A stretch of DNA of 64,000 bases, taken from contig OX465583.1 in NCBI GenBank assembly GCA_950022655.1, positions 17,783,318 to 17,847,317 of the forward strand, given 5' to 3'. This document shows positions 1 to 64,000 of the stretch, piece after piece. This stretch comes from Alentia gelatinosa (taxonomy: Eukaryota; Annelida; Polychaeta; Phyllodocida; Polynoidae). Every line of letters begins with the position of its first letter. Position 1 is the stretch's first letter. A program made the translations under genes and the position numbers. The notes under the pieces are model-generated. The model was given only the letters and a program-made list of their open reading frames with translations. It was not told the DNA's origin and searched no databases.

Positions 1-1
1 G

Positions 2-1857
2 GACTGGGATAGAGCAAAATACTTACGTAACTACACCAAAAAAGCTATAATCAACGCAAAATCAGACCATATTAAAGAAAACCTTCTTAATCACAAATCA
101 GATGTAAAAAAAATTTGGTTCGAAATTAACAAACTACTACCTAATAAAAAGGATAACACACACATTGACCTGGTGGATAACACCAGCAGTGACAAAATAC
201 CGAATCACCTCACGGCCGACTACATCAACACCTATTTTTCTGAGATTGGCCCCAAGCTAGCCGAAAATATTAATGATACGTGGGCTTATGACGGAGCAAT
301 TTCGGAGCAATTTGTTACCGATGTAGATACTGATGAGGAAGAACTCATGCACTTGATCAAAAAAATTGATATTTGGAAGTCCTCGGGCTTACCCGCAATC
401 TCAAGTAGATTTTTGAAGGTAGCATTGTTGGCTTTTTTGCTGAAAGTACTTAAGCTGTTCCGACTATCTCTGACGTCCGGCGTCTTCCCGTCTAAGTGGA
501 AGGAAGCCCTTATTGTACCACTTAAGAAAGAAGGGAATAGTGACCAAGTATCTAACCTTCGCCCAATATCGTTGTTACCTGCTCCAGGCAAACTCCTAGA
601 GAAAATTGTACAGCGTCGACTCATGGAACACTGTGAGGTTAACAATCTGCTTACTGCTGAACAGGGCGGGTTTAGACCTGGCCACTCGACAGTGGATACA
701 AATGTTAAGTTTACGGAAGATATTTTCCGAGCCATGAACGATAGGGAGGTGACAGTTGCAGTGTTCATTGACCAAAAGAAGGCTTTTGATACGGTGAACC
801 ACAAAATTCTTCTTGACAAACTGGAACTCCTAGGGATAAGGGGACCTATTTTTAGATGGGTCACCAGTTACCTATGTCACCGCTCTCAGAGAACTATGGC
901 GAATGGTGTCATTTCCGACCAACAAATTATACGCTGCGGAGTCCCACAGGGCTCCATTTTAGGACCGTTTTTTTTCCTGGTCTATATAAATGACATCATT
1001 CGTGTACTGGACTCGGGTAACTGTAAGTTATATATGCTGACGACACTGTCGTTTATGGCTCGGGCGTAGAACTTGACCAAGTGATAGATGCTGTGCAGGC
1101 TAATCTCGACAAAGTCACGAAATGGTGCAGCTCAAATCGGCTAACGATAAACGAAAAGAAGACCAAATTTATGATATTCGGGACTAGACAAAAGCTTGCT
1201 AAGTGCCCTGACATTGCGAACCCACTAAACATTAGAGGAACCCCGATTGATAGAGTGCATCAATTCAAGTATCTGGGAGTTTGCCTGGATCAGAACCTAA
1301 CTATGTCTAGTCATGTGGACTCTGTCTTAAGAATCACTGCTCATAAGGCTTTCACCTTGAAAAAGTTACGGGTTTATATTGATGTTCATACTGCTACCTT
1401 GATGTATAAAAGCATGGTCTTGCCTTACTTCGATTATGCAGATGTTTTATATGGTGGTGCAGCCAAGTATAAATTGGACAGACTACAAAGTATTCAGAAT
1501 AAGTGCCTTAGGACAGTTTTTAACGCAAGGGAGTATATCCCAGTTATTAGTCTACACCAACGTTCCAGGTCGCAAAACTTATTAGCACGAAGAACAACTC
1601 ACTTGAACAACTATATGTACCTACAAACATAATTGAATGACCTACTTGAAGAAAAGAGAGAAATCCACACAAGACAACATGATGCTAAAACTTTCAAGGT
1701 AACCAAACCCAACATCGAAGCTTATAAAAGGAGCGCGCTGTACAGAGGAGCGATTAGTTGGAACGGTCTCACATCGAGCATGAGAAATACAGACAGTTAC
1801 CTATCTTTTAAATTTAAACAAAAGATCTGGGCTTTGTCCAAGAACCAGATAGTTTGA
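2..1857 (+). pseudogene. LINE ORF2 reverse transcriptase, broken (CR1/L2-like)
   Basis: A frame open from base 2 encodes the region before and within a non-LTR reverse transcriptase. Visible motifs are LRPISLLP (about 560-583), motif A FIDQKKAFDTVNH (about 764-800) and motif B GVPQGSILGP (about 938-967). The catalytic YADD block is broken: two extra bases in a TATATA run near 1028-1033 move the frame, and the YADDTVVY coding is found in the next frame. The thumb and C-terminal region continue at 1081-1629 (FKYLGVCLDQNLT). An in-frame TAA at 1630-1632 cuts it, and the same frame runs on to 1857. The endonuclease half would lie upstream of the window. The fold and motif order place it among CR1/L2/jockey-type LINEs; the clade is not resolved. 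It is certainly a retroelement and is inactive as it stands. Confidence 0.9.
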
Positions 1858-2325
1858 TGTTTCCTACTTGACTCCGTAGTGCACACCCCCCGATTTTGTC
1901 TTGAGTCAATGTAATAGTGTAAGAAATCTGAAGCTATTCGAGATCTTATTAACCATGTCCTGCTACTAGGAACTACTTGTATTATACAAAACTAGTAGTT
2001 ATTCAGAACTTCATAATGGTTAGTTTTAGTATTTGATCTTTTTTCTGTTGTATACACAGGCACTCAGCTGATAATTTCTGTATAAATAACCTTGCTTGTA
2101 GTAATCACCATGCGATGGACGACAATTGTGGTCGCCCGTAAGCTTTATGATATTGTCAAACTTTCGCTATGACCATGACTGTATATGGTCAGTGTTATCT
2201 GCTTCGCATAAAAATAAGGTGAAATTACTGTAACTCCTGTATCTGGGAGATCCACTCAAAAAGGCTCGCATGCCTATGTATCCCCCAGGATAAATAAAAT
2301 TCTTAAAAAAAATAAAAAATTAGTA
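1858..2325 (+). other. LINE 3' untranslated region and A-rich tail
   Basis: Non-coding sequence following the LINE ORF2 stop. It ends with ATAAATAAAATTC followed by A-rich sequence at about 2289-2321, which is how CR1/L2-type elements end. No other feature is seen here. Confidence 0.6.
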
Positions 2326-2364
2326 CCCTTATGAGCCAAGATCAACTGCAAGGCGGGTCCAAAT

Positions 2365-3325
2365 GTGGCAAAGAGTAAGATCATGTGGTGTCTCCCAAAT
2401 AATAGGTTTGACAGAAAAGATCTGCCTAAATGTAGTATAGAAAATCAACCGCTAGATGTGGTACTTGCATCAACTATTTTGGGGTCGTTATCGACCATCA
2501 ACTTAGTTTTAATCAGTATAGACAAACTAAAGAATGTTTTCAACCGAAGACACCATAGATTGAGAAAGCTTCATTATTTCATAGACCCACCAGAGGTTAC
2601 TAAACTCCCTATTATCGCCCAGGGTAAATACAAGTTCCGCTCGCGGCTGGCTGACCACATGAAACACAGTTTTCCGATTTATATTTGGAGAAACTGAATA
2701 TAATTTTGTATTTACATGTAGAAATAACTGAAATTTCCAATTTGAAGATTTATAAACACCGTTAAACTGCAATAATTGTGGGTTACGGTTCAAGGTTCTA
2801 TCACCATACAACTTTGGCAACCAGTGAACGCCGGAACTTGTATATAGACTGAAATATGGGATACCTCAATAGGGCGTATGGATAGCAGCACTGCCGTGGC
2901 GATAGACAAAACAATGATTCTTACGAAGCTTGAATATTGCGACTTCATTGCAACTAACTGAATCGAATATCATAGAGAGATACATGATAAATAAGCAAAT
3001 TGATTAAAACATGAGATGCTTCTATAATATAAAATTGATCATAAGATCATTAGTTTTCGTGGAGAGAAATATCATATAACAGATTTGGGGTTTTTACTAA
3101 ATTAAATTGATCAAAAGATCATTATCATATTTGTGAGTAGACAATTAGTAACTATTTTGTATAACTAAACTGGATATGTACTTGTCTTGTGTCCCTGTAT
3201 TGTGATCTGTCGTACTTTGTTTATGTGTTAAATGTGGCTACTGTATGGAAGAACGCCTATCGGCGATTACTGTATGTCGTCAATGTTTGTTTCATCGAAT
3301 AAAACAAAATATAAAAAAAAATGTT
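2365..3325 (+). pseudogene. Second LINE relic, heavily decayed
   Basis: Short stretches recall the C-terminal part of a LINE ORF2. In frame 3 near 2466-2520 there is YFGVVIDHQLSFNQY, like the YLGVxLDxxLS block of LINE thumbs. Near 2910-2960 there is TMILTKLEYCDF, like the block that follows it. The sequence ends with a TG-rich 3' region and AATAAAACAAAATAT plus an A run at 3298-3321, as LINE tails do. Frames are broken several times. A 110-codon open frame at 2365-2697 lies in another frame and is probably chance. This is a family-level guess from short matches. Confidence 0.4.
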
Positions 3326-3352
3326 TGAAAGCTGTACAAAGATCCAAACTCC

Positions 3353-3374
3353 GGGGGGGGGGGGGGGGGGGGGG
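3353..3374 (+). repeat. G22 homopolymer
   Basis: Twenty-two consecutive G residues. One of several long G or C runs in the window that could form G-quadruplexes and cause assembly or length errors. Confidence 0.95.
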
Positions 3375-4115
3375 TCAGTCGAGACGATCTCAACCTGAGG
3401 TCCGCTTAATATTATCAGCGATCCTGGGACCGAATTTGTGATGAATGGCGGAAAGTGTTTTTCAGACGTAGTCTCAAGTCTACACAGCGGATCTCAGTTA
3501 AAACGATCTCAACTTGAGATCATTTCCTGCAAGATTCAAGATTTTGCAATCGGAAATTCTTGATTTGAGACATTTATACTTATTCAAATTTGACCATATT
3601 TATACCAAATAATTGTCCATGTCCATTTGATCCAATCCTAAAATTTCATAATTGAGACATGTTTTACTTTTTGAATAGGTGTTGGTGTTATTTACAAATA
3701 TAGAATGACCTTGACCTCACCCTACTCAAATAAAAATCAAGCATCACAGTAGATATACACAAGGTGCCTGAATGGGAGGCCCACATGCCAAGTCCAACAG
3801 ATATGTGGCAATATACCCCCAGGGGACGATGCTCTTATGGCAATGGTACCGGAAGTTATTCAACAGGTGCATTTGATATGCATTACCTTAGTTGCATATA
3901 GAGGTGATCTATAATAAAGTTGTATGACTGGTAGGTCAGAAATGATGTGCAATACGCTTCTTGCTAGAGTTGTTGAGTGTGCATAGTCATCCATAAATGA
4001 TCTGCAATACAGTGAGGTAACTTAGAGTATAGGTTTGTAGGCTCAAATTCTGTTAGACTGTATCTGTGTAAGTGTACGTATACGTCTTTGTCTTTGTTCC
4101 ATGTTACTGTCCTGA
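3375..4115. other. No gene seen
   Basis: A non-coding stretch with many stops in all frames. The only internal structure is a repeated motif related to CGATCTCAACTTGAGATC, itself nearly palindromic, near 3383-3400 and 3503-3522. Otherwise nothing I can support. Confidence 0.5.
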
Positions 4116-4420
4116 CCTTTACCTCACCCCGGTATTTTTCTCCATAGGCTTAACATTAGGAACTCGTACTCGACGGCCGTGAGGTTCGTGTAACCAATAC
4201 TCAATGGCTAATTTGGCGATTCATTTCATCAATAAACAATGTTATACGGGGTGAGATAAAATCAGAAACCCACTCGATGAAAATAACTTGGTCTGCACTC
4301 CACCTCGTTTGACCACAGAGTAATTCACTCAGCTTCGCTTCGTGAATTACTCTGTGGTCAAACTCGGTGTAGTACGGACCAAGCTATTTTCACCTCGTGG
4401 GTTTCCTTCTAAGTCCCTGT
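4116..4420 (+). repeat. Foldback repeat, copy 1
   Basis: A leader (CTCACCCCGGTATTTTTCTC, then CTTAACATTAGGAACTCG) is followed by ACGGGGTGAGATAAAATC and then a long imperfect palindrome at about 4265-4405. The two arms are roughly 65 bp and meet at a short loop containing CAGCTTCGCTTCG. The leader itself begins and ends with inverted copies of GATAAAAT-type sequence. The same element occurs inverted at 41148-41465. It has no coding capacity, so it is probably a foldback-type non-autonomous element. Confidence 0.75.
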
Positions 4421-4499
4421 GTTTCAGTTGAAATGTAACTTCCAACCTGAATCCATGTCCTTGGTGACACACAACCTATCATGTCGTAATTTACCAATC

Positions 4500-4812
4500 G
4501 TAAACAGTGCTGAGGTTTATCCTACCCCTAATATAAAATCCCATAGGCTTAACAGTCGCTGACTGGCATACGGAGTTTTATATGCCACTAGTGGCATACA
4601 GCATTGTAATCACGTAATATTCCAAAATCGAGGAGATGGGGTAGGATAAAATCAAAACCTGATTCGTTTTAATCTTGGTCACCGCATGCCACTCCTGGAG
4701 TTTTGGCTCTGGACTTCACTGGGCTTTGCCTCATGAAGTCACTATGCCAAACTCCAGTCATGGCATACGGTGGCCAAGATTAGAATTCATCCAGTTTTAC
4801 GATAGTGCTCAC
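4500..4812 (+). repeat. Foldback repeat, copy 2 with a different stem
   Basis: It has the same plan as the copy at 4116: CATAGGCTTAACA leader, then GGGGTAGGATAAAATC, then a palindrome. The stem sequence is unrelated to copy 1. The left arm from about 4660 contains CTTGGTCACCGCATGCCA and the right arm near 4757-4780 contains ATGGCATACGGTGGCCAAG. The loop GGGCTTTGCCTCATG resembles the loop of the other copies. The family plan is conserved while the arms differ. Confidence 0.7.
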
Positions 4813-5930
4813 CCAGACTGGGTAACCAGTGTTCCGCCTGTGTTCCGCCTACTCATCACAACCCGGATCTATGGACTAAAATGCCGAGGCAAAAATGGTG
4901 CCGCTCTCTGATCCCTTGGAGGTCCGGCGTGCCCTGGTTGACTTTAATGAGCATGCCAAGCAAATGAGCAATGTATAGGGATTATCTGAAGCCCTAGACT
5001 GATTTTTTATTTTTATTTTTTTTTTATTCAGGACGTTCGCTACAAAAGTTGCGGTCTGCCACATCCCAGTTGCACAGTTTTTCATTATTGCTCCAATGGA
5101 TATGTTACCTGATTATTATTTCGTTTCTCTATGCATGAATAATTATGTTGTATAACAGAAACATATAGTACAGGTTCTTGAAGAGATATACATACAGCGG
5201 ATACATACTATACATCTAGATAAAGTGTTACAAGTAACAAGAAAACATAGTATATAAAGTAGAAAGATATACACATACTTGGGCGAAATTACTGAGTAGG
5301 TAGCCACAAACCCCAAAAGTCTTGTCTACTTGCCTGTCGTTTGTACCTGTTGATTCTAACTAAATAATTGAAAATCATATACCATATATGTGAATCATCG
5401 GTCAATACAACTTTTTTCATTTTGAATTAGACGCGTGTTGCTGTAAAGATTGACTTATAAAGAGAAAGAACGAAAAGCGTTAATAAATAAAATGAGTAAT
5501 CAATTTATAACCATTCCAGGAATATTGAAAATACTATCTTAAAACAGTATGCTCCGTTGTGTGAATTAATGAGTTTTATTAATATTTGGTAAATAAGTTA
5601 TAATCAAATAAGAGTTAATGTTTCACAGAGTTGTGTCGTGACCCCCCCGCGAGGTCGAATCCTTCACAAAAAGCGGGTTGTCAGGTGGTGCTCACCTCAG
5701 GTGGCCGTCCGACCACCAGCTGCGTACGGGGCTCTATACGCGGGCTCGCTAGGGTGGGATCATACAACCTATGTGTTTTCTTTTATCACTACACTTCATT
5801 CACAAGATTTATCATATAATTGAAGTGAGAGAAGTCTTAAAAACAGACACAGTAGATAAGTTTTCAAAGGTTTTATATATACAACCAAGATGGCAATGTT
5901 GTGGTATGATGGTTAGTATCAAGATGAAAC
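4813..5930. other. No supported gene; one exon-like relic
   Basis: Mostly AT-rich non-coding DNA. At 4894-4972 a short frame reads like real protein (DPLEVRRALVDFNEHAKQM). It is followed by GTATAG, a T-rich tract ending ATTCAG at 5031, and a second short frame from 5032 (DVRYKSCGLPHPSC) that ends at a stop near 5114. Both pieces keep frame across the implied ~60-bp intron. I do not recognise the protein, and it may be chance. The short open frames at 5631-5823 show no family features. Confidence 0.2.
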
Positions 5931-5935
5931 ACGAC

Positions 5936-5964
5936 GTTTCGTGCCATTGATAGCACTTCTTCAG
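5936..5964 (-). ncRNA. Hammerhead-ribozyme-like core
   Basis: On the minus strand CTGAAGA (fits CUGANGA) is followed after one base by a GTGC/GCAC stem with an 8-nt loop, then GAAAC. That is the conserved core order of a hammerhead ribozyme. Such motifs are known in the terminal repeats of Penelope-like elements. Stems I and III are not clear, so activity is unproven. Confidence 0.35.
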
Positions 5965-5969
5965 GTTAT

Positions 5970-7882
5970 TATATTCTATCAGGTATATCATTATATGAGT
6001 CTTTATCAGATGAACAAAGCTTGGGGGATGTTATTTAATGTTTGGGGTTAATCAAGTGAAATTTTCTAAAAGGAAAAGCTAAACTTCCTCAAAAAGGAAA
6101 TAGGCTTCCATGGAAAAACGGTTTTTAATGTTATTTAATAAAGTTGGATAACTTCCCTCTCGAGCCCCATAAAGGACACGTGCGAAGTAAACGGTTTCTA
6201 ACCCTCTGTCAAACGTGGAGAGGGTGCACGGCGATGAAACCAATGAGTAGGATTTCACAGGTCACACAACACCCAGCCCCCTAGATTGGCCGCCACCTCG
6301 GTCTCCACTCAGTTCCAACTAAGATATTGGTATGGTTTAGTCACAGGCGGTATCTGATGTGCATACCCAAAAGATAAAAGTTCACAAAATAAGTAAATGA
6401 GTTAGGATAAAAGGGCCTTGTTAATACTTCCATTTTACCATGGTTTTTGCCTCATTCATACATGTATTATTACTATACTGTCAATATTCACTCTGGTAAT
6501 AATATGATAAAATACTATATTAAATTGTATAAATGTGAATGCCTGAGGTAAGATAAAGGAGTGTAGTTAATAATACCATTTCACCATTAATACATGATTC
6601 ATTACCTTATGTGAATTATCATCTAAATATAATGGCGGTAAAGTACATGGGTCTGGACACAAAGACACTCATAAAAGCTTCAATCTAATTGAAGTAATTG
6701 ACGTCATCAACCATATGTCCAAAGTAGGAATCCTCTACGAGATGTCAGATGTTGCTATGACGTTATCGGTGGAGCCTTTTTTAACGCTAATTACAGTAAT
6801 TGCGGCATTCAGATAAACATCCCTTGTGCCAGTAGCAATACTCAAAACAGAAACGAAAAGCGTTATACACATGTATACCCATTCCTTTGCGCAACTTGTA
6901 AATACATCATAGGGACTCTTTGTGTCGGTATCTAATGTGTGGCGTTATGTCATAGATCGGCAGTCTGTTCGGATCAAGTTCACAATAAATACATATGAAA
7001 TAGCCACCAATGAAGTTACACTCGTCAACATTTGTTCCCAGTGTAGAGCATCCACTAAATTTCAATCGCCTTTCACCTGTTTATAATAGCGGAGTATATG
7101 GCAAACCATTTTACCAAAAATCAAAGACACGTTACCTGTATTTCCAATTCACTATCTGGAATGGATTTCAGAATTAATTCAAGTGAATATGACTCATTCG
7201 AAGTTGGGGTGAATATATCTGAAGCTTACTCATCGTGGACATTTTTAAACGATTGTGGATATTTGGTATTAAAGTCCACCGACCCCTATTCTGCTACCAA
7301 CACTGAAATGAAGAGTAAATCGCCCTGGCATGAGAATCAGTGTCACGGTTGAGTTGGCACGGATGGCAGACGACAGGTGGGTGGACTGTGTGTTTGTGGC
7401 AGGAAGGGGGCCGCACGAAGGGGGCTTAAGTGACTCCTGTATCTATCTCTACATTTAAGTGGGTGTTTGCATCGAGCCTACTGATTGGCGGAGACCGCCA
7501 GGTGACGTGATCACGTGGCTGCCAGCTGTGTAGATCCCCGCCAGGTGGCAGTTAACCCCCAGGAGCTAAACCCCTATGTAGTTGGGCGGCTGAGGAATGA
7601 GTGGACCTCATCAGTGTTAAGTCCTGGATACTCATTTCTGTGCTGTCTAGGTTAGGGAGAGGTTGTATAGATTTTCAGCATGCTGCAAAAAGTCTCTTAT
7701 TTAACTATCTTGGACAAAATGTTATATTGTTGTATTATAATTTAGGACAGTATTATGAAAGTCAAGACGTGGCGTAGTGTGCGTGATGCTACCACAAGAG
7801 TTCTCCTAAAGCTTCTCACCTCACCAGGTCAGCTCTCGCGGGTCACTAGAAGTAAACCCCATTCTTATTGGTCGAACTTGGC
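5970..7882. other. No gene seen
   Basis: Non-coding, AT-rich to 7080 and more GC-rich after 7350. An open frame at 7098-7352 (84 codons) has no recognisable motif or composition and is probably chance. Confidence 0.5.
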
Positions 7883-9036
7883 ACTATCAGGGGCGTACCA
7901 GGGGGGGGGGGGCACAGGGGGCACGTGCCCCCCCCCCCCCCCCGAAATTTTCCCAAGGATGGTCTGTTCCGACAGAAAGTTCTCTACACACTGTTTTTTG
8001 AATTTTGTTTCTATCTATCATAGTTAAAAAGTTACAGCATTATACAAGAATGGGCTATTTACACATACATAAGATATTGAAATCTTAAATCTTCTCTATG
8101 GAGAAGAATTTTCATGGCTCCAAGCATAGTTCATTAAGAATTCTTCTCCCATAGAGCATAGTGAGAACCTTGTACAGATTATGACTTACAAGATCTTAGG
8201 AGAGGGGTGCGGGTTGAGGGTATACACTTGAAGGATGCATGTAAGGTAGTCCCAGGTGTGCCCTCCCCACACCCTCTAAAAATATCCCCTTCATGCCCTT
8301 GTTACCATATGTACGTCATTCAACAAAAGAAATATGTTCCCAAAAAAGAGAGAGCTCTTCAGGGGGCCCTTGGACTTCCAAAGAGGCACTTTGTGGAAAG
8401 GTATCTTGTGTAAAATATAGAAGCCAAGTGCTTCTGCAGGTTTTGCCCCCTGGACCCCCAGATGGATTTTGCCACCAGACACCTCAGTTGTGTGACCCCT
8501 TCCTTGGAATTAAATTCTGTATATAGCTTGTATAATCTTTTGACATACAAGTGCACCCAGGGGCTTCATCCCCTCCCCACCTGTATCCCTAAAGAATCAC
8601 TTTTCCCCTGACCCATTGTAATTTCTGAATTATATGAAACCCATGTGCTTCCAGGGGTTCTGACCCCTGGACCTCCCAGATGGGTTTTTGCAACTGGACC
8701 CCTGGCAATCTTCACATGTAGTTTCAGGTGTGTTAAAACCCTTCCCCTAAATAAAGTCACTAACATGTGAGTACCCCCCCGGATTTGCTTTGCTTTTAGA
8801 CCCCTCAATATCTCACCAAATAGCCTCAGGTATGTGACCCCCCTCACTGGGCCTTCAGTGCACCCCAAGAAGGGGTTATGCCACAGGACCCTTGGCAATC
8901 TAGAAACCCAACTGCTTCCAGGGAGTTCACCCCCTAAACTCCCAGGAGCCCCTGCCAATCTCTCCAGGTATGTAGCCCCCAACCTGAAACAACATCCTGG
9001 GATAAGCTTGTATGATCTATGAAATCCTAATGATTC

Positions 9037-9826
9037 TGTAGTGGGTGGGTCTCGGGTCGAGCCGAAGCTCCTCCCGAGCACCACTACAGTTTTGGTCCAA
9101 GATGCCATCTCAGTGCTGGTCCCACCTGCTAACCTGCAGCTGTATTTTACCACAACCACCCAGCACTGTGGTTCTGCCCTCGAGGATCACAGGGGGGTCA
9201 AACACCTTCACAGAGCGGAGAAACACAACAAAACCGCTCTGGTCAGTGGACACTACCCTGATCGCATCTCTCGGGATCCCAGAACTCTATCCGGAGAAGG
9301 GACCCACGGGTCCGACCCTCTCCTCCTAGAGAACTGAGATACTCTGACTCCACCATCTAGGGGACCCAGACCGGTCAACAGCTAGTCAGGAGAGCTATAA
9401 CAGAGCCCTGCAGAGAGACCGCACATAGTCTCTCCACACCCCAGTGTGTCTCAGTAAGCCACAGCAGGCTGCTTATATACAGCCCATGTCCTCACTGAGC
9501 ATGTGCAAGAATCCCGCTGGTTCTCCAAAGGGGTATTCTGAGTCAGCCTGGTCACTAGCAAACCAGTGGTTCCCACTAGTTCCCTGCCCAACTCCCTAGG
9601 ATCAATCCTCACTGCTGGTTCTCAACCTGACAGCTGAGAAACCAGTCTGGACTGGTCCGAACACGGTGTCTGTAATAGCCAGCGGCGGGTGGCCTACTCC
9701 AAAACCACGGGAAAACAAGTCTCATTGACCTGTCCCACAGCTTGCTCGGCTGTCCCGGCCGCGGCTATACTTAGAAAGGCGTAGTAGACGTGCCAAGCCT
9801 TAGTAGACTTGCACGGGTTCCCTACA
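9037..9826 (+). mobile_element. Solo LTR, 790 bp
   Basis: A GC-rich block starts TGTAGTGGGTGGG and ends GGGTTCCCTACA. It is flanked by the 4-bp direct repeat ATTC (9033-9036 and 9827-9830). Removing it plus one ATTC restores a continuous satellite unit, which shows it inserted into the array. A TATA-like TTATATAC lies at 9473-9480. It has no coding sequence. The TG...CA ends and short duplication indicate an LTR left by recombination between two LTRs. Orientation is assumed from the TATA-like site. Confidence 0.75.
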
Positions 9827-11988
9827 ATTCTATGGGCTTTGACCCCTGGACTCCCAGGGGGGTCTTAGCTTCTAGACCACCACAGGTCTTCCCAGGTTGT
9901 CTCAGGTGTGTAAAACCCCTGCCCAAACCAACATCATAGGAACAGCTTGTTATTCGACCCCTATGTCAATCATGTAACCTAAAAATGCTATCTAATGCAT
10001 AAAAGCCAAACACTTAAGGGGTTTGGCCCCTGGATCCCAAAGGAGACAATTTGCCCCTAGACTTCTAACAATCCCCCCATGTAATCTCAGGTGTGTAACC
10101 CTTTCCTGAAACAAAATCATGGATAAAGGTTGTATAAATGATATCTGAAACCAAAGCACTTCCAGGAGTTTTGCCCCCTGGACCTCTGGGAGGGGCTATG
10201 CTATTTCTCTTGTGGCAACATTCCAGGTAGTCTCAGGTGTGCAACAATCTACCTCCCTCAATCAAAATCCTGGATACAGCTTGTATAAAATCTTAAACCC
10301 AAGTGAATCTTGAGGCTTTGCCTCCTGGATCCCCAGCAGAGGTTTTGCTGCTGGACCCCTGGCAAGCTACCCATGTAATCTCAGATGTATGGCTCCCCTC
10401 CCCATGACAATCCCAAGATGTATTTTTCATATAAAAATCCAAATTCTTCTGGGAGCATTGCCCTGAATCCCCCTCCCAACTGGGGCATTGCTTCTTGACC
10501 CCTGGATAGTGTCAGGCATATGACCCCTCCCTCAACAAAATCCTAGATACAGCTTGTATAATCGACAAATTCTAAGTGCTGCTTGGAGCTTTGCCCCCTG
10601 GAGCCCAAGCCAATCATCCAAGGTAGTCCAAGGTGTACCCCCTCCCTGAAACAAAATCCTGGGTAAGCCCCTGGAGAATGCTGCTTGAGGGGAATGTGGT
10701 TAAGATAGTAGAAATTGTGCCCCCCCCCCCCAATATAAGCACATGCCTATATGCCCTTGTTTCAGTGTCATTCAACAAGGCAAGTATGTCCCTTAAAAAT
10801 ATTCTAAATGCCAAGCAATTAGGGGTGATTTGCCTCATGGACCCTCTCTAATCTTCCCATGTAAAGAAATCCTGGATACAAATTGTATAATGTATAAAAG
10901 CCAAGCCCTTCTAAGGGATTTGTCCCAAGGACCCCAAGGAGGGACTTTGCCACTGGACCTGTACTGATATTCCTAGGTAGTCTCAGGTATGAAACCCCTT
11001 CCCTGCACCCAAATCCTGAGAACAACTTGTATGATGTATAAAATCCAAGTATAGCCAGGGGGTTTCATCCCCTTGACCCCTATGAGGACTTTAATGATGG
11101 ACCCTTGGTACCTGGTCTCAGGTATGTATCTCCCCCTCCATGGGGACAGCTTGTGTAATCTATGAAATCCAAATGTTTCAGAGGGATTTGCCTGGACCCC
11201 ATTAGGGGCTTTCCTAAACCTCTGGCAATATTGCCATGTGATCCTGGGGGATATGCCCCCTGGACCACCATGTGGGGCCACGCTGCTAGACCTCTGACAA
11301 TCTTTCCAGATGGCTTAACATATGTAACCCCTCCTTGAAAAAGAATCTTAGGGAGAGCTTGTAGAATTTTTATGATACAGGGTCTTCTATGGGATTTACC
11401 CCCTGGACCCCCAGGAGGGGGTTTGCTGCTGGAACCCTGGCAATATACCCAGATACTCAAAGAAGTGTAACCCTGTTCCCTGAAACAAAAGCCAGGATAG
11501 AGATTGCATATAATTCAAGTTCTTTCAAGGGCTTTGCCCCCTGGACCCCCAGAAGGGGATTTTTCTGTGACAATATTCACAGATAACCTAAGATATTTGT
11601 GCCCCTCTTCAAAGAAAATCCTGAGGATGGCTTTTATAATCTATAGAATCCAAATGTTCTCAGGGGCTTTGCCCCCTGGACACCCAAAGGGGGTTTTGCA
11701 GCCAGACTCCTGGAAATAATTCTAGATAGCCTAAGAAGTGTAACTCCTGCCCCTAGAAAAAAATCCTGGGTACAGGTTCTATAATCCATGAAATTCAGAT
11801 TCCTCTGGCGGCTTTGCCCCCTGGACCCCCAGGAGGAGCTGGATCCCTGGTCACATTCCCCCTGACACAGAATCCTGAAAACAGCTTGTATAATCTATAA
11901 AATCTAAGGGTGTCCGAGGCTTTGCCCCGGTACCTCACAGGAGGGGTATTGTCAGCTGGACCCTTGTCGATCTTCAGAGGTGTGCCCG

Positions 11989-12012
11989 CCCCCCCCCCCC
12001 CCCCCCCCCCCC
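11989..12012 (-). repeat. C24 homopolymer
   Basis: Twenty-four consecutive C residues just inside the right end of the transposon. They mirror the G and C runs just inside its left end (about 7901-7942). Confidence 0.9.
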
Positions 12013-12043
12013 GAAACAAAATCCTGGGTACGCCCCTGACTAT

Positions 12044-12330
12044 TCTGCCGTGTTGCGCATCCTGATTGGGCGGGCTGGTAAACATTACTTGTTGCTCTTG
12101 ACTATAAACCAGATATCATGCACGGCTGGGAAACCAGCTGTGTGACTGACAATTTGGTGATCAGTAGTGGGGGGGCTGTCATTTGTGTTGTATGGGGGGG
12201 GGGGGGCGGTCCATCCCATTTGATTTGTATGTTCCGACCTCACCCAGGGCGCTGGGGCTTGAGGACTTGTGGTTTCAAAACTTCTCATCAGGTGTGGCAT
12301 TCGGGTGGAGTTTTAACTATGATTTTAAAG
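12044..12330. other. Spacer with G run
   Basis: No gene. A G13 run lies near 12195-12207. On the minus strand near 12275-12298, CTGATGAG followed by GAAAC is a weak hammerhead-like match without a good stem II. Confidence 0.4.
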
Positions 12331-13023
12331 TAAAAAAACGTAGTTGAAGGAGAAAAAAATGAGAGAATTTTCCTGACTACAACATTCAGACCTGGGAAAA
12401 AACATGTCCAATCAGCAGTAAGAAAAAACTGGGAGATCCTGGGCAAGTCAACAACCACGAAGAATATCCATCGAGCGGATCTAATGATGGGATATCGCAG
12501 ACCCAAAAACATAAAAGACCACCTGGTGAGATCGAGACTGAACTACCACCCAAAAGACGAACCCCAAACAAAGCAAACATCCGGGGACACAAACAAATGC
12601 AACAAAAGAAACTGCAAATACTGCAAAGTATTGGACCGAGGAGGAAAAATACACGCAAAAAACAGGACCATGGAAAGCAAGACGAATATCACATGCAACA
12701 GCTCAAACGTGATATACTGCATAGAATGCAAAAAATGTGCAATCAAATATGTTGGACAGACAAAAAGGAAAATAAAAGACAGGGTCAGAGAACACATGTA
12801 CGCAGTCAACACTAAAAAAGAAACCGACATAGGGTACCACTACAACACCACAGGACACTGTGGAATCGAGGACATGAGAGTCTACATAGTAGACTTCATA
12901 TACGACCACCCAGAGAGCACCAGAGCTAAAACCCTCAGGAACACCATTGAACACAACTGGATACATAGACTACAAACTGTAGCACCATATGGCCTGAACA
13001 CAATGGACAACAAATATGGATGA
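12331..13023 (+). pseudogene. Penelope-like element, C-terminal GIY-YIG nuclease
   Basis: A frame open from about 12331 to the stop at 13021 encodes the end of a Penelope-like reverse transcriptase and its GIY-YIG endonuclease. The linker has the family block YRRPKNIKDHLVRSRL. It then has CNKRNCKYC (Cys motif), YCIECKKCAIKYVGQTKRKI (nuclease strand and helix), the conserved H in YHYNTTGH, and the closing EHNWIHRLQTVAPYGLN. The ATG at 12484 is internal; coding similarity begins before it, near 12371. The reverse transcriptase domain is missing, so this is a 5'-truncated copy. Family membership is certain from motif order. Confidence 0.88.
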
Positions 13024-13742
13024 GAGAGAATCAAAGCCACGTCAAAAATTTTTTAGAAAATCAGAAAACCAATTGTCAAACACTAGATTGGAAAATAACC
13101 CTGAATCTAAAAATTTAGAAATAGTTTTTCACATCTCCCTCAATCCAGGCTGCACAATAAGTAAGGTGAGATTACAAACCACAGTGACAAAACCACACAG
13201 GGAAACGCCCCCTCCCTCAGCCTCTAGACTATAAACAGTCAACATAATAGAGGACTAGAGTGTCAAAAATCAAGAGTACACCATACAAAATTCATAGATG
13301 CAAAAATCATGAATCATGAATATAATACAGTCCCCAGTACGCACCTGACGAGCCGGAAGACGGTGAAACTGCACAAAAATAAGACATCAAGCCACAAAAG
13401 ACAATGATCTAAGTCCCAATGACTCCATCTTGGGGTCAGGGTAGGTCACCATAGGTCAGGTAGGGTCACATCCTGCACGAGGACCAATGACAGGCTTGAA
13501 AACCAATGTGTACATGTCACTACAGGCAACCAACCACCAAAACCAATGAAAATCCGATCTGGAAACGGAAGTACGATTTCCAGCGCGAATTCAAAGTGGA
13601 AAAACTCACCTGAAACATTAGTGCAGTTGTGCATCGGACTCAACACGCCTCGTCCCCAACCGTATGATTTTAAAGTCACCCTTACAAGCTTGTATCGGTG
13701 AATTATTTTTTATTTGTTTCGCTGTCGCTGTGTGGGGTTGAT
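13024..13742. other. Penelope 3' flank, no gene
   Basis: Apart from the hammerhead-like core, no coding or repeat structure is visible here. Confidence 0.4.
13345..13369 (+). ncRNA. Hammerhead-ribozyme-like core downstream of the Penelope fragment
   Basis: CTGACGA (13345-13351), a 4-bp stem GCCG/CGGT with GAAGA loop, then GAAAC (13365-13369) match the CUGANGA-stem II-GAAA core of hammerheads. It sits about 320 bp after the Penelope stop and on the same strand, where Penelope terminal repeats carry such ribozymes. Flanking helices are not obvious. Confidence 0.45.
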
Positions 13743-13873
13743 CATTGTTTCAAAATATTTCCTGTTACTTCGAATACGCCTTGGCAGTGTTCTCCAGCTT
13801 AGAAAAACAATTTCTAAAGCAAAGAACACAGCCAAGGCGTGCTCGAAGCAACAGGAAATATTTTGAAACAATA
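13743..13873. repeat. Long palindrome, ~50-bp arms
   Basis: The arm starting ATTGTTTCAAAATATTTCCT (13744) is mirrored by AGGAAATATTTTGAAACAAT ending near 13872. The two 50-bp arms have a few mismatches and are separated by about 28 bases. It is a strong hairpin in DNA or RNA, unlike the other foldback family. It is probably a small inverted-repeat element or a tail-to-tail duplication. Confidence 0.8.
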
Positions 13874-14165
13874 ATTCAGGACAGTGTTAGAAATAATGTT
13901 TTAATGCAGCTGAGTCATATCAACAAAACTCTAACGTTTAAGAACGCCGGACGGAGTTGCCAATCTAATTCCTGAATTCGCCACTAGGCAGGGACACACA
14001 CATCTACTACTACATCTCCCTTTCTGAGTTTTTGAAACTTGAAACATAGAACTTTGAGGATATGAACCTTTGAGTCCTTTTTATATGCAAGTCCTTTTAT
14101 ATGCAAGTCATTTGCATTTTTTCAGTCTTATGCACTGACTAGAGGTTGAGCTTTATCGGTGGTTT

Positions 14166-14735
14166 CTAAATGTGAACTAACCTTGTTTGCTTTGGACCAG
14201 TGTCCATAGAGTTGGTGGTGGCTGTACCAACAGGTGGTGTTTGTGTTGGGATGGTAGCTGTGGGGTGTGGCATGGATGTCAACACACATGGAGTAGGTGG
14301 TGCTGAAGGTGACACTGGAGCTGTTGGGTTATGTGATAGCATCACTAGAAGTGCACCAGCGTCTGTTGGCTGAGTTGGTTGTCTAGAGCTAGTATTCAAT
14401 GCAGGCTGCTGTGTGACCTTTTTTATGTCATGGCAGTTGCACCTGATAATGTTCCCTTTATTATTCTTGAGCAGGAATGAACTGGGTGTGTCATGCTGTC
14501 TAATCACTTCAGCCGGTTTCCAATGACCATCTTCATGGACACATATGATTTTGTCTTCACCAATTGATGGTAGATTTCTAGCATGTTTGTCATAGGCTTC
14601 AGTCATCTTTTTCTGTTGTTTCAACAGCTGCACACAAGCATCTGTTGGAACCTTTGGCTGTAGCTTGCTTACATGGACTGGGATTTTGGATCGAAGTCTT
14701 CTGCTGTACAACAACTGAGCAGCCAAATAAGTCAT
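14166..14735 (-). pseudogene. Ty3/gypsy integrase C-terminal region
   Basis: Encodes the end of a gypsy polyprotein: YLAAQLLYSRRLRSKIP matches the tail of the integrase core. KQQKKMTEAYDKHAR and the barrel-like stretch GEDKIICVHEDGHWKPAEV follow, and then a proline- and threonine-rich tail. It lies downstream of the integrase core at 14791-15174 in the same direction, but a frameshift separates them. It belongs to the minus-strand element whose gag and reverse transcriptase are at 15894-17780. Confidence 0.75.
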
Positions 14736-14790
14736 GCCTTTGATTGGTGTATTGTGAAACTCGAGTAGGGCATAGTATGGATCATCTGCT

Positions 14791-15174
14791 TTATGTAGGT
14801 TTTGTCCAGATTACGTGTTCCACTTGATCCTTTGACTGAGCAAAGATTGGGCTGCTCGTTATGGAGTTAAACTTTGCAAAGACTTTAAATTCTGCACTAC
14901 TGAAGGGCATATTGTCACTCATGACCATATTGGAAATTCCATGTTCAGTGAACATAGACATGAACTGACATGCAATGCCTTTTGCTGTCTTGCTTTGGAG
15001 TAGTCTAGTGAATGGGAACTTGGAGTAGTAGTTCACTACACACAGATAATCATTTCCTTTGAACTCAAAGACATTGACACCAACGTTTTGCCATGCATGC
15101 ACAGGGATTTTGTGTGGCATCAACTTCTCCTTCTGTTGAGAAGGTGCAAACTCAGCACATTTTGCACAGCACAT
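14791..15174 (-). pseudogene. Ty3/gypsy integrase core, decayed
   Basis: The frame begins with a Cys pair of the integrase zinc region (CAKCAEF). It continues through VNVFEFKGNDYLCVVNYYSK, where the usual first catalytic Asp is Asn, then MSDNMPFSSAEF (second Asp kept) and a damaged last block around QVEHVIWT. It is out of frame with the C-terminal piece to its left. The changed first residue and frame breaks make it inactive. Confidence 0.8.
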
Positions 15175-15418
15175 TTTGCACAGTTCCTGACAGTTGTCTC
15201 AATGTTTTGGGACATGCCGGGTCAAAACATCTCTTGCTCTCATTGGATTTGTAGCACTTAGGACAGTTAGAATCGGGTGTGAACTAAACCATATCCAAAT
15301 ATATGGTCTTCTGGGGTGGACAGTAATTATCAATCTGTTCACCCTCTTGGTCGCCTTGCCTCCTCATGGTGCAGACCAGATATGCTTGCACCATGCAAGC
15401 ATAACGAAAGCGACTGGG

Positions 15419-15603
15419 GTAGGGAGTTAGCTCAGTGGTGAAGAGCACTGGATTTTATTAATTGGAGTCCCATGGCAGCCTCATTTCTCCTTCACCCCCA
15501 GCAGTGGTAGATTTACTGCTATATTAAAGGCCAATCCTTCTCATACCATGTCTATGTGGTGTGGGAAGTAAAAGAACTCTCACCTCGGTAAATGTGTAGT
15601 GAC
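15419..15603 (+). repeat. tRNA-derived SINE, copy 1
   Basis: The head GGGAGTTAGCTCAGTGG contains a good Pol III A box (TAGCTCAGTGG). The body GCAGTGGTAGATTTACTGCT and the tail CACCTCGGTAAATGTG are shared with the copy at 62198-62377. It abuts the gypsy RNase H fragment on its right. Confidence 0.75.
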
Positions 15604-15893
15604 ACTGTGTGGTCATGGGGACCACCTCAGCAGGAGACCTTTGACAGGATGATAAAGCTGGTATCGTCAGCCCAAGCTCTTGCCTACTACGATGGTCACA
15701 AGCCAACCACAGTGAGTGCTGATGCGAGTAGCTGTGGTCTGGGTGGTGTGCTGCTTCAGGACCACGATGGTCAGCTGAAGCCCATCACATACTGTTCAAG
15801 GACCCTATCATCAGGTGAACAACAGTATGCCCAGATCAAGAAGGAATGTCTTGCTAGTGTCTGGGCCTGTGAGAAGTTTGATTGTCATCATCC
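15604..15893 (+). pseudogene. Ty3/gypsy RNase H fragment, plus strand
   Basis: Encodes the first half of a gypsy RNase [20 protein letters not shown], then [15 protein letters not shown] (first catalytic Asp), then [20 protein letters not shown] and [12 protein letters not shown]. It stops abruptly at 15893, where minus-strand reverse transcriptase sequence begins. The missing second half resembles what precedes the plus-strand integrase piece at 17783. The minus-strand sequence may therefore have inserted into, and replaced part of, a plus-strand element. Confidence 0.85.
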
Positions 15894-16378
15894 CTGATTC
15901 CGGTAACACATAGAAGGTTTTCGTACGTCTCATCCATCCGTCGCTGAGACACATCTTGTGCAGAGTTTGCTCCAAATGGCATACACAGGTATCGGTATTG
16001 TATGAATGGCGTGTTGAATGCTGTCAGTCTTGAAGAAGCATCTGACAGTTTGATTTGCCAGTAACTGCTACAAGCATCCAGCACTGAGAAGTGTTTAGCT
16101 CCAGCCAATGTGCTTGTGACATCATCCAACATTGGTACTGAGTAGTATGGGCATTTTATAGCTTTATTCAGGTCTCTAGGGTCAAGACACACATGTAGGT
16201 CGCTGTTGGTTTTTAGTACAACAACCATTGAGTTGACCCAGTCAGTTGGTTTGGTGATTTTTGTGATGATGTTGTTGGACTGCATTGTGATGATGTTGTT
16301 GGACTGCTCCTGTTTCACTCTGTCGCGGAGGGCTACTGGTACCCTACGAGATGGGTGGACAACAGGTTCTGTGGCCAA
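15894..16378 (-). pseudogene. Ty3/gypsy reverse transcriptase, minus strand
   Basis: Encodes gypsy RT blocks: WVNSMVVVLKTNSDLHVCLD, PRDLNKAIK, motif A FSVLDACSSYWQIKL, and YLCMPFGANSAQD. The expected YVDD block is degraded to GIRDDD at the very end. Beyond it the frame runs into antisense of the plus-strand RNase H, so the real sequence ends near 15894. The element reads gag, protease, RT from right to left. Confidence 0.85.
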
Positions 16379-16462
16379 AATAAAGCGAATGAGTGTTCAT
16401 TGGGAAATTTTCCGATCCCATGGAATATGTCCTGATATTCCGTAAGAAGCTTGTTTAATTCC

Positions 16463-16912
16463 TCATTGGTGGACATACTTGTCTGACTTTAAACCTAGTA
16501 CTGCAGGGGCATCTTCATCGACAACGTTGAATCGCAAGTTGCAATTGACATCCTTGTATGTGCAGTCTAAGTCACATGTGCCAAGAGTAGCAAGCTTCTG
16601 GCAACCATATCCGCGAAGAGTCACAGTGCTTTGCATCAGTGGTTGTTGAATGTTTAACTTGTCAAAGTTGTGTTTGGGCAGCACATTAACTTGGGCACTG
16701 GTGTCGATCCTGAAAGGCATTTGGGTACTGTTACAAGTGAGTTTGATGAATGCCTGATCCTGTTGAGTGGTTGAGTTGACACACTGAATGTAGAAATCCT
16801 TACCGTTGTCGCTGTTGCTGCTGGCGTCTTCTACATTATGTACGGTCTTCTGGTCTACTTTTTTTTTGTGACATTTACTGCATCGTTTCCCACAGGCCGG
16901 ACAGTTATCCAT
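16463..16912 (-). pseudogene. Ty3/gypsy Cys cluster and protease
   Basis: It starts with a Cys-rich cluster (NCPACGKRCSKCHKK). About 60 residues later comes the retropepsin block FRIDTSAQVNVLP, with the catalytic Asp in DTSA, and then a flap and C-terminal region ending near VLGLKSDKYV. It overlaps the gag end in another frame, as gag and pol do in some elements or through decay. Confidence 0.8.
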
Positions 16913-17780
16913 GTTAATGTGTGGAGGATATCTGCAGCTTCTGCACAGTTGACCAGCGTTCCCGTGTTTGTTGGCCTTGCTGTCAGTTTTAGTAACACTG
17001 TTTGTTTCCCCTTTTTTACTGGTACCTGTTCCTTTTCCCCAGTTTTTTGGTCAGATTTTACCATCTGGAACTGGGCTGCTTCATCTGTCATTTTCTTAAG
17101 CTGACTCTGTGCACTTTCATAGGCATATGCAATATTGAACGCAGTCAGTAGGTCAAAATCGGTCGATGAAACGTTTGTGAACTTTGTGAGAATTAGTGCC
17201 ATATAAATGTCCCATATCATCAGATCAACGAAGTCACTTGGAAGACCACTTTGGCTATTAGTTTCACATCCGTCATGAAGCTGTCTACACTCTTATGGGT
17301 TGCTTGCAGACAATTATAGAAGCGGTACCGAGCAAAACTGACGTTAGATTTTGGTGTCACATATTCTGTGAATTTTCTGCACACTGTGTTAAGATCATTT
17401 CGGTCCTCTGCTGCTACAGCAGGTACACCAGAGACTCCCTGTGCAGCAGGTACAGCAGGTATAGCTTGGGCAAAATTGAATGTAGAGAAAATGTCACGGC
17501 CCTTCTCACCAACCCACAGGAGTAGGTAGCTAACTTGCTGAGGTTGTGTTTTGTCATTGAGAGGGCCATCAAACATTAGCCTAGCATGTTGCTCAAACTT
17601 AGCCAAAGTCTCCTTTAAGGCTGGAGACTCACAGTTCATAGTGGGTTGGGGCAGGCCAAAAGATTCCATAGTGAAACTTAGATTATTGTGGCTTTTAAAC
17701 ACATTAGAGTTGTCACTAGATTTACATCCCACTTCTGATACCAACTGCAATGTTACAGATATGACCTTAATGTGGTTCAC
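16855..17780 (-). pseudogene. Ty3/gypsy Gag, two frames
   Basis: Gag capsid-like sequence lies in 17220-17780 (KFEQHARLMFDGPLNDKTQP, then YLLLWVGEKGRDIF) and, after a frame change near 17220, in 16855-17220 (FDLLTAFNIAYAYESAQSQL). A Pro/Ala/Val low-complexity insert sits around 17400-17470. The order gag, protease, RT on the minus strand is standard. It ends sharply near 17780, where plus-strand integrase sequence starts. Confidence 0.75.
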
Positions 17781-17782
17781 TA

Positions 17783-18682
17783 GCCTGGAAAAGAAATATC
17801 TGTGACTGACTGTCTTAGCCGAAATCTTGTCAAAGATGCCAAGTCAATTCCAGATGAATTCTCCAAGAAACTTGACGTGGTAGTCCACCAACTAATTGAG
17901 ACTCTACCTCTGAGTGATCCAAGTCTGGCAGAGATCAAGACAAAGAGAGGAACTGACCAAAACATGCAAGTCCTTCTTGCTGGCTGGCCCAACCACAGGA
18001 AGGACTGTCCCAAATCAATCATTGAGCACTGGAACCACCGAGATGAATTTGTGTTCCAGAATGGTGTGATCTTCAAAGGAGACTTTTGAAAGTACACCTT
18101 GGAATCAAGAAATGCTGTGCCCGAGCATGCATGGTACTATTCTGGCCTGGTATGAACATGGACTTCGAGCAGATTGTTGCTAACTGCACTACCTGCCAAA
18201 TGCATTGCACAGCCAACTCGAAGGAGCCACTGGTCAACCACCCTGTACCAAGTTTACCATGGCAAATTGTTGCTTCTGACCTCTTCATTTTCGATGGAAG
18301 GGACAATATACTGGTTGTTGACTACTACAGCAACTACCCAGAGGTTAAATATTTGCAGTCTGGAACTGTTGTAAACAAGATCAAAGGAATACTGGCAAGA
18401 CCTGGAAAGTGCCTGAAACTCATGAGTGACAATGGGCCACAATACACAAGTAGTGAGTTCAACAAATTTGCAAGTGAGTGGGGTTTTGACCATATCACCT
18501 CAAGCCCAACATACCCTCAGTCAAATGGTCTGGCTGCCAGAACTGTGCAAACTATCAAGCAACTCATGAAGAAAGCAAAAACAGAGAAGAAGGATATCTA
18601 CTTGGGTCTATTCGAGCTGCGCAACACACCCATGCATGGTGCCTTATCACCTGCCCAGCTCCTGATATTGAGGCGACTGTGA
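17783..18682 (+). pseudogene. Ty3/gypsy integrase, plus strand, catalytic Glu lost
   Basis: The sequence starts with the RNase H-to-integrase connection (GKEISVTDCLSR). A frame change near 18086 leads to the zinc region (CTTCQMHC) and the DDE core: ASDLFIFDGRDNILVVDYYS (first Asp), LMSDNGPQYTSSEF (second Asp) and SNGLAARTVQTIK. In the last block the usual Glu codon is Ala. The third catalytic residue is therefore missing and the enzyme would be dead even with the frame intact. It is related to, but clearly different from, the minus-strand integrase at 14791. Confidence 0.85.
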
Positions 18683-18758
18683 TCATCAATCCCCTGCACT
18701 GACAAACAAATACAACCTGCCATCACAGCCCCAAGCACCATCGAGAGTATGCTGGACA

Positions 18759-18977
18759 GTGCAAAAGACATACTATGACAGAACTGCCAACGACCTACCA
18801 CCACTCCATAATGGTGAGCATGTTCGTATCCGCACACCAGGTGTGCACCCACACTGGGAACCTGCTGTCGTGATGGACACACCAAAACTAGAAACAGCCC
18901 GGTCATACATTGTCCAATCTGAATGCAGTGGCATGTACCACAGAAACAGGAGACACCTCCTGAAAACTAGGAGCTAA
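18759..18977 (+). pseudogene. Ty3/gypsy integrase C-terminal domain, plus strand
   Basis: Continues the plus-strand integrase in a shifted frame: TYYDRTANDLPPLHNGEHV, then the small barrel with HWEPAVVMDTP and the closing MYHRNRRHLLKT typical of this gypsy lineage. It stops at 18975-18977. No LTR is recognisable downstream. Confidence 0.75.
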
Positions 18978-18979
18978 TG

Positions 18980-19630
18980 TTATTTCTATTTTAAATGGAA
19001 GAGCATGGTATACCTAAATTACTTCATTGAATAAAAGTAAGAGAATATCATAAGAAATTATGTATTTGAGCCATCTGTATTTGATCGAAAATTAAGTATC
19101 AAGAATGTTTCAATAAACCTAGATAATTAATTTGATAGTTGTTCTCATGAACAGGAAACTAATTTCTGGTATAAAATCAGTGTATACATTCTAAAGCATT
19201 AAAAATGGCATGTATGGTTCTGAGTATAACAGGTTCAATAACCTGATCAGTGGATGAAGGTAAGGAGTGTGTGTATTAGAGTAGGGGAGAGGTGCTAATA
19301 TGGAGTGACTGGGTTGAGATAGAGTCATATGCCTGCCCTTCCACCAACCTCATACCTCCTTACTGAGGCTGTGTTTCATTGAAGAGCATCAGATGTGGAA
19401 GTTCCAATTCTATACTGTCAGGTGTGTCCCATCAGATTTGCAATGTACATGCATTGTAAAGTGGTAGGAGAGCAGAAAGCCAGAAAAAGACAGGCTCTAA
19501 AACAAGCTAGTTGGTCAGTAAAGTAGATGGTTTGGTTGTAGATGGGGAGGGGGTGAGGGCTATTTCTGGCCTGACTGTAGAGTGGCTTCAGGTCCAGTGT
19601 GTTATACCTAAATCTTCATCTGTCCCTGTC
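18980..19630. other. No gene seen
   Basis: AT-rich then mixed non-coding sequence after the gypsy piece. I saw no LTR, polypurine tract or other feature I could support. Confidence 0.4.
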
Positions 19631-19995
19631 TATTAGTAAATATGTTTATTTCTCTTTATTTATATCTGTTTTCTATCTCCAGCTGTCTGCTTCTCTGCTT
19701 GTTTCCCTGGCACTCTCCCTGTCTATATACTGTATATATTTATAACTCTCTCTGTTTATATCTTTGTCCCTGTCCCTGTCTGTCCATATGTATGTCATAC
19801 TATATATTTGTCTCTGTCCCTGTTGTTTGGCATGTATGTTTGACTATTTCGCTTTGTATATGTCTTTCTGCATCTCTGTCTCATTGTCTCTGTCCCTATC
19901 TATATATGTTTGACTCTCTGTGTGTTTAACTGTCCCTGTTTGAGTCTCCCTTCTGTCTCTGTTATCATCTGCATCATAATCTCTCTGTGTCTCCC
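19631..19995 (+). repeat. CT-rich low-complexity tract
   Basis: Imperfect repeats of TCTCTGTCCCTGTC and TATATGTTTGACTCTCTG. The 95-codon open frame here is a by-product of the pyrimidine bias. Confidence 0.8.
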
Positions 19996-21000
19996 TCCTG
20001 GTCTTCATGAAAATCTATGATCAAGGGTTTCAGCAAGTCTATGGTCAAGTCTCAGGTGCAAGGCTTGATGACAGGACAATAATCTAATAGTTTCCTTTTC
20101 TAGTAGCAGATTACAGTAGCCATAACTAAGTGTTTTTCATTTCATGAAAGGATTGACATAGTGAATCCTTTTGTCTTCAAAAAGACTAGAAATGAAAATG
20201 TCTATTTTTAGGAACCAAGTCTGTAGTGGGGGCAGGGTTATGGTCAGATTGAGATACTGGACACCTGTCCATTTCACCAGACCTTTATGAGTGGTGCATG
20301 GATAGTGAAGTGCTAGATTCTTTGCAGTAAGCTGAAGGCCTGTGTGAGCATTGTAGCCTCTAGATGACGTATATGAGCGTGATTTCCGCGCTCAACAAAG
20401 GAAGCCCATATCTTCAGTCCTGGGCAACCGGATGATGACCAATTAGACTCTGGTCAAGTAAATGGCTCCCACCAACACCCAGATCCACCAAGTGCCCCTA
20501 CCATGCTTAACCCAGCATCTCCAGCTTCTAGCACACAAAGAACAGATGCTACTACCCCAGCTGATGCCTACAAAACTAGAGCTGGCCGAGTGCCATAACC
20601 CAGAAAGATCCTTGACTTATAGACAGTCCAGACTCAAAGACTAGTCTAGTTCTATACCAGAGCTATAAATGTTATACTAGTCTGACATATCTCATAGCTA
20701 TTATTCAAAACACTATGACCCCTATATATATTCTGTGTGTTTTCTAGTAATTACTGAAGATGTGGCGAAGCATACAGTTCGAGCTACTGCAATAGAGTGA
20801 GGAGCAGATGGTTTGCTCCCGTTATTTATAGTCGGATCACTCGCTACCTTGGCGATCTTAACTACTGAGCCGTTTGTATAGTAACGTTCAGATTGTTGAC
20901 AGTGTGACTCACCAGGATGGGAGGGATTTCCCATTTGAGGTGTGATATCCTAAATGCGAAAAAAACGGAATGGTACGATCTTTCTAAGCGGTTCCGCATG
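19996..21000. other. No gene seen; probable Penelope 3' flank at the right end
   Basis: Non-coding. The rightmost part probably belongs to the 3' flank of the minus-strand Penelope element. Near 21007-21016 the minus strand carries CTGAAGAGCA followed by GGAACC, a degraded hammerhead-like core. Confidence 0.35.
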
Positions 21001-21229
21001 GTGCTCTTCAGGCTCGATTAGGGGGAAAGGGGGTGTGTGTTTAAACTGCTGTCAAAGTGACAGTAGCTCCTGTACTTCCTCTGCGGTTCTCCAACTCGTT
21101 GTAGGAGATGAATAAAAGGGGGGGGAAATGTTCCAAATATTCACCCACTGGTGACCAAAAAAGAATGGAATTTTTTTTTTGACGTGGCTAGGCTTTGGTC
21201 ATCATGGGTGTAAGCTAGACTTGATTTAA

Positions 21230-21834
21230 TGCTTTAATGGGTCCATAACATTAGGACCTATTGGAGCATTCGTGTGTAGAAGCTGGATCCAGTTGAATTC
21301 CAGCAGGTCTTGCAGGTATTTGGCCTTTGATGTATCGGGTGCAGCGTAGACAAAGTCAACTATGTTTATAGTAACACCGTCGAGACCCATGTGATGGATG
21401 GAGTTGAAGTGTCAGGCCACTTCAATCTCCCTCACATTGTTTTTGTGAACATTGTTAGTTGGAGCTGCAACAGCTCACATTGTATCTGCTCATGTAAACC
21501 CGTCTGGAGGCCAAACAATGGATTCAGCCGTCGGTGTTGAGTTTGGGTCAGTATCTGCAACTGTTTGTACTTAGACAACAGTTATTATTGGGAATTACCA
21601 ACGGTGGGGATTCCAATGTCAGTTGTGCCCGGACCAGGAGATTTCACAGGTTTTTGGTCGCCTGTAAGCTCCTATCAGTTTCTGCTGGTGTATCATGCAG
21701 GTGGAACATAATTTGCCCAGGAGACCCCAGTTGGCATTGACCACTCGGATGAGGCCATCAAAGCCTGGGTTGTAGGTTGTTACTACAATATTTTTCTGGG
21801 GTTCATCTGCTGTGCGTATTTTGGGGTTCAACAA
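21230..21834 (-). pseudogene. Penelope-like linker and GIY-YIG nuclease, decayed
   Basis: On the minus strand 21834-21619 encodes VVTTYNPGFDGLIRVVNANW and AYRRPKTCEIS, the Penelope linker. After frame breaks, 21430-21240 encodes the nuclease end (TINIVDFVYAAPDTSKAKYL, then LEFNWIQLLHTNAPIGPNVM). This closely parallels the end of the plus-strand copy at 12331-13023, so both belong to one family or sister families. The Cys motif between them is not readable in one frame. Confidence 0.75.
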
Positions 21835-21897
21835 AGTCTCGTGAGGTGTGTTCAGGGCTTTGGCGAAAGCCTCCCTGAGTAAGGTCTCAAGGTACCC

Positions 21898-22632
21898 TCA
21901 TCTCACAAAGTGACGACCTTTTGCGATACAGTTTTGGACAAAGTCACTTTCATCCATGCATATCCTACAGAGGCATAGGAATTGTCCATAAGGGATACCT
22001 GGGATACAGTGTTTCAGATGAGCCAAGTCGTATCTGAGGTAGTTACAACTGTCAGTGGGTTTGACATAGAGATCCGTGCTAAGAACACCATTCCTGAGGT
22101 GGATTGTGGTGTCTAAGAAGTGGACACTCTCTGTGGAGGTCTCTTCTGTGAATTTGATAGTGGGATGTATCGAATTAGCGTGGGAGTTGAAGTCTTTGAG
22201 TTTTTCTGGTCCATGGGGTATAGATGTGTTGCTCCTCGAGATCAGCCATAAAAAGGTTGGCATATGTCGAAGCGACTCTGGTGCCCATGGCATACCTCCA
22301 ACTTGGAGGTAGTGATATCCATTAAAATTGAAATTGTTTTTCCTTAGGACAAACCAGAGGAGGCGACAAAGGCTGGTGTTGCTAAGGTCTCTACCAGTCC
22401 ATGTGCGGTTCTTGGAGAGGAGTCTATAGATTGAATAGCATCCCTCTTGGTTAGGTATGTTTGTGTAAAGGGAGGTTACATCAAGTGTACCAAGGATGCA
22501 GTTAGGCGGGAGGGTGCCTAATTTCGCAAGTTTGTTGAAAAAATCTCCTGTGTCTTTAAGGTAAGATTTAGTGCTGGTCAATAGGGTCTGAGATAGATGT
22601 CTACAAGGGCCGAGATTATCTCGGTGGGACAA
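21898..22632 (-). pseudogene. Penelope-like reverse transcriptase, YxDD deleted
   Basis: Contains motif A (LGTLDVTSLYTNIPNQEG), the following block FNFNGYHYLQVGGMPWAP, and the later block PTIKFTEETSTESVHFLDTT. Between MPTFLWLISRSN and PEKLKDF the expected RYIDDIF segment is absent, so the catalytic aspartates are deleted. The frame is otherwise open for 244 codons. Confidence 0.85.
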
Positions 22633-22738
22633 CTGTTAGCAGAGACGATGGGTCATCCTGGAGGGGGTGTCTTACCTTTATGGATCTTGGGTAGGAAGTA
22701 GAGTTCAGCTGTCTTGGGGTTCTCGGTAATGACCTTCT

Positions 22739-23725
22739 TCAGAGTTGATTATTTACCTCACCGCTTTGTTGCAGTTTGTTGAGGTAAAGGGTTATCTCCT
22801 CGTTATGCTGGGTAGTGAGGTTCGTGGGAACCTCCTTGTAGAAGGCTGGGTCGGAGAGTTGACGTTCGCCCTCCTTCACATAGTCTGAACGATTTTGGAT
22901 TACCAGTTTACTGCCTTTATTGGCTGGTTTAATAACAATAGAGTGGTTCTCTGGAAGGGCCTTAATGCTGTTTTTTTCATCTTTATCTAAATTTTGGATT
23001 ACCAGTTTACCGCCTTTATCAGCTGGTTTAATAACAATAGAGAGGTTCTCTGTAAGGGCCTTAATGCTGTTTTTTTCATCTTTATCTAAATTTTGGTTAT
23101 GAGGTGCTGTAACAAAAGTTTTGTTAAGGTCGGTTTCATTCGCTAAGATAAAGGCTCTCAGAGGGATAGCGATAATATTGGGTTGCCAATTACTGTTCTT
23201 CTTAATAATCTTCGATTTTTCAATGGCAGCCAAAACGGGATCGTCACTGTGGGTAACTTGGTCTATGTCTGAGTCTTCATTAGAGCTTGAAGTGATACCA
23301 TCTACATGGGTCTGGTGGGTCTGACCATTCTTAGGATAAAAGTAGGTCCTGATTTTGCGGTGGAATGCATCTAAATCCCTACTGAGGTCAGCCAAATGTG
23401 GCTCACCAGAGGTAGGGCAGAAGTTGAGGCCCTTTTCCAACAGTGACAGTTCCATTGGGCTGAGGTAGTGTTCCGAAAGGTTAACAACCGAGGAGGTCTT
23501 AGAAGTATTGGGTTTCGGTAATCTTATTACGACAGACCAATAACGGGCACTATTGTTATTGTGATTAGAGTCATCAAAGCCAACATGGTGCAGGTGTCCA
23601 AAAGATGGCTGGCTGTGGGGGAAGATGAGGAACAGTACCCATGGTGCCAAGGGTGGGGTGGATGGGTAATGTTGGGGCGGGTCTGTGGAAAAAAAAAGTT
23701 TTCCAGTAATTAGGAAAACATTCAT
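22739..23725 (-). pseudogene. Penelope-like N-terminal and RT entry region with internal duplication
   Basis: Encodes the front of a Penelope protein: VVNLSEHYLSPMELSLLEKG, then SIVIKPADKGGKLVIQNRSD, then ERQLSDPAFYKEV. A 33-residue block starting NLDKDEKNSIKAL occurs twice in tandem (about 22905-23100), with several substitutions between the copies, such as PADKGG versus PANKGS. It continues out of frame towards 22640 (AELYFLPKIHKGKTPPPG), which joins it to the RT frame. Confidence 0.85.
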
Positions 23726-24029
23726 AGTAGTTGTTATCCAAAAGCTAAAGTCCCAAATATATGGACATTGTTTTGGTAAACTTTGTGTTGTCTACTATTG
23801 GCCCTTATCATTTTCAGTACAAAAGACACTCAATGACATTAAGTATACTCACATATATTTACAAAGACTTGCAGCAATGGCTTGCCATAGCTCCCCACGC
23901 TGGTAGTTTCACATCCCTACACTTTTATGTTTTGGTTTCGCTTCTGCCTGACTCTACTATCTTGTAAGACACTATTCTGCACAACTGTGACTATTAGACT
24001 CTAATTACTCAATCAAACTGATTCCCATG
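23726..24029. other. Spacer between elements
   Basis: No gene or clear repeat. Overlapping short plus-strand frames here have no family features. Confidence 0.4.
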
Positions 24030-24660
24030 TTCACTTCAGTTTACTTTGTGGACCGGAAAACTTTAAGGTCTTAACAGATCTCAAGCCCCTGGTGACCCTG
24101 ATCAATGAGAAGGACATAGACAGAGCACCCTTGGGATGTCAATGTTTGTTGATGCGCATGCTCCACTTTAATGCGAAGGCTGAGTATGCACCTGGTAAGA
24201 TGATGGGGATATCCGATGCGCTTTCACGAAGCCCTAAGTGGGATAATGCAACTGTGACAGACACAGAGGTTGCAATACATGTGGCCATGGTAGAGGAGAG
24301 TCTTCCCATGTCCGACCACCGGATGGCAGAGCTTCAGAAGGCGACACACGATGATGATGTCCTCCGAGCCACAAGTGTGTATGCCCTGGCTGGATGGCCG
24401 AAGTACAAACAGGACATCCCAAACAAGCTGAGACAGCTCTTCAATGTGAGAGGAAGCCTATCATTTAGTAATGGTCTACTGACTTACAGCAACAGGATCA
24501 TCGTCCCAGAAAAGATGAGACCCAATATTCTCGAAAAGATACACCAAGCCCAACAGGGTATCACAAAATGCCTTAAATGAGCAAAGGAGTCTGTGGTGGC
24601 CTGGTATTGCCAAGGATGTGAAAGATATTGTCACCACTTGTGACCATTGTCAAACCTATA
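24030..24660 (+). pseudogene. Ty3/gypsy RNase H end and integrase start
   Basis: Encodes the end of a gypsy RNase H (NFKVLTDLKPLVTL; APLGCQCLLMRML) and the connection (EYAPGKMMGISDALSRSP). The integrase zinc domain follows: IHQAQQGITKCL, then after a frame change near 24580, SLWWPGIAKDVKDIV and CDHCQTYR. The DDE core is missing, and about 200 bp later comes an LTR. It is an internally deleted element, or an RNA-mediated recombinant, related to the plus-strand gypsy at 15604-18977. Confidence 0.85.
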
Positions 24661-24870
24661 GGGTGGAAATATTCCATTTGGTGACTTTGACCTTGATCAA
24701 AATCAAGATGGTGACAAAAGCTAATGACTCTATGGTGTCTCAATACATTTGCCAAACATCTTAGAAGAAATCAAGAGGTAAAAAAACTCTGTATCTGAAG
24801 TTATCTAAGAGAAACATAAAGACTCTTGTTTAGTCCAAAGAAAGGAAGTTTTGATGAAAGGGAGATGTTG

Positions 24871-25015
24871 TGTAGTGGCGGGATTTCTCTGAAACGTTAT
24901 CCAGCACTAGGGCGCCCCCTACAGTGTATCTGGGCTACTAAGTATAATAAACAGTCAAGGCTGGCGATCTCTAATGCAGGCTGCTTCTGAGTTATCCACT
25001 AATCGAAACCCTACA
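24871..25015 (+). mobile_element. Probable 3' LTR of the deleted gypsy element
   Basis: Begins TGTAGTGGCGGG just after a purine-rich stretch (GATGAAAGGGAGATG) and ends CGAAACCCTACA. The 145-bp length is close to the 152-bp LTR of the complete element at 32224. It contains AATAAA near 24939. No second copy exists in the window for comparison. Confidence 0.5.
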
Positions 25016-25530
25016 ATATACACAAGTTTGTGACAGAGAGGCGTGAGAGTGAGAATCTCGTGGAGAGAAAAACTCTAACCTGCTCTTCTTTTTTGTAGAT
25101 CTCTTATGATATATTTTGAGCCATGCCAAAATCAAAGATTGTTTTGTCCTATAGTTTTAAGATCATCAAGTTTTGCTGGTTGTCGTAAAGCCTATAAACA
25201 CACCACCTGTAGGAGTCGTATTGCACTAGAGAGAGGAGGAGGTGGGGGTCGGGGGGTCGGGGGGTCGGGGGAGAGGCAGCTTTTTGTATTTCCTTTCTGG
25301 GGCAACTTTGGAGGTATTGTCGGGTCAGTCAGAATCATGTCGCTGTACACACTTCACAGACGCACTTCACAGACTTCGGGCATTACTACCATGGGGGTAA
25401 TGACCGACTGCCCGACCTTAAATCTTGTCGTTGTACGTACTTCACCGACTGGTCCCGATTCTCAGAAGGCTGCTTCATTAGCGTTAAAGACAAATGCTGG
25501 TAGTTGGGTGATTTCTAAATTCTATTGAGT
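25016..25530. other. No gene; short G-rich tandem repeat
   Basis: Non-coding. GGGGGTCG is repeated about three times at 25245-25273. An open frame at 25106-25528 crosses it and has no family features. Confidence 0.5.
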
Positions 25531-25532
25531 TT

Positions 25533-25885
25533 TGCAAATAACTCTGGATAATATAAGTTCCATATATCAGTAAATAGAAAATGCAAAAAAATGGCATGTC
25601 ACCATACTAAATTCTATGGGAGGGCCATCTGAAAATGTAAGTGCTTAACTAGTGGTGTCTATGGGAAAATGCAATATTTTGACTTCGTGGCTAGATGACA
25701 CTGATGTTCTATTGCTATATTTAAATAATTCTGGATTCTGATAGTTGGGAACATATACAAATGAGAAATGCTAAAAAATTATCATATCACCATGCTAACT
25801 TTTATGGTAAGGCCATCTGAAAAGATAAGTGCTTAACTATTGGTGTCTATGGGAAACTGCTACATTTTCATGATACCAGATGGCA
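25533..25885 (+). repeat. Two ~189-bp tandem monomers upstream of LINE ORF1
   Basis: Two similar units share CATATCACCATGCTAACTTT-like sequence, then GGCCATCTGAAAA, then AAGTGCTTAACTA and TGGTGTCTATGGGAAA. The units are offset by about 189 bp. Their position about 250 bp before the LINE ORF1 start suggests promoter monomers of the LINE 5' UTR. That is inference from location only. Confidence 0.65.
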
Positions 25886-26130
25886 GCACCAGTGTAAACT
25901 GAGTAGCAACAGGGGGACCAGCGGTACCTACCCGCATTTGTCTTTAATGTTTATAGATCTGTTTGATAGATATATGAGTAGTATACACCAATTTGTAGGA
26001 GAGATCATATGAGCGATGGCGTGGTGAGGACGCACGGTAGTAGAGCAGCTGCATAAATTCTAAACATATCGGGTTTTAAACTGTAAACAAGGCAAAATAC
26101 ACAACGTCGTAAAATTGTGAAAACATCGTG

Positions 26131-27486
26131 ATGGGACTCAACAGAGGTAGAGGAAGGAGGGACAACTCTGCTCCCAAGAAAACGGAAAACAAACAAGATG
26201 ATAATGAAGACTCCGTTGTCGAACCCCCATTATCGCCCAAAGCATGTGCTGTCACGCAGCCGACTCTGACAGCTGAAGCATCAAATGAAGATATTATCAG
26301 AAAGGTAAATGAACTAGAGAGAAGAGTTGCCAAAAACGAAGATAACATTGCAAAAACCAGTGGCATACTAACAATGGTTGAAAAACGTCTTGAAAGTTCG
26401 GATAAACTACATTTAGAAGCCGCGGGTTTATTTGCAGAACTGAAAGGGAAAATCGTGAAGACGGAAAAAACTGTTGACGGCATCGAGGAAGCCATGAACC
26501 AGCTTGACACGGAAGTGACAGAGGCAACATACACAGCCAACGAATTCGCCATAAAGGTTGAATCGGTAGAAGAAAAAATGCTACGGTTTGATAACGCTCA
26601 GAAAAAGAAGATTCTGATTGTTGATGGCATGCGTGAAGACCCACTGGAAAATATCCGTGATATTTTCGTCCAATTTGTCAATGACCTAGGGGTCCAACTG
26701 AAGCCGGCCGACATAGACGCTACTTATAGACGAGGTCAACCGGACCAAAGCAAAACAAGAACACGGTCGGTCGTAGTGGAGTTTGTAAACCACACTTCCA
26801 AGGTCCACATCTTCAAAAATATCAAGAACATCAGACAACTACCAAGATGGAGTAAACTACAACTATCTGACGACCTGACAATCGAAGAACGACGTATGAA
26901 CAAAGACCTACGCGCTATACAAGCGGTCGCCAGAGGCAAACGTATCAAGTGTTCAGTGCGAGGGACTAGCAACCGAATCCAAGACACAACATACACGTAC
27001 GGTCAGATAGAAAACTTACCAAACGGACTTGACATTGGGAGTGTAAAAACGGTAGAAACGGACCACGGAATTGCATTCCAAAGCAAACACGCTCCACTTT
27101 CAAACCTCTACCCGGCTAGATTCACGTACCAGGGTAAGAAATTTGAATCTTCCGAACAATGTTACCAATTTCGTATGGCAGACTGTATGGGTCAAACTGA
27201 GGCAGCGAAAAAGATTTATGGTTCGATCGATCCCTACGAGGTAAAGCAACTCGGAAATAAGATCAAGAAAACAAAGGAACGGGAGGATAAGCAAGAACAT
27301 GAAATGTTCCAGATTCTAATCTCTAAATTCTCTCAAAACGCACAGCTGTGTGACACACTTCTAAATACAGGTGGAAAATCCTTATTTGAAGCTACCAGAG
27401 ACCCAGTGTGGGGCTGTGGTTACCATCTGGGTGAGGTCAACAAAATAAAAGCTGTCGGGCAACCTCATGGGCACCATCCTGTCTAA
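26131..27486 (+). CDS. LINE ORF1 protein with C-terminal NADAR domain
   Basis: An intact 451-codon frame; I chose the ATG at 26131 over the in-frame GTG at 26128. Residues 1-45 are basic and Ser/Pro-rich. Residues about 50-155 are heptad-rich (IIRKVNELERRVAKNEDNI), so a coiled coil. Residues about 160-235 (KKKILIVDGMREDP to IFKNIKNI) resemble the RRM-like core of LINE ORF1 proteins, and about 240-300 the C-terminal RNA-binding part. Residues about 312-446 read as a NADAR/YbiA-like domain: PLSNLYPARF, FESSEQCYQFRMAD, MFQILISKFSQNAQL and WGCGYHLGEVNK, in the family order. NADAR proteins are linked to NAD and ADP-ribose and have been reported to act on ADP-ribosylated guanine. ORF1 proteins coat the RNA. 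An esterase ORF and ORF2 follow on the same strand. Confidence 0.85.
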   Translation: MGLNRGRGRRDNSAPKKTENKQDDNEDSVVEPPLSPKACAVTQPTLTAEASNEDIIRKVNELERRVAKNEDNIAKTSGILTMVEKRLESSDKLHLEAAGLFAELKGKIVKTEKTVDGIEEAMNQLDTEVTEATYTANEFAIKVESVEEKMLRFDNAQKKKILIVDGMREDPLENIRDIFVQFVNDLGVQLKPADIDATYRRGQPDQSKTRTRSVVVEFVNHTSKVHIFKNIKNIRQLPRWSKLQLSDDLTIEERRMNKDLRAIQAVARGKRIKCSVRGTSNRIQDTTYTYGQIENLPNGLDIGSVKTVETDHGIAFQSKHAPLSNLYPARFTYQGKKFESSEQCYQFRMADCMGQTEAAKKIYGSIDPYEVKQLGNKIKKTKEREDKQEHEMFQILISKFSQNAQLCDTLLNTGGKSLFEATRDPVWGCGYHLGEVNKIKAVGQPHGHHPV

Positions 27487-27682
27487 AGTTAGAGATCACC
27501 TAAATGTAGACAAAAGCGACGATATAATAACCTAGGGTAATTAAAATCAGCAACTACTATGGCGGCAAACTTCCAGATAACCTATCCAACCAAACTGGAC
27601 AAAGAAATAAATAAACTTGAAGATATACTGATAAGAACCTGGACACCGTTACCGCAAAATGTCATTATCGGTGATTCGAGAG

Positions 27683-28208
27683 GTCGAAAATCACGAAATG
27701 GCAGCAAATGGGTTATATTTTGAATATCTTAAAAAATCCTTCTTGGAAAATAGTTTCAATAGTTTTCACACGTCTAGGGAATTGTATGGCACAGTCCAGA
27801 ACCTTAAAACCAGACCTAACTCCAATATTTATTAAAATATTGCAAAAAACCTGACTGTGTCAAGTCACGACACCAGCATAAAATCGTGCATAAAATAAAA
27901 TAAAAAAGTGGCAGAATACAATGAGTTTCACTGTTTTTAATGATTCACTTATATGCATCTTCCCACCATAAAAGGGTAGGTCTATATGGCTTCCTTCATA
28001 CTGAACTGAATTTGTGCTATTTTGCACGTAACGTGACGTGACGTTTTTATTTTCATATTAGCCCTGTGCTAAAGCTAATTATGCTAGTTAGTGTTCCCAA
28101 TTTTGCACATGAGTCCTCTAATATATAGAGATGATATTTGCAAAAGGAATTAATGATCCTCTCAGATTTGATTTTTGGTGTAGTTGCTGCTATTTCGTGA
28201 TTTTCGAC
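27683..28208. mobile_element. 526-bp non-autonomous TIR element, 6-bp TSD
   Basis: The left end is GTCGAAAATCACGAAATGGC. The right end is its inverted copy with one mismatch, giving terminal inverted repeats of about 25 bp. Direct CGAGAG copies flank it (27677-27682 and 28209-28214), and the esterase frame continues exactly across one copy of that site. It has no coding capacity. The superfamily is unresolved because 6-bp duplications are uncommon. Confidence 0.85.
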
Positions 28209-28940
28209 CGAGAGTGTCACGCCTTTATGAGTCCATTGCTGCTGCAAACACAAAGGCGCAAAGATTTAATGTCTTCGCAGTACCCGGTGCCAGCCCACAG
28301 GATTGCATTGTATTGGCAAGCAACCATTTAAAACGAAGCCCAAACGCGGTATTATTATATACCTATGCACAAACTCACTACGAATACGGACTGCTGCTAC
28401 GGGTGTAATATATGTATCATACGGCCGAGGTACTCCATAATTTCTTGTACAGGTCGCCTTTGGATCGGCCGTACGGAGTGCTTTGAAAGTAAAATAACGC
28501 AATCTGATTGGACGAGAGTTGGACAGAAAAGGGACAGCGGCAAATTTAAATATGGCGGTCGAATGGCATCGCTTCGATGACGGCAATATTTAGTGGTCAG
28601 TTATTGTGAACTACAGCATGTAGGACATTGAAATACAGAATCCACGCATGAATTATGGAATTACTCCGTAATACAGAAGGAATCATCGTGAAAAGCAATA
28701 TAACTGGTCTTAAGGACACTGAGAGTCAGTGTCTTGACTGCCGATAGGCACGGCAGTGGAAGCGGGATACAAAATGTAAACAAAGCAACAAAAAGTAAAG
28801 GAACAGAGAAGGACACATTGTTTAAACATAAAACTAAAATAATTCAGAATAGTTTTAAGTTCGTTTTTATATCCTGTATTGAAGGTCTCTACACTGGCGT
28901 TTTTTCCTTTTTTATTTAAAAAGAAATGCATAAAAATGTT

Positions 28941-29015
28941 CTGCCATGAGCGGGGATCGTACCCCAGACCACTCGAATTGGAAGCAAGCACCCTAACCAC
29001 TACACCACCAAGGTT
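28941..29015 (-). repeat. tRNA-like segment in repeat copy 1
   Basis: On the minus strand CCTTGGTGGTGTAGTGGTTA (A-box-like) is followed by a TTCCAAT loop region and GGTACGATCCCCG, a B box with one mismatch. Acceptor ends do not pair well, so I call this a tRNA-derived Pol III promoter and not a tRNA gene. The copy-2 equivalent is 30657-30731. Confidence 0.6.
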
Positions 29016-29301
29016 ATGTCGGGAATGAGGCCAGTTGTTATGTTTTATATCTTACTATTCACTCTCCAGGCACATATTCCCATACTCTTCACGATTTTAA
29101 AAATATGCTGGGTATGTAAAGAATGTGCTAGGAGAGTGTGTGACCGACTGCGCATGCACCATGGGTTAGGAATAAACATCCGGTTGATAATTTCTTGTAC
29201 AGGGTGCCTTTCGAAGTAAACTTGACAGAGAGGGAGTGTGATTAACGGCCAATTACGGTAAAATTAGACTATTTACGGGCAATTTAAGGCATATAATAAT
29301 A

Positions 29302-29447
29302 GGAGAACAATGTGATTATACTTGTACTCCATGATTACCTCTTTCAGATCGGTCAAAATACCCACCTCCGTCTACGACGTCGGTGGGTATTTTGACCGAT
29401 CTGAAAGTCGGTAATCATTCCGTACAAGTATAATAACATAGTTCTCC
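29302..29447. repeat. 146-bp palindrome, copy 1
   Basis: Outer arms GGAGAACAATGTGATTATAC and the mirrored GTATAATAACATAGTTCTCC enclose an inner near-perfect stem (TTCAGATCGGTCAAAATACC with its complement). The two arms are about 70 bp. It marks the right end of the 1.1-kb repeat. Confidence 0.85.
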
Positions 29448-30064
29448 CATAATCTATATCATGGCCGGAACATGCAACATTACTCACAAAAACCAAAAGA
29501 CTAAAAATATCGAATTTCACTGGAAGTCTACTGACTCTCTAGTCCAACATATATTATCGTACGCAGAAACCGGACATAAATGGCTTCGTGAAAATTTTCC
29601 AAATTCCCGGTTTGTAATCTGCCCACTCACGGGCATTGACTTATTTAAGTGTGTAAAAAACGTCTCTGAGGAGGAACAACAAATTGTCAACTGCGCAATC
29701 CCTGCGATAAACAGAAAACTGATCGAAACAAATTATGACAATTTGAAGATATGCCAACCATGGCTGGCAAACCACGTCCACAAGCACAGGCGAGGGAAAA
29801 TAAAGGAACACTACGAACTCCTACAACCCGATGGCATACACCCTACGACCCAATTACTGGACTTATGGGCCCATGACCTACTAATGAGTTTTGAAAAAAA
29901 CATACCAGTTCTGTCAGGTCATTGGTAGAAAAGACCTACACTTGCAAACGTTGACTCGGGCTAAATTGGCAAGTTGGCAGTTGTTAGTTACAATAGCCAA
30001 CAGACACCAGTTGCACCCGTTGTCTCACATCATTAAACTTAAACTAAATTGTGGGATTATTATC

Positions 30065-31166
30065 ATTATTATATACCTATGCACAAACTCACTACGAATA
30101 CGGACTGCTGCTTCGGGTATAATATTTGTAGCATATGGCCGAGGTACTCCATAATTTCTTGTACAGCTCGCCTTTGAATGGGTCATACGGAGTGCTTTCA
30201 ACGTGAAATGACGCAATCTGATTGGACGAGAGTTTAACAGAAATGGGTCAGCGGGAAATTTAAAAATGGCGGACGGATGACATCGCTTCGATTACGGGAA
30301 TATTTAGTGGCCAGTTATCGTGAACTATGGCATGTAGGACATTCAAATACAGAATACAAACATGAATTATGGAATTACTCCCAAATACAAAAGGAATCAT
30401 TATAAAAACCATCATAACTGATCTTATAGACACTTAGAGTCAGTGTCTTGACTGCCGATAGGCACGGCAGTGGAAGCGGGATACAAAATGTAAACAAAGC
30501 AACAAAAAGTAAAGGAACAGAGAAGGACACATTGTTTAAACATAAAACTAAAATAATTCAGAATAGATTTTAAGTTCGTTTTTATATCCTGTATTGAAGG
30601 TCTCTACACTGGCGTTTTTTCCTTTTTTATTTAAAAAGAAAAGCATAAAAATGTTATGCCATGAGCGGGGATCGTACCCCAGACCACTCGAATTGGAAGC
30701 AAGCACCCTAACCACTACACCACCAAGGTTGTGTCAGGAATGAGGCCAGTTGTTATGTTTTATATCTTACTATTCACTCTCCAGGCACATATTCCCATAC
30801 TCTTCACGATTTTAAAAATATGCTGGGTATGTAAAGAATGTGCTAGGAGAGTGTGTGACCGACTGCGCATGCACCATGGGTTAGGAATAAACATCCGGTT
30901 GATAATTTCTTGTACAGGGTGCCTTTCGAAGTAAACTTGACAGAGAGGGAGTGTGATTAACGGCCAATTACGGTAAAATTAGACTATTTACGGGCAATTT
31001 AAGGCATATAATAATAGGAGAACAATGTGATTATACTTGTACTCCATGATTACCTCTTTCAGATCAGTCAAAATACCCACCTCCGTCTCCGACGTCGGTG
31101 GGTATTTTGACCGATCTGAAAGTCGGTAATCATTCCGTACAAGTATAATAACATAGTTCTCCCATA
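30065..31166 (+). repeat. 1.1-kb repeat, copy 2
   Basis: Same length and orientation as copy 1 at 28351. It lies between the esterase ORF end and ORF2 of the same LINE. Its last 730 bp are nearly identical to copy 1, including the tRNA-like segment and the palindrome at 31017-31162. No clear target duplication could be fixed at either end. Confidence 0.85.
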
Positions 31167-31342
31167 CTACTACCAGTTATATTGTTACTTTGCTATATTC
31201 TTTATTTTTTGTTGCCATCGTGTAATTCTAGGGGTACACAAATGTCCATATGTTGTTTTCATGAAATTGATGAGACAAAACTTTGTTGCTCAACAATAGG
31301 GGAGACTAAATTGAACGTGTTATGTTACGATTATGAAGAGAT

Positions 31343-32223
31343 ATGACGAGTATGTTTAAAGTCGATGACACAGGCGCAAAAAAGGGGCTGAAATTTTTCT
31401 ATGCAAACTTATGTAGCCTACGGGCAAAATATGAATCCTTAGTGCTAGAAACAAGAGACAAGTCATGGGATATAGTCTCGGTCTCTGAAACATGGCTAAC
31501 TGAAAATGATAAACTAAATGAATATAATCTCCCAGGATATAGCTTTTATAGAGTAGACCGTTCTTGGAAGGAAAAGGAGACCGACCTAAAACCCAAAATA
31601 GGAGGAGGCATTGGAGTGTATATTAGACAAGATCTAGGAATTGATGTACAATGCTATAAATACCTCAACACAAGTAATAGACATATTGAAATCCAGGTTA
31701 TTAAGTTGAAACGTAAATATGCAAAAGATGTGATCTTCATAAATGTGTATAGACCTACCGGTGGTAACAAAGAACTATTCAAAACCCTGTTGATGGAAAA
31801 ATTGATGGACTTAGAACAAATAAATATTGATGTCTTAATCATGGGAGATTTTAATATAAATGTGTTAGAACAATCACCAGAAGTGACAAATTTTATTTCG
31901 GATATGAAACAACTGGGGTTCTATCAATTAATTACTAACTACACACGTTTTAGTAAAAATAGCACCTCTATTGACTTAATATTTACGAACACTAATGATG
32001 TAAACTTAGCTGGGGTGCTAGATCTTGCCTTCAGTGACCATCAGGCCATATTTATTATAAAGAAAAAAACACAACAGCATAAGGAAACAAAGGAATTTAG
32101 AGGTAGATCATATATAAACTATAATCTAACAGCATTGAAGCATCATCTACTAAATTGGAATTGGGAAATGTTCTATCAAACTAAAAATCTGGAGTCATTG
32201 ATAAAATAGTTTATTGAGGCCTG
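31343..32223 (+). pseudogene. LINE ORF2 endonuclease domain, truncated
   Basis: An APE-type endonuclease: NLCSLRAKYESL, SVSETWLTEND (metal-binding Glu), GGGIGVYIRQDLG, VIFINVYRPTGG, LIMGDFNINVL (Asp and Asn of the GDFN block), IDLIFTN and FSDHQAIFI (closing SDH). All key residues are present. The frame hits a stop at 32207-32209, and gypsy insertion at 32224 follows. I do not recognise LINE sequence after the gypsy, so the reverse transcriptase part appears lost. It is the downstream ORF of the same LINE as ORF1 at 26131. Confidence 0.85.
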
Positions 32224-32375
32224 TGTAGTATTCCTACTGTACACTAGGCGGCGCCACCGTTACCGCACTACGTGAGAGACGTTTATGAGCGATAATACAC
32301 TTCTTCTATGAAAGCAATGCTACTGAGTTCAGTCTTATGTCCATAGCCTAAATCACACCATTTAAAGATATTACA
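32224..32375 (+). repeat. 5' LTR of the gypsy element
   Basis: Starts TGTAGTATTCCT and ends AAGATATTACA. 152 bp, identical to the 3' LTR. Confidence 0.95.
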
Positions 32376-32376
32376 T

Positions 32377-32391
32377 TGGCGACTGAGGCTG
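32377..32391 (+). promoter_or_regulatory. Candidate primer binding site
   Basis: TGGCGACTGAGGCTG begins one base after the LTR. TGG is the usual first triplet of a tRNA-primed site. The tRNA is not identified. Confidence 0.5.
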
Positions 32392-32478
32392 TTAATCAAT
32401 GCAGGTATACTTTCCTGACTTCAAGGAACCCATTGGTGGTGAGTGGAACTGGCTGGACATAAAATTTGGCAGATTTTG

Positions 32479-32640
32479 ATGACTTTGATGTGGGTGTGTA
32501 TTGGCACTGTACTGAGTCACAGTGAATGTAACTATAGTGTGTGCACTTTTGAAGACACTAGGCCCACAGCATCATTCTGTACTACTGATGAACTTTTGTA
32601 CTGTGAAAAAACCTGTTTTAAAAGCACTGCACTGTACTAA
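32479..32640 (+). other. Small upstream ORF in the gypsy leader
   Basis: The ATG at 32479 opens about 53 codons ending one stop before the Gag frame and in the same frame as it. The peptide starts with a hydrophobic stretch (MTLMWVCIGTVLSHS) and has five Cys. It could be a leader peptide or chance; there is no family match. Confidence 0.2.
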
Positions 32641-32652
32641 ATTTTGATCAAA

Positions 32653-35600
32653 ATGGCTACACCTTGTAATATTGGGCCTTATATCAAAGAAAGGGAGACT
32701 TTCAAGGCATATTGTGAAAGGTTGGAGGCATATTTTGATGGAGAGGATTTAGTTACTGTAGACCTTGTCGGTGATGATGCAGTGAAAGTAGCACAGGAAG
32801 CGAAAAATGCAATTATCACTAGAAAAAGAAGAGGCATTTTTCTGTCACAAATTGGAGCGGAATGTTATACAATGCTTGCTAACCTTATTTCTCCCAAAGT
32901 CCCACGTGAAACTAAATTAGAGGATTTAGTGAAGAAGTTAGAGGAACATTTCAACCCAACACCTCTTGAAATAGCTGAGTCATTTTATTTCGGTACTAGG
33001 AACAGAAAGGAGGGTGAGTCAGTGAATGACTATATATTGGCTCTCAAAGAATTGGCAATTCACTGTAATTTTGGTGATAATCTCAACCGTTCTTTACGAG
33101 ACCGTTTTGTCTGCGGACTAAATATACAACCTATCCAAGATAAACTGTTGAACACAGAAGGCCTAGACTTTAAGAAAGCTTGTACTATTGCCCAGCAAAT
33201 GGAGCAATCTCATAAAAAATCCAAGGATTTTAAGTCTAGCTTATCTGCTAGTGCTGCTAGTTCTGATGTAAATAAGGTTTACAAATCTAAGCAATTTAGC
33301 AAGAGTACCAAGAAGGTAAAATGTTTTAGGTGTTTTGGCAATCATAGTCCAGATGACTGTAAGTTCAAAGATGCGACATGTTACAAATGCCAACATAAGG
33401 GACATTTGGCTAATTCATGCAAGTCCAAATCCTCTAAGAAAGGGAGTAAGGGAAAAGTTCATTCTATGGACAAGCAACCAGGTTCTAGTGATGATAGTGA
33501 GGATGACCTGGGCATTCACAACTTGTTTTCCACTAACTCTGATAACTCTAAGAAAAAGTACACAGTTGATGTTGTAGTTAACAACCGAGTTATTCAAATG
33601 CAAGTGGATACCGCTGCAGATTACACAGTTATGGGTTGCGACAAATTTCGGAAATTCTTTCGCGGTAAGAAACTAAAAAAATCTGATGTTAAGCTACGTG
33701 TGTATTCTGGTGCTCACATACATGTCTGTGGGGAATTGCTATGTGATGTGGAATATAAGGGTCAAAAGAAGGAACTACCGATCCTAGTTGTAAACTGTGT
33801 GAATCGACCAATTCTGTTTGGCCGAAACTGGATCGAAGCAATCAAATTGGATTGGAATGACATTTTTGGAATCGAGAGTAAGGAAAAGACACTCAACGAT
33901 ATTCTCGGTGAACACGAGGATATTTTCCATGATAGCTACGAGGGCATTTCAGGATTCAAGGCGCATATCAAGGTCAAAGACAATGTCACACCTCATTTTG
34001 CCAAAGCAAGACCAGTGCCTTACTCCTTATATGATCAGGTCAATGCAGAACTTGATAAACTTGAAAAGAACAAGGTTATAACACCCATGAACCCTGAGGA
34101 CACTGAATGGGCCTCGCCCATTGTTATTGTACCTAAAACCGATGGTAGTGTCAGAATATGTGGCGACTATAAGGTACATGTGAATGAATGTATTGAAGAT
34201 GAAAAATATGCTTTACCTACTGTTCAAGATCTAATGTCTTCTCTTACAGGTGGTGAAATCTTTACTAAACTTGACTTGTCGCATGCATATGCTCAACTTG
34301 ATCTAGATGATGAGAGTAGAAAATTGATGTCTATTAATACTCATCGGGGTGTCTATGGTTATACTAAGTTAGCATATGGTGCTAAGCCTGCTTCTAAGAT
34401 TTTTCAATCCACCATGGACAGGATCTTACATGGTATTGATGGTGTTATTTGTTTTCAGGATGATATATTGATCCGTGCAAAAGATGAAAAAGAGCATCTT
34501 GAACTTGTAGAGAAAGTTCTGAATAGACTAGCCAAGTACAATGTAAAACTCAAAAGAGAAAAATGTGAGTTCTTGAAAGAAAGTGTTGATTACTTGGGTT
34601 ATCGTATTGATGCTAATGGTGTACATCCATTACAGGACAAGGTCACAGCTATCAAAGAAGCTCCCGCTCCAACAAATATAAGTGAATTAAAATCGTTCTT
34701 GGGTATGGTACAGTATTATTCTAAGTTCATTCCACAGATGTCTACTATTGTTGCACCATTGAACAGATTACTTCGTAATGAAGTCAAATGGAGCTGGGGT
34801 AAGTCTGAGCAAGAATCGTTTGATTTGTTGAAATCAAAATTGAGTAGCGATGCATTACTTGCACATTATGATGTGAAGAAACTGCTCAAATTGGCTTGCG
34901 ATGCATCTAGTTATGGTGTTGGTGCAGTGATAAGTCATATTTATGAAGATGGTACTGAGCGACCTATTGCATACGCATCTCGTACTCTAACTTCATCCGA
35001 ACGTAATTATGCTCAAATAGAGAAGGAAGCCTTATCTATTATATTTGGTGTTAAGAAATTTCACCAATATTTGTATGGTAGAAAATTCACTCTGGAAACT
35101 GACCATAAGCCACTTTTGACAATTTTAGGTCCCAAAAATGCTATACCAACTTTAGCAGCTGCCCGTATGCAGCGTTGGGCGATAGTTTTGTCTGCATATG
35201 ATTATGATATCAAATATCGTAGATCATGTGACCATTCTAATGCAGATTGTTTGTCAAGGTTACCACATGAAAATTCGAAGGTGGGTAGAGAAAGTAAGAT
35301 ATACAGTATCAATTTTGTTGATACTCTTCCTGTCAAGGCTGATATTATAGCGAAAGAAACCAAAACCGATTCAATACTGAAGATTGTTTATGATTATGCT
35401 GCAAATGGTTGGCCTGAAAATATCAATCGAGAAGAGTTGAAACCGTACTTTATACGAAGATCCGAAATATCCATTGAAAACGGATGTCTATTGTGGGGAC
35501 TTCGTGTAATAATTCCAACTAGTTTGTGTACAGGTATAATGGATGAATTGCATACAGAGCATCCTGGTATTTGTGCTATGAAGCGTATAGCGAGGTCACA

Positions 35601-36735
35601 TGTTTGGTGGACTGGTATTGATAAGGATCTAGAAAATGCTGTGTACCGCTGTAGTATTTGTCAGGATAGCCGTGCTCTTCCTGCAACCTCTCCATTGTAT
35701 TCATGGAAATGGCCGAGGCGTCCATTTCAAAGAATTCATATTGACTTTTTTGAGAAGGAAAATATGTATTTTCTTATTATGATTGATGCACATTCCAAGT
35801 GGATTGAAGTTGTTCCTATGCGAAGCACAACTGCTGAAAGAACTATTGACGAATTAAGATTGATATTTGCTAGACACGGTTTACCCGAAGAATTAGTGTC
35901 GGACAACGGTCCTCAATTTGTCTCATCAATGTTTTCTACATTTTGTGATAAAAATTGTATAAAGCATACTCTCTCTCCACCATATCATGCAGCGACGAAC
36001 GGAGCTGCAGAGAGATCTGTAAGACTGATAAAAGAGATGTTGAACAAACATATTCTTGAGAATCAAAAGTTGTCATTAAAACATCGACTAGCAAATATTC
36101 TGTTCAAATATCGTACGACACCTCATACTACTACTGATAAGACTCCGTCTGAATTGTTGTATAAGCGTCAGTTACGAACAAGGTTAAGTTTAGTGAAACC
36201 GAATCTAGCTGAACATGTTGAAAAGAAACAAGAGCAACAGAAGTTATATCATGGTAGAATCAGAGAAAGGCATTTCGATGTAGGAGATAAAGTTCGTATC
36301 AAATACAATACAAAAGGTCTCAAGAAAGGTTCAGATCGTTGGGTTAGAGGTAAGATTGTGAAAGTATGTGGTCCGCGTAATTATGTTGCACAAATCGGAC
36401 AGGCTACTCGTTTTGTGCATATTGATCATATATTGGCTGATCATGTTCAAGATAATATTCCAGAATATGATCCATCTGAGTTTGTATCTACTAGTATAGA
36501 TGTAACAACTACTGATACACTGCCTATTATGGACAATGATAAAGGTATAATTGAACCACCTGAGCCTGTTGAAGATGTACCTGAGTCACCCAATGTCCGT
36601 CTACAAACTCCCATTCATGCAGAAACTCCAATACCGAGGTCTCCACCTCCTCATATTGAATCACCTGGAATGGCAACTCCACCTCCACGTAGAAGTTCAA
36701 GGGTTAAGAAACCAATTGTCAAAATGGATTTGTAA
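32653..36735 (+). CDS. Gag-Pol polyprotein (Ty3/gypsy)
   Basis: A single 1360-codon frame; ATG 32653 was chosen, and the TTG three codons earlier was rejected. In order: capsid-like Gag (1-190); two zinc knuckles near 224 (CFRCFGNHSPDDC; CYKCQHKGHLANSC); protease at about 319 with DTAA where DTGA or DTSA is usual; reverse transcriptase with KLDLSHAYAQLDL and FQDD at 601-604 in place of YVDD; RNase H with Asp750; integrase with HTEHPG and CSIC zinc residues (967-1003) and D1031, D1084, E1120 spaced D-52-D-35-E; a barrel domain (GDKVRIKYNTKGL); and a proline-rich tail. Gag and Pol share one frame with no frameshift, so the Gag to Pol ratio must be set another way. Proteolytic processing and integration are the expected roles. 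Confidence 0.95.
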   Translation: MATPCNIGPYIKERETFKAYCERLEAYFDGEDLVTVDLVGDDAVKVAQEAKNAIITRKRRGIFLSQIGAECYTMLANLISPKVPRETKLEDLVKKLEEHFNPTPLEIAESFYFGTRNRKEGESVNDYILALKELAIHCNFGDNLNRSLRDRFVCGLNIQPIQDKLLNTEGLDFKKACTIAQQMEQSHKKSKDFKSSLSASAASSDVNKVYKSKQFSKSTKKVKCFRCFGNHSPDDCKFKDATCYKCQHKGHLANSCKSKSSKKGSKGKVHSMDKQPGSSDDSEDDLGIHNLFSTNSDNSKKKYTVDVVVNNRVIQMQVDTAADYTVMGCDKFRKFFRGKKLKKSDVKLRVYSGAHIHVCGELLCDVEYKGQKKELPILVVNCVNRPILFGRNWIEAIKLDWNDIFGIESKEKTLNDILGEHEDIFHDSYEGISGFKAHIKVKDNVTPHFAKARPVPYSLYDQVNAELDKLEKNKVITPMNPEDTEWASPIVIVPKTDGSVRICGDYKVHVNECIEDEKYALPTVQDLMSSLTGGEIFTKLDLSHAYAQLDLDDESRKLMSINTHRGVYGYTKLAYGAKPASKIFQSTMDRILHGIDGVICFQDDILIRAKDEKEHLELVEKVLNRLAKYNVKLKREKCEFLKESVDYLGYRIDANGVHPLQDKVTAIKEAPAPTNISELKSFLGMVQYYSKFIPQMSTIVAPLNRLLRNEVKWSWGKSEQESFDLLKSKLSSDALLAHYDVKKLLKLACDASSYGVGAVISHIYEDGTERPIAYASRTLTSSERNYAQIEKEALSIIFGVKKFHQYLYGRKFTLETDHKPLLTILGPKNAIPTLAAARMQRWAIVLSAYDYDIKYRRSCDHSNADCLSRLPHENSKVGRESKIYSINFVDTLPVKADIIAKETKTDSILKIVYDYAANGWPENINREELKPYFIRRSEISIENGCLLWGLRVIIPTSLCTGIMDELHTEHPGICAMKRIARSHVWWTGIDKDLENAVYRCSICQDSRALPATSPLYSWKWPRRPFQRIHIDFFEKENMYFLIMIDAHSKWIEVVPMRSTTAERTIDELRLIFARHGLPEELVSDNGPQFVSSMFSTFCDKNCIKHTLSPPYHAATNGAAERSVRLIKEMLNKHILENQKLSLKHRLANILFKYRTTPHTTTDKTPSELLYKRQLRTRLSLVKPNLAEHVEKKQEQQKLYHGRIRERHFDVGDKVRIKYNTKGLKKGSDRWVRGKIVKVCGPRNYVAQIGQATRFVHIDHILADHVQDNIPEYDPSEFVSTSIDVTTTDTLPIMDNDKGIIEPPEPVEDVPESPNVRLQTPIHAETPIPRSPPPHIESPGMATPPPRRSSRVKKPIVKMDL

Positions 36736-36811
36736 ATTGGTAAATGTCATACACATTTATTTGTGTATTTGTGTATTTGAGTTACATTATTGTATTATGT
36801 ACTTGGTAGCT

Positions 36812-36825
36812 TAAGGAGGGAGGAA
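36812..36825 (+). promoter_or_regulatory. Polypurine tract
   Basis: AAGGAGGGAGGAA directly precedes the 3' LTR, the usual plus-strand primer. Confidence 0.8.
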
Positions 36826-36977
36826 TGTAGTATTCCTACTGTACACTAGGCGGCGCCACCGTTACCGCACTACGTGAGAGACGTTTATGAGCGATAATAC
36901 ACTTCTTCTATGAAAGCAATGCTACTGAGTTCAGTCTTATGTCCATAGCCTAAATCACACCATTTAAAGATATTACA
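36826..36977 (+). repeat. 3' LTR of the gypsy element
   Basis: 152 bp, base-for-base the same as 32224-32375, followed by the GCCTG duplication. Confidence 0.95.
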
Positions 36978-36982
36978 GCCTG

Positions 36983-38383
36983 TTGAGGTGGAAATAATTT
37001 CAGTATCTTGAGAGAATTCTGACTCCCGACCCCACCAAAAATTACCCCAAATCTGCAAATTGTTCGGAAACCCCCAGAGCACCTAGAGCCATAATTTTCA
37101 CTGTCACAGCTCTCTTATGTTATTTCCATGGTGTGTGTGTGGGGGGGGGGTATTTCTTTTTGTTGGGGGGAAGGGGGTATTTCTGTGAGGTGGAGGCCTT
37201 TATGAGTATTTCCAATCGGCGGGGGGAGGGGTGCAATTTTTTTTTATAAACCTTGATAAAGACTATGTAATGGTTGAAACGTCGGTTCTACATCTAAAAT
37301 AAATGCCTACATTAATTTGATGTCAATGTGGTTGTGCTGTTTTACCTTTTACAATCTTTTACAATATATGTGTGTATCAATGTAGATTTATCCCAGTGAT
37401 CTATATCCCCTGGACTGTGCTGTGCGAGTCCTGGCGCAGAAGGCGCTATATGTCAGGAAGGCATATTGGGGACTGAGGTTGGATCTGGATTCAAATAATG
37501 TTTCCCTTAAAAAAAATATGGGTTGACTTGTGTTGCATATCTGATTAGTTTAAGAAAGCATTTGTATATAGATAATATCTTAAGGAAAAACATTCTCTGA
37601 AAATACAATACAAAAATATTGCATCATTTCCAACCAAGCCTTTTTTCCCCGTTTTCTGCCTACCATGACAGTGCTTTGACATACAAATGTAACAGTAATC
37701 ACAAAAAGGGTTTTTTGCCACTTTTCTATTCTTATAATAAAACAGTCTATCTTGGCTTCTCATGTGAGTACAACAAAAGTTAAGGTATCAAAATGATTCT
37801 GAAGGAAATCTCTGCTTCATTAAACTGGGTTTTGATTTTGGTTCCATTTGGAATTCTATGGAATCTTAACTCATATTCTAGAAGTCAAACATTTTGCCTA
37901 ACTTTTAACATGATTTCTGAGAAAATATGTCAAAAATGAAAACAAATAAATTATTTCAATAAACTCAAAATATATATGGCAATAAAGCCCATAGTCTCTG
38001 GTTTAATGTGTTATCCTTTGCAAATCTGTATATTTTGTACAGCCTAAGTTGTGAGAATTTGTGTATTTCAAAATAAAAATAACTAATTTTCAGTCCCCAA
38101 TATGGTTGCGCGGCCTAGAGTAAGCTATTTCATCAACGATTCCAAGATGGTGGAAATCCTGGTGGGTAGAACTGGAACTACAGTCTTCTGCTGCACCCCC
38201 CTAGCGGATGAGCGGGAAATCGGCGTTGTACCCGCGGAATCGGTCAAGCGTAGCCGAGACACTCATATCGTAGAAAAAAGACGGCGGGAAGCCTTGTTTT
38301 TTATCCATCGTATGGAGGTCCAAGGGCTTTTAGTGATCAATGAGATGATAAGCTTAAATAGTTATTTCGTCGGTGACAGACAA
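36983..38383. other. No gene; G runs and a weak hammerhead-like motif
   Basis: Non-coding. G runs lie at about 37140-37180 and 37218-37229. CTTGATAAAG followed by GGTTGAAACGTCGG near 37252-37286 resembles a decayed Penelope-type ribozyme core. AT-rich sequence fills 37500-38090. Confidence 0.4.
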
Positions 38384-38945
38384 TACAGGTGTTGCCGTTC
38401 AGCGCCGCCTAACGGCCCATTATTTAGTAACGCGGCCGATCTCCTGCCCATAGAGGCACACAGTAATCACACCTAAAGTGTGAACGGTGAGTGTGATTAC
38501 AAGAGTGTTGTTTTTTGACAGATTAAATTGTTGGAGCAAACTAGGGTATTGTATCAACGAGTCCGAGCTGTCTAAACTGTATAGTTGATAATTGTTTGGG
38601 TTTTAATTTAGAGAAAGATAAGCAAATGAGAGCTAGGCCTGCCAATGTATTAATGGGTATTCAATTTCAGTGATCCTATCTTATCTATGCTGTATCTAAA
38701 GTAATATTGAGGCAATATGCATGTGTGACATATCAGTTTTGAGCTGGAATACCGTAGAATACGATGCAATCATTATTATTTCTCTGGAAATGTAGGTGGG
38801 TATTATGAACGTAGTGCGCTCATACATTCAGTGATCCAATGGTAAAGAATACGTTGCCAGGTGAATGTTTGGCTTCAGCTGTGGCGTAACCAAGCAGATA
38901 AGGTGCGAGACCGGCCTACGGAAAAAGGCCTATTGATAGGCTCTC
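38384..38945 (+). repeat. Dispersed ~560-bp repeat, copy A
   Basis: Shares AATACAGGTGTTGCCGTTCA, then CACACCTAAAGTGTGAA with an inverted GTGTGATTAC hairpin, GCTAGGCCTGCCAATGTATT and CTACGGAAAAAGGCCTATTG with copy B at 44087-44795, in the same orientation. An open frame at 38102-38476 runs into it and is not a gene. Confidence 0.8.
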
Positions 38946-39487
38946 AAACGGCAACCCGAAGGCGGCGCGGTGCGTAAACGGACTAGGCTACGGCGGGCGA
39001 AGCGATCCGGTGTCACCCGACATAACCTCCGCCTTGGGAGTCGAGAGTCTCTTCTCTGTGACCTGTGCCAATAGTCAGGGGTAACTGTCCGTCTAAAGAA
39101 CTGTCTGCAGCTTTGCGAGACGCAGTTTGAGAGCCTGAGTGCCCGGGTCCTGGCGACAACGGGGCGTATTATATATCCACTCCTCCGTGCCTTCTAGCGG
39201 ATACCCCGAGAACCAGCGAGAACTGGCGATAATATGATGTACTAGAGTTTATCGGTACTTTAGACTGGTACCCAGCCGATATACTACCTTCTGTCTGGGA
39301 GTCTGGGTACCAGTTAAAGCAGCATCAGCTTGGAGCTCTGTGCTTGGAGAGTAAGCACCGGAAGCGAGCTGTATTCTTATCTCAGCCAATAAGAGAGCTC
39401 CACATGCCTCGTCGGTGATCCTGCCACCTACTCGCGTTGTCCAAGTCTTGTTATCTGCCCATGCACCGGTTGCTGAACGGCCGCAAA
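38946..39487 (+). promoter_or_regulatory. Upstream region of PPIB
   Basis: GC-richer than its surroundings and free of repeats. It contains the inverted pair CTGGTACCCAG/CTGGGTACCAG at about 39268-39314 and the ERSE-like site at 39386. The transcription start is not determined. Confidence 0.5.
39386..39404 (+). promoter_or_regulatory. ER stress response element-like site (ERSE)
   Basis: CCAAT, nine bases, CCACA, compared with the established CCAAT-N9-CCACG consensus bound by NF-Y with ATF6 or XBP1. It lies about 84 bp before the PPIB ATG. One mismatch at the last base. ER chaperone genes often carry it, so the context is right. Confidence 0.5.
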
Positions 39488-39598
39488 ATGAAGGCAGCCG
39501 TCTCTCTATCGGTCCTCTTTTGTGTGCTTTATTTTGTTGTGCAAAATGTCAATGCAGCTGGATCTAAAGCGGCCAAAGGCCCCAAAGTAACGGACAAG
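39488..39598 (+). CDS. PPIB: PPIB exon 1
   Basis: The signal peptide and start of the mature protein, ending GTAACGGACAAG before GTAAGG. The ATG at 39488 was preferred to the upstream in-frame ATG at 39461 because it starts directly with a clean signal peptide. Phase 0. Confidence 0.9.
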
Positions 39599-42500
39599 GT
39601 AAGGCTCCACTGTTTTCGATTGATTTGGTCTCGCAGAGAATAGGCAGGTTGAGGCGAAGCCACTGTCTGAGTGAGTGTATCTTGTAAATGTGGTACATGT
39701 TTCTTTAATTAACCCCAAAGTCAAAGTGCCACTAGACATTCTGAACTTGAATGCTGGTATGATTTGTGATTATATTGGTTAAAGAATCGATGGCCTGTAA
39801 TATTTCAGCCAGCTGTGTTAGGTCAATATCGATCCGGCAGTTTTAAAAACAACGGACACGACTCCATAGGCTTTTCCGAGTTGCGAGTTAGAATTTACAA
39901 ACAAGCCAATATCCTTGTCCGAAACAGGAGACTTGTCGCAGTGCATTTATGATTATTAATGCAGGGGAGCTTTTCTGTTTCGATCAACTCATTAAGCAAG
40001 CATTTCAGAAAAATGGGACTCTCGAGCCAGCCTCTTAGTATTACAACTTTCATCAAGTTAATTGATGTATGAAACCCCATGATGATAGCTACAGATATTC
40101 AAATGATAAATGACCTTTTCTTGGGCCTCATCACTGATACTTACATGCTATTCAGGTAGGCCTTAGACACAATTAGGTTTATGGGGACCCGCCTTGGCTA
40201 TTGCCAGTATTGGATCCTTTCTCCTACAGTTATCATACTAGGCCTACGTGTCCTAAACACGTGCATGGAATCTTTATGCATGGGCCCTCTCCCAATCGAT
40301 CACGGACAGTTTGTTACCGTCACCAAAGAACTATAATTTAGTTCTTTGCCATCACTCATGTTGTCGGTAGTGGATGATATAAGTATCAATATTGACAAGG
40401 TTTCAAAGGCACCTTGAAAAGCCAGAAAAATTGGAGAATTAATAGATTTGTACTCATTGTCACTCCACAATAACTTTTAAGTTTATACACCATCGGTAAA
40501 AAATTGCTTTGCCCAGTCTTTTCACAGTGTCTAACCATATATATTTATATATGTATATATCTCGGTTTTCAATTTCTATTGTTTATTTTCCAGGTATTTT
40601 TTGATATCACAATAGGAGGACAGAAGGCTGGACGAATCGTTATTGGACTTTTTGGTAAAACTGTGCCAAAAACTGTGTTAAACTTCAAGACATTAGCCGA
40701 GGGCTCCCACGTACGTTGCTGTTCATAATTACCATTTTTAGACGCTACACTAATTACCCATATTGTGTAAATACAGTGTATAACGAGAAAAGGTTGCTTG
40801 AAGGCTTTAAAGAATATCTTTTTCAACGATATATGTATTTTCAAAGAGACCTAAGATTGACATGATTGACCTACACCTAACTGTGATGCTGGAAAACTTT
40901 GTAATTGAAAATTCGAATAATTTATGGCAGCTTTCCACTTTTCATTGAAAACCCACTTTTCATCTGACATTGTTTGCCTTGTAATATTTATTATTAATTG
41001 AGTCTCTTTCACAACAATATAGCAGTGGCTTGAATTTCCGCCCACCGCATTGCAATCATAGACATGTTTTGCATGTTTCTCGGTCTCCTTTAGGCAGAAG
41101 TTTAAGTAACTCCTGTTTTGGGTTGTATTTATTTGGTTGGTTAAATTATTAGAAGGAAACCCACTCGATGAAAATAGCTTGGTCAATACTCCACCACGTT
41201 TGACTGCAGAGTAATTCACGAAGCGAAGCACGAAGCGAAGCTGAGTGAATTACTCTGCAGTCAAACGTGGTGGAGTGGAGACCAAGTTATTTTCATCGAG
41301 TGGGTTTCTAATTTTATTTCACCTAATATAACATTATTTATTGATAAAAAGAATCACCCAATTAGCCATCGAGTATTGGGTACACAAACTTCACGGCCGT
41401 GGAGTACGAGTTCCTAATGTTAAGCCTATGGAGAAAAATACCGGGGTGAGATAAAATTAGGAACTGCATTGAGATCCTTAGTCGCTGAAAATATGCCATA
41501 TGTTTTTGGTTGTGGAGTTATCACAAGAGGTAAAGCCGATTGAGATTATGGAGCAAACCAAATGGAATGATGTATTTACAGTGGCTACGGATCAAGTGCG
41601 GTTAATATTTTATACCACCCTTGTCACTGACTAATTCGGTAATGTGGAGTTGTTGTTTTTTTTACAATACTCCATGGCCATGAAGTATGAGTATCAAAAG
41701 TTAAAGATACCAGGGGTGAGATAAGTATTGTAACTACATCTAATTTGAGTACTCTTCTCTTTCAAGGAGGATGCCGGCAAACCCCTCACCTACAAAGGAA
41801 GCAAATTCCACCGCGTGATAAAAGATTTCATGATCCAGGGTGGAGACTTCACCCGTGGTGACGGCACAGGAGGTGGGTATATATATATATATATATGCTG
41901 ATCTGAGCGAGTTGCTTTGCTGGTAACACACCAGGTAGTGCTCACGTCAACCTGTCAGGGCATCTCTGATCCTGTCTTAAAATTTCTCCATAGAAAAAAA
42001 CGCACAATTCACTTGATTTCAAACTAATTGCAATAAGGGACTCTTTTTTTCAGATTTAAACGCATAGAATAGAGTGAAACGCGTGTGACCGTTACGATAC
42101 ACCTACTGAACAAAATACCATTCGGAACCTTTTAGATCAGTGTATCAATTATATTAAACCTTATATAACTCCTTCTACAGACATTGGCAAATGCTCCTTT
42201 TTATCATTTCCTCCGTATTTTCGTTCAGAACAATAGAAAATAATGTAGTTATCAATCAAATGAGCCAAACAGTTTTTATGATAGTATGATATATTCCCCA
42301 TAACTCCACTTTTTTATTCTCAGTATATAAATTTCCCCCTTGTGTAAAAGATAATATAAATTGAGCCTTATTCATGCCAATAAAACAGAGGGATGAACCT
42401 CCCCACACACCCTCAATCCCCTGCTATGACAACAGCGACGTGTTTTCCACCTTTTCTTGGTCCTCTGAGGCAGCAAATTCAACGGGAAATATTACCACTT

Positions 42501-45155
42501 TTTTTCTCACTCTATCTAATATCCATTAATATCAATTGACTGAAAATGTGAACACTATTAAACAAAAGTGTCCTTTTTTGCAGGTAAAAGTATTTACGGC
42601 GACCGCTTCCCTGATGAAAACTTCAAGCTGAAGCACTACGGACCAGGCTGGCTGTCCATGGCAAACGCTGGCAAAGACACCAACGGCTCGCAGTTCTTCC
42701 TCACCACAAAAACCACTTCCTGGTTGGACGGCCGCCATGTGGTCTTCGGAAAGGTTTTAGAAGGAATGGTGAGTTTGAATTCCTAGAGAGGTTCACCCTT
42801 CATTCATTATCAAAGATGGGCTTGCAGGACTGCAGAGTTTTACGCATTCTTCGTAATTTCAAGAATTTCGATGCTCTTCAGTGCCAGAATACGGATTGAT
42901 TTTTTATTTATGTTTTTTGGCATCGGCTTGCCACAGAGGTGTTATTGCCACGACCTGACAATCTCAGAATACGGGTTATGGCAAGACCCATCCGTATTAT
43001 TTAAAGATTTTATACCAAATCATCATAACAGATTTCAGTCGCAACCATTACTAGTTTGATGGCAAATTGCAGATTTTGGACAAGACCAAATGCTGATTTA
43101 GACGATTCGGGTTTGGACGCCCTGCGTTTGTAATAAGCGCGGGTTCATCTTGTCTTATCTTTATTCACCTTTTTATGGCACATCATGTAGATGAACTTAA
43201 AAATTCAGCCATATTGGATTTTTTTCCTCATATGATCACTTCAGGCCTCCCAGTGAAAGCTATAAAACCCTATATTCCTACTCTTGAGCCTTTAACCTAT
43301 AAAAATCTATATTTTTTCATTGCCATGCAGAATTATGTATATCAGGAATTTTACAAGTTAACTTTACATAAAGTCAGATTTTCAAATGATAAATCTGCAT
43401 TATCAGTGTAATTAAGAGACCTTAAAAATGTTTAAGAATCAATAATTTATATGACTTCTTGCCAGTCCGGCTAGCCTGTTAGTAATCCAGCACGCATGTC
43501 TAACCTTTTTAGAAATCAAGAACTAAAGATAAGCGAGTCACTATATTTGGACTCCATCATGGTGAATATGTCGACCCTATAAAAGCCCATGTTTTTGGCC
43601 TTTAAAAACCTGTAAAAACTTATATTTTGATTTTCAAAACCTGTTGAAAAGCCTATATTGAGTAAGAGTGGTACTGGGAGGTCTCTCACCTTTTTACTAG
43701 ACTCCTAGGAAATGTATGTATATAGCATTTTACATCATGTTCGTACCTTTGTTCCAACACTTACATTCCAATTTTATCTATTTGGGAAATAGCACGCTGG
43801 CTAAAATGAAAGCTGAAAATTTACTGGACTGTTAGGATTTATTAGGCCATATTCGATTTATGCTAATTTGACCTAGTACCACCACTTGAACTTTCTAGAT
43901 ATTTATTCTGGTATTATCTACTCCCACGAACTTGTACACTGGTTATGAAAGATGGCTCATCACCGTATTTGTTGGTCTCCCCCAGGTATAAACCTACATA
44001 GAACAGTTAAAATCGTGGCCCTAGTTCTTCTGGGGGTTTCTAAACAATTGGCGGTGCTTGGGTGATTAATGCTGAAAGCGTCCCTCAGAGAATACAGGTG
44101 TTGCCGTTCAGCGCAGCCTAACTGTCCACTGTCTCATTACGCGGCCGCTCGGACAAACACCGGGAGTCCGGTGGTATTCATATAGAAACCCACAGCAATC
44201 ACACCTAAAGTGTGAATGGTGGGTGTGATTGCAGGAGTGTTGTTTTTTGGCAGATTAAATTGCTGGAACAAGCTAGGATATTGTATCAAAGAGTCTGAGT
44301 AGTCTAAACTTTATAGTTGATCATTATCTTGGTTTTAACTTGGAGAAAGATAAGCATATTATAGCTAGGCCTGCCAATGTATTTATGGGTATACAATTTG
44401 CGTATACCTGTGTTTTCTAAGCTATATCTAAAGTATCATTGAGATGATATACATGTATGATACATCAAATTGAAGCTGGAATACCATAGAATACGATGGA
44501 ATCACTGATATTTCTCGGCAAATGATATACACGGGTATTATGAATGTATTACGCTCACATACTGAGTGATCCAATGCTAGTGAATATATAGGGTAAGACG
44601 TGGCGGTTTCGGTGCTACCCCTATCGCATTTACGACCACAAAATTTTCTCCCAACGCAAACCTCACACGAGGTTACACGAACGGAGAAAACTTACCCCCA
44701 ATGCTAGTGAATACGTTGTCAGGGGCTTGTTTGGCTGCAGGCATTGTGTAACCAACCAGATAAAGTGCGACACCAGCCTACGGAAAAAGGCCTATTGTAG
44801 CGTGGCAAAGAGAGTGAAGTCTGCACCCCCGCGTGGCATGGTGAAATGAATGCCATTTGAATGAAATGATGTGAGACGCCTCTGATTTTCCTATGATGTA
44901 TACTTGATGTATGTAATCTGCATTTAGAAAGTCGAACGGGAGATTAAAAATGTCCAGAAGGATGTTTGTAATAAGCTGCTGCTTTTCCTATGTTAACTTC
45001 ATGTATTAACTGTCTTTCAGAAAGTGGTACGGGAGATTGAGAACGTCGAGAAGGATTCGCGGGATAAACCACAGAAAGATGTGGTCATCGCCGACTCTGG
45101 CTCAATCGAAGTAGAGAAACCCTTCGCTGTCTCAAAAGACGCCGCGGAGGAGTAA
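39488..45155 (+). CDS. PPIB: Peptidyl-prolyl cis-trans isomerase B (cyclophilin B), five exons
   Basis: Joining exons 39488-39598, 40594-40710, 41767-41872, 42584-42768 and 45021-45155 gives a 217-residue protein with all GT-AG junctions in phase. Residues 1-23 are a signal peptide ([20 protein letters not shown]), so the enzyme works in the endoplasmic reticulum, catalysing proline isomerisation in folding secretory proteins such as collagens. The catalytic and cyclosporin-binding residues are all visible: [15 protein letters not shown] (Arg, Phe, Met, Gln), [15 protein letters not shown] and [10 protein letters not shown] (Trp, His). Length fits the family. The C-terminus SKDAAEE differs from the vertebrate one, so how it is retained in the ER is unclear. 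Introns 1, 2 and 4 exceed 900 bp and carry foldback and dispersed repeats. AATAAA follows the stop at 45166. Confidence 0.95.
40594..40710 (+). CDS. PPIB: PPIB exon 2
   Basis: Acceptor TTTATTTTCCAG and donor GTACGT. Encodes [20 protein letters not shown] and onward to [10 protein letters not shown]. Phase 0 at both ends. Confidence 0.93.
41148..41465 (-). repeat. Foldback repeat in PPIB intron 2, inverted copy of 4116-4420
   Basis: A palindrome at 41157-41309 (arms with AAACCCACTCGATGAAAATA and its mirror) plus the leader in reverse orientation at 41310-41465. The stem and leader match those at 4116-4420 closely, with a longer loop (CACGAAGCGAAGC repeated). Confidence 0.8.
41440..41720 (+). 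repeat. Foldback repeat, abutting copy with another stem
   Basis: AATACCGGGGTGAGATAAAA leads into a palindrome with GAACTGCATTGAGATCC and CAGTGGCTACGGATC arms, the stem type also seen in the BMPR1 intron. It shares its head with the neighbouring inverted copy. Confidence 0.6.
41767..41872 (+). CDS. PPIB: PPIB exon 3
   Basis: Acceptor CTCTTTCAAG, donor GTGGGT. Encodes the catalytic [18 protein letters not shown] region. The acceptor ends AAG, not CAG; an alternative AG three bases on would drop one residue. Confidence 0.92.
42584..42768 (+). CDS. PPIB: PPIB exon 4
   Basis: Acceptor CTTTTTTGCAG, donor GTGAGT. Encodes [20 protein letters not shown] through [16 protein letters not shown], which includes the active-site Trp and His. 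Confidence 0.95.
44087..44795 (+). repeat. Dispersed repeat, copy B, in PPIB intron 4
   Basis: Direct-orientation partner of copy A at 38384. It is longer because a 112-bp insertion (44586-44697) splits it. PPIB exons 1 to 4 lie between the two copies. Confidence 0.8.
44586..44697. mobile_element. 112-bp insertion with 15-bp target duplication
   Basis: CCAATGCTAGTGAAT occurs at 44571-44585 and again at 44698-44712. The sequence between has inverted ends GGGTAAG and CTTACCC. Copy A of the host repeat lacks the insertion. A 15-bp duplication suits LINE-driven insertion, whereas inverted ends suit a DNA element, so its class is open. Confidence 0.7.
44923..44970 (+). pseudogene. Duplicated start of PPIB exon 5 (decoy exon)
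   Basis: GCATTTAG followed by AAAGTCGAACGGGAGATTAA copies the acceptor and first ~40 bases of exon 5 at 45021, 93 bp downstream, with several differences. Translated it reads [13 protein letters not shown] and soon meets a stop. It could be a dead duplicate or an alternative terminal exon giving a different C-terminus. Confidence 0.75.
45021..45155 (+). CDS. PPIB: PPIB exon 5
   Basis: Acceptor ACTGTCTTTCAG. Encodes [20 protein letters not shown] through the C-terminal SKDAAEE and stop TAA at 45153-45155. Confidence 0.95.
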
Positions 45156-46842
45156 TTCACTCAGAATAAAGTTTGTTAAAAAAATAAGCTATAGCGTCTG
45201 TGTAAACCGCTATTCAGACTCACAGAAACAGGAGTAACTTGTACTCCGTAATCTCGAGGACCAGCTCTAGAGTTTATTCACTATTTTTTTCACTGTTTTC
45301 CTTATTTTCAAAGTGGTGTTCTCATTGAAACCCTTGTAAACATCAGAAAAGCGTGTGGAAGTTGAATGTGTAAAATGTGGTTCCGCGGTGGTTGATGTAT
45401 TGTTAGACCTTCATTTCTGTATTTGGATATTCCACCTCAATCGGTTCTTTGCACGCAAGAAGTGAGAATGAGTCTCTGTGGGAAGTAGGAAAGATGTGAC
45501 ACTTAAGGGACATCGTGTGAAAATAATCTTGTTTGAGACAAGTATTTATAGAAATTTAAATATTTCACCTAAAAAACAGGCAGTAGTCCGATATATTAGC
45601 AACATTCATTTACAATATTTCAGTCTTACATCTTTTAGTGCATTGACAGGAATTTGTTGCTTTAAGGTGATAGACTTTGTACCATTCCAACATGAAAGTG
45701 ACTTTAATAAAAGTGTCTTTTGGTACTTTCTAAGATGGTGTGCGACTTCGTATTTACACATTCTAGGGAATAAATCCCGGCGAATCAATAATATCGTTGT
45801 GTGTGTGTGTGGGGGGGGGGGGGGGATGTCATACCTCACTGTTATCGATTAAACCTGTTTTCCTGTAGTTTGCTTTATGTCAGAATATTTTGCAAAACCC
45901 AACGGAATCCGTGATAGATATAGAAGTACAATCTAAGGACTATCCACGAGTAAATACCCCTGCCCCCGACCTCTATCTTGTACGCATCCCCAGTCATTGC
46001 TTTGGCAAAACCGAACCAGTTTTTCTAATATGCAAAGTGAGCGCAAATTTGTTGAGGTGTATTATTTAGCTTGAAAGGCTTGATCTTCTGTTGTTATGTA
46101 CACAAACATTTCAAAGTTTGTGTACATTGTCAATGCCAGTCCCCGAGCCTCCGTCAGCCACCCACCCGATACAAATTCTGTGCAGATTGTTTTGAGACAA
46201 CCACATACCCTACATACATGTTCTATATACCATTAGAAAGACCTGAAACTGTACTACTGTAAACATTTTAGATCAATTGGATAGATTGTTTCATTAGTTC
46301 TCAACTGGTAGCTCAAAAGTATGTTGTTTGTTTCGCCAAATCCTACCTGAACATCTCTGACCCTCCCTCTCCATACCCATTTTCCATGAAAATTGACTTA
46401 ATTCTATATTTTTTCACGTAAATAACATAGTATAACTCACAAGTTAGGGTTTTATACTTTTAAATGACAACATAGACCTGAATTGCCCCAGTCTCCACAT
46501 TTCAATTTGTCTGCACTGTCAATGCCAGTCACCGAGCCTCCGTTAGTCACCTGCCTGATACAAATTCTGTGTGGATTGTTTTGAAACAATCACATACCCT
46601 ACATACATGTTCTATATATCATTAGAAAGGCCTGAAACTGTACTTTTGTTTGAACATATTGTAAGACGAAACAAATTGAAAATCGCTGATAACCAAAATA
46701 ATTCTCATAGCCATCGTATGGCTGATTCATTCCGGCTTTTGCCTGTCCTCCACATAGAACTAACCAGAGCGTTGTCTGTATATGTGTGAATAATCGTGTT
46801 AGTGAATCGCGCTAGCGAACGTGAAATACCTCCGACCACCGG
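45156..46842. other. Intergenic: polyadenylation signal, GT/G run, duplicated block
   Basis: AATAAA at 45166 serves PPIB. GTGTGTGTGTG plus a G15 run lie at about 45797-45826. A ~140-bp block occurs twice, at 46120-46262 and 46513-46650 (shared ACCCTACATACATGTTCTAT). The frames at 45478-45852 and 46571-46789 are not supported as genes. Confidence 0.55.
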
Positions 46843-47990
46843 TCATAGTTCCATAACCGACATAACGGTATCATAGCGATCATGAAACGGGGAAATCTCA
46901 ACATGATCGCACTCTGGCAAACCTTCTGACCATGGACCAAAGAAAAAATCATCAGATACAAATCCCCAAAACCCGTACATTAACGAGTCGGTGACTAGAA
47001 AATCGCACTTACTACTTTTGACAATAAAAGACCTTACGTTGAAAATAGAAGTAAATGTACACCACCTCTGAAAGTCAGCAGTAACTGCTGCATCCAACTT
47101 TACCATACCATATTTTGCGATTTTTTAGCAATTCATAACTGGATTGCATGTGAGGCCTCCATGAACTATAATAGCACAGTGAACTAAATAGACCACTAAC
47201 CTTTCCAAGTCTTATAGCTAATCTAAGGTTTAGCCAGAGCTTCTTTAGTTTCCTAAGTACTTTTTCTTTAGGAAGTGATAACTCCATAGTTTTTGAATTA
47301 ATCTCTATTCCCAGAAAAGTAAATATTTGGGGTGGGTGTACTACTATCTTCGGATTCATCTCAAATCACAAAGATTCCAGGGTATTTTTTAGTACCTTCT
47401 GAACCTTTTAACAACCCTCCTTTGTTTCAGCAAAAACAAAAAAATAATCAAGGTAATTTACACAATTCTTAAAACCTTTTTTAAAAAATGGCTTTATTGC
47501 ATTCGATTCGTACATTAAATCGCTCTTTCAGCAATAGTGTGGGTGAACAGAAGGGACAAAAACAACATTCAACGACAAAATCTGAACACTTGTTGAAAAT
47601 GAAAGGACTGCTTTTTGCTCCCAAACAAAGGCGATTATCAAAATATAATTGGTCAATTTTGTCTCCCATACACCAGCTAAAGCCCTGGTATTTCCTATGG
47701 TGTGGGCTTACATGTATGGCTTTGTAAGCATTCTTAATGTCCAAGATACCCCAATATCCCTCCTTAGTCACCATATCTTCTGCCATATCCACACGTTTGT
47801 ATCTAAAAGGAGGTGCCACAACGTCCATATGATTATTGATAGTATGACCTAAGGGTCTCTGGCAGGCCGTGATTGGTCTCAATGAACAATCTTTCTTAAA
47901 AATCGAGCCTAACGCGTGGACACATACTGGTACAGAGTTGACCATAGAAATTTTCCCTTCCTTAAGTTCAGAATGAATTTTTTCACACAT
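46843..47990 (-). pseudogene. DIRS-like reverse transcriptase and RNase H, decayed
   Basis: Reading right to left: RT entry block SLRPITACQRPLGHTIN and motif A GILDIKNAYKAIHVSPHHRK (in 47481-47990); then LYFDNRLCLGAKSSPFIF; a changed catalytic block NYLDYFFVF near 47440, where the second Asp of YLDD is Tyr; then FTFLGIEINSKTMELSLPKE (47359-47075) and an RNase H block DFQRWCTF and LVTDSLMYGFWGF (47106-46843). The order and wording fit DIRS/Ngaro-type elements, which use a tyrosine recombinase and not an integrase. No recombinase is readable here. Several stops and frame changes make it inactive. Confidence 0.75.
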
Positions 47991-48238
47991 CTCCGAGTAA
48001 AATGGTTCTTTCTCTATAGAGGAATAATTTGAACAAATGTAACCTTCATGATCACCTGGATCTACTATGTCAAATCCACTACAAATACCTGTAAATTGTT
48101 ACTATCTGAGAGACTAGTAAACTAAATGAGTGACTCCAAGGCTTCGTCCCGTTACAAGCTTTATTGCAGATGGTGTTACAATGCGCTCTCTGACCGGACT
48201 GACTCGAGTATGTCGAGATCAGGATTATATGCTGCGTC

Positions 48239-49218
48239 TCAGCCGCGTGGGGGCAACCCGTATTGATCGTAACCAAGGGGGATTACCTCACGCGGCGTGA
48301 CACGCAGCCGGCTTGATCCATAAGGCCGAGGGATATAATCTGTATGTTTAACATACCGATATTTTGGATCGTGACAAAATATGTATAATGCGTTATGAGA
48401 TGGAAATTCGAAATTATTAAGCATTACCGCACATCTACAAGGTTTGAGTTGAAGAGGTACATCGTTCAAACGATAAATGTATCATAACAACTTTGAGGCA
48501 GTTTTCCCACTTGAATGTCACCGTAGATGCATATAGACTATAGCCATGCCCCTTTCCAGTTTCAAGGGTAAATCACTAACATCTTCACATAAATTAACTT
48601 CTGAGTATGAACAAGAATGATTGTTATCACACATTCCATCGTTCAAATCATCAGAAAACTTATGTAGAAATAATCATAGCATCCATTGAAACCAACCGAT
48701 CATTTCCAGCATCAACTGTTTGGCTACCATACAATTCACCAACCTGAGATGAAGATGTTCCCAATACTGTAGGGCCAGAAACTGACCCCACAGCCTCGTC
48801 CTATTTGGATTATTTGAGTTTCTTGAATACATCGCAATCAATTTTGGGATGATCTGATTCAAAAATGGTGCACTTATGGTCTTACTTACAATCAAAGAAG
48901 CTGCAAGTACCCTCCTGATAGCTCATACAAAACAAACTTGCCTTCCTTACCCTTTTGCTTTGTTACAGATTCTTTGGTCGCCTGCACACCTTTTTTCTTA
49001 GTGATTTCTCTTGTGGGATCTGCCTCTAAAAATCGCGTTGCAAGACCTTGATCACCTGCCTTAAAGCAATGATAACCCTCTCTTATTACTTTGTGCGGAC
49101 TTCGGCATCGTAATGAATCAAAGCAGCAGTAGTAAATGTTATAGTATTGGCTTTTTCGCACAAAAAAAGCAATGTGTTGAAGGATACCTTTCACTTTCTT
49201 GTCCATGGTACCGTACAC
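48239..49218 (-). pseudogene. Probable DIRS-like upstream coding remnants
   Basis: Minus-strand frames at 48239-48469 (VPLQLKPCRCAVMLNNFEFP) and 48892-49218 lie upstream of the DIRS-like RT in the same direction, where ORF1 and the RT lead-in would be. Matches are weak, so this is an inference from position. Confidence 0.3.
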
Positions 49219-49557
49219 AGTTTGATCCTAAGTAAGTCAACAAATATATCAGTATATCAAATATTTCTTCGATCTCTCTTCCTTGGGTAAGAATCGTTTT
49301 ATGTTGAATTTATGTTACCATCTTTACTCCGTTTATCGCAATACACTGGTTTCCCTCTCTCTCTTGACTTTAGACAATCTTGTCCCGCCTTTTGGAACAA
49401 TCACTGCCCTGGATGGCGTATCTGAAGACAAATAACTCGACTCAGAATCTGTCGTCGACAAAGCCCTCCCTCTGCCGCAATGCACTTTTCTGTACGTTTT
49501 CTTCACATTTTGTCTGCTTCTCCACCGACGTGTCACCCAACCGCATCTTTTCACCCC

Positions 49558-49602
49558 CGCGCTGGTTTCCTGGCGTTAATCTCACCCCTGGTATTTTTAC
49601 AC
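49558..49602 (-). repeat. Foldback-family leader fragment
   Basis: On the minus strand it reads AAAATACCAGGGGTGAGATT followed by AACGCCAGGAAACCAGC, the shared head of the foldback family. The same fragment recurs at 50540-50585. Confidence 0.5.
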
Positions 49603-49958
49603 CATCTTTAATAGTAGTCGCATCACCACTCAGCTGTGACGCGTCCGCACTGCAACTCAGCTCCCTGCTTGTGCTTGGTTGAGGGCCACTCGTCGTCTGC
49701 CTGCCACAATGCGCCTTCCCCTCCAGCCTCACCAAACGTTTCCACGTTCCTTTTCCTCAAGGCGATACTTGTTGCCCTCCTCGTGTTTTGTTTTGTTTTC
49801 TCCACCGCTTATATTCTCCGGATTTTTTTCATCGTCCAACCAGAATTTGACGCATTTCGAGCCCATTGGTTTGTGGTACTTAGTGCTACAAGCAAGACAA
49901 TACCTTAGTCGAGATGCCATCTCGGCCAGGAACTTCGATGAATATAGATTGACGGTGT

Positions 49959-49984
49959 CCTGAATAAGGTAAAAATACCGAAAC
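49959..49984 (+). ncRNA. Hammerhead-like core, degraded
   Basis: CCTGAATA, then a perfect GGTA/TACC stem with AAAA loop, then GAAACGTTGAC. The fixed G of CUGANGA is T, so it is probably dead. It resembles Penelope terminal motifs. Confidence 0.3.
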
Positions 49985-49992
49985 GTTGACAA

Positions 49993-50768
49993 ACACGTCC
50001 TAATTCCTGAAGTCCAATCTGTGATTCACCATAATATGACTAATAAAAGACTATCAAACATCAATCGACTCAAAGTTTTGTGGTTTTTTTACTTACTTGA
50101 ATGTAGATGAAAAAAATTGTGTGTGGTAGACTTGAGCAAGGCGGTAGGAATGGCCGATCTAGAAGTTAGGTGGGCGGTAGCGAAATCACCCACAGGTGTC
50201 CCCACAGTGTAGAGTGTGACCGCCTACCGGTGCCCCCTTCGGCATTTCTTGGTAATATAAAACCTTAATAGAGTATTAAGTTACTCACATAAGCAAAAAC
50301 AATATGCTGAAGAAGAAAACTTGTGATTTTCATGAATAAGAGGAGAGCTGTCAGCTCTGCTCTTCTCACTCCTTTCTGTGCTGTACTGTTACGCCATCTA
50401 ACGTTACCCGCTGTCTCTTTCACATGCACTTCTTAGCGTGTGAGGCAGCCTGACTTGTTAGCGTGACCTGTACGCCTCAAGTGGTTGTAAAAGAGACTGA
50501 CCCGCTATATAAGAAACCCCATATACTGTAGAAGGCATGCTGGTTTCCTGGCGTTAATCTCACCCCTGGTATTTTTTCTCCATATACTTAAAGGCATATC
50601 CTACAATAAACAGTGGCGCCACCTGGTGATTTTCAATAACCAGCAATTATCAATTCAAACAAGTTTTTTTACTTATTCTGATGCTAAATATGTGAAGTAT
50701 AATAGATTATCGAATTTCACCTAACCCAACAGGTAAATTAAAGTAATTTACATTGGATAGTATTATAC
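49993..50768. other. No gene seen
   Basis: Non-coding, apart from the foldback fragment. There is a short inverted pair (GGCGGTAGGAATGGCCG / ACCGCCTACCGG) near 50140-50230. Confidence 0.4.
50540..50585 (-). repeat. Foldback-family leader fragment
   Basis: A second copy of the fragment at 49558, here continuing into ATTTTTTCTCCATA before being cut off. Confidence 0.5.
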
Positions 50769-50910
50769 GGAAACTGGCTTACTGTCTTCGTACGTCAAAA
50801 ATACGCGGTGAAATTGTTGATCACATACATCCCGATGCCCTAGGCAGAGGGATGTATGTGACCAACAGTTTTACCAAGTATTTTGACGTATGAAGACAGT
50901 CAGCCTGTTT
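50769..50910. repeat. Palindrome, ~60-bp arms
   Basis: The left arm has ACTGTCTTCGTACGTCAAAA and GATCACATACATCCC. The right arm has GGGATGTATGTGACC and TTTTGACGTATGAAGACAGT. The loop is near TGCCCTAGGCA. It resembles the foldback family in form but shares no stem sequence. Confidence 0.75.
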
Positions 50911-51439
50911 TCGTGTTATTATATACCTAAAAATGGCGAAATTTTACCTGGTCACGTGATCACATACCCCGTACGTCACAGTGTGGCGGACGGGTATAAA
51001 TACGCCATGGGTAGGAGCGGGCAGTATGTGTAGGATATACTACCACAGGTATATAATAATAGATGAGAACTGTACTGAAAAATATGGTTTTCTTCAATGA
51101 AAACAAGGATGGTGACCTATACTTTTTAGAACTTAAGTCTATAGCACTCCACACTAGCTATTTCCTGTGCAAGCTTGAAGAAAATGACATGGGTTTTACT
51201 ATGTGAAAACTAACTTTTTAGAATTCCTGTATATTCTATTATAATACAGTAAAACCCAGCGTAGGCAATGTGACCCCCCAATTTCTAAGTTAGATATGAG
51301 GACTTCAGTTCATATCCAATTTTGAGGAAAATAACATGGGTTTTAGCACGGATTTGGACGTATAGATCCGTGGTTTTAGTTTTCAAGTCAAATTGTCTGA
51401 TATGCCTTTAAGATTGAGAACGCGTATCCAACGTCCATG

Positions 51440-51690
51440 AGGTAGGCCTATTTAGGAAATGTATCCAATGGGGGATTATGTCACAAATTGTTAGCCCATT
51501 TGTCAATGTGAAGGGTGAGGTAAATTCAGAAACCGATTCAAGTCTAGGGTCAGAACTCGATCCCATCTCCTTTGAATTGCCTAGTAATTCATGCAGCTTC
51601 GCCTATTGAATTACTTCGCGATTCAAACTCGATGGGATACGAGCTCTGACCCTAAACTTTCATAGGTTTCCTATAAAGTCAACATACCCA
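51440..51690 (+). repeat. Foldback repeat with a third stem
   Basis: The head AGGGTGAGGTAAATTCAGAA is followed by a palindrome at about 51530-51675. Arms carry TAGGGTCAGAACTCGATCCC and GATGGGATACGAGCTCTGAC, and the loop CAGCTTCGCCTATTGAATTA matches the copy-1 loop. It ends GGTTTCCT as copy 1 does. Confidence 0.7.
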
Positions 51691-52151
51691 CAACAAGCAC
51701 AGGAGCAATATTCTTGTCAAGATTACTTACTTAGACTTACTCGCTAGTCGCGTTGCAGCCCAGCCATACCATATTCTTGTCAAGATTAGCTTGCAGATCA
51801 GTGGTGCGAAGCACATCAGGAAGTAAGGTACAACACACCACCGCCGCACACACATTACATTGTACCAACACACTAGCGGATCCAACACCCTCAAGGTCCA
51901 TCAAAACCCCGTCACTAATGTAGCGACACCTGTAGGCTGTACGGGGTGGGAGAGGCTCAACCTTCCAGTGTGTGTAGAACCCTGCTTCGAGAGCACACTC
52001 TGAAAGGGACAATTCTTGCTCAGAACAGTTCTATTAGATGTTTGGTTTTACCCTGTGGAAGGGGACCCCCACCCCCTTAAAGGGACACTTTAATTCAATA
52101 AGTTTTGGACTAGCAGTGGCCTCAGAATAGGGGGGGGGGGGCAGGGGGGCG

Positions 52152-52188
<37 letters not shown>

Positions 52189-52900
52189 TTTTGCCAGCCA
52201 CAATATAATCGGCAGCTTCAGTTTTAACTCAATCAAGTGTAAAAACTGCCTTGACTTTTTTGCATGCAATGATAGCTAAGCTCTGACTTTTCATGGTGGA
52301 AAAATGTCAATGTCTGACCTTTTCACGTGTAATGATGGCTAAGACCTGACTTCTCGCAGATTTACGGTAAATCCTGTGGAACAGGCCAATGTCAGTCTGA
52401 CTTCATACCAAGAAAGTCAGCAATTTTTCAGTTCGCCCCCCCCCCCCCTTTCAAAATTTTCCAACGCCTCTGACTAGTGCTCAATACTATGAGAAAATCC
52501 AGTTGCTGAGCCCATCGTTATTGCAGACTAAGGTCCGTTATTACGGCACAAGAGACCGAATGGCACCATTACGGAATTGGTTACTAAGTTTCCTTATTCA
52601 GGGATGCAAGTCGGGAATGAGGGAATAGTCGGAAATATAAACCCCTATGGTAATGGCTCTGTTTCAGTGAATTGGGGATTCCCCTTTTTACTCAGTAGCA
52701 AAACAGTAGACTAGCCTCAGTCCCTTAGTATAGAAGATAATTTTTGGATTTAATGGAGAATTATAACTAGTCAAATGTTTCCCAAAATAACACTAAAATT
52801 TCAATCTGCGAGATCGTTGAATTTGTTACAAGTAACATAAGAAATGTGCAAATAGATACATGTAAAACACAAAATAAAATAATAAAAAAAACGCAAGACT
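51691..52900. other. No gene; simple repeats
   Basis: G11 at 52131-52141, a CA repeat at 52154-52187 and a C run at 52437-52448. The 91-codon minus frame at 51737-52012 has no family features. Confidence 0.55.
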
Positions 52901-52909
52901 TAAACAACT

Positions 52910-53080
52910 CTATGCCGCCCAAAAGGCCGGAGTTTGACGGAATCAGGCCGGCACCGCTTCCCGGGTAGTCCCGTCTATATTGCCGGCCCATAGCGCGGCC
53001 GACTGAGGCTCAGTGGCCGCCACTGCTTCCCGGGTTCTCCCGCCTTTGTTGCCGGCCCGTGGTACGGCCGTCAAGGCGTC
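52910..53080 (+). repeat. GC-rich duplicated motif
   Basis: GCTTCCCGGGTAGTCCCG...GCCGGCCC occurs twice about 65 bp apart in an otherwise AT-rich region. Confidence 0.6.
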
Positions 53081-53499
53081 AAATATATCATGTAATGAGG
53101 ACTGCTACCAGTAGGTATGAAAGTTCGGAATTCCGTCAATTGACGGAGAACTTGCATCCCTGCTTATTAGTATAGTTCATATCAGTTTTCATATCAAATA
53201 CTCGACAGATGGCTCGGTCATGTTGATCGTATAAACAACACCTTTAGAATAATTAAGAAGACAAACTATTGTGAATAATATTTTATTGGAAATCGTTTGC
53301 CACATAACAATTGCCCCTAAGTTTGGTACTCTGGGATGGCAAGTGTATAATTTACAAATGATACTGCATAGTTACAAAATCTACATATAACGTCTTGGTG
53401 TGACGTCATAAAAGCAAAATGGAGGCGAAGCCATGCCGGCGGCGGTGTTCGGACATACATGTTTGTTTGTTTGTGGTTTAACATACATGTACTTGTCTC
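53081..53499. other. No gene seen
   Basis: AT-rich non-coding sequence leading into the minisatellite. Confidence 0.4.
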
Positions 53500-54250
53500 A
53501 CGTACCAGGTACCAGCGCAGGCAGATTGACGTCACAAGCACACATACTCACACTTCTCTCTCATACCAGGTACCAGCATAGGCAGACTGATGTCACGAGT
53601 ACACACTCACACTTCTCTCTCATACCAGGTACCGGCATAGGCAGATTGATGTCACAAGTACACATACTAATACTTCTCTCTCATACCAGGTACCAGCATA
53701 GGCAGACTGATCTCATGACTACGCATACTCACACTTCTCTCTCATACCAGGTACCAGCGTAGGCAGACTGATGTCATGACTACGCATACTCACACTTCTC
53801 TCTCATACCAGGTACCAGCATAGGCAGACTAACGTCACAAGTGCGCATACTCACACTTCTCTCTCATACTAGGTACCAGCGTAGGCAGACTGATGTCATG
53901 AGTACGCATACTCACACTTCTCTCTCATACCAGGTACCAGCATAGGCAGACTCATGTCACAAGTACGCATACTCACACTTCTCTCTCATACCAGGTACCA
54001 GCATAGGCAGACTGATGTCACGAGTACGCATACTCACGCTTCTCTCTCATACCAGGTACCAGCGTAGGCAGACTGATGTCACAACTACGCATACTCACAC
54101 TTCTCTCGCAAACCAGGTACCAGCGTAGGCAGACTGATGTCACAACTACGCATACTCACACTTCTCTCTCATACCAGGTACCAGCATAGGCAGACTAACG
54201 TCACGAGTGCACATGTTTACACATCTAACGTAGGAGGTACCAGTGCAGAC
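53500..54250 (+). repeat. ~61-bp minisatellite, about 13 units
   Basis: The unit contains ACACTTCTCTCTCATACCAG, GTACCAGCATAGGCAGACTG and ATGTCAC. The first unit holds the full CRE palindrome TGACGTCA, and most others a one-base variant such as TGATGTCA. Every unit also has a pyrimidine tract followed by CAG|GTACC, which resembles a splice acceptor next to a donor. The open frame at 53433-53762 follows the repeat. Confidence 0.92.
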
Positions 54251-54925
54251 AGACTGACTTCACGAGTGCGCATGCTCAGTAAGAATGCATGTTGTCACAA
54301 GCTGGCATCATAGGATGAAGTATGAGTGTGCTCAAACAATGAGAGAAGAATGGTCGTATTTTACACCATAGCAAGTCAGTCCTATCACCACAACATGAGG
54401 TTCACAGACGAACATCTGGACAGCCGGGATACGAACCCTGCACCAGTGGTTTATTTCAGTGTCTGTGTTCTTCTCTTAGCATGTTTAAAAGACAGGAATT
54501 ACTTAATATTTTACTACATGAATCTAACCAGTTTCAAATAGAGAAATAGAAGTGGAAGGTTTTTTTAACCGATATGATACTGATATCACGATATGATACT
54601 GACATCACGATGAAAGCCAGGTGACAAATTTTTGACAAATAGTACATGTGTCCCTATGGTTGTATCTTTTTTCAACACGTTGAGCGATTGGTGTTGTGTA
54701 TCTAAGGGGTGTTTTTCTAGCGAATTTAGATTTAAACGTCTTGGGTATCTAATTCTGAAGACACATTTCTCTTGGTGCCCTAAGGACACAGCTTAACAAT
54801 GTTATACAAGGCAGTCCGGATACAACCTCAAGATCCACATGGTGAAGAGATGCCTCTGTGCATCCTTTTCACGAAGAGGAAACTCATTACTGATAAACCA
54901 TAGATGATATTTCAGTCATTTTATG
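54251..54925. other. No gene seen
   Basis: Non-coding. GATATGATACTGATATCACG is nearly repeated in tandem near 54571-54610. Confidence 0.4.
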
Positions 54926-55690
54926 TATGTGTACTTTACGTTTATAGACATTCACTCTGTGTTCCGCTGGCCCATACTCGTATAGACATTCATTCTGTGT
55001 ACTGTATTTTTATAGACATTCACTATATATGTACTTTACGTCTGTAAACGTTCACCGTGTCACTGTGCGTTTAAACAATCACTCTTTGTCCGCATGTGTC
55101 GTATGTTTATAGATATTCACTGAGTCACTGTCTCCTGTACGTTTATACATATTCCCTATGTGTGCTGTGCGTTTATAGACATTCGCTGTGTCCCTGTGCA
55201 CTCTAGGTTTATAGATATTCACTCCGAGTACTTTACATTCATAGACACTCACACTCTGCACTGTATGCTAATAGACATTCACTCTGGGTCCCTGTATTAA
55301 TGTATGTTTCTAGACACTCATTGTATTCCTGTTAAGACATTCATTCTGTGTCACCATACACTGTACATTTCTAGACATTCACACTGTCCCAATGCACTGC
55401 ACGCTTTTAGTCATTGACTGTGTACTCTCATGTTTATAGACATTCACTCTGTCCCTGTGCTGTGAACATTAATAGACTCTCACTGTGTCCCTGTGTACTG
55501 TACGTTTATAGACTTTCACTCTGCACTGTACCTTGAGACATTCAATCTATCACTCTGTACTGTTCGTTTATAGACATTCACTCCACACGCCTGCCCACAG
55601 TATTTTAATCCACATTCCCTTTATACGCTTTTATACTGCATGTTAATTGACATTCAGTTGGTATTTTACACTTAATGACATTCATCCTGA
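54926..55690 (+). repeat. Degenerate ~40-50-bp minisatellite
   Basis: About 16 divergent units built on GTTTATAGACATTCACTCTG with a variable CTGTGTCCCTGTAC spacer. Older and less uniform than the 61-bp array. Confidence 0.85.
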
Positions 55691-56485
55691 TGCTTACGTA
55701 TTTTACATTTATTCTGTGCCAGTGAATCTTGCTAGTCTAACAGTACAACTAACGTTATTTTCTGCGGTATTATTACGAGCTAGATTGTATTTCAACATCA
55801 TTGGACATAAATTATTTCAGGGCTTACTTGCATCTGAACTGAGAAGTGGGCCGATTGTTTAGAGAAGAGATATAACTACTGATCGTGCATCACATCCTGC
55901 AGAGGGTTGATAAATACACAAATGAAAACATACCTGAGTTAAAAACGCTTAAAATAATATAATATGTTAGAGGTTATGTTAGACATCGTGTAAATCCACC
56001 TAAAATATGGTATTAAAACAAGAAATGTTTCAATGAACAAGCTGTGAATGCCCTGGTTTTAATATCAACTGATAAACTGTGGCAATTGTATCAACGTTAA
56101 ATTTTAATCTTAATCTCAAGAGTTATGGGCAAATCTGATTCCACGAAGCTTAACTATGTATAAAAAAGTAAACAGATATCCCGTAACAATTTCAACAATT
56201 TAACGCCCAGTGATTTTCTATTCAATGCGTACACTGCCCAAACAACAAATTATTGCAGTTACGGTAAGAATTTCAACATGTTACTCGATAATTGAGAGCG
56301 AACACAGATGTGTCGTATACAGTACTCCTTCCAACTAACAGACTAATAACTTACTATATTTGTAAATGAATACGCACGCATACACACAACACCCTGTTAC
56401 TTTCCTAGCCTGCCGTCAGTATTTAGAACATGATGTGTGGATGTGCATGAGTGAATATAATACCTCAGTACCTGTCTGCACCGCC
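55691..56485. other. No gene seen
   Basis: AT-rich non-coding sequence between two minisatellites. Confidence 0.4.
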
Positions 56486-56705
56486 GCTTGAACCAGGTCT
56501 TCAGCCACGTGATCAGCAGCCAAGTCTGGCTGCTACCTGAACCAAGTCATGTGATCAGCAGCCAAACCTGCCTACTGCCTGAAGTAGGTCACATGATCAG
56601 CAGTCATGCCTGCCTGCCACTTAATCTAGGTCATGTGATCAGCAGACAAGTCTGTCTGTCTCCTGAACAAGGTCAAGTGATTAGCAGCCAAGCTGCATTG
56701 CCACC
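56486..56705 (+). repeat. 51-bp minisatellite, about 4-5 units
   Basis: The unit contains GTCATGTGATCAGCAGCCAA and CTGCCTGAA. Because 51 is divisible by three it keeps an open frame (VISSQ repeats). There is no other sign of coding. Confidence 0.85.
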
Positions 56706-58054
56706 TTAACATCCAAATCACAATTTTTGGAAATCTCTATTAGTTAGACGAATGAAGTCTCAGAAAAATAGACTCGGAAATCTTGATCTCTCAGTACCCA
56801 TCATTATTTTCTCCGGACAGTAACTAGATTTGTCAACTAGGTAATTTCTTTTCATTAAACAAGTGTTAAACATGGAAATACTACCACTGCAAACCAATTA
56901 AAAGGGAAAGACCTGGCCTAAGGCATGGCTTGGCTCGGGTTGGTTGTGGATGCAGAGTATGGCCACAGAGTGGCCCTCAACTGTGGCCCGCCTATTTACA
57001 GCACATCTACCTACAACTGTCTACACTGTACACGCACTCTTAGCAATAAAAATATACGCTTCTTATTCCTCTGTACAAAAATAGCCATAATCGTCCACGG
57101 AACGATGGATTTCTGCTTCTTGAAGGCAGTCTGAGCGAACACCAAGTGAAGCATCACCTTTTGCCGAGTTCGGTGGGAGAGTGCCACAACACTAAAACAC
57201 TGCGTGGCTATCAGAACGCGTTCAGTCTCCCGATACCGTTCGCAGTCACATCGAGTCACACACACATCTTCCTCACATACAGGCACTGCACTGCATCTGT
57301 ACAAATACAAACACAAACAGACGGGCTGTGATGGCAGTACTCAATCGCTTTGTGCAGAGTTGGTCACATAGTTTGTGACGAGCACACGTCCTGCCTGATC
57401 GACAGGCGTTTCGTTCCGAGCGCCATACGCGTGCAGCACAAGCCCGGCTTACTGGCACAGCAGGTCACCAGGTGCTACTCCGGGCAGGCACTCAGCGACC
57501 AATGTCGACCACACACGGAGGAGACGAAGGGGGTCACCAGCATTTGGACATTTGTTGGGGCAGCGCCCGCCCGTTGCGCTCCTATATCTCACTGATGGTC
57601 ACCACTCACAGTTGGTGCCCTTCCTGTCGCATCTTCCTTGTTGAAGTCCATCTCTCATGAGATGAGTCTTGGATGAGGTATTTGTCTTCGACCATCAGCA
57701 GTACTACCGTCAGACGATAGCCTTGTTTGGTGGAGAGCAGCTCAGAGCAGCTCTTCGTACCTGTGTATTCACCGTCCCTTCCTGCCTGCGGTCACACCGC
57801 CAGGCTTACAGTTCACATAGCATGAGCACCTGAGTATTGTTGGTTATGAGGCAGACTATATACAGCCAGCCTCATTAGCCGCAGTCTGTGTAGGTTATTC
57901 CAAGCCGGTCTGTATTAGGAACCCGAGCCCGTAAGGCACGGTTTGTCCCCGAACCCGTGGAGTTGAGCCTGGTTAATTTGTCAGCCTGGCGTACCAGGTG
58001 GTGGTGTCCGGGCTGCGCGGTCTGTCATCTACATCTCTACACGACTGCTGCTTC
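56706..58054 (-). other. BMPR1 3' side, probable 3' UTR
   Basis: Sequence after the BMPR1 stop on the minus strand. It is fairly GC-rich from 57100 to 58054, which explains several open frames on both strands that have no family features. I saw no convincing minus-strand polyadenylation signal. Confidence 0.4.
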
Positions 58055-58186
58055 TCACACTTTGATGCTCATCTCGTTGCTCTCAGCCAACTTGGCCAGT
58101 GTCTTTTTCACGCGGAGGGCGGTGAGCCGGGCAGACGGGTTGTGGTGCCAGCACTCTGCCATCAGTTTACCCATCGCCCGCAGGTA
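58055..58186 (-). CDS. BMPR1: BMPR1 last coding exon
   Basis: Acceptor GGGTTCCAG. Encodes [20 protein letters not shown] through SNEMSIKV and stop TGA at 58057-58055. It holds the conserved kinase subdomain XI Arg. Confidence 0.93.
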
Positions 58187-61100
58187 CTGGAACCCGAAAC
58201 AATAATTACTCACATCATTTATACTGTTCATGTAGCTAACCCACTATGAGATTGGCGAAGTGCATATTTGTACAGATCGACAGGGGATGAGAGGTCTCCT
58301 CAATACCTATAACTGAGCTGTACGTCTAGTTTGTCTCTATCACTATATATGTATTTTAAAACTATATTATAGTTATGACGTAGGATACATTTTTACAGTG
58401 AATGATTAGATGCTGCTCTTTTTCTTTTTTAGTTACACCAAGCCCCATGGAAATTGAAAGACATTCTTAGTTCTGCTACCCTTCGAGTTTCTGAGCTACG
58501 TTGGATTTTACAAGTGGACGGTATATAAATTGCAATATGTTATTTTGTTACTATATATGAATTTAGATCTAAGATACATTTTACATCAAGCCACACATAA
58601 GATATAGGATTCTCTTCGTCTTTTCAGTTAGGATATCGGCTCAGCTCACCTCGTCGTTGCTCCATCTGTTGGGGATGGCCGGTCTCCTCTTCTCTATGCA
58701 CACCACTTTCCGCATCGCCTCGAAGCTGGGGTCACTGTCCACCGAGTCGTAGAATGGGATGTTGTACTCCTCCACGATACCGACTGCCATCCACACAAAA
58801 TACACATCAGTTACTATATGCATATATAATTCATTATCAGAAAATCTAATGAATGAACATTCAGGTAACTTCCCAGTTGAATTGTGGATGTTAAAAACAT
58901 CCCCTTTTTGTAATACGTAGTTTGATACAAACGAACACTACGCAGTGCTGCCACCTGGTGTGTCTCACTAGTCACTAAATGAATCAGACTGTTTCTCACA
59001 TTGTGTGGATTGTAAACTATGGAAACCAAATATTGCAGTGATGTAAGTCGAGGTAAGGAAAGACAGAAAGGATATATTTTTCACCTCAGAGAAACTGAAA
59101 ACATGTTAGCTCTGTGCAGTACAATCCGTGGCCTCCTTGACCCACGAGCCGTGTTTGTCACTCTCCCTCAAGATCTTATGTGCGACTTAGATCTATGCCT
59201 GGCGAATGTGCTATTTCGTACTCTTCAGGCTACTTTTTCATGTTCTCATTTAATTTTCTTAAGTGTATATTTTGAAAAGAATGATCATTAAGCTTAACGT
59301 TATTATCAATATCTTAGGCATGTCAGTTGGGTCTCGGAAAAGAGTGGTAAATGTTTCATGTGGAACTTAATGGTACACAGATAACGACAAAACATGGAAA
59401 ACACATCGGTGTTGGCCATGGAATGGGGCTGAGGGTATGTGGGGAAGTTGAAATCAGTGTTTTATTGGTATGAATGAGGCCAAATTTATATTATCATTGT
59501 ACCACACAAAATAAAACTTAATGAACTGGAAATGTAAACAAGGATTTCCGTGGGAAACTACAATCTCTGATATCTTAAGCTATGAATATGTTTTGCTTAC
59601 ATAAAACAAATCTATTTGATTTGAGATTGATGTCCATGGACAGATCACAGATCTAACTGCACCAAACTCTAAGTCAGGATAGAGTGGAGACAAGGGTGGC
59701 GGCCAATCTTGTTTGCTAGGAAAAATGAAAAATAGAACTTTTCCATGGTAAATGGAAAGCTACCACTGACATACCTCCCGATTTGCAGCGTGTGGTGATC
59801 TCCCATAGCACGAGTCCGAACGAGTACATGTCTGCCTGTTTGTAGCTGTCAAAGTGCGACCTGTTGAGTGTCTCGTCCACCACCTCAGGCGCCATGTAGC
59901 GTTTCGTTCCCTGTCGCGTGTTGGGTGCCACATCCACCTCGTTTGTTTCACTGCAGTAAGAATACATCATGAAGTTCTTGTGAGATAGTAAATCGTCACA
60001 CATTGTGCACCAAGTGGCTTTACTTTGGCAATAAATTACATCATGGTGTGGTAGAAATATGCCGACAACACATACTAACGCGCTGGTATTTTTTTCTCGA
60101 TAGACTTAACATTGGGAACTCGTACTCAACGCACATGGAGTATTATAAAAATCAAGTTGTAATAAGATTCACAGAAAACCAGTATTATGAAAAAATACTT
60201 GATGGGCGATAATGTCACTAAAGTTAGCCAATCAATCAGCGGTAAAGGTGAGATCAAATCTGAACCGCACTCTTTCCAAAGCCACTGAAAACACCAATTG
60301 TTTTGGCTTGATACATAATCTCACTTGGCTTTGCCTATTAAGACTCTGCAACCAAAACTCATGGATTATTTTCAGTGGCTACGGATCTCGATGCAGTTCC
60401 TAATTGTCTATCACTGCGGGGGATGAAGGAGAAAAGTGACTACAGTGAAACTCGAACCCACAGCCTTGCAATTGCTAATCCAGTGCTTCAACCACTGAGC
60501 TTACTCCCCAAACCACAAAAGCAGTGAGGATAAGCTGAGTTTAGTAAATGGAGATCACAGAAAAAAGATTTCTCACCTCACATATTTGACGGCGAGACCC
60601 AGATCTGCTATGCAGCAGGTGCCATTCTTCTTCACCAGAATGTTCTTACTTTTGATGTCTCTGTGGGCTATGGCTGGTTTGCCTGAAAAGAGAAATCACA
60701 ACTTTATTGATGGACGTACAATAAGTACACAACGTGAGATGATACCATCAGCTGCTTACCTTCAAAGTTATTGTATTAAGGTAAGTATATTTTCAGGGCA
60801 CTTGCATACCGCAGATTTGACCCTAGTCATCAGCGTTATCAACACTGATATTTTACTCAGACATACTCTACCGACTAATCTATGATAGTACGCCAACTGT
60901 ATTGGTGATTATTGTATGTCGCTAAACCTTACTAAAAAAATATAAATAAAGCTTCTAAACTAATCAAACTTTTCCCCATTAAAATAGATGAATAAGCTGT
61001 CTTTCCACTCATAATTGGAGAGATACTTGAGATAATTTTTCACACAGTCCAGCTTCAGTAAAACACTGCGGAAATTTGAGATAATACTAAACAACCAGTA

Positions 61101-62895
61101 CAGCACACCAGATGAGTTGTGCATGCAACATGGGTTCCATGGGTAGCCGCTAGAAGGCACGGCAGCAAAATACCCGCAGGGATAGCCTGATGGATATGCC
61201 TGATTTTGGTAACCTCAGAGAGCGCATGCAAGGACCATAGACTGTAAATAAACAAGAAGGCATGCATGTCAGATGCATATCGCAAAAGGAGCCGCTGTCA
61301 CACTGGCAATATATATATAGTGATATATTAAGGCATATCTAGATGGTAAATGATGCATCCCAATGTTTTCTCTGTTGTTGAGTATTCAAACCATACTGAC
61401 AGTTGACGACTGGACTGTGTGCATTGCCTTGTCAAGTGAGTGGAGTTAAAGCCACCAGATTCAAAACAAACAACATGGCGAGTGTGATACAAGTGTGAGT
61501 AGGAACCACATGTAATGTAAAATGCATACTGTAATTAAATATATTAGAACATATATAATATGGAAATGAAGTTTTATAAACCTGCCTTGGTTTTGGAATG
61601 TATAATACATACCGACAGTCATTCCCTGAACAAGATACACTGTCATAATTATTTGTCAAGCGCCTGCGGCCCCTCTTATCGCTCAAGCACCTGTTAAACT
61701 CATTGAAGCTCATTGAAGTTCAGCTGCGACCTTACATAATTCGTCATATCTACCTATTGAATTGTATCAGTTTCATATCCCATTACAGTCTATAAACGCA
61801 TCGCAGTAAGTGGGATGTCAGTTGGCATTCGAAAATAGAGCTGGTTCCCGGGTCTTTCGGGCCCTTCCTATGATAGACCCCCAAAACAGCATTTGACCAC
61901 TGCTGTGGATCCACCCAGGACGTAATACCTGCCTGTTAGTTTTCTACACAGGCGGGTACCAGCGGTCGATTGCAGCGCCTCAAGTGCCATGGTGTTAAAT
62001 CAATCAACGAGGCAAATGTTGGAGGGAAGACCGAGAACAAACTGAAGAAACTGATAAGTCATCGTTAACCCATTTGCGCCAGGTGCCTGTCCAGTTAACC
62101 ATTGCAGGTTCTCACCAGACTTTTCTCAAGGTTCTTTTACACCCCAAGGGTGATGATCGAATCTATGAGATGAATTTAGGCAGAAACCTCACCCCTACAC
62201 ATTTACCGAGGTGAGTTCTTTTACTTCCCACACCACATAAACATGGTATAAGAAGGATTGGCTTTTGATATAGCAGTAAAACTACCACTGCTTAGTGTGA
62301 AGGAGAAAAGTGGCTGCAGTGGGACCCGAATCAACCAAGTCGAGTGCTCTTTACCACTGAGCTAACTCCCCATCCCGGACCGTAAGGCTAGGTTGTACTA
62401 ACACACCATACCGGAAAGGGCTCGCCATTATAGGCTGATTTTTAGAATATTATTGATTTATCATGTGATATGACATGTGATTCTTGATACATTTTTCAAA
62501 AATTTGACTAAAATCCTAAATATTATGTGTTATCTACTTCCTGAAGAGATTTCATGTTTATTGATCAATCATTTCCGATCTTATTACAAACAAAACTATT
62601 TCGGGAATCTAGGAAAATTATGCCTCAAGGTACAAACCCCGGGCACGAATGGGTTAAGCTGTTAACACAAAGAAACTGAGACAGTGAGGGGTGTGAAACA
62701 TACCTTTGGTGCCGAATATCTCGGTGTGGAGGTGGGAGATGCCGCAGGCGGCGCTGTAAGATAACTCGAGCATCTCGGTGGTAGTAAGCTTTGTGTCGTT
62801 CAAGTAGTCGTAAAGCGATCCATTCTCGTGGTAGTCGGTGATGAGGAAGAGTTGAGTCCATGAACCCGTGCCCTTGATGTCAGCCGCGATGAAAC
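58055..62895 (-). CDS. BMPR1: BMP type I receptor serine/threonine kinase, last five exons
   Basis: Exons 62704-62895, 60577-60682, 59775-59950, 58650-58783 and 58055-58186 (minus strand) join in phase through GT-AG introns to encode about 245 C-terminal residues. They start at [20 protein letters not shown] in the kinase N-lobe and hinge, and run through the catalytic loop [25 protein letters not shown], substrate-selective TNEVDV and [10 protein letters not shown], to the end [20 protein letters not shown]. These wordings are closest to BMPR1A/1B (ALK3/6); the activin-type receptors differ in the hinge and C-terminus. The receptor binds BMP ligands at the cell surface with a type II partner and phosphorylates Smad1/5/8. 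The ligand-binding, membrane and GS-box exons lie beyond the window. Introns carry SINEs and a foldback repeat. Confidence 0.95.
58650..58783 (-). CDS. BMPR1: BMPR1 exon, C-lobe
   Basis: Acceptor GTGTGGATGGCAG, donor GTGAGC. Encodes [14 protein letters not shown] to [12 protein letters not shown]. It enters with two bases of a split codon and ends in phase 0. Confidence 0.93.
59775..59950 (-). CDS. BMPR1: BMPR1 exon, activation segment
   Basis: Acceptor TTCTTACTGCAG, donor GTATGT. Encodes [20 protein letters not shown] and PEV through [20 protein letters not shown]. It holds the APE-like motif and the invariant Asp of subdomain IX. Confidence 0.95.
60080..60410 (+). repeat. Foldback repeat in a BMPR1 intron
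   Basis: The leader GGTATTTTTTTCTCGATAGA and TTAACATTGGGAACTCG is followed by a spacer, AAAGGTGAGATCAAATC and a palindrome at about 60262-60400. The arms include AAGCCACTGAAAACACC and TTTTCAGTGGCTACGGATCT; the loop is TTGGCTTTGCCTATTAAGAC. Its stem matches the copy at 41440-41600. Confidence 0.7.
60420..60515 (-). repeat. tRNA-derived SINE, copy 2
   Basis: On the minus strand: GGGGAGTAAGCTCAGTGG (A box) and GTGGGTTCGAGTTTCACTG (B box), then CACTTTTCTCCTTCATCCCC as in the other SINE copies. Head only; the body is missing. Confidence 0.7.
60577..60682 (-). CDS. BMPR1: BMPR1 exon, catalytic loop
   Basis: Acceptor CTCTTTTCAG, donor GTGAGA. Encodes [20 protein letters not shown] and [14 protein letters not shown] with the catalytic HRD Asp and the metal-binding Asp (DLG in place of DFG, normal for this family). 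Confidence 0.96.
60683..62197. other. BMPR1 intron, no further gene
   Basis: Intron sequence with scattered stops. The 93-codon minus frame at 61432-61713 and other short frames show no family features. Confidence 0.5.
62198..62377 (-). repeat. tRNA-derived SINE, copy 3
   Basis: On the minus strand: GGGGAGTTAGCTCAGTGGTA, GATTCGGGTCCCACTGCAGC, and a body ending CACCTCGGTAAATGTG, the same family as 15419-15603. It lies in a BMPR1 intron. Confidence 0.8.
62704..62895 (-). CDS. BMPR1: BMPR1 exon, N-lobe and hinge
   Basis: Acceptor GGTTGTCACCAG, donor GTATGT. Encodes [31 protein letters not shown] and [15 protein letters not shown]. Both boundaries split a Gly codon after its first base. Confidence 0.95.
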
Positions 62896-62935
62896 CTGGT
62901 GACAACCAAACATACAGTTATTAAAACTTAGTACA

Positions 62936-62994
62936 ATTCATGATCCTGCGCCCTTGATATCAGCCGCGATGAAACCTGGCGACAACAACCAAAC
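62936..62994 (-). pseudogene. Duplicated start of the BMPR1 N-lobe exon (decoy)
   Basis: The minus strand reads TGTTGTCGCCAG, then GTTTCATCGCGGCTGATATC and AAGGGCGCAGGATCATGA. This copies the acceptor and first ~38 bases of the exon at 62895, about 80 bp upstream of it. It meets a stop (TGA) after [12 protein letters not shown]. It carries a usable-looking AG but no full exon. Confidence 0.8.
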
Positions 62995-63955
62995 ACACAA
63001 TTTTTAAAAAGTAGTACATGTATAACACGTTATTTAAAGCTAAGTTCAGGACAAGACATTAAATCTAACCATATTCAATCTTTGCATAATGTCTGCCTTC
63101 AAGTGAAATTAAAGCACATATAAGGCGTAGTTGCGGCATAAATGTGCCTAAAGTTTACTTCAAGACACACTTTACGCAAAAGTTAAATATAGTTCAATAT
63201 AATTTTCTGACTCTGCGTGTTTTCAAAGTTAGCCACACTGAAACACGGTGACAATCAAATGTAGTTGTTCAAACTTCAACACATATCTGTGTGAAATTTC
63301 AACTAGCTCAGATGTGTGGTGTATGTATTTCTATACATGTGATATTAATCATACCTGGCAAACCTTTGCCTATAATATATCCTATGTTGACCCCAATCTA
63401 TTTTAACGGAGGGAGGAGACAAGAGATATTTAACTGGGCTGCGAGTTGGTCAGCGGCGAGAGGTGCAGCCTAGCTGCCGTCTGAGGTCAGGGGAGAAGAC
63501 AGACAGCAGACAGATCTGCTCCAGGTGCAGGGTTTGTTGTGACATGCCGTGATGGGGCCGCCGGCTTCCTACACCTGTACTGACAGGGTCACAGCCTTGC
63601 CTCCTGAACCCACCCTTCAAACACACACACACACACTTCTACACCAGGCATAGATTCACAATACAGAGATAAATACTACAAAGCTGTACTTCACTCGCCC
63701 CTCACACACATCTCACTTCAAACTACACAAGGCATAGGGTTCAAGATACTGAGTTAAATATGGCAAAGCCCCTCACATATAGTTTACATCCAACATAGAT
63801 TCACGATACAGGGATTAAAGTGGGGACTGAAGAAAAAATATCAAACCCATAATAAAGAAGCATTGTATAACATTATATTGGAACAGAATAGCGATGAATC
63901 GAAATATAATATGACTACACTGTAACAACTAGTATTCTAAGAGAGATCACACTCT
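62995..63955. other. BMPR1 intron, no further exon seen
   Basis: No exon for the earlier kinase or GS region is visible. A CA repeat lies at about 63619-63637. The short frames at 63291-63632 are unsupported. Confidence 0.45.
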
Positions 63956-63961
63956 CTTCCA

Positions 63962-64000
63962 GGGTCTTTTGCGGCGCTCGAACCCACAAATTTTGGATTA
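63962..64000 (-). repeat. Partial tRNA-like sequence at the window edge
   Basis: The minus strand reads AATTTGTGGGTTCGAGCGCC, a good B box. The 5' part lies beyond the window, so a tRNA gene and a SINE cannot be told apart. Confidence 0.35.

Follow-up and report, generated by a model that had tools for sequence, protein, structure and literature searches.

A NADAR domain fused to ORF1 in LINE retrotransposons of the polychaete Alentia gelatinosa

In a 64,000-nucleotide stretch of the Alentia gelatinosa genome (the window), the forward-strand frame at 26131–27486 is predicted to encode a genuine fusion of an ORF1 core resembling that of L1 ORF1p with a C-terminal NADAR domain. Judged by its sequence, the element in the window is a dead CR1-like LINE; three putative proteins are encoded by its intact relatives. 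The fusion of LINE ORF1 to NADAR was confirmed as family-wide, and a fusion of this kind is already briefly in print (PMC12477816). Our preferred explanation, to which we give a probability of roughly 45% when it is taken as a whole, is that NADAR on the ORF1 ribonucleoprotein would remove ADP-ribose-type adducts and aid retrotransposition, and that the cassette to which it belongs would have moved between LINE superfamilies.

Translation of the window DNA gave one open frame of 451 residues at 26131–27486. Residues 318–432 matched the Pfam family PF08719 (NADAR) with an E value of 1.8e-21 and a score of 77.5 bits, where the cut-off is 35.1, and this was the only Pfam family above cut-off. A phmmer search of the PDB gave the Phytophthora NADAR 8bau as top match (residues 308–438, E 1.7e-11) and E. 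coli YbiA (2b3w) as a weak second (E 0.017). The profile search and the PDB match thus bear out the NADAR domain claimed by an earlier, sequence-only reading, and the four blocks on which that claim was based (PLSNLYPARF, SSEQCYQF, FQILISKFSQN and WGCGYHLGE) all lie at the expected positions in the translation. The boundary of the fusion also falls, as had been stated, within a single exonless ORF. An origin of the fusion in mis-joined exons is ruled out, as many intact copies contain it in one open DNA frame.

A profile of 11 ORF1 proteins from a related clade (A2, see below) matched YbiA (8e-28) and 8bau (2e-26) in the PDB, and reached human L1 ORF1p (2ykp/2yko) over the RRM part with an E value of 7e-5. 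Weak matches of the same profile to coiled-coil chains suggest a coiled-coil character for the N-terminal part. The window ORF1 can accordingly be divided into an N-terminal part of coiled-coil character (residues 1–155, 26131–26595, plus strand), the L1-ORF1p-like RRM with the region that follows it (residues 156–300, 26596–27030, plus strand), and the in-frame part of NADAR, placed by Pfam and by residue mapping on 8bau (residues 312–435, 27064–27435, plus strand). The LINE ORF1 layout proposed in the sequence-only reading therefore stands with respect to the L1 ORF1p match over the RRM, but what it called the 'RNA-binding end' corresponds to the stretch behind the L1-like RRM, and NADAR comes next. 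The frame had also been described as intact. It is open throughout, but its end is not the natural one: separate translation against the alignment of the window's own clade (A1) placed the last conserved NADAR block in a different reading frame at 27449–27502 (plus strand), so that the called ORF has left the NADAR frame in its final residues.

The genome (1.23 Gb in 101 contigs) was searched for further copies. In the search with NADAR, all 150 scored matches, the best of 3136 first-look candidates, exceeded the Pfam cut-off; they include one standalone NADAR gene (L001), and a stop within the NADAR match was counted from the table in 4. The window ORF1 protein (P0001) gave at least 94 scored matches from 3614 candidates, the nearest other copies being 75–76% identical, and the NADAR domains of four relatives scored 107–115 bits in Pfam. 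Because these searches relied on NADAR, the search was repeated with ORF1 residues 1–300 alone as query, yielding 131 scored matches of 2157 candidates. Frames were shorter than 440 codons in 39 of these, and the downstream DNA was taken for 19 of the 39 together with one match of 447 codons. NADAR sequence was present downstream in all 20 copies, often broken and in L067 scoring only 29 bits, and many of the remaining members of the 131 reappear in the P0001 search with their NADAR part matched. Other LINE copies of this genome thus contain the same fusion, and a one-off event, which the sequence-only reading would have seen in a family otherwise lacking the domain, is ruled out.

Eight copy pairs were 97.5–99.7% identical over 2.3–6.1 kb, indicating that the family moved recently. 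Groups of near-identical ORF1-NADAR/esterase copies were also seen on contig C6 at about 11.29–11.68, 15.75–16.27 and 21.96–22.03 Mb, with three copies spaced 29,772 bases apart; such groups look to have arisen by tandem duplication instead of by separate insertions.

To establish the layout of the elements, eight longer loci were translated in six frames. We distinguish CR1-like elements (A, made up of the window's clade A1 and of A2) and L1/Tx1-like elements (B; L044, L046 and L087); the CR1/Jockey-group name for A is provisional. The order ORF1-NADAR, SGNH esterase, endonuclease–reverse transcriptase (EN-RT) is common to both types. In the A elements L039–L043 and L045, NADAR lies at the end of ORF1 (three of them gave Pfam E values of 1e-30 to 5e-33), and a separate second ORF has about 224–279 codons. 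The best PDB match of a second-ORF profile was the ZfL2-1 LINE esterase 4c1b (E 4e-5), the match covering the first third, where the GDS block lies, followed by two designed proteins (0.003 and 0.01) and by known SGNH hydrolases at 0.45; single second-ORF proteins had no Pfam match above cut-off. Pfam detected EN and RT in one open ORF2 frame in L039 and L043, while ORF2 was broken in L040, L042 and L045 and mostly absent in L041. A long linker separates the RRM region from NADAR in A2 and is absent in A1 and B.

The ORF2 of the B elements L044 and L046 is about 1290 residues long. That of L044 matched human L1 ORF2p (8uw3) with an E value of 2e-110 over most of its length and contains zf-RVT (Pfam), against only 5.6e-16 for the ORF2 of L039; it is 74% identical to that of L046 and 66% identical to that of L087. 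By these comparisons the lineage B ORF2 is evidently kin to L1 ORF2p over its length. Tx1 falls within the L1 group. The esterase ORF of B elements is intact in L087 and a remnant in L046, and no clear trace of it was found in L044 or in L007, also of type B. A B-type esterase query gave at least 150 matches in the genome, with A-type esterases among the lower-scoring ones. In the window's family (L009–L038), esterase sequence was found downstream in 27 of 30 loci, weakly in L009 and L030; in L036–L038 no downstream esterase ORF was found, and NADAR and an endonuclease ORF are present. One locus, L015, contains ORF1-NADAR and the esterase within a single 723-codon frame, a natural fusion of both accessory genes.

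Selection was estimated by the Nei–Gojobori method on 17 ORF1s (136 pairs). Median omega over the N-terminal part was 0.317, against 0.132 over the RRM part and 0.139 over NADAR (maximum 0.381); these medians draw on the 64, 22 and 20 pairs, respectively, in which dS was computable, since silent sites are saturated. When 17 pairs were chosen, NADAR dS was computable in five: the three with substantial dS gave omega of 0.03–0.07, one gave 0.27 on 4 changes, and one had silent changes only. NADAR is therefore under purifying selection about as strong as that on the RRM part, which in these relatives suggests that the domain matters for the spread of the element. The notion that NADAR is a neutral passenger of one chance fusion accords with the broken window copy and with nothing else. 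Purifying selection on the domain, its presence in all 20 copies selected independently of it and its retention in L036–L038, where the esterase was not found, all speak against it, and the omega values together with those 20 copies leave it practically ruled out.

For the relationships of the domain we built a tree of 62 rows, comprising 39 LINE NADARs (12 A1, the window, 23 A2 and 3 B) and 23 others (21 database NADARs, the host gene L001 and the database protein P0122). The database rows were hand-picked, 18 from 120 listed NADARs plus all four proteins found with the ORF1 profile. In this unrooted tree the 39 LINE NADARs formed one group apart from the 23 others with support of 100/99, and independent captures of NADAR by the two LINE types are not favoured. 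L001 (C11:13149326-13149775) groups with animal and bacterial NADARs, apart from those of the LINEs; the named sequences among its best 12 database NADARs are from animals (Solemya, Ridgeia and others). Full-length P0001 had no match in the protein database at E 0.001. The ORF1 profile recovered four proteins there and, among the best 7995 candidates, the whole layout in P0122 only. This 552-residue ORF1, from a database contig, matches the ORF1 copies described here with an E value of 3e-33. In the tree it forms a long branch beyond the LINE group, and a placement inside was not rejected (AU p 0.489), so a separate capture of NADAR by P0122 and a common one would both fit.

Pairwise scores differed between the parts of the element. 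For ORF1 they were 143–159 bits between A1 and B, 94–106 between A2 and B, and 85–99 between A1 and A2; without NADAR the ORF1 scores were close (A1–B 44–56, A2–B 45–49, A1–A2 43 or no match). The esterase gave 77–98 bits for A1–B, 53–69 for A2–B and 30–63 for A1–A2. ORF2 scored 308–346 bits for A1–A2 in the longest frames (162 and 208 for two fragments of L042) and 37–84 for A–B. In ORF1 and esterase, B thus lies no further from the A groups than these lie from one another; in ORF2 it is remote from both. Within NADAR, B scored 91–100 bits with A2 against 103 with A1, so that no single donor is evident.

The simplest account of these discordant similarities is that ORF1-NADAR and the esterase ORF were probably exchanged between LINE superfamilies. 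Two superfamilies would thus seem to have swapped a pair of accessory genes. Inheritance of both genes from a common ancestor of the CR1-like and L1-like elements, followed by loss elsewhere, would be compatible with the single NADAR group, the trees being unrooted, and with the lack of a single donor. We consider such inheritance distinctly improbable, given that B is near A in ORF1 and esterase and far in ORF2, and that human L1, whose ORF2 is kin to that of B, is to our knowledge not reported to have a NADAR domain. Reticulate evolution of ORF1 is known for the Jockey group (PMC4120745).

The binding pocket was examined by mapping NADAR pieces on 8bau, with the numbering of that structure and residue roles as given in PMC11543638; L001, the standalone gene, is among the pieces, and some copies are covered by more than one locus. 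Residues E43 (66/66), E125 (64/64) and W133 (64/64) are invariant in the pieces that span them. W89 is kept in 65 of 66, the sole exception being the window, which has R, and position 130 is D or N. These invariant residues include those that hold the distal ribose, among them the ribose-side glutamates (PMC11543638). E125 is the glutamate of the YbiA subfamily. In E. coli C7 NADAR, where E88 is the equivalent of E43, the E88A mutation did little in vitro (PMC11543638); conservation of E43 by itself is therefore no proof of catalysis. The lysine K95 of the same protein, equivalent to K50, is essential for efficient hydrolysis of guanine-ADP-ribose (PMC11543638). Position 50 is K in 41 of 66 pieces of the partly redundant set. 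In the less redundant set it is K in 3/12 A1, 22/23 A2 and 3/3 B, and in all 20 database NADARs with a letter there; the replacements in the other nine A1 members are M, H, R, A or V. The fewest changes between K and other residues amount to two within A1 and five on the whole tree. K50 is not a condition of membership of the NADAR family, and the window has M at this position.

The other end of the pocket is more altered. Residue R79 and an aromatic residue at position 84, which in 8bau contact the pyrophosphate and the adenine (PMC11543638), are both present in 21 of 21 database NADARs. Against this, R79 is found in 1/12 A1, 0/23 A2 and 2/3 B, and the aromatic in 3/23 A2, with a gap in all A1 and B, although the alignment of this short loop is unsure and its placement differs between two mappings. 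The A1 NADARs have an invariant W-G-C-G-x-H-x-G-E block (30/30 readable of 33 pieces, three being truncated), which occurs in none of the 32 other readable LINE pieces. We infer that the ribose end of the pocket has been kept and the adenine/phosphate (substrate) end rebuilt, most in the window's clade, and that this is not decay. For that clade a shifted substrate appears likely; the loss of R79 and the aromatic residue and the replacement of K50 would also fit a changed substrate or a binding role.

A binding role is the first alternative to enzymatic activity. NADAR may have no enzymatic function in ORF1p and serve instead as a module that binds nucleic acid or reads ADP-ribose and so widens the RRM surface. 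The changes at R79 and position 84 in LINE NADARs, and at K50 chiefly in A1, would suit such a module, as would its position after the RRM region, free of the long A2 linker, in A1 and B. The role favoured for the LINE esterase is membrane targeting, possibly with regulated phospholipase activity (PMC3905857), so accessory enzymes of LINEs may act as binders. We nevertheless find this reading doubtful: the invariance of E43, E125 and W133 in all spanning pieces goes beyond the apparent needs of binding, and K50 is retained almost throughout A2 and in all of B.

A second alternative retains the enzyme and changes its target, NADAR being an N-glycosidase on a small NAD- or riboflavin-type nucleotide or on an NAD-capped RNA end. 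YbiA reportedly cuts intermediates of riboflavin metabolism (PMC11543638), and the conserved ribose end, the rebuilt adenine/phosphate end and the new invariant C/H/E block of A1 are all consistent with such a substrate. Fusion to an RNA-binding domain suggests a nucleic-acid-borne target instead, and the NADARs characterised in PMC11543638 and PMC11125620 are active on guanine-ADP-ribose in vitro; we therefore regard this possibility too as an unlikely one.

L1 ORF1p coats its RNA as a multimer, and the ORF1 protein described here would be expected to do the same with the element RNA. In our preferred explanation, removal of ADP-ribose-type adducts, NADAR would ride on this ribonucleoprotein and act there on N-glycosidic adducts, most likely ADP-ribose on guanine bases of the element RNA, cDNA or target DNA, or on proteins of the particle. 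Selection would keep the domain because it would help retrotransposition where the host ADP-ribosylates nucleic acids or proteins as a defence or stress response. NADARs of several subfamilies strip ADP-ribose from guanine in vitro (PMC11543638, PMC11125620). ADP-ribosylation of DNA guanine by CARP-1 has been reported in shellfish (PMC8053099), and guanine adducts made by DarT1 and ScARP are reversed by NADARs (PMC11543638), which makes a counter-defence reading concrete. A role of NADAR in protecting the element from ADP-ribosylation would be plausible. Activity in vitro is not always protective in cells, and the roles of animal NADARs have been described as unclear (PMC11125620). The Pfam Scabin-like family, used to look for a host guanine ADP-ribosyltransferase, had no match in this genome; as it also had none in 14 control genomes, the zero is uninformative.

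A bolder form of the same idea, which we put forward only tentatively and expect to be wrong in at least some part, is that the cassette of ORF1-NADAR and SGNH esterase common to the two superfamilies would be a retrotransposon-borne eraser of host nucleic-acid ADP-ribosylation, the A1 pocket having been adapted to a new substrate of the ADP-ribose type as part of an arms race against the ADP-ribosyltransferases of the host. For the question whether ADP-ribosylation of nucleic acids holds transposons in check, this LINE family, which is high in copy number, moved recently and retains NADAR under strong selection, offers a directly testable case with natural variants at the key lysine.

In the titles and abstracts covered, which exclude most subscription journals and bioRxiv, PMC12477816 was the only report on NADAR in retroelements, and none described NADAR in CR1-like LINEs, the esterase neighbour or the exchange. 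That paper notes NADAR domains in ORF1 of Tx1 LINEs of Crassostrea gigas and in Gypsy elements of Ectocarpus, and suggests RNA processing. The C. gigas Tx1 LINEs (Repbase) resemble the present elements in having a YbiA-family NADAR in a LINE ORF1, and lineage B has an ORF2 of L1/Tx1 type, whereas the element in the window, like the majority of the copies retrieved, is CR1-like. The part of PMC12477816 available to us contains no account of selection, esterase ORF, residues or exchange for the Tx1 NADAR. The Gypsy-12_Ec32 group of Ectocarpus is likewise a retrotransposon with a NADAR domain. The N-terminal two thirds of ORF1, with the match to L1 ORF1p over the RRM part, may correspond to what Khazina and Weichenrieder defined as Type II ORF1 (coiled coil, RRM, CTD), a class used in PMC4120745; unlike the ORF1 described here, none of the five ORF1 types has a NADAR domain in the sections of that paper available. 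In ZfL2-1 (4c1b; PMC3905857) the esterase, the best PDB match of the second ORF, sits in ORF1p, whereas here it forms a separate ORF after ORF1-NADAR. The YbiA-subfamily NADAR of Phytophthora nicotianae (8bau) is homologous and shares the conserved pocket residues, W89 apart from the window, but differs in R79 and Y84, mostly lost in LINE NADARs, and in K50, variable in the window's clade. In positive-strand RNA viruses, the NADAR and Macro domains found within polyproteins (PMC9503650) provide another case of an ADP-ribose-related domain on a selfish element, proposed to counter host ADP-ribosylation, although that polyprotein contains an RNA-dependent RNA polymerase and is not a LINE ORF1.

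The window copy itself is dead, with a frameshift before the last NADAR block, K50 replaced by M, insertions, and no RT. Mapping on 8bau showed that its NADAR has the equivalents of E43 and E125, with M for K50 and R for W89. When the SGNH ORF of L039 was used in tblastn, an SGNH-type ORF, separate from ORF1, was found on the plus strand in three pieces, at 27550–27681 (77% identity), 28211–28375 (78%) and 29449–29925 (69%, with the D-G-I-H-P block). The endonuclease part of ORF2, corresponding to residues 1–281 of L039 ORF2, lies at 31343–32182 (plus strand; 60% identity by tblastn, Pfam Exo_endo_phos 9.2e-11). A tblastn search with L039 ORF2 found no reverse transcriptase of this copy within the window, only the endonuclease of its ORF2 being recovered. 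A scan of 25000–33000 with Rfam gave no match at gathering scores.

Two copies of a repeat were seen at 28351–29152 and 30065–30867, in blocks 99% and 89% alike with a spacing of 1714–1715; the repeat may be about 1 kb long, with one copy within the esterase ORF and the other in the spacer before ORF2. The broken endonuclease of ORF2 is immediately followed by a long open gag-pol frame of 1363 codons at 32644–36735, which we take to be of Gypsy type. Elsewhere in the window, 12484–13023 (plus strand) resembles by eye the GIY-YIG type endonuclease end of perhaps a Penelope-like element, and 2–1851 contains a fragment of another LINE ORF2, which shares 29–38% identity with the ORF2 of CR1-like LINEs bearing NADAR.
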